The notes under the pieces were generated by a model. It worked only from the letters and a program-made list of their open reading frames with translations, did not search any database and was not told the DNA's origin. Of a DNA stretch of 64,000 bases, positions 1-64,000 are shown piece after piece. The stretch is from Haliclystus octoradiatus (Eukaryota > Cnidaria > Staurozoa > Stauromedusae > Haliclystidae): positions 4,615,345-4,679,344 of the forward strand of contig OU744451.1 of assembly GCA_916610825.1 (NCBI GenBank). Direction: 5' to 3'. A program made the translations under genes and the position numbers. Within the stretch, counting starts at the first letter, position 1. Each line of letters opens with the position of its first letter.

Positions 1-940
1 TACTTTGAGTTATAAAATTGAAGACAATAAACGTTGAATCCAACTCAGAAACCAGTATATAACATATGAGAGGTATATGAACTGACCACTTATATGCAAG
101 TGGCCTATATATAGGGTACCGTTGATTCAAATAGAAAATACGATTTTCTGAGACAATTCAAAGCCCGTGGTCATTGTATATAGGTGGCTGCTGTATAAGA
201 GTGACCTCAATAACAGGTTTACTTGAGGATATGATTTATTCATTGTAGGTGATAGCAATTGAATCTTATGAAATTTGTTTTTATTGAAATGTTGTAAACA
301 GAAACAATAGGAAATAGAATTTATGAGGCAGTAACCATGACAACCACTTAACAATATCTGAACATTTTCAGCATTGATTCTATAACATATGACTTCACAT
401 CTGAAGAAGACTGGTTACTATGACACATGACTTTCTTTTCGATTTCAAATTTTATGATTTGCATTTGAAAATTTATTTTGAAAAGCAAAGAAGATATCAC
501 AGTGGTTGTTCAAACTCTAAGCTGTAGACAATTAAGCTTTGATTATTTGGCATCTAGTTATTGGTATGAAATTTTGTCAATTAGTACAATGGATATTGCT
601 TGTGAGTAATATTGGAGTATTAATACAGAAGGAATGTTACGGAACATCTGCCCGTTTACGGTCTTGGCTATTACGCGTGTGAACTTGGGCAGGTAACTGG
701 AACCTGCCCGGAGACAATTTGGTCAGCTTTAAAACGAGGCCGTTCTTGCGAACGGACGTTATGACTGGTAACCGAAAAAAAGATGTCAATTTAATTCAAG
801 GTAAGGTTGATTAAAGGTTATGTTATTTACAATAGTAGGCTATATGCGTTATATCTTCTATAACCATTATTATTATTTCAAACAACTGAATAGTCAATTT
901 ATAAAATTATTGATTTATAATTGATGACTAGATTAATAAA
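1..940. other. AT-rich DNA, no gene recognised
   Basis: No coding pattern or known repeat is recognised here. The only local structure is a short GC-richer patch at about 650-770 with two small hairpins, GGGCAGGT/ACCTGCCC around 689-711 and CCGTTC/GAACGG around 749-763. The small open frames are not convincing. Confidence 0.5.
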
Positions 941-977
941 CAAAATGAATCAAAAACGAGACATACTGTTCTCGCTG

Positions 978-1106
978 CTTGTGTAGGTATAGTGTGCTCA
1001 ATGATAAATATCAGTAGCGAAAACAATATGTCTCTTTTTTGACTCGTTTTAGTTATTAATCTATTTTAGCTCTGATATTTATCATTGAGCACTATACCTA
1101 CATAAG
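978..1106. repeat. MITE-like hairpin with 35-37 bp arms
   Basis: The left arm (978-1014) and right arm (1072-1106) are reverse complements apart from one mismatch and a 2-base indel, and are separated by a 57-base loop. Just outside and inside the arms there is further inverted similarity (a GAGACATA / TATGTCTC pair near 958-966 and 1027-1034), so the whole 940-1110 stretch is a nested foldback. It holds no open frame. It is probably a non-autonomous DNA transposon remnant, but I could not define target duplications. Confidence 0.7.
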
Positions 1107-1439
1107 TGTGGACAACTTTACATTTTTTATCGAATTGATGACCATGTTGAACTGCAACCTAAGTCTAGGCTAAGCTATTTTATCTTCAGTAATAAATCAG
1201 TAAAAATTTGCCAACGTAGGCCTCTGTCCTATACTTGGGCATAATATATAGCTAGGCATATATATTTGAAGCATAGCATATTATAAAGTTAGTTACAGGA
1301 ATTTATTTGGCAGTTCTGCACATAATTCACACATCCAGCCTTGAAGCCAATGGCTCTGGCTGAATCAGTCACCTTTTATTTTACTGAAATTTGACAATTT
1401 CTGTGAAAATCTGTTTACAAACACAGCATTATGTTATTG
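1107..1439. other. Non-coding, nothing recognised
   Basis: AT-rich stretch between the hairpin and the LINE remnant. I see no open frame with family resemblance and no repeat structure. Confidence 0.4.
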
Positions 1440-2580
1440 GATTAACATTCGTTGCTTGCAATCCGCATGAACAGAATATCAAAATATGGTTTTGATGTGA
1501 TTGAATTTGAATGGATGACCAATTTCCTGTCTAATAGGAGGCATGCAGTTTCATTTGATGGAGCTTTATCTAGTTTTTGTGAAATATTCTGTGGAGTACC
1601 GCAAGGTAGTATTCTCGGGCTCCTGTTATTCTTGACTTTCATAGATGATTTAGCCAATTCAACAAAATTTCAAGTAACCATTTTTGCTGATGACACAACT
1701 TTACAATGCCGTCCTTCGATAACAAGGAAGACCTTGAAAATGAGATAAACAATGAATAGAAATCTGTGGCGCATTGGTTTTACGAAAATCGTTTGACTGA
1801 AACATTTCTTCACTTCGAAGCATAAACCAATAATTTACAATTCTTTTTGCAAACCTCCCTTTCAGTTTGGATTGGGATTAGGGGTCACGCAAATGTTTCA
1901 CGTTTAGAGTTGTTGCAGAAAAAGGGTAGAGGATTATAATGAACGCAAAGTTTCTATCCCATGCCGAGCCGCTGATGAAATAGTTGGGTATCTTGAAATT
2001 CAAAGATTTATACAATTTAAAGGTGATTTCTTTTATGCATAGATTGTTAATTGCCAATGATTCTGTCCAATAATTTTTACTATCAATATTTAATACTTTT
2101 GAATCCAGATTCAGAAAGCTGAATGTTTTTGAAATTCCTTTTTAGTGTAACTAAAAAAAAATGCTACACTCATTACCAAATTATAGATTTCCAACACTTT
2201 GGAATGGTTTCACTTATGCCTTTCCTAAAATTTTATATTCATCGTCTAATACTTTCATCAACTATATTCGAAAAAACATTATAAATTCCTATTCCATTTG
2301 CATTTACAAAGACTGCTACGTATGCTGTTAAATTGTATTTTTTTTTTATTATTATGTTAACTTCTTAATTACAATTAACTTTGGATTTTCTTCTAGTTTA
2401 ACTTTACCAATTTTGTTTAAACCATGTTTTGTTGTCATTCATAAACTCTATAGCGTCTCTCAATAAACAAGCAAATTTTGCTTACGAGATGACGTCAACC
2501 ACTGTATATCATATTTCAGTGATCAATGTCTTTAGCCTGTATATATCTTTTTATCATGTGGTTGAAATAAAATTCTATTC
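1440..2580 (+). pseudogene. CR1/L2-like LINE remnant: reverse transcriptase end and 3' UTR
   Basis: The frame at 1452-1748 reads like the palm of a CR1/L2/Jockey-type reverse transcriptase: a WMTNFLSNR region, motif B GVPQGSILG, a FIDDLAN segment and motif C FADDTTL. After that the frame decays with stops, but a C-terminal block around 2180-2330 (FPTLWN ... KDCYVC) closely resembles another remnant at 48.5 kb (LPTLWN ... KNCYVC). The 3' UTR also matches that copy: a CAATAAACAAGC block, a 6-7 bp hairpin at 2469-2483, then GATGAC and a CACTGTAT block. It ends in an ATTCT-type simple repeat near 2565-2585. There is no endonuclease part, so it is 5'-truncated and dead. The clade is inferred from motif style only. 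Confidence 0.75.
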
Positions 2581-2684
2581 TATTCTAAACTGATCCTATT
2601 GGTAAAAATATGTTTAGAATAAGTGGATTTTATATCCTATTGTTTAAATTCAGTTGTCAGTTTACATAATTAACGTTTTCTTTG

Positions 2685-3860
2685 CAGTGGCGGATCCAGG
2701 GGGGCGCGACAGGGGCAAGCGCACCCGTCAGATTTTTAAATTATTTGATGGTGCCGCGGCTGTTGTTTTGCTTTCATTCTTTACGAAAACAATAACTGAT
2801 AAACGACTTGTAAATGAAATTTCATCCTGAGTACGTCATATTTTTTCGTAGCAGATTGGAAGTAGCAGTACGATTGTTATAACAATCGTATGATTGGACA
2901 CTATACTTGAAGGAAGTGAACTTAATTTGACCAATCAACGACACTGATTTCGCTACCGCGGAAGTAGAGCATCCAATAGATTGCTTTGATTTCGCTCCCC
3001 TCAGATGACGTAGCCTTCAAAGAATTTAGCTATGAACCAATGATAATGCTCTATTTCACATTCCTGACATAGTTCGCCCCCCTCGGCACCCGTGAATAAC
3101 AAAGCTTGTCTTGCTAACTGTCCTGCTTGTACTTTTTTTTCTCTTTTTGTTATTTTTAAACCCTTGAATCAGTCATCGTCATCTAGCCTCCATTTGTTAA
3201 CTTAATCACAAATGGCGCTTAGCGAAGGATTAAATTCATAATCATTGTTGGAAGTTAAACAAATTTAAATGGTGATCTTTCTCAAGATAAAACTGAAGCA
3301 GTTTGAAAACATATACTCCAAGGAGATTATTTCACATGAGTTCATGGCGTCACTTTATTTGAACGATGCTGGTAGGAGTTTGTGAATGTTCAGAGTTGCA
3401 GTTTGCATCGTCAGAGAGCAAACTTATAAACTCATAAGGTCATCTCAAATTTGGTGGAAACTTATCTTGGTATCATGATTTACGAGGCATCCTTATCCAA
3501 ACTCCGGAAATACTAAACAAGACAAATGTTCTTCTCTCTCCAGGGTACATTGTTTAAAGTTGTATTTACTATTTTCTTACAAATGCTGATATATTTAACT
3601 TGAATACAGTATATACTTGTTTTTCTTGGTTACAACATTTTTGTCGCTGTAAATTTGGAATAACTATGAGATAGACCATACTTTGTAGCTACTTGAAAGT
3701 CCGATTTGGATATGCAAAAACGATGCTACAGACATCCTAAGAGGTTTTAAATTTCAAAAATTTCCCCCCCGTGCCCCCGGGACCCCCTACATACACGGGG
3801 CTTCGCCCCTCGACCCCGGAATCCTTGCTCCCCTCACATTTTTGGCTGGATCCGCCCCTG
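2685..3860. mobile_element. Non-autonomous hAT-like DNA transposon
   Basis: The element begins CAGTGGCGGATCCAG and ends CTGGATCCGCCCCTG, a 15-bp terminal inverted repeat with one mismatch. It is flanked on both sides by the perfect 8-bp direct repeat TTTCTTTG (2677-2684 and 3861-3868). Eight-base target duplications and CAG...CTG termini are characteristic of the hAT superfamily. The 1,176-bp interior has no transposase frame, so it must be mobilised in trans. GC-rich subterminal stretches at both ends contrast with the AT-rich surroundings. Confidence 0.88.
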
Positions 3861-3999
3861 TTTCTTTGTATTACTTTAGTTTCGGTTTTGTATTAAATTA
3901 TGTTCGTAGTTTATTGCATGGAAATATGAATTCTGTATAACAAAACCCCAGTTAGTTGGAGCAAGGTACTGAGAAGTTCCATTTATTATCAATGGCTAT

Positions 4000-4246
4000 A
4001 GGGGTGGCACCAGAATTTCCCCGACGAGGGGGCTGCCATCCCCGACAGGGGGCTATGCAAAATTTCCATGTTACATAGAAACAATTTGGCAATAGTCTTT
4101 AATACTGGAATGGAGCTAATTCCTATTGTTTTTTACAAAATATGTTAAAAAAATTCCCACACCGAAAATTTAGTTTTCCCCGACAGGGGGGTTGAGCATC
4201 CCTGACGAGAGGCTGTAGCCCCCTGCCCCCCTCTGGTGCCACACCT
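4000..4246. repeat. Small GC-rich element with inverted ends
   Basis: The left end GGGGTGGCACCAGA (about 4002) and right end TCTGGTGCCACACC (about 4232-4245) are near-perfect inverted repeats. The interior has repeated CCCCGACAGGGGG-type palindromic blocks. It looks like a MITE or a fragment of one. The LINE to the right inserted exactly at its right edge, so its original right flank now lies beyond 9180. I could not settle its target duplication; a GGCTATA block occurs at about 3995-4001 and 9185-9191. Confidence 0.45.
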
Positions 4247-4271
4247 AGTAGTAGTAGTATAGACAGTCACA

Positions 4272-6979
4272 TTATAGGAATGTGCCGTCCCTCTTACGCC
4301 TTACATATTTGCTACATAAAGAACGCCACAAAACACGGTCAGACATAGCTGACAAAGAAACTTTTAAATAACACAATTCACGATACAAAACATTATGAAA
4401 AGATACTACTCTACCATAGCCCCGTCGAAGCATCTCCTTCGGTTGCCAATGAAGGATGTCATGCAGCGGTTGAGGGGCATACGTCTTTGATCTTTCGATG
4501 TGACCTAAAAAAGACATCTGACGTTGGTGAGCAATAGCAGAGGCAGAAGGGGAAAGTTTCCTAAGTTTAGCAGTAGACAGTAAGTTGGGCCAATGTACTC
4601 CTAAAGCATGCCGAAGCATGGCGTCATAAGCTGAGTCAAGTCGGGTCAATAGTGAGGTTGATAGAACCCACGTTTCAGAAGCATATAATAGAACAGGTTC
4701 TATCGTGTGTCTGAACAGTCTTAACTTAACGTCAGTGTTGACATCGGACGCCCAGAATTTATTCAGACCTCTAATGGCTGCCCAAGCCTGGCCTCTACGT
4801 TGTGTTAGATCATCTGAAGAAGATGGAAGTACAGAACCTAGGTACTTGAACGAATCTACACGTTCTATGTCACCATTAGATGTAGCAAGGTGTGCCTGTT
4901 TTATGCCTAAAGCAATAAATTTCGTCTTAGTCGTGTTAATTGTCAAGCCTACCGTTTTACCAACCCGTTCAACTTCATCAAGAAGCTGTTGTGCTTCAGA
5001 TATGCTATTTGTTAAGATAGCAATATCGTCAACAAATGAGAGGTCCGATACGCTGCGCTCTGGATGACGTGAAGACCTACGACGATCAAGGATAAATCCG
5101 GAAGAGTCAGGACATGAAATACGAAAAACATAATCGATAAATAGTGTAAATAAAAAAGGGGACAATGTGTCACCCTGTAGTACGCCACAAGCTGTCGGGA
5201 AATCATCAGTATCACCATAGTGAGTTCTAACAAAAGCCGAAGTAGAAGAATAAAAGGACATAATAGCATCGATAAGAACAATAGGTACATTATAGAAATC
5301 TAATATTTCTGGGATTCTGCATCTTAACACAGAGTCAAAGGCCTTTTTGAAGTCAATAAAAATTGCAACAATGTCTTTTTGATGAGTCCTACAGCCTTCT
5401 AACAATATCCTAGCTGATAGAATTTGGCCTAAGGTTGACCGGCTATTCCTGCCACCATTTTGATTGTATCTTAAATATGGGTCAATTACTGACGCCAGCC
5501 TTTTATGTAGAATCTTATTATTAGCTTTTCCTGCAGTACAACTTAAAGTGATACCCCTCTGTTGGTCTAGGTTTCTAGACGTGTTCTTGTTGACGGTGAT
5601 GACAGCAGATCTTCGCCATTGACCCGGTACTTGTTGCTCCCCTGACAAAACGGCATGTATGATGGTAAGTAGCTCATTTTGTACAAGAGGTTCTCGAAGT
5701 ACCAGGGTGGGGATTCCATCTGGTCCAGGAGACGCAAGGGGTTTCATAGAAAATAGAATAGAGCATAATTCGTCATTAGTAACAGGAGAAGTATTATAAT
5801 TGGACATATCAGGAGGGGAGAAGTTAGGCGGTGGAGCTAATTTATTTAACGATAGTAGACAGGATGGGGGATTATATAAATCATAAAAATAATTACGAAT
5901 CATACTATTTGCCTCGACAGAATCATACGCTTCAATTAATAAGGGCTTGTGGGATGGGTTCTTAAGACGCCTTATCTCTTTCCATGCTATACAATGCTTA
6001 TTACTATTACTAGCCGTTTTTACCGCTAAAATTATAGCGTTTAATTCACGCTCGATTAGGGCGTTATGAGCGGCAGCGAGATCTATTGTTTTTTGATCAA
6101 CAATAGATTGTAAAAGACTGATATTGTGTATAGTAGGAGAACAATCACGTAATTGTTTTTTGGCAAGTTTCAATTCATATCTTACCTGTGTGATCATTGC
6201 GTCACTGTCCCAAGAGACGCGTGACCATTGTCTTTTCTTCCGCGGCAAAACGGTCTCGGCTGCTTTGATGATGGCTGAGGAAAGAATGGAGAAATCACCT
6301 CTTGTGGGTTGTCCAACAAGAGAATTCTCAAGACAGTCGTTAAACGCTTGTGAAAACTCTGCCAGACTTTCCCAACAAAGGGATGACCCTGCCTTTCCTT
6401 TGCAGTACCGGATGCGTTGTTTCATGCAAGAGAAAACAAGGCGATGATCAGATTGAATAGCAAATGGTGCTATAGTATCACAATCGTAAAATAAACGTGG
6501 ACAATTAGTGAGAATATAATCAAGACGTTCTTTCCGGCCTTTCGGACCAAAGAAAGTAGCACGTCTTGACAGAGGTTTACGATACAAAGAATTTAACGGA
6601 GTAAGGTCATAGATATTATTAAGATCAATTAAATAAGGGGAATTATCATTTAAATTACGTCCTACAGGGTTTAATGACAAGGGGTAACACGCATTAAAAT
6701 CACCACACAACATAATAGCATCACGGGATGGTATTTTAACTAAGATTGAAGATAACTGAGCATAGAAAAGGGAGGCCTCGATCTGTCTGACAGCAGTGGG
6801 AGAGTAAACAGAGAAAACATGTACGATACGATCAAATAATTTAACAGACAATTCTAAAATACGGGATGAATGAGACTTTACACGAACATAACGAACATCA
6901 ACACACGGATTACACATAAAACCTACACCACCAACACCATAACATTCAGCAGACGATGTAATAAATGTACATTTATTAT
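4272..6979 (-). CDS. LINE polyprotein, C-terminal part: endonuclease and reverse transcriptase
   Basis: About 900 codons of the LINE ORF downstream of the LTR-element insertion. The first third is the rest of the apurinic-type endonuclease: a CYGVGGVGF block, LCGDFNA (metal-binding Asp, Asn) and the catalytic SDHR motif. The reverse transcriptase follows with PGPDGIP, motif A AIFIDFKKAFDS, motif B GVLQGDTLSPFLF, motif C LSFVDDIAIL and thumb-region blocks FKYLGS and LLYASETW. It would nick target DNA and copy the LINE RNA by target-primed reverse transcription. All catalytic Asp residues are present and the frame is intact. It is nevertheless inactive as it stands, because the endonuclease N-terminus is separated from it by the LTR element. 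The first residues of the open frame upstream of 6979 are LTR sequence, not LINE. Confidence 0.85.
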
Positions 6980-7266
6980 TGATGAGAACTGTAGAATTGT
7001 ATTGAAGAAATAATAATAACAACGTAGGTTGAATTGATTTGTATATTTCTTCTTATGAATAATAATATTAATTCCAAGTTGACATGTTGATAGTAGACTG
7101 TACATTCAGTTCTCATAGTTTCATAGTTTTCATTTACTGTATTTATAGTGTTTAGATAAATGCTAGAAGCTGCTAGATCATGCATGGTCATTGTGAGTCA
7201 TGCGGGGAGTCATGTAGGTTCTCCTATGTTCTAGAATGTTCTAGATGGTTCAGGAAGGTTCCTACA
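6980..7266 (-). repeat. 3' LTR of the TRIM-like element
   Basis: 287 bp, TG...CA, reading on the minus strand. It carries the same nine-unit heat-shock-element array (7218-7262) and TATA box (7139-7148) as the 5' LTR. Confidence 0.9.
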
Positions 7267-7269
7267 TAA

Positions 7270-7280
7270 CTCCCCCCGCC
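7270..7280 (-). other. Polypurine tract of the TRIM-like element
   Basis: Minus-strand GGCGGGGGGAG followed by TTA and then the 3' LTR. This is the expected position and composition for the plus-strand primer of an LTR retroelement. Confidence 0.75.
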
Positions 7281-7620
7281 AGATGGCGGAGCCATAAATA
7301 AAGGTGCATGATATAGGCTAAAAATGAGAAAGATTAATGCTTTAATATATGCTAAATTGTAAATAATAAATGTATGTAAATATAAATGTAAGTAATTATG
7401 GTATAGTAGAAGAAGCTATTAATGAAGGTTTTAGATATGCTTATAGACTAATTGCATAACAGTTAATGAGAAAATTCATTACAATTTTGGTGCATACCAA
7501 TTTGTTTAATTGCTTTGGATTTCCAGAAAAAGAAATTTTCATACAAGTGTTATATTTGGTTTAATTTCAGTTTCTTCTATGAGCTTGGTAATCTTCAATG
7601 TTTCTTTTATAGTCATATTT

Positions 7621-8162
7621 TTTGCTTGTGAGTTTGATGAATTCAGTATTTTCTTGAGTTGTTGCTTATTCTTGTGTGCTTGATTAATTCAGTATTTTCT
7701 TGAGTTGTTGCTTATTCTTGTGTGTTTGATGAATTCAGTATTTTCTTGAGTTGTTGCTTATTCTTGTGTGTTTAATTTTAAACTCTGTTGTGTGTTCTAG
7801 TGTGTTTCTTAGTTCGTTTAGTATTCTTAGTGTGTTCATTGTGTTTCAATGTTCTTAGTTGAATGTTGAATGTTTCAATATTTAAAAGTTTTATGATGTT
7901 GGAATGTCCAATGTTTAGTGTTCAATATTTAAAAGTTCCAAAATGTTGGAATGTTCAATGGCTTATGTTCAGTATTTTAAAATCTTACTTTTTTAGTTCA
8001 GTCTCTTCAGTTTTGGGTAATCCAATTCCTTGTGTTCAGTTCCATTTCTTGTGTTTATTTCCATTTCTCGTGTGTAGTTCCATAGTTCCACTCTTGTGTT
8101 TATAGTTCCATTTCTTGTGTTTAGTTCCATTTCTTGTGTTTAGTTCCATTTCTTGTGTTTTC
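7621..8162. repeat. Internal tandem repeats of the TRIM-like element
   Basis: About three copies of a unit of roughly 50 bp containing GAATTCAGTATTTTCTTGAG lie at 7630-7770. A run of TTCCATTTCTTGTGTTTAG-type units lies at about 8035-8160. No frame is open across them. Such low-complexity interiors are usual in non-autonomous LTR elements. Confidence 0.7.
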
Positions 8163-8348
8163 TGCGTATTTTGATTAGTTACGTAAAATGCCATTGTTCT
8201 TCAGTGTGGAAATCAATCTAGTTATATTGTTTTGATGCCGCGGTCGTGAATAAAATGTTGTGTTCAATTCCATGTTGTAATAAAATACTTTCAGATTTTA
8301 AATTGTGTTGTAAAGTCTTGAAGATTATTCATAATTAGTTGTTATTGT

Positions 8349-8397
8349 AATTCGACGGACCAATTGATGAGTTGTTCTTATAATTCGACGGACCAAT
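8349..8397 (-). other. Primer binding site, tandemly duplicated
   Basis: The minus-strand TGGTCCGTCGAATTA (8381-8395) starts two bases from the 5' LTR edge and would pair with a tRNA 3' end finishing CGACGGACCA. A second copy of the same block, plus the first LTR bases (TTGATGAG), sits 33 bp further inside (about 8349-8381). This is a tandem duplication that includes the LTR/PBS boundary. I cannot assign the tRNA species. Confidence 0.7.
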
Positions 8398-8556
8398 TGA
8401 TGAGAACTGTAGAATTGTATTGAAGAAATAATAATAACAACGTAGGTTGAATTGATTTGTATATTTCTTCTTATGAATAATAATATTAATTCCAAGTTGA
8501 CATGTTGATAGTAGACTGTACATTCAGTTCTCATAGTTTCATAGTTTTCATTTACT

Positions 8557-8566
8557 GTATTTATAG
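8557..8566 (-). promoter_or_regulatory. TATA box in the 5' LTR
   Basis: Minus-strand CTATAAATAC, about 70 bp downstream of the heat-shock-element array. The same sequence is at 7139-7148 in the 3' LTR. Confidence 0.6.
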
Positions 8567-8635
8567 TGTTTAGATAAATGCTAGAAGCTGCTAGATCATG
8601 CATGGTCATTGTGAGTCATGCGGGGAGTCATGTAG

Positions 8636-8680
8636 GTTCTCCTATGTTCTAGAATGTTCTAGATGGTTCAGGAAGGTTCC
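8636..8680 (-). promoter_or_regulatory. Heat-shock element array at the start of the LTR
   Basis: Read on the minus strand, 45 bases form nine contiguous 5-bp units alternating nGAAn and nTTCn. Seven of nine match exactly and the two others keep the phase. The best core is AGAACATTCTAGAAC, a perfect three-unit heat-shock element. HSF trimers bind such alternating pentamers. The copy in the other LTR is at 7218-7262. That the array makes transcription heat-inducible is inference. Confidence 0.75.
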
Positions 8681-8688
8681 TACATTAT

Positions 8689-9167
8689 CTAAATCAACAT
8701 AACGAATAGGTTCATCGTGGATAATACGATGTTCCTGAACAGCAACAAACAAAAAATTTAACTTACGTGTGAGTGTAGCTAACTCTTTCTGTCGCCACGG
8801 ACACTTCAGGGTTCTGGAGTTGAACGTAGCAATACGATTAGGCGTAGAGGGTCTTTTCGCTGAAGGAGATAATGTGCTATCTCCATTTGGAACTCGATTG
8901 CGAGATCGCAGTTCTGATCCAATAAAACTTGAAGCATTCGGTTTGTGACGATTTCTGTTTCTATTACGATGTTCGGAGTTACGCTTTCTTCTTGCAGCAA
9001 GTGCTTTCTGAGAACGGAAACCTCGTCGACAAAACCTTGGCTTAAGTTTTAATTGGGGAGGTGGAATGATGGTAATTTTATGGCTACCGCAGCAACTAAT
9101 AAAAGTGCGCGTAAAGGCCAATAAAACTTCAAACAGAAACCGCGCGCCGAAACACGTCCGTTCTTGA
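8689..9167 (-). CDS. LINE polyprotein, N-terminal part, cut off by the LTR element
   Basis: About 160 codons. A basic Arg/Asn-rich leader (RKRNSEHRNRNRNRHK) is followed by the start of the endonuclease: IATFNSRTLK and the conserved VAVQEHR, whose Glu is a metal ligand. The frame runs into the LTR element just after YVDLDN and resumes at 6979 with KCTFI. No ATG lies inside the element; the nearest upstream one (9223) is beyond the 13-bp target duplication. It belongs to the same ORF as 4272-6979. Confidence 0.8.
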
Positions 9168-9180
9168 TGGTGCCACACCT

Positions 9181-10121
9181 GGCCGGCTATATATTGTGAG
9201 ACACCGTTATGCAGAAGCTGCACCGAAGGTATGAAGAATAATTATACTCTGAACACACTGTATATTTACATTATTGAATATTATTGTATTGAATATTATT
9301 ATCATTATTGTTTCTCATTTATAAAAAAACATTTTAATAATCTCAAATATCAGAATTTGTTATTGATGTGTTGACTATGTCGACGATCGTTACAGCGAAA
9401 AACATTCAATCTATGAATGGTGAATACTGAATAGAGTCAATGTTCATCTACACTTTTCTTGTCATATGTTATGACAATATTCCAGGACAGTGTAAAATAT
9501 GGTGATAATGAGAAGTGTTGGAGTCACATTCTTTGTATACAGTTTGATAATGGCTAATGGTAGGACTGATCAAGCCAAAGTTTATGATGGAAACTATGAA
9601 TTGATATGCATGTCATGATATGGTTATTATGATGATTTCTAAACTTCTACCAGGTCATCTTATCAATTGATGAAAGAAATGCGCCATTTCCAATTGAATT
9701 CTGGCATTTAAGCGATTTCTTTTTAACAGTTATATTTGACAAAATGTAAAACGACTTGAGAGGTGGTCTGTAAATGATAGTGTCTGAGAAACAAGAAATG
9801 TAAAAGAGAATTGGAAGAGGATGGTGTCTATATCGCAGGGCTTTTTTCATAAACCTTGACTTAATACTATTGATTTGAATTTTATGGAGGGCTTTGAAAA
9901 ATGGATCTATGATTTGAATACCATAACAACTAAGTGGTGCAATCTTCATGTCAAATATTTAAAACTCAACTTTGAAGGATGAAGATGTTGTAAAACATTT
10001 ATTGATATTGATGCTACTGATGATACTTTTTATTTGAATGTGTTTATGAAATGATAGAGATATCTGAAGCGTTACCCCTAGGTAGGTCTATATTCTTTAA
10101 CATGATCCTTTTGTTTCTTAT
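9181..10121. other. Intergenic DNA, nothing recognised
   Basis: AT-rich, with an ATTATT-rich patch at about 9270-9310. The largest open frame (9647-9949, minus) has no family resemblance that I recognise. Confidence 0.4.
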
Positions 10122-10719
<598 letters not shown>

Positions 10720-11313
10720 ATTAAAGTCCTTAACTATATAAAATAAATATTCTAGGGACTGTACAGTAAGGTAATCATGATATTTACAAATTATAGGCTT
10801 CTTTAAAGTAGTATGTCTTCAAAGAAGATTTAAAATGTTCTAATGTTGATAGTTTCCTAAGTAAAAGTGGCAGTTTGCTCCATAGGAACGGAGGAGAAGA
10901 TTTAAAGGATAGTTAGTTCAAAAAAAAGTTTTGAAATCCCTTTTTTTTTTATGTGTTGAAAGTTTTTTAAAGTGTAAATGATCATTTCGGAACATGTATT
11001 CTCATTTTTGAAGGTTTTTCAGGCATTGATTTTACTCAAAATTACTTCTAGTTGAATCTAACTTGCTTGGATATTTACAAGAACATAATTTTTCATTTGA
11101 ATACAACATACAAGGTCGTCAGCAAAATATAATGACGATAGGATTGAAAGTTCAGCTAATGATCAATTATTTGTGCCTTTCCCTTTAGATAGTAATTTTA
11201 TAATGGTACTTTTCAATCTATTGAGGAATTATTCCAACCTTAAGGCATTTATTGTAAAAGTTTTGACATTTTGAGATATTTGTTCAACATGATATATCCA
11301 ATGAAGTATTAAG
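10720..11313. other. Intergenic DNA, nothing recognised
   Basis: AT-rich with scattered short open frames only, between the microsatellite and the tandem duplication. Confidence 0.4.
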
Positions 11314-13671
11314 TATACTGAATATACTGATACATTTTGTATTAGTGACTGTTGTTAAGCAATTTATTCACCCATAGCAGGGTAGAAGGTAGAAGATTGT
11401 GGTGTCGTCAACACATGATGCCATTTTTATAATAATTAAAATCAAGTCTATACGTAGTCAATTATATCCCCCATACTATGTAATGTAAATGTAACGCTTG
11501 TGATAATTCCCATTAGAGTCAAATGAGTTTTGGATGATTAATTTAAGTGAATGTCAAATATATTTGAGTCTTGATCGGAGCATATAGAAACGTCTAATCT
11601 ATGTCTCAATCCTACGTAACAAAGATCTCCTTTACAAGATCAGCAGTACTATAATCCGATTTGCATTCTTTGCACATGCAATTTGGACATTGTGTATGAT
11701 GTATTTTATTCGTAAATATTTTATGATTGGAAGCCAGGTACGGAAATTCCTGCTATCATCAACACTCAGGTTTCTTCCACAACATACGGCTAGCCATTTG
11801 TGAATTCAAAAACCTTCTCCTATAGTAGCGTTTGAATTTCCGACGAAAATAATAGTTTTTAACAGGTGTTAATACATCACTTTGGGATTGGTAAACCAAA
11901 GCTGATAATAATGTTGATGACTGAGTGAGGAAAGTATAACATTGAAGTTGATGTAAACTTTGTTACTTTTAAAATAGTCGTTTCCTGAATCGAACTTTTT
12001 GTTGGTTTGATATATACATTGGACAACATAATATTACACATCCAAATATATTATATAAATAACATAAGAATCATATAAATTTATCAAAAACTCTCTCAAA
12101 CAGGCTCTAAAACTTTACAAACACTTGGTAGTCTCATGTTTCTGTCTGGGCTCCCTGTAACACATCTCATTGGATCACAGGGAAATCAGACAGAATCATT
12201 ACATAATATAGCAGGTGGCATCCAAGTTATTATGTGTTACTTTCGAGGAAGTGGAGTTATTATGAAATTGAATGCATAAGTGAGCATTAGAATGATTTTC
12301 GTTGAGAATATTGACATGAAAATATCATATGAAATAGTACAGCTCGTGTCGAAGTTTTTATAATTCAGTTCATTATTACAGCTCGTTGGATTTTGGATAT
12401 TGCCAAAACAAAGTCATTTATAAAAAATAAGATTTTAAATATAAAAGGCTAAATGTGATCTACATCTTAATAAAGTTCACTTCAATGATGAATATACTGA
12501 ATATACTGATACATTTTGTATTAGTGACTGTTGTTAAGCAATTTATTCACCCATAGCAGGGTAGAAGGTAGAAGATTGTGGTGTCGTCAACACATGATGC
12601 CATTTTTATAATAATTAAAATCAAGTCTATACGTAGTCAATTATATCCCCCATACTATGTAATGTAAATGTAACGCTTGTGATAATTCCCATTAGAGTCA
12701 AATGAGTTTTGGATGATTAATTTAAGTGAATGTCAAATATATTTGAGTCTTGATCGGAGCATATAGAAACGTCTAATCTATGTCTCAATCCTACGTAACA
12801 AAGATCTCCTTTACAAGATCAGCAGTACTATAATCCGATTTGCATTCTTTGCACATGCAATTTGGACATTGTGTATGATGTATTTTATTCGTAAATATTT
12901 TATGATTGGAAGCCAGGTACGGAAATTCCTGCTATCATCAACACTCAGGTTTCTTCCACAACATACGGCTAGCCATTTGTGAATTCAAAAACCTTCTCCT
13001 ATAGTAGCGTTTGAATTTCCGACGAAAATAATAGTTTTTAACAGGTGTTAATACATCACTTTGGGATTGGTAAACCAAAGCTGATAATAATGTTGATGAC
13101 TGAGTGAGGAAAGTATAACATTGAAGTTGATGTAAACTTTGTTACTTTTAAAATAGTCGTTTCCTGAATCGAACTTTTTGTTGGTTTGATATATACATTG
13201 GACAACATAATATTACACATCCAAATATATTATATAAATAACATAAGAATCATATAAATTTATCAAAAACTCTCTCAAACAGGCTCTAAAACTTTACAAA
13301 CACTTGGTAGTCTCATGTTTCTGTCTGGGCTCCCTGTAACACATCTCATTGGATCACAGGGAAATCAGACAGAATCATTACATAATATAGCAGGTGGCAT
13401 CCAAGTTATTATGTGTTACTTTCGAGGAAGTGGAGTTATTATGAAATTGAATGCATAAGTGAGCATTAGAATGATTTTCGTTGAGAATATTGACATGAAA
13501 ATATCATATGAAATAGTACAGCTCGTGTCGAAGTTTTTATAATTCAGTTCATTATTACAGCTCGTTGGATTTTGGATATTGCCAAAACAAAGTCATTTAT
13601 AAAAAATAAGATTTTAAATATAAAAGGCTAAATGTGATCTACATCTTAATAAAGTTCACTTCAATGATGAA
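11314..13671. repeat. Tandem duplication, two 1,179-bp units
   Basis: Copy 1 is about 11314-12492 and copy 2 about 12493-13671; anchor words are offset by exactly 1,179 bases throughout (for example CCCATAGCAGGG at 11371 and 12550). I saw no differences on reading both copies. Neither contains a recognisable gene. Each has a long hairpin (12140-12195 and 13319-13374). Copy 2 ends about 160 bp beyond the stop codon of gene A. The near identity points to a recent event or an assembly artefact. Confidence 0.92.
12140..12195. repeat. Hairpin inside the duplicated segment
   Basis: Arms of 19 bases (12140-12158 and 12177-12195) pair at 16 of 19 positions, TTCTGTCTGGG.. against ..TCAGACAGAA, with an 18-base loop. 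The same structure recurs at 13319-13374 in the second unit. Confidence 0.6.
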
Positions 13672-13765
13672 TATAATAAAAATATTCAAATCAATATGCT
13701 TTACAAGTTACTAAAGTTAACTACAAAGATGAAAAAACAAGTTCTACATCCTCAGTCAATAACAT

Positions 13766-13771
13766 TTTATT
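13766..13771 (-). terminator. Polyadenylation signal for gene A
   Basis: AATAAA on the minus strand, about 60 bases downstream of the stop codon of the FG-GAP gene at 13832. Confidence 0.55.
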
Positions 13772-13831
13772 GCTATATCGTCGACCAAATATAAATATTC
13801 TAGCCTTAGCCCACTCTTGGTAAAATGTTCA

Positions 13832-15397
13832 TTAAGCAGTTAATTTCAACGACGAGAAAACAAAGTCTGCATCATCTGATGTCGTATCATAACACAAGAA
13901 ATCTTCATAACCATCATGATTAAAATCACCAGTTATAGCTGCCCACGATATTAGTGGGGCGTGACATATATTCAAGCAGTTAGCAATTGTAGGAGGAGCA
14001 ACAGCAGCACCATAATCCCCAGAACCATCATTTGGGAAGACAGTTGCTGAAACAGTGCCTGCTCCTGGTGTATAGCAAATAAGATCTTTATCTCCATCTC
14101 CATCAATATCTGAGAAAAACAACCTTTGTAATAATAAATCACAAACTATATCAGCATCACGAGATCCCGATGAAAATATATTTCCGGTTGTTCGTCCATT
14201 TCCAAAATACATGATCCAACCATCTGTACCTGTATCAATACACAATATATCATCGATGTCATCGTTGTTCATGTCAAGTATCTGAATTGATGATATTGGA
14301 GGACCACGAACACGAACAGAAATACATGCTATACCAATATGACTTGCAGTGGAAGACGATATCATTCCAGCTCCACATGTACCTTGTTGAAAGCTAGACG
14401 CACTGTGTGCATATGGACCACGTGCGTGTTGGCTTTTGTATCGCATTTGATGGATTCTGGAATGTGGACCAGGCATGAAATGATGACCATGAGATAAGGG
14501 AACAGGATTCAAGTGGAACGGTTGCACTGGTAGGTGATGATGAACAACTTCTGGTTGAGCATGGACAACGGGAAATGGGTGACTAATCATCTCTGGTTGA
14601 GGATGCATAACTACTTCAGGATGAGGAGGTGCAACTGGATATGCAACATTGTGGGGCAGAGGATATGGGGCTGCATGATGGCCATGATAAATTTCTGGTT
14701 GAGGATGCATAACTACTTCAGGATGAGGAGGTGCAACTGGATATGCAACATAATGGGGTTTATTATATGGTTCAGTATACCTTGATGCATGATATCCTTG
14801 GTAGGGGCTTCTATGACGCGATCTGTAACTTTGAGGATATGGATAATGGCCATCAGATTGAGAGGCATCACAACTAAAGAAAAAAAACATTGTTTGTGCT
14901 ACAGTTGGATCGTCTTCATCCAAGCAAAGGATATCATCTCCAGCTTTCCCGTCGAAATTTCCAATGTGAATATCTTTGGTACATGTGTAACCAACTGCGA
15001 TATTGGTTTCAGATGTAAATTGACCATCATTGTTAAACATGACAGAGAATTTTCCAGTGGAACTTTGGCATAGAATGTCATCTTTGTGATCGCCATTAAT
15101 GTCAGCAACGTGGATGCTACCAGCCATACAAAATGATGTTGAAGCAATCGTAGTTGTTGTTTTTGGATATTCCCCATTCGTGTAACCATATGCCACCCTC
15201 AGCCCGGAGGTACCATCGTGAATAAGAACCGCTGGTTGGTGGCCATCGACATTGATTGAATGTAGTACAGTAGGAGCAACAATTAGGAAGGTTTTATCAG
15301 TTGCAAGACCTAACCCGCAATATTCACGATCATCTGCGCATTTTGTAATTGAAAACAATGAAAGTATACAAATGAATTGATTTATGACAGGTGACAT
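13832..15397 (-). CDS. Secreted FG-GAP/VCBS-repeat protein with His/Pro-rich linker (gene A)
   Basis: 521 residues from the ATG at 15397. I chose this start because it matches the paralogue at 39191 and because a splice acceptor lies 14 bases upstream; the longer open frame begins inside the presumed intron. Residues 1-20 are a signal peptide. Calcium-loop repeats follow, each closing with Cys: DINGDHKDDILC (99-110) and NFDGKAGDDILC (147-158). A His/Pro/Tyr-rich linker of about 180 residues comes next, with a 34-residue internal duplication. Then come DMNNDDIDDILC, DIDGDGDKDLIC and DFNHDGYEDFLC (ends near 502). FG-GAP/VCBS units build beta-propellers in integrin alpha chains and many secreted proteins; the Asp-rich loops bind calcium. 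No membrane anchor is seen, so it is probably extracellular. Ligand and role are unknown. The coding part has no intron. Confidence 0.85.
   Translation of the reverse strand: MSPVINQFICILSLFSITKCADDREYCGLGLATDKTFLIVAPTVLHSINVDGHQPAVLIHDGTSGLRVAYGYTNGEYPKTTTTIASTSFCMAGSIHVADINGDHKDDILCQSSTGKFSVMFNNDGQFTSETNIAVGYTCTKDIHIGNFDGKAGDDILCLDEDDPTVAQTMFFFFSCDASQSDGHYPYPQSYRSRHRSPYQGYHASRYTEPYNKPHYVAYPVAPPHPEVVMHPQPEIYHGHHAAPYPLPHNVAYPVAPPHPEVVMHPQPEMISHPFPVVHAQPEVVHHHLPVQPFHLNPVPLSHGHHFMPGPHSRIHQMRYKSQHARGPYAHSASSFQQGTCGAGMISSSTASHIGIACISVRVRGPPISSIQILDMNNDDIDDILCIDTGTDGWIMYFGNGRTTGNIFSSGSRDADIVCDLLLQRLFFSDIDGDGDKDLICYTPGAGTVSATVFPNDGSGDYGAAVAPPTIANCLNICHAPLISWAAITGDFNHDGYEDFLCYDTTSDDADFVFSSLKLTA
14593..14796 (-). 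repeat. 102-bp in-frame tandem duplication in gene A
   Basis: The block encoding VAYPVAPPHPEVVMHPQPE occurs twice, with CTGGTTGAGGATGCATAA starting at 14593 and at 14695. The 102-base period is a multiple of three, so the linker grew by 34 residues without breaking the frame. Paralogue C has a different linker sequence. Confidence 0.85.
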
Positions 15398-15410
15398 GAT
15401 TCTGAGCGAT

Positions 15411-15432
15411 GCTGCAAAAAGATAAACAAAGT
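15411..15432 (-). promoter_or_regulatory. 3' splice acceptor before the gene A start codon
   Basis: On the minus strand a pyrimidine-rich stretch ending TTTTTGCAG is followed by 14 bases and then the ATG. Gene B has the same arrangement at 39206-39226 and gene C a similar one at 57657-57674. It implies a non-coding first exon or a trans-spliced leader. Confidence 0.7.
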
Positions 15433-15442
15433 ACCTCAACAT

Positions 15443-16668
15443 TTGGAAATTATAAATTCAGGTTTATCAACATTTCTACAATAAACACATACATTGATGC
15501 CTCATCAGTCAGATTATCTGAAAATTCTCTTTTACTATCCCTCCTCGTTCACTAACTCTATCATTAGCTGATTAAAGTATTTATTTGATCTTTTACATCT
15601 CAACTCTGATTTTTATTCGAAAGAACTTGGGAGTACAGTATATTGCAAAATAAATAGTAGAGAATTAATGGCGAGGCATTATTTTTCGAAGATCAGTCAC
15701 GATGATGTAAATTCAAAACATATCTTAAAGTACGCATTAAATCTCCATCTTTGTGGTTAAATTCCTGAAATTGACAGAGAAAGTTCCTCTTTAAATCTAC
15801 AGGAAAAGCAAACAATTGTCGAGCAATAAATTTTTAGCAAGGTTTTTGAAATTCCGCCATGACTGGAGTGCAATTTATGTACTTACTTTATCGATTACAG
15901 AGCTTAATTTTCTAACATGCGACTACCGAAATTGGCTTTATCAATCATTTCGCTGTGTCTACGGGAATGTTCTACTCTGCACTCAATATTCCAATTCGCC
16001 TCATTTTCCATCTCCAGCTGGATGAAAAAGCTAACGCAGACGAGAGATTTATATATTGTTATATGTTAAAATACCTAACTCCGACCGACTTATAAAGCGT
16101 ATAAGGAGTTCAGATCCCAAATTAAATTTATCACAGCATATGAAATATTTCCTTAAAGAGGGGAATGACCGAAGGACATCTACGCGCTCAGAATCACATG
16201 GGAGTTGTCGTTTATATGCTTTCTGTGCCTGAAATCATTCAAACGTCTCGAATACCTGGGTTATCTGGTGTGGGTATATGTATAATGCTGAATGATCTTA
16301 CCCTCTTTATGCTAACAATATTTTCATATACATAAATAAAATATTCAAACTTATCAACAATAGCCCTGGTGTGTTTTTGTGTCTGAAACGATTTTGAGCT
16401 AAATATCATGAACTATTCGAAGCCATGACTGACAATGAACGTTGAGTCTACATTATAAGCTCAATTAAAATTAATTGAGACAAATTTCCATTTAATTGTT
16501 GCTGGATTCTCGCTTATTTTAATAGAAGAAATTGAAAAACTTAATTTCTACAGGGGAGCATTATTGTTTAATTTAAACATTTTGCAAGTGCAGGAAAAAT
16601 TGTTGGATTCAAATTCTATTTCTGTGAATATATCGAATTTAATGGCGTTTAATTCAGCATGCGGTTTA
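15443..16668. other. Upstream region of gene A, no gene recognised
   Basis: AT-rich DNA between the gene A splice acceptor and the large foldback. If the acceptor is used in cis, this is intron. No coding pattern is recognised. Confidence 0.4.
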
Positions 16669-17650
16669 CATGACTGGTCCAAAAAAAATATAAATTTGAA
16701 AGTTGAATAGCATTCTCGATTTGATTGTTCTAATGGGTAAGAAAACAATAAATTCAAAATTTTAGCTCAAAATAATATTATGAAAAGGGTGCTCAATGCC
16801 TCTCTAAATTTATACACAAAGTAAATGGGGAACTTAAAACGCTCCAAAATTTAAAAAAAAATACATTTAGATATCAGTAAGGTATTTTTGAATAATATTT
16901 CATGTCTATGAAGGTAACAATCAATAATATAGAAGGTAACAGAAATATTAATGTGGTATTTAAAAGTCTATTGGATGAGAGCCTCTACTGAAACTTTGTG
17001 TTCCAAAATGATGCATTTAAATATATGGCTCCCACTGTGATTTTGACAGATTAAAGAAGTGTGTGGTTCTCTATAAAACTAAAAATCAGTGTGAAATGGA
17101 AAGGTGTTGACATTTTCAGATTTTCCTGATCTTTGGATCATTTCTATGCTCATATCTTCCAATAAAAACGTACAAAATATCACTGTCCATTTTTGCTATT
17201 TTATTACAAACAGTTTTCATCGATTCTTTGACAAATCATAGTAAATTGAAATCTGTCAACACCTCCACAGAACAGAAAACCACACACTTGTGTGATCTGT
17301 CAAAATCACAGTGGAAGCCATACATTCAAATGCATCACTTTGAAACACAAATTTTCAGTATAGGTGCTCATCCATTAGACTTTGAAATGCCTCAGTAATA
17401 TTTCTGAGATTGTTATTTTCATAGACATTAAAAATTATTCAAAATTACCTTCTTGAGATTTAAATATATTTTTTGACATTTTGAAGCATTTTCCCATTAA
17501 CTATGTGTATTAATTTGAAGGGAATTGAGCGCCCATTTCCCAATATTTGATTCAACTAAAATGTTGCACTTGCGATTTTTTACCCATAAGAACAATAAAA
17601 TCGAGAATGCAACTCAACTTTCAAAATTTCATTTTTTTGGACCTGTCTAG
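16669..17650. repeat. Large foldback: diverged palindrome of about 1 kb
   Basis: The left half (about 16669-17120) is the reverse complement of the right half (about 17256-17650), with many substitutions and small indels. Examples are GTGTTGACA at about 17104 against TGTCAACAC at 17258, CACTGTGATTTTGACAGAT at about 17034 against its complement near 17294, and CATTCTCGAT at about 16711 against ATCGAGAATGC near 17600. The spacer is about 135 bp. No open frame of note is present. It could be an old foldback transposon or an inverted duplication. It sits in the upstream region of gene A. Confidence 0.8.
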
Positions 17651-17795
17651 GGTTTACCTTATATACTAATGTTTGAAATTATATCTTGGAAACAGATCTT
17701 TAACTGGAAATGGTAATAGCATAACATAGTCAGAGACTGAAATCAACTGCCGGCACTGCATCCACCAGGTGATTGTTTGATACAGTCAATGAACT

Positions 17796-18144
17796 AGGTC
17801 AAAATGTATTCTGATATTTATTTGACGAACCTCATGTCGTAGGAAAAATGTCATGAAGAGTATCAATGAGAATAACAAACGGGAAAAAACGTATAAGGTA
17901 TATCTGAAGAAATGATGATGATGATTGTGACAACTTTCAGATGAATTTCTGATATAGCTATTGAAATTAATGAACTTGTGGATGACGCTCAATTACAGTT
18001 ACTATGACGCTTGCGTCATATGTCTAAAAATTAAATCCATACAAGAACCGATATTTCCCGTTTGTTATTCTCATTGATACTTTTCATGAAATTTCTCCTA
18101 CGACATGAGGTTCGTCAAATAAATATCAGAATACATTTTGACCT
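17796..18144. repeat. Inverted repeat with 91-bp arms
   Basis: The left arm 17796-17886 (AGGTCAAAATGTATTCTGAT...) and right arm 18054-18144 are nearly perfect reverse complements around a 167-bp spacer. No frame is present. It is adjacent to the larger foldback and may be part of the same composite insertion into the gene A upstream region. Confidence 0.85.
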
Positions 18145-18379
18145 AATATACGTATTACATATATTGATAAAAGTATACTTTTTTCACATGAGTGGTAATT
18201 AATCAACTAGATTATTAATTGGCGGCTGCACATCAAATCTTTCCAATTATTTGAGTATAATATGTGTATAGTTATACCACCTGGAAGAATGCTATCCAGA
18301 ATGTATATTATTGCGAACAAATTAAATAATTGTAACGCTTTGTTATGTGAAGAATAATCCTACTTCTTACTTCAGAAAA

Positions 18380-18600
18380 CATTTAAAATGAACGTATTTG
18401 TTCAGAACTTTTATTTGATACTGAAAAAAGTATTACTATTTGAAATTGCATATGGACCTCTCACAACTGACGTCAACAGATTTCTAATTTTGGACCCCAC
18501 TCCCTCCTTCTTGTTTTTGTGACATTTTTGTACATAGATGTTGTCAAATTTCCATATAAACCCCTCTACCTTTCCTTACTGTCTAATTACAACTTCTACC
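18380..18600 (-). promoter_or_regulatory. Upstream block shared with gene B
   Basis: This block resembles 39265-39490, just upstream of paralogue B. Shared landmarks are TTCAGA(A/G)CTT, TTTGAAA.TGC.TATGGA, CCCCTC.ACCTT and GGACC.CACTC. In B it lies about 100 bp from the splice acceptor; here it is 3 kb away, the gap being filled by the foldback repeats. It may hold the ancestral promoter or first exon. Homology is seen by eye; function is inference. Confidence 0.5.
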
Positions 18601-18984
18601 AACAAATAAACAACTTTTAAAATCCAATTAATTACCAATAAATTACAAGGTCTGGCTGATGCTCTTCAATGAGTCTTACTCGAACAGCCAATATTTACAT
18701 ACTACAGGTACTATATTATAATTAACTATACAACTAATCTAAGATATCTAATAAAATTAACAATTAACCCGATTTGGCTTCACAGTGAATTGAATGTATA
18801 ACAAGTAAATATTTATACTAACTAAATATAACGAACCTCGTTTAGCAAATAATATGATAAATACGATAAGCTTGTAAATAAATAAAGTCGTGAACAGTTA
18901 ACTTTCGAAAATTTTGTGCAATAATTAACAGCAGATAAATATAGTAGGAAGGAACCCGCTTAGTTTTCGTGTCAACATTTAAAA
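18601..18984. other. AT-rich DNA, nothing recognised
   Basis: No coding pattern or repeat identified in this stretch between the shared upstream block and the PLE fragment. Confidence 0.4.
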
Positions 18985-19150
18985 ATGTACACGGTCCCCT
19001 ATAAGGACTTCAATGATAAATTTGCAATTCTCCGCTGTTGCAAAGACAAATTTGATTGTTTAGTACTTGAAATGATATTCATCAGAGAACTGAAGTCTCG
19101 ACTGAATGGACAAGCTTATTCCATAGGATCGTATAAATACTATTTATTTG
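18985..19150 (+). pseudogene. Penelope-like element fragment, GIY-YIG C-terminus
   Basis: The plus strand reads KDKFDCLVLEMIFIRELK and then RLNGQAYSIGS. This matches the tail of the GIY-YIG domain in the copy at 42.4 kb (SKWDCLVYEMQFIRDLQPNLN). No full domain survives. It is directly followed by a reverse-transcriptase fragment in the same orientation, the order expected from a tandem PLE array with truncated units. Confidence 0.7.
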
Positions 19151-19187
19151 TATAAACTCCACCCCAAGGGATTTTGGAAAAATTAAA

Positions 19188-19520
19188 CAAAAAATGACAA
19201 CGATTTACAACGAAAATTCAGCAAAATAATACATCATCATTCCTAGGTGTATTAATTAAGAACTGAAAAAACGCAGCCAAAGTGTTTCACAAATAAAACT
19301 GAAAAATGCTTACTGCTACACTTCCAGAGTCACTTTAACAAAAATATAAAAAGCCTTAGTGCAAACAATGTTAAATCGGGCATTTCGCTTATAATCGAAA
19401 AATGAATAATTTCTATCAGAATGTAAAAGATTAAGTAAGATATTTCTAAATTTAAAATACCTTTTGTCAATGATCAATTTTTATATATTTCGAAAATAAA
19501 ACAGAGTGGGGTGTAATTTC
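19188..19520 (+). pseudogene. Penelope-like element fragment, reverse transcriptase C-terminus
   Basis: Near-identical in layout to 28.50-28.80 kb: FLGVL, then VFHK.KT..CLLLHFQSH and a downstream NDQ..YF.NKTE block. This is the region after motif C in Penelope-type reverse transcriptases. Stops and frameshifts break it. Confidence 0.7.
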
Positions 19521-19536
19521 CATATATTCAGATTTC

Positions 19537-20752
19537 AAATCCCTATTTTGCAAAACTTTTTTTGTAAACCGTCGCTTGACCTTTTCTATCAACTTTATGT
19601 CCATAAGTCTTAACGGACTCCATGCTGGTGTGGCAGATTCTACAATAGAACGTACGTATACATAGTAGGATGACCTTAATAATAAGGGGTTGCGTGACGT
19701 GAAACATTTAAATTAAGATACGACCTAGAGAACGCCTTTGAAGTTAAATAAGAGCAATGTTTGTTCCATGTTAAACTGATTTCATAAATACACCAATATT
19801 TCAAACTTTGTTTACCTCAGTTAATGGATGATCGGATAGTGAAAATTGTAATGATAGAATGTTTGTATTACCAAATGAAATAGAGCAGCATTTTGCAAAT
19901 GAGATGTGAATTTGTCAAACATCGGCCCATAAACAGAAAGTATCCAGCATCGTAAAAGCGGTTGATTGATAAAAATGTACGAGAAGAGTAAAATTTGGCA
20001 TCATCAGCAAAAAGTTTCATAGAAAAGTTGGGTGATAGACAATCGACTATTTCATTGATGAATAAAATAAATAATAAAGGACCAATCACAGAACCTTGAG
20101 GAGCTCCACTTTTGACAGGTAATGAAGTAGACAAAGCATCCCTAATTGATACTTGCTGAGTATACGATCAAATAAAAAAGAAGACAGCCAATTCAACAAC
20201 TCATTGCCAATAGCAAATGATCTGAGCTTCAAAATAAGCTTTTCGCGTGAAACGATAGCGAAAGACTTACTGAAATTGATATACACGACATCAGTCTTTT
20301 GACGACAATTGAGTGCATTGCACCAGTTATTTAAAGACATAACAAGTTGCATACGAGTTGGTCGATAGGAAAGAAATCCAAATTGATCTTTGCTAATTAA
20401 ATCATTGTCATGTATAATAAGTAGTCATATCTTGATAAATAATCCTTCCCATCATTTTACAAACAATTCATGTAAGCGATTTTGGTCTGTAATTCTTCTT
20501 ACATGAGGCTTTTACCTTTCTTAAAAATGGGAATGATGATTGCACTTTTCCATATTGCAGAAATATTTCGAGTTTTCATAGATAGATCGAATAGTATGGA
20601 TAAAGGAAAGGCAATTTATGTAGATATTTATTTCAATAATAACGAAGGAAATGAGTCAGGAGATCTAGATTTCTTTGGAGGCAGGCGTTCTAAAGAATTA
20701 ACTATTTTGAAATAAGAAAACTCAATAAAATGTAAGGAGATATCATCCGGTA
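19537..20752 (-). pseudogene. LINE reverse transcriptase, frameshifted
   Basis: Two overlapping frames (20086-20352 and 19868-20134) together give a KSFAIVSREKLILKL motif A region with its Asp changed, motif B with G.PQGSVIGPLL, and motif C FADD. Earlier RT blocks at 20450-20750 are out of frame. Compare 31.06-32.25 kb, where motif A reads FDTVSREKL and retains its Asp. Confidence 0.75.
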
Positions 20753-21010
20753 CCTTTTTATCAATAAGGGGATGATTCCATTATCTTCAGTGAATACAGT
20801 AAAAAATGTTTGCTAAATATGTTAGCTCATTATCTTCATCAGAAGTACTTAAAGGATTATTCTGATCTTGTAGAGCAGGAATTGTTTGTCTGAAATTAAG
20901 TTTAGAGGTGATAAATGTATAAAAATTATTTAGAGATCCAATTTTAATCAATGATTGGCCGCGGTAAATATTCTAATTTTTGACGGCCTTTTAATATTGG
21001 AGGCAGAAAT

Positions 21011-22189
21011 CTACGTACATTGATTTACTTTCAGAGAATGACTTGAAACGTTTATACTCCCTCTTTTTATTAAAGGCGATTTTCGGAGTTCTTTAGGATA
21101 TCGTGACCGAGTTTGACCCGATACTTTAAACTTTGGAACAAATCTTTCCACACAATCGTCAAGAATGTCGCTGATATCTTTCCATGTATCTTCGACATCA
21201 TTTCCTAATGTTCTGATTATTGAAAACCAGTCAATAGTAGAAGGGAATAATTTCATACCACCATTCTTGTAGTTGTAATGGAAAGGTTGAAGACTACTTT
21301 TAGGGCGTGCTGATTCTGATGGTACATGAACACGGAAAGTAATAGAGTTTTGGTCACATGTGCTTGTGAACGGCAATATTATTTCAGAATCTAAATTCTT
21401 GAAGGAATATTTACAAGTAGTAAATCGAGAATGTTGCTGCCTCTTGTTTGTTGATTGATAAATTTCTTGTATCAATTCCTGAGTATGCAGTTGACAAAAC
21501 GTTTACTAGACTTTGTGGTGGGACCTATGCATGAAAGGGTCGTAGACCAATCAATGTTTTAAAAATTCAAATCACCAATGATAATGGATGGAAATTTTGA
21601 TGAATTATCACAAAAATTTAGAAATGAACATAATGATTCTGTATCTTTGTCGTTGTTTGCAGATGATGGGGGATTGAAGACACAAGAAAGTTAATAATGA
21701 CATTGTTCTAACAAAATATCAATAACAATACATTCAAGTTTTAACAATGGGAAGCTCAATTAAAGATACTTTTAACTGAGACTTAAAAAAAATTGCAACA
21801 CCACCACCATGAAATGAAAGTGGTCTATCATTTCGGATGAAGTCATAGTAAGTATTTTGTGTCAGTAGTTTGTCTGGGATAGTAGGATGAAGCCAAGTTT
21901 CTGATATTGCGATTACATCATATTCATTAGAAATTAATGTAGATTGTAGGATATCTACTTTGTTTATAATTGAATGTGCATTGAGGTAATAGATCTTTAG
22001 ATAGGGGGTAGTTGTACAAGAGCTTGTTGTGGGTTGGTAAGTAGCATCATTAGTTGGTTTAGCTGATATTCGACTCTTGCCAATCTGTCTTCGTGTGGAA
22101 ATGGGGTGGCCTCCCCTCATACAAAAAAGGCTCTCGTGGCTAAGATCGCATTGACCCATTAACAAACAACTTTCAGTAATCGATTGCAT
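21011..22189 (-). pseudogene. LINE endonuclease, frameshifted
   Basis: The upstream frame (21734-22189) holds the domain start: IYYLNAHSIINKVD (catalytic Asn) and VIAISETWLH (metal-ligand Glu), then GGGVAIFF. The middle (21480-21733) is out of frame, with traces of a GDFN-like block near 21565-21585. The frame at 21011-21475 holds a degenerate CDQNSI in place of SDHN-I, then the RYPKELRK linker. This is an APE-type endonuclease of CR1/L2/Jockey style. Confidence 0.75.
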
Positions 22190-22412
22190 GGAGACGTTGG
22201 GTGGCCATTGGCTTTGAATAGGTGAGCTCCTATGAACCGGTGTAATTTGTTCAGTCGATTGATAGTTTGAAGTTGTGATGCTCGTAATGGGGGATAGATC
22301 CGGATATCGTTTAACAGCGGAGGGTGTGGTTTAAATCCATTTTTTCTGCATCAGCCATGACACCGTGAAGAGAAAACATCGTAAAAGAGTTCTTTGAAGA
22401 CTTTTTGGTGAA

Positions 22413-23119
22413 TCATATCGTATCACGAAGATGAGGAAATGCACAATTTTGATGGAAGCATTCTTTTTCATTAAAAGAGATCAGACATATGCGTAAGTGC
22501 AACTTCTTACATATAAATTTTGGGTTAGGACAGCCGTCCTTAAATTTACAATGACGTAGATGACGGTAGCATATCTTTGGGTGGTAACTGCTGCAGTAGC
22601 CATCTTTCTTATCGCAAAAGCCATGAGGACATGTGCCATTTAAGAGATCTGAGCATATACCAGTATTAGCATTAGTAATGTTTTCAGACAGCAAAATATT
22701 ACCATTGCTGGCCTGATTTCTACTTTCTTTGTTATTTTCAATGAAAGACGCCTCTGCATTTACCACGCCTTCATTTTGACAACTGACATTAGAAACAATG
22801 ATAATTTTGAACCGGCCTTAGAAACTGCCGCTTTATTTGTATTCGTAAAACTTTGAATAATAATTGGTAAATCGCTTTTTGTTGTAACTTAAAAACGATT
22901 TTCTGAAGAAATATCAATCAATTTTCCAGACTTTAATATAACTAACTTAACAAGTAATTCTTTTTCGGGCCATCTTATGCTTATATCTCCGTTGTGATAT
23001 CTGTTGATACAAGAAATTACATTTTTAATTTCGTCTCCTGCTAGCTCAGTTACCTCATTCCACGCCAAAATATTGGAGAAATGCATTATAAACAAAACAA
23101 TAAATCGATATAAATGCAA
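22413..23119 (-). pseudogene. LINE ORF1 with CCCH zinc fingers, broken
   Basis: Residues in the 22413-22766 frame form clustered Cys/His motifs: CSDLLNGTCPHG, CYRHLRHCKFKDGCP, and a clear C-x8-C-x4-C-x3-H finger ending CAFPHL. The 22889-23119 frame (WPEKELLVKLVILKSGKL) fits as the N-terminal part, with a frameshift between. ORF1 proteins of CR1-group LINEs bind the element RNA; a CCCH type is less usual. The joining of the two frames is inference. Confidence 0.6.
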
Positions 23120-23809
23120 AAGAAATTGAGAATAAAACGTAGGATATAAACTAAATCATGAAAATATCAATATTTCGATCTAATTATATAATAACATAAT
23201 AATGCAGACAGAGCAATAAAAACACGTCTGGTCGCGTCTTTGTCCGATAACAATTTCTGTTTATATAATTTCCAAAAAAAGATTAGATGATAACCATCTT
23301 ATTTTTTTCACTTTGATATAAATATATATTTTTTTTGTTTTTTTACGTCTTCGATTTTCATTCTCAGAATTACTACGATGAAAATACACAGATCTTACTG
23401 TGTTTTGTATTTGCGAGAAAATAGAAATTCATTGAAGTGAAAAACTTTTGAATTAGCGCTTCAGTCTGGGAAATGAGAATTGTGAATCCCCGCCCTACAT
23501 ACTGCAATAGCGTAAATAGCAATACCGTAAATTTAAAAGTAGATTCCAGTAACATAAAATTCAACTAAGATTTTTATATCAACCTTCAGAAGAACTGCAA
23601 TGAGTGTTTCAAGATGTGCAAATGATTAAAATATTAGGGAAAATCTATCTACTTATTACATCACAACACTGCTATATATGTGTTGCGTTTAGTTTTCTGT
23701 CTATGTAACTGTAATATGTGATCTCTCTCTTTCCTTTTAATCGTTGTAGGGTCTTTTTATTGGATTTATCATTTATCCACAAACCGGGTAAGCTTGCAGC
23801 TTTTTTTCA

Positions 23810-23975
23810 CCGGGGTGGTTGGTTAAATTGGTTAGTATTTTGAAGCTTGTGTGCGTTTTATAGCCGGATGCCCTTCCTGACGCCCAGCTATAGTGCTCCG
23901 GACAGGGATTGAACCTGAGACCCTGCGGGCCATGGTCCAACGCCCTAGCCACTACACCAAGGCCGCAACCTAGGC
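23810..23975 (-). mobile_element. tRNA-derived SINE
   Basis: On the minus strand a 72-base tRNA-like head (23966 to 23895) shows a box A-like TGGTGTAGTGGCTAGGGCG and a box B-like GGTTCAATCCC, the internal RNA polymerase III promoter. It is followed by CTGGGCGTCAGGAAGGGCAT and then CCGGCTATAAAA, a conserved-looking tail that I recall from SINE/LINE ends in several animal groups. The acceptor stem pairs poorly, so this is not a working tRNA gene. It ends in an A/C-rich stretch near 23810. Confidence 0.75.
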
Positions 23976-24022
23976 TAAAACCGCTAGGCTAGGAAGCACC
24001 GCACCCGAGGGTCAAAACCCTA

Positions 24023-24279
24023 AGGCTACGTTTACACGACAAGTAGATTTACGAAACCAGCTAAATCAAAAAAACATATTGCACCGGAGCTGCAAAATCG
24101 AAGAGATACAAAAATCAAACTGCAGTGGAAATCCGACAAGAAATATTGGAGTTACGTTTTATTGAAGCAAAATTGATTAAACTAGCCTTGTGTAAACTGA
24201 TACCCTATCTGAACTTGCTGAAAGTGGACTTTGAAAGACTTTTGAAAACCCGGGTTTTTCTCTCGTGTAAACGTAGCCT
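24023..24279. mobile_element. MITE with 17-bp terminal inverted repeats
   Basis: It begins AGGCTACGTTTACACGA and ends with the exact reverse complement TCGTGTAAACGTAGCCT; 257 bp in total with no coding frame. The target duplication is unclear (TA before, AA after), so the superfamily is not assigned. It inserted with the SINE into dispersed repeat block 1. Confidence 0.8.
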
Positions 24280-25699
24280 AATCCATCACACACAATAACT
24301 ATGTAGTTGTATCTATGTCTGAACCCTACATATGCGATCAAATCTATCTTCCATAACATCATGAGATTCCACGTGACTGTGGAAGAATAACAAAGTCTAG
24401 ACTTGAAAAAAAATGAATAAAGTCGCTGTCAATAATGAATAATTATTGAAAATTTTTAGGGCTGTGTCGTTGTCTTAAGGGTTAGGTGAAACAGAATTTA
24501 ACTTGGAAAATTTCCTGCAGCTTCATGACACTGGGGTTAACAATCTTTATTGGGTAATTTTTCGTGGGATATGGCTATACTACTGGTAGTACTGTAGGTG
24601 CGGCGCATTTTTACGGATTTTGATTTTATTTTTTCATTGATAAAGTGGAAATCGGTATTGCAATTGTTTCTAAATTTTATTTCTTTATGCATTGCAATAC
24701 AATTACTGGCATGTTTCTGTTTGTTACGTTTAAAACTTTTCTGGGAATTACCACAATAACAATACAGAGCTTATTGTTCAAGTCACTATGGCTGAAAGTC
24801 AATAGAAAGTCAGCCAGGGGCTAAACTTGTCAGCTAGTGCTCCAGTCTAAGACAGGATTGTTGTTGCAAAAGGAAACAGTTTTCATATATTTTTTTCAAC
24901 TTAGATGTATTTATTTAAAAAATGAAGCCTATGTAGCCCATCGGTTGGTGATAAATCTATTGATATTCGTTTCAATAATATATTGCTTCTGAAGCGACAT
25001 TATGGATCCCCGCGTTACATGCTTGAGACACACAAATGGAATAGCGTAAATTTAAAAGTAGGTGCTTCTATAGTATACCCTAATTTTGACCAAACGCAAA
25101 TGTATGAATTTTCTTACCTTTCAGTCGTACTCTTATATTTTTCCAGAATTATAAAAAGTCTCCGAAAGTATGACTTCGTGCTAATGCTAACATTTCAAAA
25201 TTGTACTTTTATAATAAAACAACAATTAGTTCCTCCTAACACCGAGCGACATAATCTGATCCAATGACACTCACTATATGATATACAAAATTCACTTTAT
25301 TTTAATATTATTGAACTTGAACACAATGAATCGTATAGTCTCTCTGTGAGGGGTGTCTTTTACGCCCGCCTTTACGTGTGTTTTGAACAGTTACTTGGAG
25401 TTGTGTCTGAGAAACCGCTAAATAGATATTTTGAGAAACCGTAACTTTTAATATTAAGTCTTTTAATATTCTGAGAAACAGTATACATCAAATGTGCATC
25501 TAATGTCCCATATATTTTTAACTCAAGAAGATAGAAAACATGTACAATCAACATGTTGAATAGTAAATTGATGAAGATGCAGAATATTTTTAATAGCGAA
25601 TAAAATAATATCGCGATTTTGATTTTATGTGAAATTCTGTAGCGCTGCATGTCTGTGCAAATCGAGTTGGTTTAAATTCACATTTAGTCATGAAAGAAT

Positions 25700-28440
25700 A
25701 TCTTGTAGAAATGTTCACTCACGAACAACTTGCAGGTAAAATTAAGTATAGTTATAACCTATTTAGCGTAGGATCAAGCTTTTAGAAGGACACGTGTCAC
25801 TTTCTAAGATTTGAGAAGGACTGTGGTCACACCGAATACGTAGCTATTATGTGTCAATAGACTATTCACAAATGAACAGTTGTACCCCTTGACATTTATG
25901 TTTATCCGCTAACTACCAGATTCATCGCGCTTAAAGACGTTACGAGAAATTATTTTGACAAAGCGTTTCATTAGATTCTATATTGCTCCTGGAATCACAA
26001 ATTACATGTTTTCACGTAATTCGGGGGTTTATATGTTTGTTCATGGCTCAGCTTTGTTAGAAATGGTGTTGTGGTTGCCTATAGGAGCCTCAAAGATAAC
26101 GTCGCGTGAACAGCCCACTCTTAAGTCTGTTAGACAAACCACACGACTTATGAGTTTCTCGTCACAAGCGAGATCCAATCCCTTCTTTTTCTCAGCGACA
26201 TTCGGGTTAAAACACCTCTTTGAATGCGTTTTTCACCAAGAAATAATCACCAGATTGAAAAAAAAATGCACCATTGTTTTTTCAACTCGAAGTCTTCTAC
26301 ATATGTAAAGACAGTCTGGAGGTTTATTCCAAATTTAAAAAGTTTGTTCTAAGGTTTCCAATTAGCAGATCAATTTTGTTTTACAAGCAGAGTTATGGAA
26401 TTTTAGTTTCCATGCTGAGGTGAAAAATCTAACTTCTGTTGCAGAAGCATCTGCAGTTTCCTTTTCAGAAAAAAAGGAAATATTTCATCAACCCCCTCCG
26501 CAGTCTCCCACACACATATACACACATCTCCTTTGATGATATATTTTCTGGCGAGAGCCCTCCAAATGATACGTTATTTTGCAGTCAATTGGATTAGATA
26601 AGTGCAGAAAAATGGAAAAAGTATCGTCGATGTCACTGTTTTGTTGTGCTTGTCTCGTGTGCACTATGGTCAATAAGTATTGGATTTGATGCTTCATTAT
26701 TCGAATGCGTAAATGACCACAAGCAGATCCAACATAGATTGGTTGAAAAAATCCACATTCGAATTTATGAACAATACAGTGCTCTTAATTGAGTCATGAT
26801 TGAAGGTTTGATCTCTCGGTATTCAGATCCTTTAATAGTACATTTCTAGATATAATCGAATAAATATAGATAAACTCTTACAATCAAATAATTTTAGCAT
26901 GAGAATACTGAGAATGGAATGGCCTGCGTTATTTGTTATGAAAAATGCCCATCGCTTTAAACCTTATTCTATCACAAATATTCGCTCATATCTCAACCAA
27001 AGTTGCAAAGTTTTTTAGTTTTATGCAATTATTTGTCTTTTCCTATGAATCATTTCCCGCTTATTCATTTTCATTGATTTATTGTCTTAGTTAATTAAAT
27101 GGAATGAAGTGAAATTCTATTGCATGCCGCCATGATGGTGTTCCAGTTTTACTAAGCTCTAATGGTTTCCTTTTGTTTACCAAAGTCAAACGCAGTTGAA
27201 TTTGCTCTGATCTCTGATCTTGTCTGTGTGAATTTATAATAAGTTTAGTTTTAGTAGTGTTATACTTACGTTTAAATAAGTTGTCGTTGTTTTATGCCTA
27301 ATTGTTGCCGCTGTGGGACAAGGTGTCAACTTCTAAAACTCGTTTCTAAGTTGAACCTTCTGTCATCATTAATCAAGGTGAACTGATAGAAAGTCTTACA
27401 AATGAATGGAGAGAAAGTTCGATATCTGCAATTAGTAGAAAAGGTTTGACTGACAAGATTCTTGATAATGACCGTGTATATGCAATAAACATCATGAGAT
27501 AGTGAGTTTTAGTACAGTTATGCAAGCCCTTCATAGAAACAAATTTCGAAAATAATGATGACACGGGGGTTAACTCCAAGTGTCACATTGATGGGGGGTG
27601 CCACTTTGGGAAAATGTGAAGTGCCCGAAAAGTCCCAAAAATCCTATAAAAACTGCCCAAATTGTTTTAAAAACTTGAAAGACCTACCAAAAAAGTCCAA
27701 GCTCTATCAGGGAATGTTTCATTTTTATGGATAAAAATTCAAATCCAGTTTTCAGTTTTCAACCCAAAACGTTTAATATTCTAAAATTTCCTACCCAAAA
27801 AGAATGGCACGTCCCAGTATGGCAGCAGTATTGTAGTTTTCCCTCAGGGATGATGACAAGTTTCGATTTACACAGGTCTTCCAAACTATGATGTACTGAA
27901 GACTGTATTTGATTTTGTTTTCCCAATTGTTATCAGGCAGAATACCACATGTGGAAAACAATGTCACCTTGCTTTCAGGTTTCCTTTCAAGCCACTGTGA
28001 TCATAGAATGATTCGGAATGTTTATTGATCGCATTCAAATTTACTTGAACGTGCGGATATTTTCAAGTTATAACAATAATACAACAAAACCAAGAACAAT
28101 CACTAGACGATAGTGTAAAGGTCACTCAAAACAAAAAGAAGACTACTACTACTACGTGTAAAAAAACACTAAACCTTCGTGTTTAACGACTACAGGAACG
28201 CGAAAAAATCCAGTCTTCTTTCCGCTACTTTGCACTGATTATTTCTGTTCAATACTTTTCTTCTTATCCCCACTTTGAAAGTCACAGTTAATAAATAAGC
28301 ACAATTCCATAGCGTTAATAATAAGTGAAGTTATTAAAAAATAAGAACGAACTATGATTTATAAACTACACAGCTACCGTACAACGAGCAAACTGGATTT
28401 TGACTGAGAATTGAATAGTACCACACCATGATGGCCGCCA
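25700..28440. other. Intergenic DNA, no gene recognised
   Basis: Open frames at 25955-26308 and 27373-27579 show no family motifs. A short CA-rich stretch is at about 26510-26525. I see no RNA gene or repeat structure. Confidence 0.4.
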
Positions 28441-28449
28441 ATATCAGAT

Positions 28450-28830
28450 TGACGTACCGGATGTGACGTCAGTAAAAAAGCTCTATACATGCCAACGATT
28501 TACAATGAAAATTCATCAAATTAAAATATTATCATTCCTAGGTGTATTAACTAAGAACGGAAAAATCGCAACCGAAGTGTTTCACAAAAAGACTGATCAA
28601 TGCTTACTGCTACACTTCCAGAGTCACTTGAACAAAAATATAAAAAGCCTTGATGCAAACAATGCTGAATCGGGCCTATCGCTTATAATCGAAAGATGAA
28701 TAACTTCTATCAGAATGTAAAGGATTGAGTATGATATTTCTAATCATAAAATACCCTTTGTCAATGATCAACTTAGATATTTCCAAAATAAAACAGAGTG
28801 AGACTTAGGCTCTATAATCGGATTTCAAAT
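28450..28830 (+). pseudogene. Penelope-like element fragment, reverse transcriptase C-terminus
   Basis: The frame 28463-28699 reads ILSFLGVLTKNGKIATEVFHKK and DQCLLLHFQSHLNK. This corresponds to the post-motif-C region of Penelope-type RTs and matches 19188-19520. Traces continue out of frame to an NDQLRYFQNKTE block at about 28760-28800. It lacks the catalytic palm and the GIY-YIG domain. Confidence 0.7.
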
Positions 28831-29930
28831 TTCTATTTTGATGTTTAATTGCTACTTCATAATAATTTGATATTTAATATTCTGTTTCAGTATTATATAA
28901 TACTACTGAAGTGTACCCGCTCCACTGGGTGAAATTTAAACATAAAAAACAGAACAATTAATTGCTAGAAGTTGAAAAATAATGCACTTGTACTTCGAAT
29001 TGTGATTGATATAGTAGATTGACAATTAATTTACATGTTAACATGAACCATGAAAGTATCAGTGTTGGAACAAAAACTGATGTATTTATATAGAGATTAT
29101 ATTATTCTTCGTAAGATAACAAAATTAATAAGATAACATAGATAACATAAAAGTAGTTTTTTCGGCAAAATTTCCATTTAAAAATGGCTTTTAAAGTGTT
29201 CCATAAGCTTAGATTTAGCAACACCAATGATTGTGAGCCACACATGTCAAATTTTTAATGGTCTGATTTGAAGAAGTTTGACTAAGATTTGAAATTCTTT
29301 TCCGATGCATCAGTCAGGCCATGGCCATGCAGTCATGTTAAGGATTAAGTATGATATTTCTAATCATAAAATACCCTTTGTCAATGATCAACTTAGATAT
29401 TTCCAAAATAAAACAGAGTGAGACTTAGGCTCTATAATCGGATTTCAAATTTCTATTTTGATGTTTAATTGCTACTTCATAATAATTTGATATTTAATAT
29501 TCTGTTTCAGTATTATATAATACTACTGAAGTGTACCCGCTCCACTGGGTGAAATTTAAACATAAAAAACAGAACAATTAATTGCTAGAAGTTGAAAAAT
29601 AATGCACTTGTACTTCGAATTGTGATTGATATAGTAGATTGACAATTAATTTACATGTTAACATGAACCGTGAAAGTATCAGTGTTGGAACAATAACTGA
29701 TGTATTTATATAGAGATTATATTATTCTTCGTAAGATAACAAAATTAAGAAGATAACATAGATAACATAAAAGTAGTTTTTTCGGCAAAATTTCCATTTA
29801 AAAATGGCTTTTAAAGTGTTCCATAAGCTTAGATTTAGCAACACCAATGATTGTGAGCCACACATGTCAAATTTTTAATGGTCTGATTTGAAGAAGTTTG
29901 ACTAAGATTGCCATGCAGTCATTTATAGGC
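28721..29930. repeat. Tandem duplication, 620-bp unit
   Basis: AGGATT(G/A)AGTATGATATTTC begins at 28721 and again at 29341. The copies stay collinear and nearly identical to about 29909. The second copy lacks about 45 bases near its end (after GACTAAGATT) that the first has at about 29290-29330. Unit 1 starts inside the PLE fragment. Confidence 0.9.
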
Positions 29931-31018
29931 CACTTTAAACAAATTGAATATGACTACGCTCATTATATACTAATACCGCTGACGCTCATATATAAGACCT
30001 GATGAATTGCTGAAATATTTAACATATCCTTAAAATGCTTATGTTGGTTTATGAATAGCAATATAATTGCTGTTTTTCTCAGAATTGCATAAATAGCTGA
30101 ATAACATTGATAATTTAGGTAAATCGAATCGTTCTTCAAATATCTATTATGTAAAATAAGTCATTTTTATCTTACTGTATAGGAGCCCCACTATATACCC
30201 TGGCAATAACGCAAACACGCACTTAATTTGCGCAATTTCACGCATAACGCAGTAAAAATTTCAATTCTCACGTATTCAGCCAACAATCCTTGATGACGAT
30301 TCAATTTAGACCATTCGGATTTGAAACATTTTCGAGCTTCAGTGGCGAAATTATTACGGCCGAAAGAAATTTGTTTTACAGAAATTGAAAGGTTTTAATG
30401 ATCCCAAGTATGCAAAATAGGTTATTGTCCATGCAAATGGGTTCCAGGGGCGCACCTCCGGTAAATTTTTTAAAATGTGATGTCACAATTTGTGAAAAAC
30501 CCTTGCTATAACTCAAAAGTCCTCAAAAGCTTTTTAAATAGGTTTATATTTAGTATAACGCAGAAACTTTCATTCACTTAATAACGCGATTAAAATTGCC
30601 TTTTCACGAATTCACGCTCAAGATATTGGCAAATACCACGTCCCGAATAAATATGGTATAGTATTAGCGGATAAAGTACATACCGCACTGCACACGCATT
30701 TTTTATTATCATCATTTATTCTGGGCATTCTCATTGTTGAAAATTTTATACAGTGAGTAAATAAATGTTTGAGAATTGATTGGCAAAGTCAATACATTAA
30801 GAATGATTGAAAGAAAGTTAATAAACACCGCTGGAAGTGGTGTTTCATAACTTTTATGTAATGTCTCCAGTAAAATGTATAACAGTCTAGTACATCATTG
30901 CAGACATTGCAGTCTAGTACATCATTTTAGGGGTGAGACGATGATGAAATCTACAGATGTTCGATGCCGATTATTTTGCCGCCGATCAGTCATACGTAAT
31001 AGGCTGACATTAATAATA
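29931..31018. other. Intergenic DNA, nothing recognised
   Basis: AT-rich. A short direct repeat containing CAGTCTAGTACATCATT occurs twice near 30885-30930. No coding pattern is seen. Confidence 0.4.
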
Positions 31019-32270
31019 AGGGGTCGCGTGACGTGAAACCATTTAAAATGAGATGTGACCTAGATAACGCCTTTGAAGTTAAATAAGAGCAATGTTTTGC
31101 TCCATGTTAAATCTGATTTCATAATTACACCAATATTTCGAACTTCGTTTACCTCAGTTAATGGATGATCGGATAGTGAAAATTGTAATGATAGAATGTT
31201 TGTATTACCAAATAAAATAGAGCAGCATTTTGCAAATGAGATGCGAAATTCCAAACATCGGCCCATAAACAGAAAGTATCCTGCGTCGTAAAAGCGGTTG
31301 ATTTGATAAAAATGTACGAGAAGAGTAAAATTTGGCATCATCCGCAAAAATTTTCATAGAAGAGTTGGGTGATAGACAATCGACTATTTCATTGATGAAT
31401 AAAATATATAATAAAGGACCAATTACAGATCTTTGAGGAACTCCAGTTTTGACAGGTAACGAAGTAGACAAAGCATCCCCAACTGATACTTGCTGAGTAT
31501 ACGACCAAATAAAAAAGAAGACAGCCAATTCAACAACTCATTGCCAATACCAAATGATCTGAGCTTCAAAATAAGCTTTTCGCGTGAAACGGTATCGAAA
31601 GACTTACTGAAATTGATATACACGGCATCAATCAAAGTTTCGTATTTAGTTAACCTTGTAGCTGTATATATATATATATATATCTATATATATATATCTA
31701 TGTATTATTGTAATCAATTATTTTATGTTTATTCTCTAGTTTATTACGTAAATCAGTCCTGTGAAAAAAAGTTATTGTAAAACTTATCAGGTTCTGAATA
31801 AATGATGATGATGATGATGATCTTTTGACGACAATTGAGTGCATTGCAGCAGTTATTTAAAGACATAACAAGTTGCGTACGAGTTAGTCGATAGGAAAGA
31901 AATCCAAATCGATCTTTGACAATTAAATCATTGTCACGTAAATAAGTAATCATATCTTGATAAATAATCTTTTCCATCACTTTACAAACAATACATGTAA
32001 GCGATTTTGGTCTGTATTTCTTCTTACATGAGGCTTTACCTTTCTTAAAATGGGATTGATGATTGTACTTTTCCATATTGCAGGAATATTTCCAGTTTTC
32101 ATAGATAGATCGAATAGTAAGATTAAAGGAAAGGCAATTTCTGTAGATATTGATTTCAATAATAACGAAGGAAATGAGTCAGGAGATCTAGATGTCTTTG
32201 AAGGCAGGCGTTCTAAAGCATTAACTACTTTGAAAATAAGAAAACTCAATAAAATCTAAGGAGATATCAT
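31019..32270 (-). pseudogene. CR1/Jockey-like LINE fragment, reverse transcriptase
   Basis: Second copy of the RT found at 19.7-20.7 kb, same strand. Frames at 31060-31347, 31205-31528, 31423-31635 and 31753-32249 together give a PSKTSRSPDSFPS block, the KRLTCIVCKVMEK-type region, KSFDTVSREKL (motif A Asp retained), GVPQRSVIGPLLYILFINE (motif B) and IFADDAKFYS (motif C). Several frameshifts make it inactive. It is interrupted at about 31632-31818 by a separate small insertion. Confidence 0.8.
31632..31818 (+). mobile_element. Short nested insertion with (GAT)n tail
   Basis: Compared with the copy at 20.29 kb, where CATCAGTCTTTTGACG is continuous, this copy contains about 187 extra bases. They hold an (AT)n/TATC stretch and end GGTTCTGAATAAA followed by (TGA)n. 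The AATAAA-plus-trinucleotide tail is typical of a 5'-truncated LINE or SINE end. The empty site in the paralogous copy defines the insertion. Confidence 0.7.
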
Positions 32271-32319
32271 CCTGTATCTTTTATCAATAGGGGGGGATGA
32301 TTCCATTATCTTCAGCTAG

Positions 32320-32770
32320 AATCATCGACGTTAAGTCTAGTAAAGCTGATCTAATGATGCTATTCAAAATCATCCATCACCTCATAGGTCTAAATATGGA
32401 TAAATTAACATTTAAATCTGACCTGTAAAAGATCTAAAAGTACACTTTAAGTGTGCATCATCTGAAAATAAAAGCATTTAAAATGCCACCACTTTCGACT
32501 TCCAAGCATGTATTCTGTCACCGTGCAATACCATGGTGAATGCCTTGTCAAGAGATTTTTGTACAAGCTTAGCATTTTCAAAACAAATTTACATAATGTT
32601 GATTTATCACGTTTTTGCAAAATGTATATATATATATAATATAAGTAATCTGTAGTTAACTTAAATTTGTATAGGTTGTTATAATGTTTCTTTCAGGCAT
32701 TTTATGTAAGAGGATTATTAAGTTGTTTCAGACTTCATTTTTATTGTGAAAAATAAATATGATAATATAC
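32320..32770 (+). pseudogene. LINE C-terminal fragment and 3' UTR
   Basis: A decayed reading gives DLMMLFKIIHHLIGLN, CHRAIPWWNALSRDF and FSKQIYIMLIYHVF. This is the usual C-terminal pattern of Jockey/CR1-group LINEs (a .R.I..WN.LP-like block followed by a final helix). It is followed by AT-rich 3' UTR with a TATATATA tract and AATAAATATGA near 32753. It is truncated and not in a single frame. Confidence 0.55.
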
Positions 32771-33954
32771 TATGGAATTCGTGTTTAAATTTTCTATATT
32801 TTATTGATCTAGATTATCACTTGATGTAAGTGTCCTTTAATGCATTTTTTCGTAGTTTTTGTGAACTGGTCGATCTATTCGGTGCTGAAATAGATATAAA
32901 GTAGCTGTGACCCACCCATTATAGTCTGTAAACACAATTAATGTCTTCAATAGTGAAAGCGATTGGATGAAAAGTTTTTGATGAAAAGCGCCTTCTTCTA
33001 TACAGTAGCTTACGGCTCACTTTAGATGCTCGTGACTTTTTTTATAACAAAGAGTCTATTCGACAGATTGTGCTACACCAGAGATTGTTCATAAGGAAAC
33101 ATGGATATAACTTAAATAGATACTAGAAGCTATCAAGACAAGGAAAATAATCAATTCGATCAGAAAATACCGCGTAGCACCACGGCCTTAACTACTTGTT
33201 ACCTTCCTAGGGATTTGGAAATTATTTGAATTTATTTGGCAGGAAGTTGACAGTTGCACTCAAATACAGTCCAAGTGCAGCAATAAAATGTTAAACAATA
33301 CCTTTGGTGCATTTGGGCCGTTTTGATGCACCCGCTTGACTGTCCAAGATAAAATATATTTCGAGCGGAGCAAACCAAACTTTTTTAACTTGTGATGCCG
33401 CCAATTTCGACATTATTACATGGAATATCATGGTATACTGTCAGCACGCAGCTATATCCAGCCGGTCAACTAGCCAACTTTTGTAAAAAGCACCCATAAT
33501 AGTTATTTCAAGAGTACATAAAATATACGTATGTTCCCTTGTTCTCTGCTAGTTAGCGACGTGTTTCCTTGTTGCCGATAAATAAATTGGCCTGTCCATT
33601 AATTCCCAATACCCCCTGGAAGGGCTTCATATTTGGAGACATTTGTTCTCTATAGTGGGCATGGTATTTTATTTTTGCAGTTGCATAATTTAATAGGCCG
33701 TACATTGTGTGTTTTCTGAGATTTATAGATATTTTATTGTTATGGCCGGTTAAAAATGATTTTATATCCTTAGTGCAACTACATATAACTTACTTTGACT
33801 GGGTTTAGGTTAAATATATTGTGATATGAACGGGGGTGTGGACTTTTTTTGAAAGCGCTTAGTAAAAAGTTTGAGCAATATTTTTCCGATGTTGTTCTAG
33901 AAGCTTTTATTGAAAGGTGGATTATACCAGATAATCTGTCTAGATAATGGTTCT
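32771..33954. other. Intergenic DNA, nothing recognised
   Basis: No open frame or repeat that I can identify. Confidence 0.4.
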
Positions 33955-36900
33955 ATATATACTTATCTATCTATCTACCTATCTATTACTTCACAACACT
34001 GCTATATAAGCGATGAAATCTATCTTGCATAGCATCATAACTCCTCGAATGTTTGCTAATTTGCACATGACACCTAAAAATCGAGTAGCCAATGCAAAAT
34101 AGATTATATTGTTTCTTGGGTTATTTTTTGGTGGGAAACGGCTATATTAGTGATAATACTGTAGTTGCCACGCATTTTTACCGAAATTGATTATTTAGTC
34201 TCATTGATAAGGTGGAAGTCAGTCTGTATTGCAATTGTTGCTATATTCTATTTCTCTACATTGCAATACAATTATTGGCTGTAATTTATCAGGAAATATT
34301 TTATATCATTAGGAAATACTTTATATCATTGTAATTTATTTTCCATAACGCGGGTTTGCTTACAAATTTGATAACGTTCTATTCCAAATCATTTTCCATT
34401 AATTAACTTCTGATTTTAGTATTTTTCAACTAAAGATCAGATGATAACACATCTTATTTGTCACTTTCATGGTAATATGTGTGTTCTTGTATGATTATTG
34501 TAAATTTGTAATTCAGTTAATCCCCGCCTTATAAACCACAGACATACAAATGGAAATGCGTAAATTTAATAGTAGACTAGATTTCGAGTTGCGTGCAAAT
34601 GCATGCTTGTATTGAGTTGTAAATCATATAAATATAACTGATGCAAATTAAATTTATGAAGTAATCTATGTAGAAAAGCCTATCAAAGTTAATTGAGAAA
34701 ATATTCTATTTCATTGCTGCAATGAACAGTTAACATTTTCATCAATAGTTATACTACAACCTGTATATTCCATATTTTAAATTATATTCTTCAGTATTTG
34801 TGTGAAAACATACTTGTCAGACATGTAAACAAAGACATCATACAATTTTACACATTTCGTTGCTTGCTTTTGAAAGAAGCGGAAAGATTAAAAGTGAAAA
34901 TGGAACGCACTGGATTTTATTTAAAAATTTACAGGTACTAGTTTTGTTTATCCCGAAAAGCAAGTGGAATAAGTAGCCATATTTCAAAAAAATCCAAGAA
35001 GTATTGGTCACCCGAGTGACATAAAGCTGCAAGGTAACAATTTTTCGGGGGTTTGTCTCAATTAAATTCTGTTTTACCCAACAACACCAGCACAGCCCGA
35101 AGAAATTGCAATGATTATTCAGTACTCATAATGTGGCTATTCAACATTTGAATAAAGTGCCGCTAGTTACAGTCATGTATTTTCTGATATATTTTAATTT
35201 ATTTGCTGTCACAGAAGAAAGGGAAGTTTGTTATTGCAATTGCTCCTATATTTGATATCTTTTCTTTGCAGTAAAATTACTGGCTGTAATTACCAGGAAA
35301 TACTTTCTATCTTTGTAATTTAATTTCCATGACGTGGGTCTTGTTTACAAATTTGATAAGGTTTTATTCCAAATCATTTTCCAATAACAATTTCTGATTA
35401 TATAGTTTCTAACTACAGATCAGATGAGAACATATCTTATTTCTTTCACTTTCGTAGAAGTATGTATAGATTTTTTTGTTTACGTTTGAATTACCCTCTG
35501 AGAATTAGTACGATGACTATACAAAAATTATCTTTTTTTAAATCACAAAACAAAGGATTTTACTGTTTGGTATTTGCGAGACAATGCATTGAAATGCAAA
35601 GCAGTTTCATTGTTGATCCAGTCTGAAATAGGATTGTTGTTGAAAAAGGAAAAAGTTTTCATAGATTATTCTCAACTTAGATGGCAGTATTTATTTAAAT
35701 AATAAGGCCGGCCATGTACCCTTTTGGTTAATGATGAATCCATTGATATGTGTTTCAAGTATATTGCATCTAAAACGGTATCGTGATTCCCAGCCTTACA
35801 TCCTGCAGACATACAAATGGAAATAGCGTAAATATAAAAATAGATGCTTCTATAATATACTCTTATTTTGACCAAACGCAAATGTAGAAATTTTCTTACC
35901 TTTCAGTCCTAATCGTATAGTTTGTTCCAAAATTATGTAGTGTCTCCGAAAGCATGAATTCGTGCTTGTGTTACACTAATTTAAAAATATTACTTTATAA
36001 TAAAATGATAACTATTTCTCCCGACACCGAGCGGTATAATCTGTTCCAATGACACTCACTAAATGATATACAGAATGGATTTTATTTTAATCTTATTTAA
36101 GCTTATGCAATGAATCGTAGAGTTTCTTTGAAATGTGTCTTTTACGCGTGTTTTAAATAGCTAGTTTGAGTTGTTTTAATAGCGAATCAAACAATATCAG
36201 TAATTTTGTATTTGTATTGTGTAATAAAAGTAAAGCTAGTAGCAATAAATTCGCATTTGGGGTTATACAGACGAACCGAATGTCGAAGATCTTTAAAAAC
36301 TGGCGAACATGTCACGTGATAGGAAGTAGTTTTCTTGGAATTATACCGCATGGTTTGAATCCAGAGTGTTTTGTTTGCATTGTTATTCACTTTCAGGGAG
36401 TTTTCCGTTCTATTTTGCCTATCAATAATTTGAAACTTGTATGAAGTAGTAATCTCAAAATTATACAAGTTTTACGGGAGGCAGTTTTTGTTCAAACAAG
36501 GCATAGTACGCAGAGCAATTTAAATGTGAATTTCCATTAAAATAACTTATTATGATAAAAGCGACCCCAATTCTAGTGCTGATGCATTGTGATTGAATAA
36601 AATAAAAGTTTTTAAATGTTCTAAATCATGATTTTGGAAAACATCAGCTTCCCTGTCAGCCATCTTTCAATCAAATAAACAAGTCACCATAACAACTTCC
36701 CAAAAGCGATGTTCTTTCCATCGAATTGCCATGGAAACATCCTTTGAAATAATTTATGATTTGCACATCCCTCGGTTTATTGCTGTATAAGGTAGATAAA
36801 GGAGCTCATAGTCACGGCACCGTGAATCGAATGTATTTAGTTAGCTGTGATGATAGCTCGCTCGTATAACGCGGCGATGAATTTAATTCACGGAGAAGAG

Positions 36901-37350
36901 CTCCGCACGTCAAGGCTTGACGTGCGGAGCTAGCTTGACGCACTTAATGTTTTTTGAGGAATGTTGGTGAACCGAATGGTGTTATACGGAGCGCGCTATC
37001 ATGAGATTTAATTCGAATGAATGAATTTAGTTCGGTGCGTTCATATAACCCTAGCCTAAGCGATATAATAGACATTGTTTGAGCTTTCGACATTGCACAT
37101 ATAATATCATCTTTGAAAATTTATTTGAAAAGAAAAATTATTTAAAAACTCATGTATTTTAAATCATTTTTCTTTTTAAGTAAATCTCTGAAGATAAGAT
37201 GACATAAGCCATGTCGTAAGCTCGAATAAAATAATTTCGTGAAATTTTATAATATGTGAGAATATGTAGATACATTTTTTTAAATATTCACATTTTATAA
37301 ATAAAGCTCAATACAACGTAAATTTGCATATTTGTTTCCTTTTGGGACAA
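33955..37350. repeat. Dispersed non-coding repeat, block 2
   Basis: It starts at a (TATC)n tract (33955-33985) and shares CACAACACTGCTATATA, CATTGCAATACAATTA.TGGC, GCGTAAATTTAA.AGTAGA and TGACACTCACTAAATGATAT segments with block 1. The block is itself partly duplicated (34115-34580 resembles 35110-35830), and one part (about 35060-35130) is inverted relative to block 1. About 1 kb near 36200-37215 is extra compared with the other blocks and contains a GC-rich hairpin. It ends about 350 bp from the 3' end of paralogue B. Confidence 0.6.
36848..37005. repeat. GC-rich nested palindrome, MITE-like
   Basis: The core is a 33-bp palindrome at 36899-36931, 16-bp arms (AGCTCCGCACGTCAAG and its complement) around one central base. 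Outer arms GATAGCTCGCTCGTATAAC (about 36851) and GTTATACGGAGCGCGCTATC (about 36982) also pair with few mismatches. It stands out as a GC-rich island in AT-rich DNA. No frame is present. Confidence 0.8.
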
Positions 37351-37699
37351 TAAGCTCTGTTTATATGTTATTAGAAAAGCAATTATCAAAACAGTAAAAG
37401 GCTTTTGTCTCATCTTCTGTCTTTTATTATATAACAAGCCTTATAACAAGTCGATAAATTTTAACTAAAATCGGTATTACCAATAAATAGCATATGAGTG
37501 AGGCTATATAATCCATGAATGGAAATATTATTAAAAAAGTATGTATATAACAACATTTTTAAGTCATATTAGCTTTAAAAGTTACAAAACTCAAATACAA
37601 CGATGAGATTTTAGAGCATTATTCAATAATATTTTGACATCATATAATGCACTGAATGGAAATCTCATAGCCTTGGCCCAATATGATTAAAATGTCAAC

Positions 37700-39191
37700 T
37701 TAATTAGTTAACTTCAACGATGAGAAAACGAAATCTGCATCATCAGATGCCGTATCATAACACAAGAAATCTTCATACCCATCATGATTAAAATCACCAG
37801 TTATAGCTGCCCACGATGCTAGTGGGGCTTGACATATATTCAAGCAGATACCTATAGGAACAACTTCGGTACCATATTCCCCTGTGCCATCATTTGGCAT
37901 AACACTTGCAAAGACAGTGCCATCTTCTGGTATATAGCAAATGAGATCTTTATCTCCATCTCCATCAACATCTGCAGAAAATAGCTTTTCATCAAATAAA
38001 TCACAAAATATATCAGTATCAGCTGATCCCGATGAAAATATATTTCCTGTTGTTCGTCCATTTCCAAAAAACTTGATCCCATCAACTGTACCATCGTCAA
38101 CACACAATATATCATCGATGCCATCGTTGTTCATGTCAAGTACTTGAAGTTCTGAAGCCAGATCATAAGGGCATGCTGTGGCAATATCAGCTGCAGAAAG
38201 AGATGACATCGTTCCAGCTCCACACGTTCCTTGTTGAAAGCTAGAAGCACTGTATGCATATGGACCAATCATGTAATGTCTTTGGCTAGAGAAAAAAACA
38301 GGATTCAGGTGAAATGCATGTACTTGTAAATGATAAGGAACAACCTCCGGGCGAGAATGAACAAAAATCAATGGCTGACCCATAAATTCTGGTTGGTGAT
38401 GCATAACTATTTCAGGATATAGATGTGCAACTGGATATATATAGGATTGTAGGGCAGATGATGGGGCCACATGATGAATTTGAAAAGTTTATGGGTGAGG
38501 TGCAATGTAACCTGTTACATGCTTTATGAATATTGTTCGAAGGGTGGTAAATTCCATTATATGGTTCAGTATACCTTGCTGTGTGAGATCTTTGGTAGTT
38601 GATTGAATGATGTGATCCATGACTTTCAGGATATGGATAATGGCCACCATATTGAGAGGCATCACAACTAAAGAAGAAAAACATCGTTGGTGCTACAGTG
38701 TTATCTATACCATCCAAGCAGAGGATATCATCTCCGGCTTTTCCGTCAAAATTTCCAATGTAAACATCTTTGGTACATGTGTAACCAACTGCGATCATTG
38801 TTTCCGATGAAAATTGACCATCATTGTTAAACATGACAGAAAATTTTCCAGTAGAACTTTGGCATACAATGTCATCTTTGTGATCGCCATTGATGTCAGC
38901 AACATGGATGCTACCAGCAGTACAAAACGATGTTGAAGCAATTTTAGTTGTTGTTTTGGGATATTCCCCATTCGTATAACCATATGCCACCCTCAGCCCA
39001 GAGGTACCATCGTGAATTAGGATACCTTGATGGTGGCCATCGATATTGATTGCATGTAATTTAATAGGAGCTACATTTAGGAAGTTTTGATCGGTTGCAA
39101 TACCAAACCTGCAATATTCACGATCGTCTGCGCATTTTGTAAATGAAAACAATGAAAGTATAAAAATGAATTGATTTATGCCAGGTGACAT
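37700..39191 (-). pseudogene. Secreted FG-GAP/VCBS-repeat protein, broken copy (gene B)
   Basis: Paralogue of gene A. The N-terminal frame (39191 to about 38530) gives the same signal peptide style (MSPGINQFIFILSLFSFTKC), the DREYC block, and repeats DINGDHKDDIVC and NFDGKAGDDILC. Near 38530, inside the His/Pro linker, the frame slips and an in-frame stop (TAA, near 38495) follows. The C-terminal frame (about 38470-37700) continues with DMNNDGIDDILC, DVDGDGDKDLIC and DFNHDGYEDFLC and ends DADFVFSSLKLTN. Both halves are well conserved, so the break is recent, or a short intron or sequencing error mimics it. The linker is shorter than in A. A splice acceptor precedes the ATG at 39206. Confidence 0.75.
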
Positions 39192-39205
39192 GATTCTGAG
39201 AGATG

Positions 39206-39226
39206 CTGCAAAAAGAAAAACAAAGT
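39206..39226 (-). promoter_or_regulatory. 3' splice acceptor before the gene B start codon
   Basis: Minus-strand TTTTTCTTTTTGCAG, then 14 bases to the ATG, aligned with the site in gene A. Confidence 0.65.
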
Positions 39227-39264
39227 ACTACAACATTTGGCTTTTCAAATCTAATGAATCTATT

Positions 39265-39490
39265 TTTTCAGAGCTTAATTTATTTAATACTGAATACTGC
39301 ATTATTATTTGAAACTGCTTATGGATATCTCGAAATTAACGTCATCCAATTTCCAACTTAGGACCTCACTCAACCCTTCTTGTTAACTTTTGGAATTGAA
39401 GATTTGAGCTTTCAGCACATAATATGCTGTCCAGATTCCACATTAACCCCTCCACCTTCTGTGATTGATGCCAATTGTAAACGCTCTTTT
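39265..39490 (-). promoter_or_regulatory. Upstream block of gene B shared with gene A
   Basis: Resembles 18380-18600 (see that entry). Here it lies close to the gene, which is probably the ancestral arrangement. No TATA box or donor site could be fixed with confidence. Confidence 0.5.
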
Positions 39491-40259
39491 ATTAATTCAG
39501 AACTAGTGTTGTGAGCTGAGCGGTGGACAGAAAACTTGAAAACGTTGTCACATGCACATTGTTAAAGTAGGCCAGCAAAATCTGCAATTTTGGGGTACTA
39601 GCGAGATTTTCAAAATAGCACACCCCCGTAAAGAAGGGTATCGAGGTATCCCCCGCCCCCGGGATTTAGTACCACAATAACGTAATTTGTTACCGTGTTA
39701 TGGCTTGACGTATCTGACGATTTCTTGTAATTTTATGACAATTGCTATTTTATGACAGTTTGTGAATAATTTACGAAATTTGTTCAGTTATTATTTTCAT
39801 TACGAAAAAATCACACTATATCAAAAATAACCAATTGATAGGCTATTACGCATGAAGGATACAAAAATGATTACTGTTGCAAAATAAATAAAATCATTAG
39901 ACCCTATTTTATTTATATTGATATTTAAAATTAATGTTTTAATCTTAGTCAAGTAATTATTCAGGGAGGAGATTTACCTGATACTACCAGTAGTATGAAA
40001 ATTGTCATTTATGTAGCAAAAAAGTGACAGATTAACATGACAACAGATTGTAACGGCCATAGTAAGCACATATATAACAATTCGGAAGTAATTGCAATGA
40101 GTAACAGTTTCTTTTTGTTGAAAGAATAATAATTAGATATTTTGTGAAAAAAAAATTGTGTAGTGTACGGATAATCAATTCCTTGCTGAGAGCAATGCAT
40201 CCACAATCAATGAACAGAATATATCTTCCACTCGTAACCGAAGAAGAATTCTCTCCGAG
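39491..40259. other. Intergenic DNA, nothing recognised
   Basis: AT-rich with a small CCCCCGCCCCCGGG patch at about 39650-39662. No coding pattern is seen. Confidence 0.4.
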
Positions 40260-40400
40260 GATAGGGCAGTTAGGATCTTTTCAATATGTTTTGTATCGTG
40301 AATTGTGTTGTTTTATAAGTTTCCTTCTTCGCTATATGACTCTAACCGTGATTTTTATCGTTCTGCGTATACTGGTAGTAAGTATGTTGTGTTTACTTCT
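40260..40400 (+). pseudogene. Small RTE-like LINE C-terminal scrap
   Basis: Reads VLYRELCCF, then after a frameshift a YDSNRDFYRS..SKYV-like string. This resembles the last 40 residues of the LINE at 4.27 kb (VLYRELCYL ... MSDRVLWRSLCSKYV). It is short and decayed. Confidence 0.5.
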
Positions 40401-40559
40401 AGTGTGTGGAGCCTCCTTTAACTCTCTTTCTATAATATAGTATCGAGGTGATAACAGATCAAGGGTTTACAAATTATATATAATTTTCGTGATTCTATAA
40501 ATAATTTTTAGGTTATCTATATTTTTGATGAGTAGTTTCTTCTTAAAGCATTGATAACA

Positions 40560-41480
40560 AAAATCAAAGACAACAATAATTTTGAATGCGTTTTGTTAGC
40601 AAAACTCGACGTTTCGGCTGAAATTTGTAGCTGCAAGGTTTTAAAACTTTAAGATCATCGATTACATCGTCTATTATTTGATTGGGTTTTTGGATATATT
40701 TCCAAATTGCTGAAATCTTTCTGCTGTGCTCTTCTATTCTTTGGTGTAGGTGACGTTTAGGATATCACGCTCGTTAGTATATCCTATATAGCTTGAATTA
40801 CACAAGCGACACTTGAAATCGTATATTACATAATGTTTCGAAAGAAGTTTAGGTTTGGCTTCACAATGCCTCGAGTCGTCTTTCAGTTTACGACTTGTAA
40901 AAATAGATAAAATGTTAACATTTATTTTATTACACAGAGATTTTATTCATCTCTTCTCACAACATTACTTGTTGTCTGATTTTTAAAAGGCAACTTAATT
41001 ATAGCGTCAGATTCTTTCTTCAAAATGGGTGAGCCATACTATTATATTAATTAAAATTAAAACGACTAAGTTAAAAATTTAAAAGGGAAACGGGATACTT
41101 AAGATCGATAAAAAAGCGGTTGATATTATTACATTCCCATTGAAAATACTTCTCTGACGAGCTTAAACGAAATGCACAGTGTAAGAATGTTTTTAAAAGT
41201 CCTGTTTTGTAACCCTGATCGATACTACTTTTAAAATGTGGCAAAAGACTGGTATTGGTTTTTCTACGGTAGACTTGAGTTTCAATAAATTCTCCATTGC
41301 ATTTGAAAAATAATCCAAGAAAGGGTAATATATTGCTACTTTGTGTCTGCATGGTGAAAGTAATAAATCGATAAATTTGATTTAAAATGTCGAGAAATCG
41401 ATGCCTCGTCATTTTCCGTTACTATGACAATATTGTCATCGACATAGCATTGATAATAGCGAGATAGCGATTGACTTTAT
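40560..41480 (-). pseudogene. Penelope-like element fragment (minus half of a head-to-head pair)
   Basis: On the minus strand: YQCYVDD (RT motif C, about 41455-41425), then ILPFLGLFFKCNG, ETQVYRRKTNTSLLPHFKSS and FFIDLKYPVSLLNF (41412-41071). A decayed GIY-YIG region with a LHQRIEEHSRK block lies at about 40720-40750. Several frameshifts are present. The order RT then GIY-YIG is the standard Penelope arrangement. The plus-strand partner starts within about 40 bp of its start. Confidence 0.75.
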
Positions 41481-41489
41481 ATTACTCTT

Positions 41490-42470
41490 TCTTCAACATG
41501 GTCATTTCTTCTATGGGATTCCCCACTTGGTCCGCTTATGGATAATATCTTTATTTGCCATGTTGAAGAAAAACTAATAAAAAGTCATCCGGTACCTCTT
41601 TAATATCAATGCTATGTCGATAACACTATTGCCATAGTAACGGGCAATGACGAGGTTAATCGATTTCTCGGCATTTTTAATAAAATCGATCCATCAATTA
41701 CTTTAACCATGGAGACACAGAAACAATAGATTAGCCTTTCTTAAATCTATTGTAAAAAAACAATACCGGCCTTTTGTTACATTTTAAAAGCAGTGTCGAT
41801 CAGCGTTACAAAACAGGACTTTAAAAACATTATTAAACCATGCATTTCGTTCAAGCTCGTCAGAGGAGTATTTTAATTGTGAATGTAATAATATCAAATG
41901 AATTTTTATCGCTCTTAAGTATCCAGTTTCCCTTTTAAATTTTTATCTTAGTTGTTTTAATTTTAATTATTTTAATAGTATTGACCATGCTAACGCTTTA
42001 GAGAAAGAACCTGACGCTATAATAAGTTCGGTGCCTTTTAAAATCAGCGCACAGGTATTATAATGAGAAGAGATTTAAAATTTGTGTGTAATAAAATAAA
42101 TGTTAACACTTTTTTTACCAGTCGAAAACTCAAAGACGACTTGAGGCATTGTGAAGCCAAACCTAAGCATCTTTCGAAAAATTGAGTAATCTATCATTTC
42201 AAGTGTGGCTAGAGCAATTCAAGCTATGAGGGATATAATAAACGCTACCTTCACCAAAGAATAGAAGATCATAGCAGAAAGAGTTCACCAATTGGGAAAC
42301 ATATTCAACAACACAATCAAACAATAGACGATGTAATCGATGATTTTAAAGTTTTAAAACATAGCAGCTCCAAGTGGGATTGTCTCGTTTACGAAATGCA
42401 ATTTATTAGGGATTTACAACCAAACCTGAATGGTCAATCAGGTTCAATACGATCAAAATTATTTTAAGTC
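41490..42470 (+). pseudogene. Penelope-like element fragment (plus half of a head-to-head pair)
   Basis: It starts in RT motif B (PLGPLMDNIFICHVEEKL, about 41530-41580, just after a TCTATGGGATTCC), then CYVDN (motif C, changed from YVDD), an NRFLGIFNKIDPS block and a decayed RT end. At 42195-42470 there is a well-preserved GIY-YIG end: YHFKCG, RYLHQRIEDHSRKSSPIGKH, SKWDCLVYEMQFIRDLQPNL and SGSIRSKLF. Stops and frameshifts make it inactive. Confidence 0.78.
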
Positions 42471-44169
42471 AACAAGTTCAATCTGATCAAACAAAAAAAA
42501 AAATTTTGTTTTACAATTAGGTATCTTAGTAACTTAAGTCATAAATTAGAAATGTATTAATTACTAGCAATTAGTGTAGGTCCAGTACCGGACCTTGGGC
42601 GATAAAACTTTCTGATTACTAAATAGCAAAAATAATTAAACAATTGTTATACTCTAAGAACATGTAAAATGTAACTGCTTGAATTGAAAAGTTCTATAAC
42701 TTGAAAAGATCGTCCAAGCAAACTTGTCTTTGTCTCACTCAAATATTGTCAGCTAGAGCTTGACCATTTTATGCTCATTAATAAAGATGTGTGAATCCGA
42801 CCCAAATCCTAGTCCAAACCAGATCCTATCTGATCCGATCGGATCGGGTCAGATTCGGGTTGACCATTTATGTTTTTTGTTCGGATCGGATCGGATCGGA
42901 TTTGTAGTGCTATTTTTTGTTCGAATATTTCTAATTTTGAAATTTGACTGAGTATCTCTATTTTGTAATAATCAATGTGTTCTAATTTCTTTTCATCACA
43001 AAATAAAAAGTTTCAATGTAAGTACAGCTATGTTATATTATGCCATTCTCTGTACATATCAATTACATAACTGGTTCAATCATTGAGTCATCAACGTTTT
43101 TGAAATTTATTACAATTTTATGATAGAAGTGATTAATTAAAATGTCTTAATCCCACATCATTTCAATGTGTGTTTTGTCTCATGTTCTCCTCCACAGCTC
43201 ATTGTCCGTATATATATTTGACTTAATTAGTACTTGGGTTACAGTGATAGATTTGATACGTTAAACGTCATGTATTCACGTCTAGGAATTTATTTTTAAA
43301 GTGTGGCAGTTTTGTATTTCATCGCAGAAGTAATGACTTGAAACTTCTATAAGAATAATAGAAGAAAAATCTGGCCGTGCGTCTCAGACTGTATCAGGAA
43401 AGCGTCGATAGATTTATAATGACCTTTGTTTTATATTATGTTAGGTAAATGTACGCCCATTGGATGTTTACACGATTTACATCTCCTTGATGCCCTGGTG
43501 GAACTCGGAATTCTTCGGGTCTCATGCAATATATACCGGATTAGTTCGGATTCACTTAGAAATTTTAGATTCGGATCGGATCGGATTATATTTGTGATTA
43601 TAGAATAGAATTTATTTGTCAAAAATTGAATGGTGTAAAATTGACAGGCAAACCATTCATAACCAGGAATTCCCCGTTAAGGCATTAAGTAAAAAGAGGG
43701 GGTAATATTTACAGAAAGCGTTTGAAAAATTGCTTGAAATACCAAACATTTCCTGACAGACAAAACCTTTTCCACAAAGACGGTGCTGAGAACACTATAT
43801 GGTAAATTGTATCCCCAGCCCCTTTAATTTCACCCTTATCTAAAATATTAGTATCGACTTAGTCGATACCATGTGACTTGTCGTTCACTGGGCACACATC
43901 AAGGTATCTCTTTTGAGCCATTGATTCATCAACCAAAATCCAGATATGTTCGACGCACAAAATAATAGCTATTTAACTAGTGTTTCCATAGCCGGAGATA
44001 CATACCTGCATGAACTATCTGTTGTATAATTTTCATTTCATAATCATATTTTATCGTTACCATCAAGCTAATTTCATATCATTATGTAAATGTTTCCAGG
44101 CGGTATGGCTTGAAGGACTTTTATAAATTGGTTATACGGGGAAATTTCATTCTTAAGGGGTTAAGGGAT
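42471..44169. other. Non-coding DNA with GATCGG-type repeats
   Basis: A stretch at about 42797-42910 has clustered ATCGG/CCGAT pentamers (GGATCGGATCGGATCGGAT) and a smaller match occurs at 43570-43590. A perfect GGTCC AGTACC GGACC hairpin lies near 42580-42597. No gene is recognised. Confidence 0.5.
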
Positions 44170-44330
44170 TAAACGATCATCAGACAACAAATACTTGTAT
44201 TACATATACAACAAGTACAACAATACAACAAGTATTTGTTGTCTGATGATCGTTTAATAACGTGAAACGTGGAGTTACAACCAGAGAATGTGTCTTTCTT
44301 GACCTTTTCATTATTCTTACTAATTGTATG
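44170..44330 (+). mobile_element. Solo 3' end of a YRDD-type Penelope-like element
   Basis: Contains a hammerhead-like motif (44238-44281) followed by AGAGAATGTGT.TTTCTTGAC, which matches the bases after the equivalent motif in the PLE at 62.25 kb (AAAGAATGTGTATTCTTTGAC). Left of it, 44170-44197 is the reverse complement of 44229-44257, so the 5' half of the motif is part of a palindrome. No coding part is attached. Confidence 0.6.
44238..44281 (+). ncRNA. Hammerhead-ribozyme-like motif (type I)
   Basis: Core CTGATGA (44243-44249); stem II CGT/ACG (44251-44253 with 44260-44262); GAAAC (44264-44268); stem III of two pairs AC/GT closed by GTGGA; cleavage base T (44276); stem I GTTGT/ACAAC (44238-44242 with 44277-44281). 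The only non-canonical part is a U-U opposition at 10.1/11.1, shared by all copies in the window. Self-cleaving activity is inferred. Confidence 0.65.
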
Positions 44331-45659
44331 TATATAAATGTTGTTGGAGATTATGCCACTCCTAACTATTATTTGGATCTTATCTGGAAAATGGTAAGTT
44401 ACATTTGAATAAATAATGTTTGCTCCTGGGGGGTAACTATGACGGCCATACGGGGACGTGCCATTTTTTTTGGTCCATATTCCAACTGAGAAAAAACATG
44501 GGTATCCTATGGGGTAAAACATGGGTAGAGCTGCTGGGTATCCTATTTTTGACTTCAAGAATATTAAAAACATCTTACACCATTTTTGTGTATTTAATTA
44601 AAATCAATTAACCTGCTAGAGCTTCTTGGGTAGCATCAACAGAATTTTTGGAACTTTTGGGTGCTTTACCATTTTTCAAAGTGCATATCCTTTAATGAAA
44701 CTTGAAAGTTGATAAGGAATAATTAGAACAAGACACACTATTTTATATTTCCAAGCTGTAGCAAAATACTTTGTCTTGTTCTTATTGCTGAACAACGTAA
44801 TGAAATTTGAATTATAATAACGTTTAACATTCTTTCGTTAATTATGGAAATAAAATCTGAAAACCAAAGCCTGCTATCTCGTAAACCAAACTGTTCATAT
44901 ATTTACATTCAATTATGAATTATATAAACACTCTTGTACAATGTTTTGATTAACTCATAATTAATAACTCTGAATTCTCCTTATACTCTTCGATTGTCTC
45001 ATCGAATTTGAATTTTTTTCAGATTTTTCGATCGCCGACGTCATTTTAAAATTTTATTGAAAGCTCTTATATTTTTGTGCCCCCCAAAAGATTGTTTTAC
45101 ATCAACACACACCAACGTAGCTTTGATTTCAAAGCAGATTGCTTTATCAATGTTCACACAAATTATATGCTTAAAGCAAATATTTGAAAAGAAGTGAAAT
45201 GTTTGTTTGCAAATATGAAAACAAATTATGAACTGCATTTTATTTCATTAACAAAGTAAAGATCTAAAATATGTCTAATTTTCAAAGCGTTTTTGCCCCG
45301 CTCAAGATTGCTTATTTCGCTATACGCTTCTTTGATTCTGCAAAACATATTTTGTTGGCTTTAGTTATTTTTAGTAATTCAATGCAATTCAGTATTTTGT
45401 ATTCTTTAAGTTCATTAACATCAAACTCATGGACTTATTTTGATGACTTGTTCAAATTTTTTCTCGCAGCTTAAATTCAAAACGAAATATTTTTGTTCTG
45501 CAGATTTCAATTTAAATTCGATATGGCTTCCCGCTAGATTATTAACTTATGAAATTTTTCAGATATCTAAATATTTCAATACAGTGGTATCAAATAAATT
45601 ATTAAATGAAGTTTAATATATTAAAACAACTTTAGACAGTGGTAATTTTCATATCACAA
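44331..45659. other. Intergenic DNA, nothing recognised
   Basis: Open frames at 44420-44611, 45041-45238 and 45271-45474 show no family resemblance. No repeat structure is identified. Confidence 0.4.
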
Positions 45660-45790
45660 ATATGTTACTGTGTAAGGTTATCTCGACACATTTGTTTGCA
45701 TAATTTTCCGACGACGGATTGTCTGCATTAATTCGCAAGTAAGACGTACATAAGTCTCTGACAGACACAGAAATATAAATATCTAGAAAT
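45660..45790. repeat. Dispersed repeat shared with 54.94-55.06 kb
   Basis: Both copies share TACTGT..AAGGTTA, TCTCGACACA, TGTTTGCATAATTTTCCGA, CGGATT and AGACGT.CATAAG in the same order and orientation. Non-coding. Confidence 0.7.
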
Positions 45791-46429
45791 AGTTTATTTA
45801 CCAACAGACAACATTATTAGTATAAGAAGACTTATAGTATAAAAGTTAACTTAATAAAATAAAATTTCTTTCACTCTTGAAATTGTCACAGACGATGGCG
45901 GAAATATCGAGTTATTCTAATAAAACACATTTAAAATTATCTATATTTTTATACAAGAAACGAAAGCATACATTTATTCGATTTAGTTAAATACGTTTCT
46001 TGAATAGATAAACACTCATAACAGGTTACAATTACAAACTCTACTTAAATCAAAGTATTGGTGCTGTGATATAAACATATCATTATAAATTAGATATCAA
46101 AATCTACATTATCTTAGTACCCTACGTTATTAAAATTCACATAATAAAGCGGTAATATTTATAAGATATAACATAATAAGTTTTCTTCAATTTTTATTCA
46201 ACGTTTGTGTTATATAGAATAAACATCAAAGTCGAATACTGTTTTCGGTAATATATAGAATAATGGCTCTAAAATGATAAGTTGCAAGCATAGATTTGAC
46301 TTTCGATCTTCTATCTCGATAGGTAACTGCATGCCACACTACGTGGATCGATTGGAACACACATCTGTCAACCTTTGAATTGAATCATTTAATCAATCGT
46401 GACTATTTACACGTTTTTCTTCTATATTA
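45791..46429. other. Intergenic DNA, nothing recognised
   Basis: Strongly AT-rich, no gene or repeat identified. Confidence 0.4.
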
Positions 46430-48150
46430 TACTTGATTTGGACAAAACGCAAAGGTATGAATTTGTCCTACCTTTTTCACTCGTGTATTTGTTTCCAAAA
46501 TTATACTGTGTCTCGGAAAGAATAAAAACGTGCGAATAAAAACGAAAATCTTTCCTCTAGCTATGAAAACATTATCTGCACCAATGACACTATATGATAT
46601 ACATGATTTCTTTTCTTTTCATTTTATTGAACTTATGCAATCAGTCGTATAGGTTATACGGGCTATTACATGGTTTTTGAATACAATCAAACCCTCAATC
46701 AAACTCCTCGTAAGCGAACTCTCAATGGACCCTCCAGTTATGGTCACTAGAACAACGAGTGGTCGCTGAATAAGAATAAGAGGCAGAAATAATAGAAAAT
46801 TAATCTCTGGCGACAGACTTCTTAATTTGAAAATAGTTCATTTTAATAGCAAAAATATACATCAGGGTGCTATGTTATTTCAATATTCTATAAATTTCAT
46901 TTGTTCACCAATGTTCTCATAGTTTTCATCTGAATATATGATAATTTATGGAAGTAAATTGAATCACCAAATGATGTAAAAAATATAAATTAAAACTCAA
47001 TAATCAGGTAGTAAAACGAAGTACAATATTACTTTGTTTGAATAAAGTTATAATATAATTTTCTAACTAAACTTCAGTAAATAAAGGCCTCTTTTCCTCA
47101 TAATCTTTCCTTTTCAATAAACTTTGAAATTTAAAACATTAAAGTCACAACAAAGTATTCACACCACAACGTTTTTGCATGTTTGTGGTTTTAATGGTCA
47201 ACAAAAATCCTTCAATTAACATAACAAAGACAATCTCAGGTTAAGCGAAATCGATCCTATTTTTGGCTCCGTTGCTATGGCAATTAATTGATTGAACGGA
47301 TGTGATGAATTTAAAGTGCTCTGTTTGTGATTTGAAACTTGAAAGAAAATCGTGCTGCCCACGACAACGGAAGATCGCGCTTCTGTGAACATAAACCCAA
47401 AACGTAAATTGAAGCGGAAATACGAAATTATCTGTTTCAGAATAACGCAAAAATAATGTTTGGACAATATTTCAATAATGGCTACATTAAAATAGCGCTG
47501 TTAACTATTCGTTAATTAACAGCGGTCGCTTAAAACAATGAATAGTCAAACGTGGGACTGAATAAGGTGGTCGCTGGTCGCGTTTAAAGAGTCGTCGCTA
47601 AATACAACACTTTTCTATTGTTTCATTCAGCGGCGGCCCGAAGCGTGGTCGCTTACAAAGAGTGCCCGCTTAATAGGAGTGGTCACTATGACGATTTTGA
47701 CTGTAGTTCCTTAGAGTTGTATCCAATCAGACGTTAAATTCTTTAATAATTTGAGAAACCGCATGCATCAAATGTGCTATGAAATGTCCATATATTTTAA
47801 CTCAACTGTGATGTTCGGATGAATTTAGTTCTCACTAACAGATAATGTGTGTTTAAGTAAATAATAAATACAGGTGTTATAATATCAGCTACGAGTTACA
47901 TGAATGACAATATACATCAATAAGATAAAAATGTTTAAAATCAAAATTAATGTGGAAAGTAAATTAATAAGATGCAAAATATTTTTAAAAGCGATTTAAA
48001 TAATAGCGTGATATTTGATGTTATGTGAGAATATGTACAGAATTGTGGTTAAATATTCACATTTTATGAATTATGTTAAATACAACGAAAGTTTGAATAT
48101 TTGCTTCATTTGGAGCAATATGTTCTATCGCTATTTTATAAATACAATTA
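46430..48150. repeat. Dispersed non-coding repeat, block 3
   Basis: Matches block 1 (25080-25690) and block 2 (35870-36200 and 37215-37350). Shared strings include GACAAAACGCAAA.GTATGAATTT, CACCAATGACACT..TATGATATACA and TTATGTGAGAATATGTA. It is split by a pogo-like insertion at 46684-47703, and joining its flanks restores the order seen in the other blocks. Confidence 0.65.
46684..47703. mobile_element. Non-autonomous pogo/Tc1-like DNA transposon
   Basis: Flanked by TA on both sides (46682-46683 and 47704-47705). Left end CAATCAAACCCTCAATC; right end, reverse complemented, CAGTCAAAATCGTCATAG. Both continue as imperfect inverted sequence with TAAGCG, CACT and GGTCGC words. CAGTCAAA-type ends at TA are typical of pogo/Tigger relatives. 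The uninterrupted site is visible in the paralogous repeat at 25.38 kb (TTTTGAACAGTTACTTGGAG) and near 36.15 kb. It is 1,020 bp with no transposase. Confidence 0.75.
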
Positions 48151-48499
48151 TTAAAATTATAAAAATTAATCAGGCATATTCCATGTGTCTCTATGTGTCA
48201 ATGTCTGATCTGTTTTACCCAACGTCAAGAAATTTCATATACATATGTGTATTTGAGTTTACACTCAATATAATGAATTTTGTAATTTATTATTACACAC
48301 TATTTGATTGGTTAAGAGCACCGAAATCATAAAGCATTCGAAAGGACAAGCGCGGTATGGTTGACTCGAGGATAATATCTACCTTTTCCCAATGATTTAT
48401 TCAAAATTTGAAAGCAGATCGTAAAATAACAAGTGGAAGAGAAATATATTATCAGAGAAAGAGGACTGTTATAAACTTAATTTATGCCTCCTATCCCAA

Positions 48500-49065
48500 A
48501 TGATTTAACTTGAAAACTAAATATGATACAACGCAATGGCTATGCAACGGCTTCCTAGTCACAGACTTCCTACACTTTGGAACAGCAAAAAATGTACTTT
48601 GAACCTTTCCCCAGTTACAGCAAACTTCTCCCGTTTTGTGAAGAATTCGTTATTAAATGCTTACACTAGCACCTGCACGATAAAGAACTGTTACGTTTGT
48701 CAATCAATAAATAACTATAATCGACTGTAATTTAATGACTTACCTAATTTAGAACAAATAAACCTTCATCTAATAGCTACTGACATTTTATAACTCTTTT
48801 CCTGATTCATTATAATACATACATATTTGTCCATTTATTTTACATTGTCTTTCTCTTCTTTTCTTTCTTTTTTTTAAACCATTATTCTTGCTATAGTAAC
48901 TAAAACCTGTAAATTATCACGCGTCTCCCAATAAACAAGCATTTATGCTTAAGGGATGACCACAATCATTGTATCAAATTATAAACTTTAATCTTTACCT
49001 TGTATTTATCACTAAATTTTCAACGATTGAAATCTATATCTATCTATCTATCTATATATGCAAGT
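48500..49065 (+). pseudogene. CR1/L2-like LINE 3' end
   Basis: The frame 48536-48730 ends HRLPTLWNSKKCTLNLSP ... FSRFVKNSLLNAYTS ... KNCYVC, the C-terminus seen also at 2.2-2.3 kb. The 3' UTR carries CAATAAACAAGC, a 6-bp hairpin (48937-48950), GGGATGAC and CATTGTAT, and ends in (TATC)n at about 49035-49060. It is strongly 5'-truncated. Confidence 0.75.
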
Positions 49066-49639
49066 GAACTAGATTGTACAAATAAGTAATCATTAGTGTG
49101 TCTTAATTACTAATCGTTTTGTTTGTGAAAATCAAAATTTTATCGTATGGATTTCAAATCTCGTTAATTGGGAATTATTAATCGAGGCATCCTCTTTCTC
49201 TGATAATATCTTCCTACGATTTGCTTCTAAAATCTCGAAATAATATTAAACAGTTATTAAATCGACTTCGGATAATATTCAGAATAATTCAGACCTCATT
49301 AAAATTATCTGATGCACCTACGAACCTCAACCTAATTATTTCTGAATATTGTACGCAGCCTCAGCCGATAATTTCTTAATATTACTATAGTAATTTAAAT
49401 AAATATGCTCCAGTGATATGTGAAAGAAGTTCAAAGACGAGAAAACATAGCATCTTTTATTTTGAATCCAATTGAAAAGTTTGAGATAAATGGCAGCGAT
49501 AAAAGAGACATAATTGGCAATATTTCGTTATCTTCATAATAACATCGTCAGGCAAGAGAGTGATAAAGGAAATTTACGAAATATATATATAGTGAATCTA
49601 AATACAGCGTAAAATTATAAACAACGTGCCGGGATTTCA
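49066..49639. other. Non-coding; fragment related to the hairpin at 52.4 kb
   Basis: 49200-49390 resembles 52360-52560 (ATATTCAGAATAATTCAGACCTC ... TACGCAGCCTCA ... ATAATTTCTTAATATT) but without the full hairpin. Nothing else is recognised. Confidence 0.45.
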
Positions 49640-50772
49640 CAGAGTCTAATTGTATGTTGAGTGTAGGCATAATCTGCCGAATCGCAAGCATTTCATGAGT
49701 AAGGCAATCAAAGCGATTTTGCATTTTTAATTACTTTGAAATTTTTATGGCAATCGCGGACAGCGATACCATGAGAATGTCGAATATACGATCCAATAGC
49801 TGATCCGCTATATCAGTCAATGCGTTGATGTAAGTGTTGGCAAGTGAAGCCAATATAACTTGCATTACACAAGTCACATTAAAACAGTAGACAACGCATT
49901 GACGAGACAAGAGCGGTGGCTTAGGCTCACGTAATCGTAAATCATTGACACATTTTTAGTATTAAAAATCGGTTTTACAACTTGGCCGATATTACCACTT
50001 AAATTTGATAACTGTTTTTTTAATGTTTGCTGAAATTTTGTCCTTAAATGGGAAAGTTATGTTAATATCATTTTTATTTTTACTCCTGCTTGCGACTGGC
50101 AGATCAAATGTACCTTCAACAAGCTGCTTTTTAATTTTGTTAATTTAAAATTCAATCAATTGACTTGAATATTTTAAATCTAAAAATCTACTACGTATTA
50201 TAATACATTCTCCATCAAAGTTTTTATCGGTTGTTGAGAGCCGATTAGCACGATCAAGCATGGTAATCAATAATGCCTTTTTATAGCTAGAATCTACATG
50301 ACATTGATAATGTAATAGTAGACCGTAATTAGTAGCTTTGTGATGAACACTAGCTTCAATTATATTATTACTAAACTCCATTGAGACGCCGATAAAAGGC
50401 AACTTATTCTGTTCCGCTATTTCCATTGTAAATTTCAATGCAGGATGTTCATTGTTTAACTTTTGAAGTAGATTATTTGCTTCGTATAGGCTTGGCATAA
50501 TTATCAAAGTATCATCAACATAACGATAACAATGATCAGGGAAATTGTTATTTTCTCTTAATCTGTCTTCTATATGACACATAAAAGCGTTCGCCATTAA
50601 GGGACCCAAAGGCGAACTCATTGCTACGTAAACTGCTATTGCTCATTCCTTGAAAAGTAAATTTATTATCTTTTGTGGCAATTTGCAGTAATTTTTTAAG
50701 ATCATCTTTTGTTAAATTTAAATCGTTTTTGTCGTTAAATCCAGATCCATCTAAGTACAAGAGTTGAGACAC
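49640..50772 (-). pseudogene. Penelope-like element, RT and GIY-YIG, frameshifted
   Basis: In order on the minus strand: NLTKDDLKKLLQIATKDNKF (50772-50548 frame); after a frameshift SSPLGPLMANAFMCHIEDRL (motif B), CYRYVDDTLII (motif C with both Asp), LKFTMEIAEQNKLPFIGV and FLDLKYSSQLIEF (50621-50145). Then a decayed linker and, near 49900-49650, a GIY-YIG domain recoverable across frames (SYIGF..QHLHQRI, then FDCLTHEM..IRQIMPTLN). RT makes DNA from element RNA; the GIY-YIG domain nicks DNA. It is the best-preserved YVDD-type PLE here but is inactive. Confidence 0.8.
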
Positions 50773-51419
50773 TCATGCCATTTTTGTTTTTTGGCCTGGA
50801 CCTGAGCACATTTTTAACAGCAGTGCACATGTGCAAGAGAAAGTTGTGTTTTTTTCAGCCATTTTGGAAGTGTGTCAAATGGTTTGCGATCGTTTAACAA
50901 GAGTAATATAACCATTTATTAGTTGTCTTTCGCCATATTTATTTGCTGGACTCTCAAAATAAGAATAAAAATTTACTTCAATGTATACTTTATTACTTTG
51001 TTGTCGATCTCATCAGCATGTTGCTCAACAGTAAATCAGATCAATGGTATTGGAATTGCTAAATGGACAAGGAGTTTGTGGAGCATGGACTACATCTCCT
51101 ACGCTCTTACGCTTAATCTTTGCAGTCAAAGACAACTTTTTTCTCGTTCTTGTCCACAGTTGGAATAGTAAACAATATTTTATTTCGATTACTATTTCGT
51201 CTATTAACACAACAATTCATAATTTATTTGCCTATGTTTGTTTTCATTGATAAAAGTTGTATTTTTCCGCGCACTTCGGTTAAAACAGGAAACCTGGTGC
51301 CAAAATAACAAGAACCCTGGTGCCGGAAGTACGAATATGGCGTCCAAAAATCACGTGAATGGCATCTGTCCAAATAGGAGACGATAGCGGCACATGAAAG
51401 CGTGTCCCAACTCTTGTAA

Positions 51420-51550
51420 ATAGATGGCTCTGGCTAAACCAGTTAATGGGTTCGCCTTTAACGACACAAACGATTTAAATTTAACAAAAGATGATCTTAA
51501 ACCATTACTGCAAATTGCCACAATAGATAATAAATTTAATATGAAGTAAG
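51420..51550 (+). pseudogene. Penelope-like element fragment, inverted relative to its neighbour
   Basis: The plus strand reads FNDTNDLNLTKDDLKPLL and QIATIDNKF, matching the segment at the start of the minus-strand PLE (NDKNDLNLTKDDLKKLL, QIATKDNKF). The two copies are head-to-head across about 650 bp. Confidence 0.75.
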
Positions 51551-52432
51551 AATTTATTAATCAAATTGAAACGTTATAGCAAAATTGTGTATTACAATAA
51601 TACATAGTATTCAAATCTTACGAGCATTCCATTTTCCGCAATGGTACATTATAATTGCGTACCATCCTATCTCAACTTTAAGGCATAGGAATTTTCTTCG
51701 AAATGACTGTTGAGACCTTTTTTTTACTCCTACCGGGAGACAGTAAACAAATGCAATTACTTTCCATCTACATGAATATTTGTAAATGTGATGTAAAGTT
51801 AAGGCCTGAGCAAAGATTTGAATGTTTGCCCATGTATGTCAAACGCATTAATACGTCATTTGCATTAATATTGTTTGATATATCGAACTGTATGAAGATC
51901 CTAACTACTAAACCCTGAGATAATTGTAAGTATTCGAAAGAAAACACGAGTTTCATCGAGTTATTGATTTGTCGGCATATTTCTTTTGATCCAGCGAAAT
52001 CAATATCTCATTCCCTAGTGTCCAAGCACAGCGCGGTTGAGTTGAAGAAAGCATAACAAGCAACATTTTCGAATGGTTTTTTATGAGATTTTCACAGTTC
52101 GTAAGCAAATCATAAGAAAACAATAGCGACAGAGAATATATTATCAGAAAAAGAAGAGACTTTATTTACTTGCTAATTTATTATTCCCAAATAATGGAAC
52201 TTGAAATGTACAATGATAAGATGTAAGTAAACTAAATTAATTGTAAAGCTATTTAACATCAGGATTTTAAATCTTTAAATGTTTTTTATTGATAAAAGTC
52301 TGCATTTTATCATAGTTTTCAAATTCCATTATTTGCTGAACTAAATGATAATTTTATCTCCGAAGCTTGTTTTCTTACGACTGGCTTTAGAAATTTTGAA
52401 ATAATAATAAAACAATTTTTGAATTCTACTTT
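51551..52432. other. Intergenic DNA, nothing recognised
   Basis: Small open frames without family motifs; no repeat identified. Confidence 0.4.
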
Positions 52433-52545
52433 GCATAATATTGAGAATAATTCCGACCTCGGTGGAAGTTATCTGCCTCAGTCTTCGGCTTGGGCAGGTA
52501 ACTTCGACCTCAGTCTGATTAATTCTCAATATTACACGCAGCCTC
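52433..52545. repeat. MITE-like hairpin
   Basis: The left part (ATAATATTGAGAATAATTCC, GAAGTTATCTGCC) and right part (GGCAGG-like GGGCAGGTAACTTC, ATTAATTCTCAATATTAC) pair over about 50 bp with mismatches around a short centre (CAGTCTTCGG). No coding frame. Confidence 0.65.
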
Positions 52546-52741
52546 ATTCAATAATTGCTAATTTATTATATGATATGATGATATGATATATTTTGTAAAT
52601 TGACTGGCAAATAAACAACAAGTTGAATTATGTAAGTGTCACTAGTATGCAGCCTTAATATTAAGTAAAGTTGTAAAGTATTATAATACTACATAAAAGG
52701 CTGGTGTCAGTAATTGACTCATATTTAAGATAAAATCAAAA

Positions 52742-53700
52742 GGGTGGCAGGAATAGCCCGTCAACCTTAGGTCAAATTATATCAGCTAGGACATTTTTAA
52801 AAGGCTGTGGGACACATCAAAAAGACATTCTGGCAATTTTTATAGACTTCAAAAAGGTCTTTGACTCTATCTCAAGATGCCCAGAAATATTAGATTTCTA
52901 TAATGTACCTATTGTTCTTATCGATGTTATTATGTCCTTTTATTCTTCTACTTCCGCTTTTGTTAGAAGTCACTATGGTGATACTGACAATTTCCCGACA
53001 GCTTGTGACGTACTACAGGGTGACACATTGTCCTCTTTCTTATTCATTCCAGTTATTGATTATGTTTTTTCGTATTTCATGCCCTGACTCTTTCGGTTGT
53101 ACGCTTGATCGTCGAAGGTCTTCATATCATCCAGACTGCAGCTTGTCGGACCTCTCATTCGTTGACGATAATACTATCTTAACAAATAGCAAATTCGATG
53201 CACAACAGCTTCTTGATGAAGGTGAACGGGTTGGTAATACGGTAGGTTTGAAAATTAACATGACTAAAACGTAATTTATTGCCTTGTGCATAAAACAGGC
53301 TCACACTTGCTACATCAAATGGTGCAATAGAACGTGTAGATTCGTTCAAGTACCTAGGTTCTGTACTTCCATCTTCTTCGGATGATTTAACCCAACGTAG
53401 AGGCCAGGCTTGGGCAGCCATTAGAGGTCTAAATAAATTCTGGGCGTCTGATGTCAACATTGACGTTAAGTTAAGACTGTTCAGACACACAATAGAACAT
53501 GTTCTATTATATGCATCTGAAACGTGGGTTCTGTTAACCTCACAATTAAACCGACTTGACTCAGCTTATGACGACATGCTTCGGCATGCTTTAATAATAC
53601 ACTGGTCCAGCTTACTGTCTACAGCAAAACTTAGAAAACTTTCCCTTCTGTCTCTGCTATTGCTCACCAACGTAAGACGTCTTTTTAGGTCACATAGAAT
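52742..53700 (+). pseudogene. RTE-like LINE remnant, reverse transcriptase
   Basis: A diverged copy of the LINE at 4.3-9.2 kb on the opposite strand: GGRNSR, then LAIFIDFKKVFDSI (motif A), VLQGDTLSSFLF (motif B) and LSFVDDNTILTNS (motif C FVDD), then FKYLGSVLPSSSDDL and RLFRHTIEHVLLYASETWV. Frameshifts at several points, for example near 53080 and 53290, inactivate it. It lacks the endonuclease and ends at about 53700, where PLE sequence begins. Confidence 0.8.
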
Positions 53701-53734
53701 GATGAAAGACGAAGGCAATCTGAACTTATGAGGT

Positions 53735-53830
53735 TTGGAAAAATTGGCCATATAATTGAAGCTAGTGTTCATCACAAAGCTACTGATAACGGTCTACTAT
53801 TACATTATCAATGTCATTTTATGTTACATT
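53735..53830 (+). pseudogene. Penelope-like fragment joined to the LINE remnant
   Basis: Reads IIEASVHHKATDNGLLLHYQCH, nearly the same as the PLE at 50.3 kb (IIEASVHHKATNYGLLLHYQCH). It begins directly after LINE sequence on the same strand, with no obvious spacer, so it is a chimeric junction. Confidence 0.75.
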
Positions 53831-54935
53831 TGTCGATTTACTTCTAAACTCAATCCACCAGCATACCATACAGATATATGATGCTGTACTAGTAACAATA
53901 ATGTAAGGCAGAGGATCCCTTATAATAGAAAATAATTACATAGTGTCTTTGCTGAGTCAGTGATGTCTTCATGATTGCTACACCAAACGTGAACCGTACT
54001 ATTGCATCTGGTACTTATATGTTTCCCATGTACAGAAATGCTATCGAGCTTGACTGGCTCAAGTCCCGCTTTATTTTTATTGCCTCATCTTGATGATTGG
54101 AAAGTGGGACTTGTGTCCTTTTACATTCGTTGTGCAGAATCCTTAAGAACTGCATTTCATTTGATCCCACCGTTTTAGAAATATGCACTCGCATAAAGGC
54201 GAAAAAGGACGGGACACCCAACACATTTTCTCTAGTCTCTAATAATTTATAGAATTTACACATGGAATTGAAAACATTTACAGACGTTTAGAATATTAAA
54301 TGGTTATTCAAAATAGCAGTTTGGTCTTTCATTAGACGTATCAGCTGACAAATGATCACGACAAATTTAATTTAATTTTAGTTTTTGGTTGCAGAAATTG
54401 TATGCCTATTTGTTACGTACCCTTCGTGCCTTCTTGTATATTTTTATTTTAATATAGTACAACAGAATGAAAATGAAGCAAATAGTTTGTCCAAAATGTG
54501 ACAAAGTGATTGAGGATATCGATGTTCGAAATATTGACAAATTTAAAGACCAGATACATAATGGGGATGCACGGGATTGTTGATTCAATATCTTTATTTC
54601 CAAATACACTATTAGAGCTACACAAATATATATACTTACCATGAGGATTTGTACACGGTTCAAAACAATCAAAAACGACCCTATCGTTTTAAAGTTTATA
54701 TCGAAAATAAAGCAAAATGCCTTTTGACCCGTCACTCGCCCCCAATGGTTTTGCACCCCTGAGACAGGGCAGTTGAGACCTTGAAGTAATCTATTTTGAT
54801 ATCACCTATATAGCTGTAAGTTGATATAAATGAGGGTGTACATTCAGTTCAAAGGTGTAATTTTAGTTGCAACTCTTTTGGTGTAAATTTACAATATAAA
54901 TCAATTGGATTTACTCCTTTTCAAGAGTGATACTG
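53831..54935. other. Intergenic DNA, nothing recognised
   Basis: Open frames at 54015-54263 and 54406-54756 (minus) show no recognisable family. Confidence 0.4.
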
Positions 54936-55060
54936 TACAAGGTTAATCTCGACACAGATGTTTGCATAATTTTCCGAAAACGGATTTTCGGTATCATTTC
55001 ACCAGTGAGACGTGCATAAGCTGCAGAATGACAAATACATATATTTAGAACATATCGCAA
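54936..55060. repeat. Dispersed repeat shared with 45.66-45.79 kb
   Basis: Second copy of the block described at 45660-45790, same orientation. Confidence 0.7.
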
Positions 55061-56146
55061 GATTTTGCATTAAATAATTCTTTCAATCTGATTGGTTAAT
55101 GCCTATGAAGCTATCTCATGAAATCAAAGCAGTAAAAACAAGCCGGGACAAAAACCTATGAAATCATATTTCAAAATGGCTGACAACAACTCTGAAAATG
55201 GAATTTCAATGTGCCAAGTAACTCTCGTCTTAGCATTTTTCAGGTGATGTCATAAATATCGGAGAATTTCATAATTAATTAGGGTTTGTAAGATGAACAA
55301 ATGTGTACCAAACAGTCATAAATCGGGGCTGGTTAATGGTTATGTTCTAAACCAAATAGTTCCTTATTAAATGGTTTTATTTGTTTTCAAATTGAATACA
55401 TGTAAATTTTTGTAAGTTTTCTATCCAAAAAGTAGTGACCGTGGCCGTAAATCTTGGAAAATGAACCTGCGTTAGAAGACCATTACCGTTTTATTTTATA
55501 TCTTCTTCGAAATTACTTATATTTTTCAAACTTTTATTAAAATCTGGGTTTTTTAAGCTGGAAATGTCAAGGACTTTACGAAATTTATAAATTTACTAAA
55601 CTTTGTATTGTGTTTCCTCCGTTGTTTGATTTCAAAATTCTTTTGCACAATTAAAGAAATTTTATTAAATAAAATGAGATATAGTTGTCTGATCAGAAAA
55701 CGAATTGAACATTCAGAAAGAGCATAAATTCAGCACTATATTATCAAGTAAAGCAAAATCTAAGAAATTGTTGAATTGTCGATTCTGACACGAACCGTCA
55801 CATAAAAGGAGTTTACAATTAAACATCAAAAATGCCAAAAGTAGAAAACATTGTAAAACATATATTTAGTAAATATGTATTTATCACTGATACAAATTCA
55901 TTGTCAAACATTCAAGGTCCCATTTCTATGGGATAAATATGCATAAATAAAACATTGCGTTGTCTAAAACTATGCTATCCAGTCATTTAAAATTTGCTAT
56001 AGACTTTCATTGATTAAGATTATAGATTAAGATTATAGATTAAGATGAATGACCATAAAAAATCATACCTTGTGATGAGTAAGAGTTACTTGAGTAATGT
56101 TGATTAAAATTGTTTAACAATAAATTTTAGATATGAGCTAGAAGCT
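55061..56146. other. 3' flank of gene C, nothing recognised
   Basis: A triplicated GATTAAGATTATA-type run lies at 56013-56046. I could not find a canonical AATAAA for gene C within about 150 bases of its stop. Confidence 0.4.
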
Positions 56147-57652
56147 TTAACCAGCAACCAACTTCAAAGAAGAAAACACAAAATCAGCATCTGCAGCACC
56201 AGGTCCATAACAAAGATAATCGTCTTTACCATCTCCATTAAAATCATCAACAACTATATCTTGAGCAGGCATTGCACAAACTACTGGACAATTTGTATTG
56301 GTAGGTGGTGTAGGATCAGGTGTGAACCCACCAGAACCATCATTAAAATGCACGAGGGTTGCTAAACCGTTGGTTACAGGATTCACTGCACAGACCAAAT
56401 CCATATCACCATCACCATCTGCATCAGCTGCGAACAGATGATTTGCAGTTAAATCACATGGGATATTAGTATCATCTACTCCTGCTGCAAATATTGTACC
56501 AGTGTTTCGTCCATTGGAGTAAAATTTAACCGCACTATCAACATCATTGGCTGTAACACATAATATATCATCGATATGATCGTTATTTAGGTCCGTGATC
56601 TGTATAGACGTTCCAGCAGCTAAAGGGCATGTAGCATGTATATCCGAGGCTGGAAAGGAATACGTCATCCCTGCACCACATGAACTTTGTTGCTGTAAGC
56701 TGCTACTTGTGTAAGCATATGGACCTGACCCAAAATGTCTTCTTAAACGATGATGGTGATGATGGATGCGAGATATTGGACCAGGTAGATATACTGGTTG
56801 GGGATGACCGTGGAATAAGTGATCCTGGTGAGTATGAAACGGATCAACTGGAAGGCCATGGTTAGGTAGGTACGGTTGAGGATGGGGTTGGTAATTAGGA
56901 AACGGATGGGAGTTAATCGCTTGATGCGAGATAGTCTCTGGATGGGGATGACTACCATGAATTGGATATTGAATATTACTAGGTAGAGGAAACGGTGCAG
57001 CATGATGGTTTTGGTAGTTTAAGGGATGATGGGTATCGTATCCTACTCCATGGTGAACTGAATTCGAATATTGGCTATTATGTCCATGTTGATATCCGTA
57101 ATAGGTACTAGAAGATGTGCCATAGCAACTGAAGAAGGAAAACATAGTAGGTGCCACAGTGTTATCAGCTGGATCCAAGCATAAGATGTCTTCTCCAGCT
57201 TTTCCATCAAAATTACCAAAATATACATCATGTGTGCAAATATATCCAATTGCAATACTTGTCTCACTGGAAAATTGTCCATTGTTGTTGTTAAACATAA
57301 CTGAGAATTTTCCAGTTGCGTCTTTGCAGACAATATCATCGTTATGATCACCACTTATATCAGCAGTATATATGGTACCACCATTACAGAACGAAATTGG
57401 TGCAATTGTTGTCGATGTTTTCGGAAATTCACCATTTTGATAGCCAGAAGCTAATGATAATCCCGATGCACCATCACTAATGAGAAGAGCTGGCTCATGG
57501 CTACTACGGTGAAGTGCCATAACATTCATCACAGTTGCTGAGAGAAAAGTGTCAGTCACTCTGGTAAATCCACAGTATTCGCGATCATTGGCACTTTGAA
57601 TCATAATCACTGCACTACACAGTAACATCAATAATTTGAGAAACAATCCCAT
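56147..57652 (-). CDS. Secreted FG-GAP/VCBS-repeat protein with His/Pro-rich linker (gene C)
   Basis: 501 residues from the ATG at 57652. I preferred this start to the longer open frame because a splice acceptor lies 4 bases upstream. Residues 1-24 are a signal peptide (MGLFLKLLMLLCSAVIMIQS). Then the family block NDREYCGF, repeats DISGDHNDDIVC and NFDGKAGEDILCLD, and a His/Pro/Tyr-rich linker with GYQHGHNSQYS and long HPHPE/HPFPNYQPHPQP stretches and an HHHHHRLRRH basic patch. Then come DLNNDHIDDILC, DADGDGDMDLVC and DFNGDGKDDYLCYG, ending DADFVFSSLKLVAG. Each Ca loop is DxNxDxxDD-like and closes with Cys, as in genes A and B. No transmembrane segment follows. It is intact and single-exon in its coding part. 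Function is unknown; an extracellular, calcium-dependent structural or binding role is inference. Confidence 0.85.
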   Translation of the reverse strand: MGLFLKLLMLLCSAVIMIQSANDREYCGFTRVTDTFLSATVMNVMALHRSSHEPALLISDGASGLSLASGYQNGEFPKTSTTIAPISFCNGGTIYTADISGDHNDDIVCKDATGKFSVMFNNNNGQFSSETSIAIGYICTHDVYFGNFDGKAGEDILCLDPADNTVAPTMFSFFSCYGTSSSTYYGYQHGHNSQYSNSVHHGVGYDTHHPLNYQNHHAAPFPLPSNIQYPIHGSHPHPETISHQAINSHPFPNYQPHPQPYLPNHGLPVDPFHTHQDHLFHGHPQPVYLPGPISRIHHHHHRLRRHFGSGPYAYTSSSLQQQSSCGAGMTYSFPASDIHATCPLAAGTSIQITDLNNDHIDDILCVTANDVDSAVKFYSNGRNTGTIFAAGVDDTNIPCDLTANHLFAADADGDGDMDLVCAVNPVTNGLATLVHFNDGSGGFTPDPTPPTNTNCPVVCAMPAQDIVVDDFNGDGKDDYLCYGPGAADADFVFSSLKLVAG

Positions 57653-57656
57653 GACC

Positions 57657-57674
57657 CTGAAGGAGAAAACATTG
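57657..57674 (-). promoter_or_regulatory. 3' splice acceptor before the gene C start codon
   Basis: Minus-strand TGTTTTCTCCTTCAG followed by GGTC and ATG. If spliced in cis, the intron contains the adjacent (AAT)n tract. Confidence 0.65.
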
Positions 57675-57686
57675 AAATATGTAAAT

Positions 57687-58372
<686 letters not shown>

Positions 58373-58479
58373 TTTATGTTTATCTAATAGCAGATAATAT
58401 AGGGCTCTATGTCTTCATTTGACAGAGCGGTAAATAATAATAATATATGGCGAAAGAGTCAAAGAATACACATTCTTTA

Positions 58480-58522
58480 CTGTTACTCAAGTTTCACGCT
58501 TTTCACAGCGATCTTCAGACAG
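58480..58522 (-). ncRNA. Hammerhead-ribozyme-like motif in the minus PLE copy
   Basis: Mirror image of the motif at 62203-62245, in the 3' UTR of the minus-strand PLE. Same core CTGAAGA (fits CUGANGA), stem II CGC/GCG, GAAAC, two-pair stem III with TTGA loop, and stem I CTGT/ACAG. Confidence 0.65.
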
Positions 58523-58689
58523 ATTTTTTACTCAATGAAAAATATACATGATATCTACGTTCTATGATAAACTCTCCGTAATGCTGCTTTCTATTGTTTA
58601 ATTAATACAATGCTATTGTTATTGCTATTGTTAATACAAGTGGTAGAAAAATGTGATGGTTTCCTTTATTCTCAGTAAATGATTATTTA

Positions 58690-60331
58690 TTATGTTTTTG
58701 ATTTATTAAAATTGGACAGGTAATATTTATTTTCGTGACGACATTTAGATATTAATTCAGTTTTTTTGTTTATTATTGGTTCTTTTGCGCATATAATATG
58801 ATATTTTTCTAAGAGGCATAAATGGCATTTTTTCGAGATGTTGTTGTATGCTTTTGCATTAGCGATGGCTGACCATTCGATTTTGTATGTGATGTTTTTG
58901 TCTTTTAAATCCCAAACGTGTTTGGATAGTTGTGTGCTAGTGTTGTATTTTCTGTGTTTAAGTGTTGCCTTGTGTTGCGTGTAGCGTTGTTTGAACGTGC
59001 CTTCCGTCAACCCAATGTAGCTCTGTCCTTCTTGGTCAAATGGAGTAGTGACGTTTGCTTTATAGATAATACTTTTCATTTGGCATTTGTTGTTGAAAGG
59101 GCATAAGTTTTTGTATCTACAGTTGCATTGGTTGGTGTTAGTTGTGGTGTTTGTTGTCGAATTGATTATTTTATTGTTATGGCTCTTTAGGATTGAATTC
59201 ATGTTATTTGTGCAACTATAGCTGACTTTGATTGTGTTAAGATTGAAAATCTTGTTTAATTTGTTCGATTTCGGGAAGTGTTTTTTTATTAAGTTAAGGA
59301 ACGTACGACCGATGTTAGTTTTCACGCTCTTGTTGTAGGGTGGATTGAACCATATGGCTTTTCTTGATCGGCATTTTCTATTGTTGTTTAATGTTGTTTC
59401 TCGTGGATTGTATATTAGGTGCGTATCGTGTCCGCTTTTTCTCAAAGCGTCAGCGTATGGTTCTTTACTGTTCTCGAATATTGTGGAGTTAGTGGATAAA
59501 TCAGATAGTCTTTGATTAATAGCTGTTGGTATTTGTTTTAGTATATTTGGCGGGTGGTTGGAGTTGATGTTAATGTATAATGGTTGGTCGTTAGGCTTTC
59601 GATATGGCTGGTATGTGTCAGTGTTCAAGTTAAATGTTAGGTCTAAGAAGTCAATTACCTTTAAGTTTGATTTTGTCGTTATATTTAGTCCAATGTCTTT
59701 GAATTGTTTGATTATTTTCTTTCGGAGTCTTTCTGCCTGTGTGCCTGATTTATTCTTCAGGATTGCGATACCGTCGTCTCTGTAGAGCCCTACGTTCCCG
59801 TTCCCGAAAATGTTGCTTATTTTTTGTAAGATGAATAATCCGACCAGTTCACACACCTCAGCGCCGTCATAGCTGCCCATTGTGACATCAAATAGGCTGT
59901 TGCTGTTCTTTTTCACCCATACTGAGTCGTTATTAAATAGTACTGATTTCCTGGAGTGCATTATGATTTTTTCGTCTATTTCGGAAATTTGTGTGAGGTT
60001 TCTCGCAAAATTTATAGATTCTTTGAGGAGTTTTTCGGATATAGAAGGGTAAAAATTTTCTATATCGAAAACTAGAAAAGATAATTTGTGTTTGTCTTTT
60101 AAATTTTCAAACCATTTGATTACGGAGAAAGAATTTTTCCATTGGTTGGCATTTGATTTTGATTTGATGTCGATTACAATTTTTTCGATTATTTTTTTGC
60201 TTACAATTCCGACCTCACTTTTTGCAGGGTTAATTAGTCGGCAGGTAGGGTTATGTTGAAAGTTGTCCTTATGGTCTTTGATGGTGATAAAAGCCTTTTG
60301 CTGGGCGATTCTCTCCGTTCGCTTGTCAATC
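58690..60331 (-). CDS. Penelope-like reverse transcriptase/GIY-YIG protein, 5'-truncated (minus copy)
   Basis: About 546 codons without an initiator, open from the palindrome centre to the stop at 58690; an internal Met at 59961 is not the true start. Domains in order: RT fingers (ERIAQQKAFITIKDHK, CRLINPAKSEVG); motif A FLVFDIENFYPSI; motif B GSYDGAEVCELVGLFIL; motif C LYRDDGIAIL (YRDD, not YVDD); the post-catalytic DFLDLTFNLNT region; a Cys cluster CNCRYKNLCPFNNKC; then GIY-YIG (IIYKANVTTP, SYIGLTEGTFKQRYTQH) and a final CHLCLLEKYHIICA block. The RT copies element RNA and the nuclease nicks target DNA. All key RT Asp residues are present. It looks identical to the plus copy. It cannot be complete because the N-terminus is missing. 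Confidence 0.85.
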
Positions 60332-62035
60332 AGTCAATCAGCTACAGTGAACAAGATCAACAGAGAGGCAAAAGAGATTACGAAAGAACTAAGGATTGAC
60401 AAGCGAACGGAGAGAATCGCCCAGCAAAAGGCTTTTATCACCATCAAAGACCATAAGGACAACTTTCAACATAACCCTACCTGCCGACTAATTAACCCTG
60501 CAAAAAGTGAGGTCGGAATTGTAAGCAAAAAAATAATCGAAAAAATTGTAATCGACATCAAATCAAAATCAAATGCCAACCAATGGAAAAATTCTTTCTC
60601 CGTAATCAAATGGTTTGAAAATTTAAAAGACAAACACAAATTATCTTTTCTAGTTTTCGATATAGAAAATTTTTACCCTTCTATATCCGAAAAACTCCTC
60701 AAAGAATCTATAAATTTCGCGAGAAACCTCACACAAATTTCCGAAATAGACGAAAAAATCATAATGCACTCCAGGAAATCAGTACTATTTAATAACGACT
60801 CAGTATGGGTGAAAAAGAACAGCAACAGCCTATTTGATGTCACTATGGGCAGCTATGACGGCGCTGAGGTGTGTGAACTGGTCGGATTATTCATCTTACA
60901 AAAAATAAGCAACATTTTCGGGAACGGGAACGTAGGGCTCTACAGAGACGACGGTATCGCAATCCTGAAGAATAAATCAGGCACACAGGCAGAAAGACTC
61001 CGAAAGAAAATAATCAAACAATTCAAAGACATTGGACTAAATATAACGACAAAATCAAACTTAAAGGTAATTGACTTCTTAGACCTAACATTTAACTTGA
61101 ACACTGACACATACCAGCCATATCGAAAGCCTAACGACCAACCATTATACATTAACATCAACTCCAACCACCCGCCAAATATACTAAAACAAATACCAAC
61201 AGCTATTAATCAAAGACTATCTGATTTATCCACTAACTCCACAATATTCGAGAACAGTAAAGAACCATACGCTGACGCTTTGAGAAAAAGCGGACACGAT
61301 ACGCACCTAATATACAATCCACGAGAAACAACATTAAACAACAATAGAAAATGCCGATCAAGAAAAGCCATATGGTTCAATCCACCCTACAACAAGAGCG
61401 TGAAAACTAACATCGGTCGTACGTTCCTTAACTTAATAAAAAAACACTTCCCGAAATCGAACAAATTAAACAAGATTTTCAATCTTAACACAATCAAAGT
61501 CAGCTATAGTTGCACAAATAACATGAATTCAATCCTAAAGAGCCATAACAATAAAATAATCAATTCGACAACAAACACCACAACTAACACCAACCAATGC
61601 AACTGTAGATACAAAAACTTATGCCCTTTCAACAACAAATGCCAAATGAAAAGTATTATCTATAAAGCAAACGTCACTACTCCATTTGACCAAGAAGGAC
61701 AGAGCTACATTGGGTTGACGGAAGGCACGTTCAAACAACGCTACACGCAACACAAGGCAACACTTAAACACAGAAAATACAACACTAGCACACAACTATC
61801 CAAACACGTTTGGGATTTAAAAGACAAAAACATCACATACAAAATCGAATGGTCAGCCATCGCTAATGCAAAAGCATACAACAACATCTCGAAAAAATGC
61901 CATTTATGCCTCTTAGAAAAATATCATATTATATGCGCAAAAGAACCAATAATAAACAAAAAAACTGAATTAATATCTAAATGTCGTCACGAAAATAAAT
62001 ATTACCTGTCCAATTTTAATAAATCAAAAACATAA
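60332..62035 (+). CDS. Penelope-like reverse transcriptase/GIY-YIG protein, 5'-truncated (plus copy)
   Basis: Same protein as the minus copy, extended at its start by about 20 codons from the palindrome centre (VNKINREAKEITKELRID). The open frame technically begins at 60263, but its first 23 residues are antisense sequence of the other arm and not part of the gene. The 568-codon frame, stop included, is intact to the stop at 62035, followed by a 3' UTR of about 210 bp with a hammerhead-like motif. A truncated 5' end and inverted pairing are common for PLE insertions. Confidence 0.85.
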   Translation, partial: SQSATVNKINREAKEITKELRIDKRTERIAQQKAFITIKDHKDNFQHNPTCRLINPAKSEVGIVSKKIIEKIVIDIKSKSNANQWKNSFSVIKWFENLKDKHKLSFLVFDIENFYPSISEKLLKESINFARNLTQISEIDEKIIMHSRKSVLFNNDSVWVKKNSNSLFDVTMGSYDGAEVCELVGLFILQKISNIFGNGNVGLYRDDGIAILKNKSGTQAERLRKKIIKQFKDIGLNITTKSNLKVIDFLDLTFNLNTDTYQPYRKPNDQPLYININSNHPPNILKQIPTAINQRLSDLSTNSTIFENSKEPYADALRKSGHDTHLIYNPRETTLNNNRKCRSRKAIWFNPPYNKSVKTNIGRTFLNLIKKHFPKSNKLNKIFNLNTIKVSYSCTNNMNSILKSHNNKIINSTTNTTTNTNQCNCRYKNLCPFNNKCQMKSIIYKANVTTPFDQEGQSYIGLTEGTFKQRYTQHKATLKHRKYNTSTQLSKHVWDLKDKNITYKIEWSAIANAKAYNNISKKCHLCLLEKYHIICAKEPIINKKTELISKCRHENKYYLSNFNKSKT

Positions 62036-62202
62036 TAAATAATCATTTACTGAGAATAAAGGAAACCATCACATTTTTCTACCACTTGTATTAACAATAG
62101 CAATAACAATAGCATTGTATTAATTAAACAATAGAAAGCAGCATTACGGAGAGTTTATCATAGAACGTAGATATCATGTATATTTTTCATTGAGTAAAAA
62201 AT

Positions 62203-62245
62203 CTGTCTGAAGATCGCTGTGAAAAGCGTGAAACTTGAGTAACAG
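62203..62245 (+). ncRNA. Hammerhead-ribozyme-like motif in the plus PLE copy
   Basis: Core CTGAAGA (62207-62213), stem II CGC/GCG (62215-62217 with 62226-62228), GAAAC (62230-62234), stem III AC/GT with loop TTGA, cleavage base A (62241), stem I CTGT/ACAG (62203-62206 with 62242-62245). It lies about 170 bases after the PLE stop codon. Confidence 0.68.
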
Positions 62246-62276
62246 TAAAGAATGTGTATTCTTTGACTCTTTCGCC

Positions 62277-62286
62277 ATATATTATT

Positions 62287-62331
<45 letters not shown>
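62277..62331. repeat. (ATT/AAT)n tract between PLE copies
   Basis: About 55 bp of AT-trinucleotide repeat between the 3' end of the palindromic PLE and the 5' truncation point of the next PLE. Confidence 0.85.
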
Positions 62332-62347
62332 TAAATAATTAACAAAA

Positions 62348-63811
62348 GTCAACCAATGGAAAAACTCATACGCCGTTATAGATTGGTTTAAGGCACTAGA
62401 AGAAAAGAAACGATTATCGTTCATCACCTTTGACATCGAAAGCTTTTACCCCACGATATCGGAGCAACTATTAGAAAAAGCTATATCATTTGCAAAAAAC
62501 TTTACAACAATATCGGAAAGTGATACAAAAATTATCATGCACGCAAGGCAATCAGTTCTATTTAATAAAGGAGCCGCATGGTCAAAGAAAAGCCACACAA
62601 ACCTGTTCGACGTCACAATGGGCAGTTATGACGGAGCAGAGATTTGCGAATTGGTAGGTTTATTTATACTAGATAAACTTACGAAAGTTCTGGGTGACAA
62701 CTCTATTGGACTTTACCGAGATGATGGTTTGGCAGTAATGCGAAAAAAATCCGGCCCACAGACTGAGAGATTCAGGAAAAAAATAACAAACATTTTCAAA
62801 GAGATGGGATTAAAAATTACATCAAAAACCAACCTCAAATCAGTAGACTTCTTAGACATAACCTTCGACCTAAACAATGGCACATTCCAGCCCTACAGAA
62901 AAACTAACGACCAACCTATATATATAGACACTAATTCTAATCATCCACCTACAATTCTAAAACATATACCTATAGCAATTAACCAAAGACTCTCCGATTT
63001 ATCATCTAATAACACTATTTATGAAAACAGCAAAAATACTTACGAAGACGCCTTAACAGCGAGTGGCCATACTACTACTAATTTAAAACACGAACCAAGG
63101 CCAGCAACATCAAGCCGTAGAAAAGGGAAAAGGAGGAGAAATGTCACATGGTTTAACCCACCGTTCAGCAAAAGTGTGAAAAGCAACATTGGCCGAACAT
63201 TCCTCAACCTAGTCAAAAAGCACTTTCCGAAGACAAGCAAGCTACATAAGATTTTCAATCAAAACACGCTAAAAGTAAGTTACAGTTGTACTTCCAATAT
63301 GAAAACAATCATTACTAACCACAACAAGAATTTAACAAATACAGAAATGGAAGTAACAGAAAATGCGCAATTATGCAACTGCCGCACAAAGGAAAATTGT
63401 CCATTAAACAATAGATGCCTTATGGAAGGATTAATCTACAACGCCAAAGTGACTACCCCGGAAGACCAAGAGGGTAAAAATTACATCGGTCTAACGGAAA
63501 ACTCTTTCAAGACACGCTACACACAGCACACAAGCACATTCCGGCATGATAAACATACACACAACACGCAACTATCAAAATATATTTGGGAACAGAAGGA
63601 CAAAGCAACCGACTACAACATCGAATGGACAGCTCTATCGAGAGCAAAGCCATACAATAATATAACGAAAAGATGCCAGCTATGCCTGGCAGAAAAATAT
63701 CATATCATTTGTTCCAAAAAAGCATTACTTAACAAAAGATCTGAGTTAATTTCAAAATGTAGGCACGAGAATAAATTTTACTTTACTAATTATAAATCGA
63801 CTAAAACATAA
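62348..63811 (+). CDS. Penelope-like reverse transcriptase/GIY-YIG protein, related family, 5'-truncated
   Basis: About 487 codons, intact to the stop at 63811 but lacking the RT N-terminus and any initiator; the frame is already open at 62348 (VNQWKNSYAVIDWF) and the first Met is 62537. It is collinear with the palindromic copies but diverged throughout: motif A FITFDIESFYPTI, motif B GSYDGAEICELVGLFIL, motif C LYRDDGLAVM, Cys cluster CNCRTKENCPLNNRC, GIY-YIG LIYNAKVTTP and NYIGLTENSFKTRYTQH, and a final CQLCLAEKYHIICS block. RT and nuclease residues look intact. It sits directly downstream of the plus copy in the same orientation. Its 3' UTR runs into a hammerhead-like motif at the window edge. 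Confidence 0.85.
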   Translation, partial: VNQWKNSYAVIDWFKALEEKKRLSFITFDIESFYPTISEQLLEKAISFAKNFTTISESDTKIIMHARQSVLFNKGAAWSKKSHTNLFDVTMGSYDGAEICELVGLFILDKLTKVLGDNSIGLYRDDGLAVMRKKSGPQTERFRKKITNIFKEMGLKITSKTNLKSVDFLDITFDLNNGTFQPYRKTNDQPIYIDTNSNHPPTILKHIPIAINQRLSDLSSNNTIYENSKNTYEDALTASGHTTTNLKHEPRPATSSRRKGKRRRNVTWFNPPFSKSVKSNIGRTFLNLVKKHFPKTSKLHKIFNQNTLKVSYSCTSNMKTIITNHNKNLTNTEMEVTENAQLCNCRTKENCPLNNRCLMEGLIYNAKVTTPEDQEGKNYIGLTENSFKTRYTQHTSTFRHDKHTHNTQLSKYIWEQKDKATDYNIEWTALSRAKPYNNITKRCQLCLAEKYHIICSKKALLNKRSELISKCRHENKFYFTNYKSTKT

Positions 63812-63962
63812 CCTGTAACAATTAAATGCCGCATAGGAAACGATCACAAAGAAAACACGCACATTGCGATACAATAGGCTTTATCCCATTTAACAATAGC
63901 TGCGATTTATGTAAGTATATATCAGAGGTACCATGTATGTTTTTTATTATCTAGTTTTAATT

Positions 63963-64000
63963 GTTTGATGATCGCAATAAAGCGTGAAACTTCAAGTTAC
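63963..64000 (+). ncRNA. Hammerhead-ribozyme-like motif, cut by the window end
   Basis: TTGATGA (63965-63971, first core base T instead of C), stem II CGC/GCG (63973-63975 with 63982-63984), GAAAC (63986-63990), stem III AC/GT with loop TTCAA, cleavage base T (63998), and the first two stem I pairs GT/AC. The C-to-T core change would weaken activity. Confidence 0.55.

Follow-up and report, generated by a model that had tools for sequence, protein, structure and literature searches.

Several mobile elements are already known to use, or possibly to use, heat-shock elements (HSEs), namely ONSEN, copia, Helitrons, DIRS-1 and TCN3/TCN12. ONSEN (COPIA78) of Arabidopsis is an autonomous Ty1/copia element whose LTR is bound by HSFA2 (PMC3907296; PMC5059998); its heat response has been tested, and the reference genome contains eight full-length copies (PMC3907296). 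Among Brassicaceae LTRs, predicted 3P HREs go with up to hundred-fold induction and predicted 4P HREs with up to thousand-fold induction (PMC5059998). The promoter of Drosophila copia carries a heat-shock consensus (as cited in PMC3907296); copia is transcribed without heat, shows a weaker rise and is without at least three further nGAAn copies (PMC3907296). Caenorhabditis Helitrons are DNA transposons that spread repeated HSEs and add them near genes, and these HSEs are bound by HSF-1 on heat shock (PMC6927752); cooperative binding of C. elegans HSF-1 was found at most HSEs tested (PMC9148306). In Dictyostelium, the terminal repeats of the retroelement DIRS-1 contain a heat-shock promoter (PMC2685390). 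The Cryptococcus LTR elements TCN3 and TCN12 are mobile at 37 °C and have one or two putative LTR HSEs, TCN3 with a gag-pol frame (PMC12810828).

Non-coding, multicopy elements with two terminal direct repeats have been described in animals as biv-TRIM (bivalve, PMC6934838), ta-TRIM (taeniid, PMC4558846) and PbTRIM (ant, PMC3532108). By the definition quoted in PMC6934838, a TRIM has LTRs of 100-250 bp and a total length below 1000 bp. The term "heat shock" is absent from the main text of the ta-TRIM paper, and among the results listed by searches of open-licence literature, no title or abstract opening mentioned an HSE array in a non-autonomous LTR element of an animal.

The window (the whole stretch of 64,000 nucleotides analysed here, C7:4615345-4679344 of the 262 Mb in 33 contigs covered by the genome searches) contains a complete, non-coding LTR retrotransposon of 1705 bp at positions 6980-8684 on the minus strand. 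Self-comparison of the window revealed an identical 290-bp repeat (6978-7267 and 8396-8685), which was trimmed, via TG...CA ends and a TTAT target-site duplication (6976-6979 and 8685-8688), to a 5′ LTR at 8398-8684 and a 3′ LTR at 6980-7266, both on the minus strand, each of 287 bp and 100% identical to one another; other copies of the element support the same ends. LTR composition is 32% G+C with two CpGs. In minus-strand sense, the element consists of LTR, PBS-like TGGTCCGTCGAATT, a 1131-bp interior, purine-rich GCGGGGGGAGTTA and LTR. The PBS-like sequence (8382-8395, minus strand), a putative primer site, lies 2 bases past the 5′ LTR, and the purine tract GCGGGGGGAG lies ahead of the 3′ LTR (7270-7279, minus strand). 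The internal domain (7267-8397, minus strand) contains tandem repeats with spacings of 46, 47 and 19 bp, and its longest stop-to-stop frames are 54 aa in sense and 80 aa in antisense; no long ORF is present in the element, and with it the copia-type gag-pol characteristic of ONSEN/COPIA78 is absent. Comparison of the element with Rfam RNAs (e.g. hammerhead) gave three weak matches only, all far below gathering scores. The two LTRs, the 4-bp duplication, the purine tract and the lack of a long ORF bear out an earlier note on this DNA in treating the element as a non-autonomous LTR element, here a retrotransposon that lacks coding capacity. The label TRIM used there fits in that last respect and fails on size, the 287-bp LTRs and the total of 1705 bp exceeding the limits quoted in PMC6934838.

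The PBS-like site falls within a 33-nt unit that occurs twice at window 8334-8399. This unit takes in letters of the LTR end and is repeated in tandem, with 1 to 7 units counted in the elements compared (e.g. L069, L072 and L084), so that elements differ in their number of primer-like sites.

The element sits inside a LINE, ORF pieces of which are found on both flanks. The downstream part of the split LINE (4272-6979, minus strand) contains a reverse transcriptase ORF (PF00078, E 1.1e-29), and the upstream part (8689-9223, minus strand) was recognized from an ORF piece and from LINE copies. Seven LINE copies were compared, and all but L002 show the empty site: in the other six (L003-L008) the joined 120-bp flank was continuous and gapless, with 119 or 120 of 120 bases identical. 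LINE copies at C1:1357301, 1370545 and 1383789 are spaced by 13,244 bp, twice, and element copies at C2:33971457 and 33984711 lie 13,254 bp apart; these regular spacings suggest segmental tandem duplications. Elsewhere in the window, an exact tandem duplication at 11314-13675 (unit 1179 bp, copies identical over 1183 bp) is either recent or an assembly effect. Related ORFs with His/Pro-rich inserts at 13832-15442, 37700-39191 and 56147-57724 encode probable secreted FG-GAP-repeat proteins, the first being confirmed by Pfam. Reverse transcriptase ORFs at 58690-63811 presumably represent a Penelope-like reverse transcriptase with a GIY-YIG-like tail; the ORF at 60263-62035 is partly repeated, on the other strand, at 58690-59961 and had no Pfam match at E 0.001.

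Inspection of the 5′ LTR reveals a nine-unit HSE array at LTR bases 5-49 (8636-8680, minus strand), which LTR identity repeats at 7218-7262 (minus strand) in the 3′ LTR. Read in element sense, its pentamers are GGAAC CTTCC TGAAC CATCT AGAAC ATTCT AGAAC ATAGG AGAAC, with GAA and TTC alternating in phase, seven of the nine units exact, and units 4 and 8 degenerate. The array comprises two perfect three-unit HSEs split by one degenerate unit, together with one exact unit past the second degenerate unit, and the longest unbroken exact run is three units, twice per LTR (3P, not 7P or 9P). The nine contiguous in-phase pentamers reported by the earlier note were recovered at exactly those coordinates; its statement that the arrays open both LTRs applies to both, though on the minus strand only and with the array beginning at base 5, after TGTA. 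A TATAAA box at LTR base 120 (8560-8565, minus strand, its surrounding 30-mer being matched across the genome; 7142-7147, minus strand, in the 3′ LTR) starts 71 bases beyond the last base of the array (base 49), close to the spacing of about 70 bp given before. Between the two lies TGACTCA (LTR bases 67-73; 8612-8618, minus strand), which we take to be an AP-1-like site. At least three adjacent alternating nGAAn units stand ahead of the TATA box, and the spacing and position of the array are those expected of an HSF-driven promoter, the appearance the earlier note had ascribed to it.

The array exceeded shuffled controls, a comparison that the earlier note had proposed. Its seven exact units compare with a best score of 4 in 5000 dinucleotide shuffles of the LTR (score 1 in 1501 shuffles, 2 in 3160, 3 in 333 and 4 in 6), and 5000 shuffles of the array 47-mer scored 3 at most. 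Perfect three-unit HSEs, of which each LTR has two, occurred at a mean of 0.002 per shuffled LTR. The window as a whole contains five, all in the LTRs but for one at 18082, and no site in the window outside the two LTR arrays scored above 4. Across the genome, the six-unit pattern GAANNTTCNNGAANNTTCNNGAANNTTC, which is its own reverse complement and hence yields identical sites on both strands, was found at 663 sites with up to one mismatch, compared with a single site for the reversed control. Chance or low-complexity repetition, which the AT-rich LTR and its partly repeated 10-mer AGAACATTCT might have suggested, is refuted as a full account by the shuffles, none of which exceeded four units, and by these genome counts; the probability left to it is close to negligible.

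The array is a property of the LTR family. A 35-base array pattern matched 405 genome sites and the 30-mer around the TATA box matched 322, both with up to three mismatches and with no match to either reversed control. Complete elements with their own flanks accounted for 17 of the 19 LTR pairs compared, and two L070 entries, parts of a tandem copy, had duplications of 1 and 0 bp. All 17 complete elements show a 4-bp target duplication, a putative PBS (a TGG-start site 2 bases past the LTR) and the polypurine tract GCGGGGGGAGTTA ahead of the 3′ LTR. The LTR pair was identical in 15 of the 17, L076 having a 5-bp length difference and L087 one mismatch, in a set drawn from the best matches that overstates youth. 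Interior length ranged from 1096 to 1296 bp in the 16 complete copies without a nested insert. The 4.9-kb LTR pair L069 was considered as an autonomous partner and rejected, as it proved to be another copy of the non-coding element, enlarged by an insert of ∼3.2 kb, and the longest among the stop-to-stop frames listed was 115 aa.

Retention of the array in other copies, on which the earlier note had made its reading depend, was assessed in 73 LTR instances, a set of BLAST rows that begin at LTR base 5 or earlier and extend to base 100 or beyond. Seven exact units were present in 51 instances, six in 17, five in four and four in one, such that six or seven were kept in 68 of the 73; the loss of pentamer phase that would have spoken against the note's reading is not what these copies show. 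A further comparison of genomic copies covered matches of about 200 bases or more that lay within their locus. Because best-match lists supplied most of the copies, young ones are over-represented, and L119, L120 and L121, having been found via the HSE pattern, favour intact arrays. Among 20 unpaired LTRs (the first 20 of 24 sites chosen by exact TATA 30-mer), the first 52 bp were unchanged in nine and had at least one change in nine, and the alignments of L099 and L105 begin only at base 18 or 16.

Within the 73 instances, the core GAA/TTC letters were not better kept than the linkers and neighbouring bases (Fisher p = 0.91). Substitutions per cell were 24/1533 (0.0157) in the core, 31/1752 (0.0177) in the other array letters and 68/4666 (0.0146) in bases 50-113, and in the 18 LTR instances below 95% identity the comparison was 9/378 for the core against 58/1584 for the rest (p = 0.27). 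Because core letters change as often as their neighbours, the likeness of the copies reflects youth, and selection is unsupported. Nor did the array outlive the TATA region: in the part of the genome spanned by the listed sites of both patterns, 22 of 94 exact arrays were without a nearby exact TATA 30-mer and 27 of 99 exact TATA 30-mers were without a nearby exact array. Such a pattern of substitution and loss would be expected if copies from a recent wave had decayed neutrally, and it neither refutes nor proves that the array acted as a promoter when the copies were made.

The absence of excess conservation in the core letters and the similar decay of the array and TATA region are in keeping with an array that is a genuine HSE consensus but an ancestral feature copied along, the heat promoter being defunct and the copies silenced or run by other LTR sites, such as the AP-1-like TGACTCA and the TATA box. 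We regard this as unlikely. The copies examined are young and their LTR pairs mostly identical, which implies that the source copies had an intact array when last transcribed. Diverged relatives (the L036 neighbour, L116 and L120, the last biased by its selection through the HSE pattern) also retain four or five exact units.

HSE-like arrays are carried by a second mobile family as well. Of 21 exact six-unit sites listed, 19 are of GTTCATGAAC type as judged by the match letters, the surroundings being read at L089 and L121 only, where GTTCATGAAC repeats reach eight of nine HSE units. The exact site at C8:13584248 (L119) is a relative of the LTR array, and that at C1:34197552 belongs to neither type. 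L090 (C1:3742200-3745800), found from one-mismatch sites, has inverted ends CCTGCGAAA/TTTCGCAGG with GTTCATGAAC repeats near both and no ORF of at least 100 aa in the inverted-repeat stretch; its family is probably a fold-back DNA transposon unrelated to the LTR element, and its arrays are more likely subterminal repeats of the transposase type. In the 362 kb analysed, a set selected with these families in mind, no array of six or more units lay outside the two mobile families. As the HSE-like arrays of L090 illustrate, HSF binding does not follow from the pattern by itself.

The GAA/TTC repeats of the LTR might by the same token serve another DNA-binding protein, or a structural or integration role, with their HSE likeness incidental. 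The HSE-consensus arrays of the second family, whose subterminal GTTCATGAAC repeats are probably such a feature, lend this some support, as do the first 54 bp of the LTR, which have inverted ends (TGTAGG at the start and CCTACA at the end) and are found alone at L114 and L118 within the 241 bases inspected at each. Integrase normally needs no more than the terminal 10-20 bp of an LTR, and nothing in its end requirements explains why units should alternate strictly every 5 bp for 45 bp ahead of a TATA box. An incidental likeness is accordingly judged improbable.

The LTR match is restricted to bases 1-54 and 1-56 at L114 and L118. If the right edge of this TGTAGG-array-CCTACA stretch mimicked a U3 end, integrase could insert such two-U3-ended fragments alone, with 4-bp duplications, and the first 54 bp would be mobile as a unit that seeds the genome with bare heat-shock enhancers. 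We consider this very doubtful, because L118, although flanked by TGTG on both sides, adjoins a TG repeat and the first two of its right-hand letters are also LTR letters, and because the flanks of L114 (CAAA/CAAT) differ by one mismatch. Empty sites were not found for either locus, the flanks matching nothing else among the 42 and 43 matches listed, array matches apart. Deletion inside old LTRs could also leave array-only loci. Other sites that such mobility might account for are the listed array pairs C2:16526497/16526566, 69 bp apart, and C5:4003921/4004225, in opposite orientation, and L071, where the 3′ LTR continues into an inverted LTR fragment whose last letters are CCTACA, although no clean 4-bp duplication is present. 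The C9 contig (11,294 bp) contains this element copy with the inverted LTR piece at its 3′ end and shows a 9023-bp periodicity (all 800 bases compared are identical), as a circular molecule, a tandem array or an assembly effect would. An rDNA or coding identity for this contig was rejected, as 10,000 of its 11,294 bases gave no Rfam match at gathering score and no listed frame of at least 110 aa.

The host genome contains matches to the heat-shock machinery. HSF DNA-binding domains gave three matches, a number that fits an animal better than a land plant; two are nearly full-length, and the third is partial and contains a stop. Three HSP70 matches each lie in a single open frame of 640-641 aa (intronless). 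Two of the latter are arranged head to head (C1:31760307-31762118 and 31762626-31764437), with their domain matches ∼0.5 kb apart. The exact six-unit pattern at C1:34197552 lies ∼15 kb from the HSF DNA-binding-domain match at C1:34181946.

These observations are best explained, with a probability of roughly two in three as judged from sequence, by a young family of non-autonomous LTR retrotransposons whose LTR is a predicted HSF-type promoter. HSF-driven transcription is predicted because of the in-phase array, the position of the TATA box, the presence of the array across the copies examined, and the genomic matches to HSF and hsp70. When heat or protein damage stresses the cell, HSF trimers would cooperatively occupy the array, and bound HSF would drive transcription by RNA polymerase II from the LTR TATA box. 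The LTR RNA would then be primed by a tRNA at the PBS-like site, and be copied and integrated, with 4-bp duplications, by the proteins of an autonomous partner. Solo LTRs could confer heat-responsiveness on their neighbours.

Like ONSEN, the family is young, carries nGAAn units clustered in its LTR and has a predicted coupling to the host heat response. In contrast to ONSEN, the element is non-coding, has several hundred LTR sites and has a predicted heat promoter; its array occupies the very 5′ end of the LTR and is longer (nine units) but composed of strict runs of three. A heat-shock consensus in the promoter is shared with copia, an LTR element of an animal, the LTR here having seven exact units. 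The spreading of repeated HSEs is shared with the Caenorhabditis Helitrons, to which the L090 family is nearer, the HSEs here being placed in an LTR promoter. DIRS-1 differs in its inverted terminal repeats and tyrosine recombinase, TCN3 and TCN12 in being fungal with fewer putative HSEs, and the animal TRIMs in their defined size. As far as the literature search shows, what is new is the combination: a non-coding, young LTR family of several hundred sites, probably in an animal, whose LTR opens with a nine-unit array.

If heat activates the LTR, one recent wave of a gene-less parasite would have left hundreds of similar heat-responsive promoters in this genome, which is probably that of an animal. 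Because a non-autonomous element needs the proteins of a partner, its induction must coincide with that of the partner. The family would carry the ONSEN principle over to non-autonomous elements, would make it simple to ask whether a mobile element benefits from coupling its transcription to stress, and would offer a test of whether solo LTRs draw neighbouring genes into the heat response.
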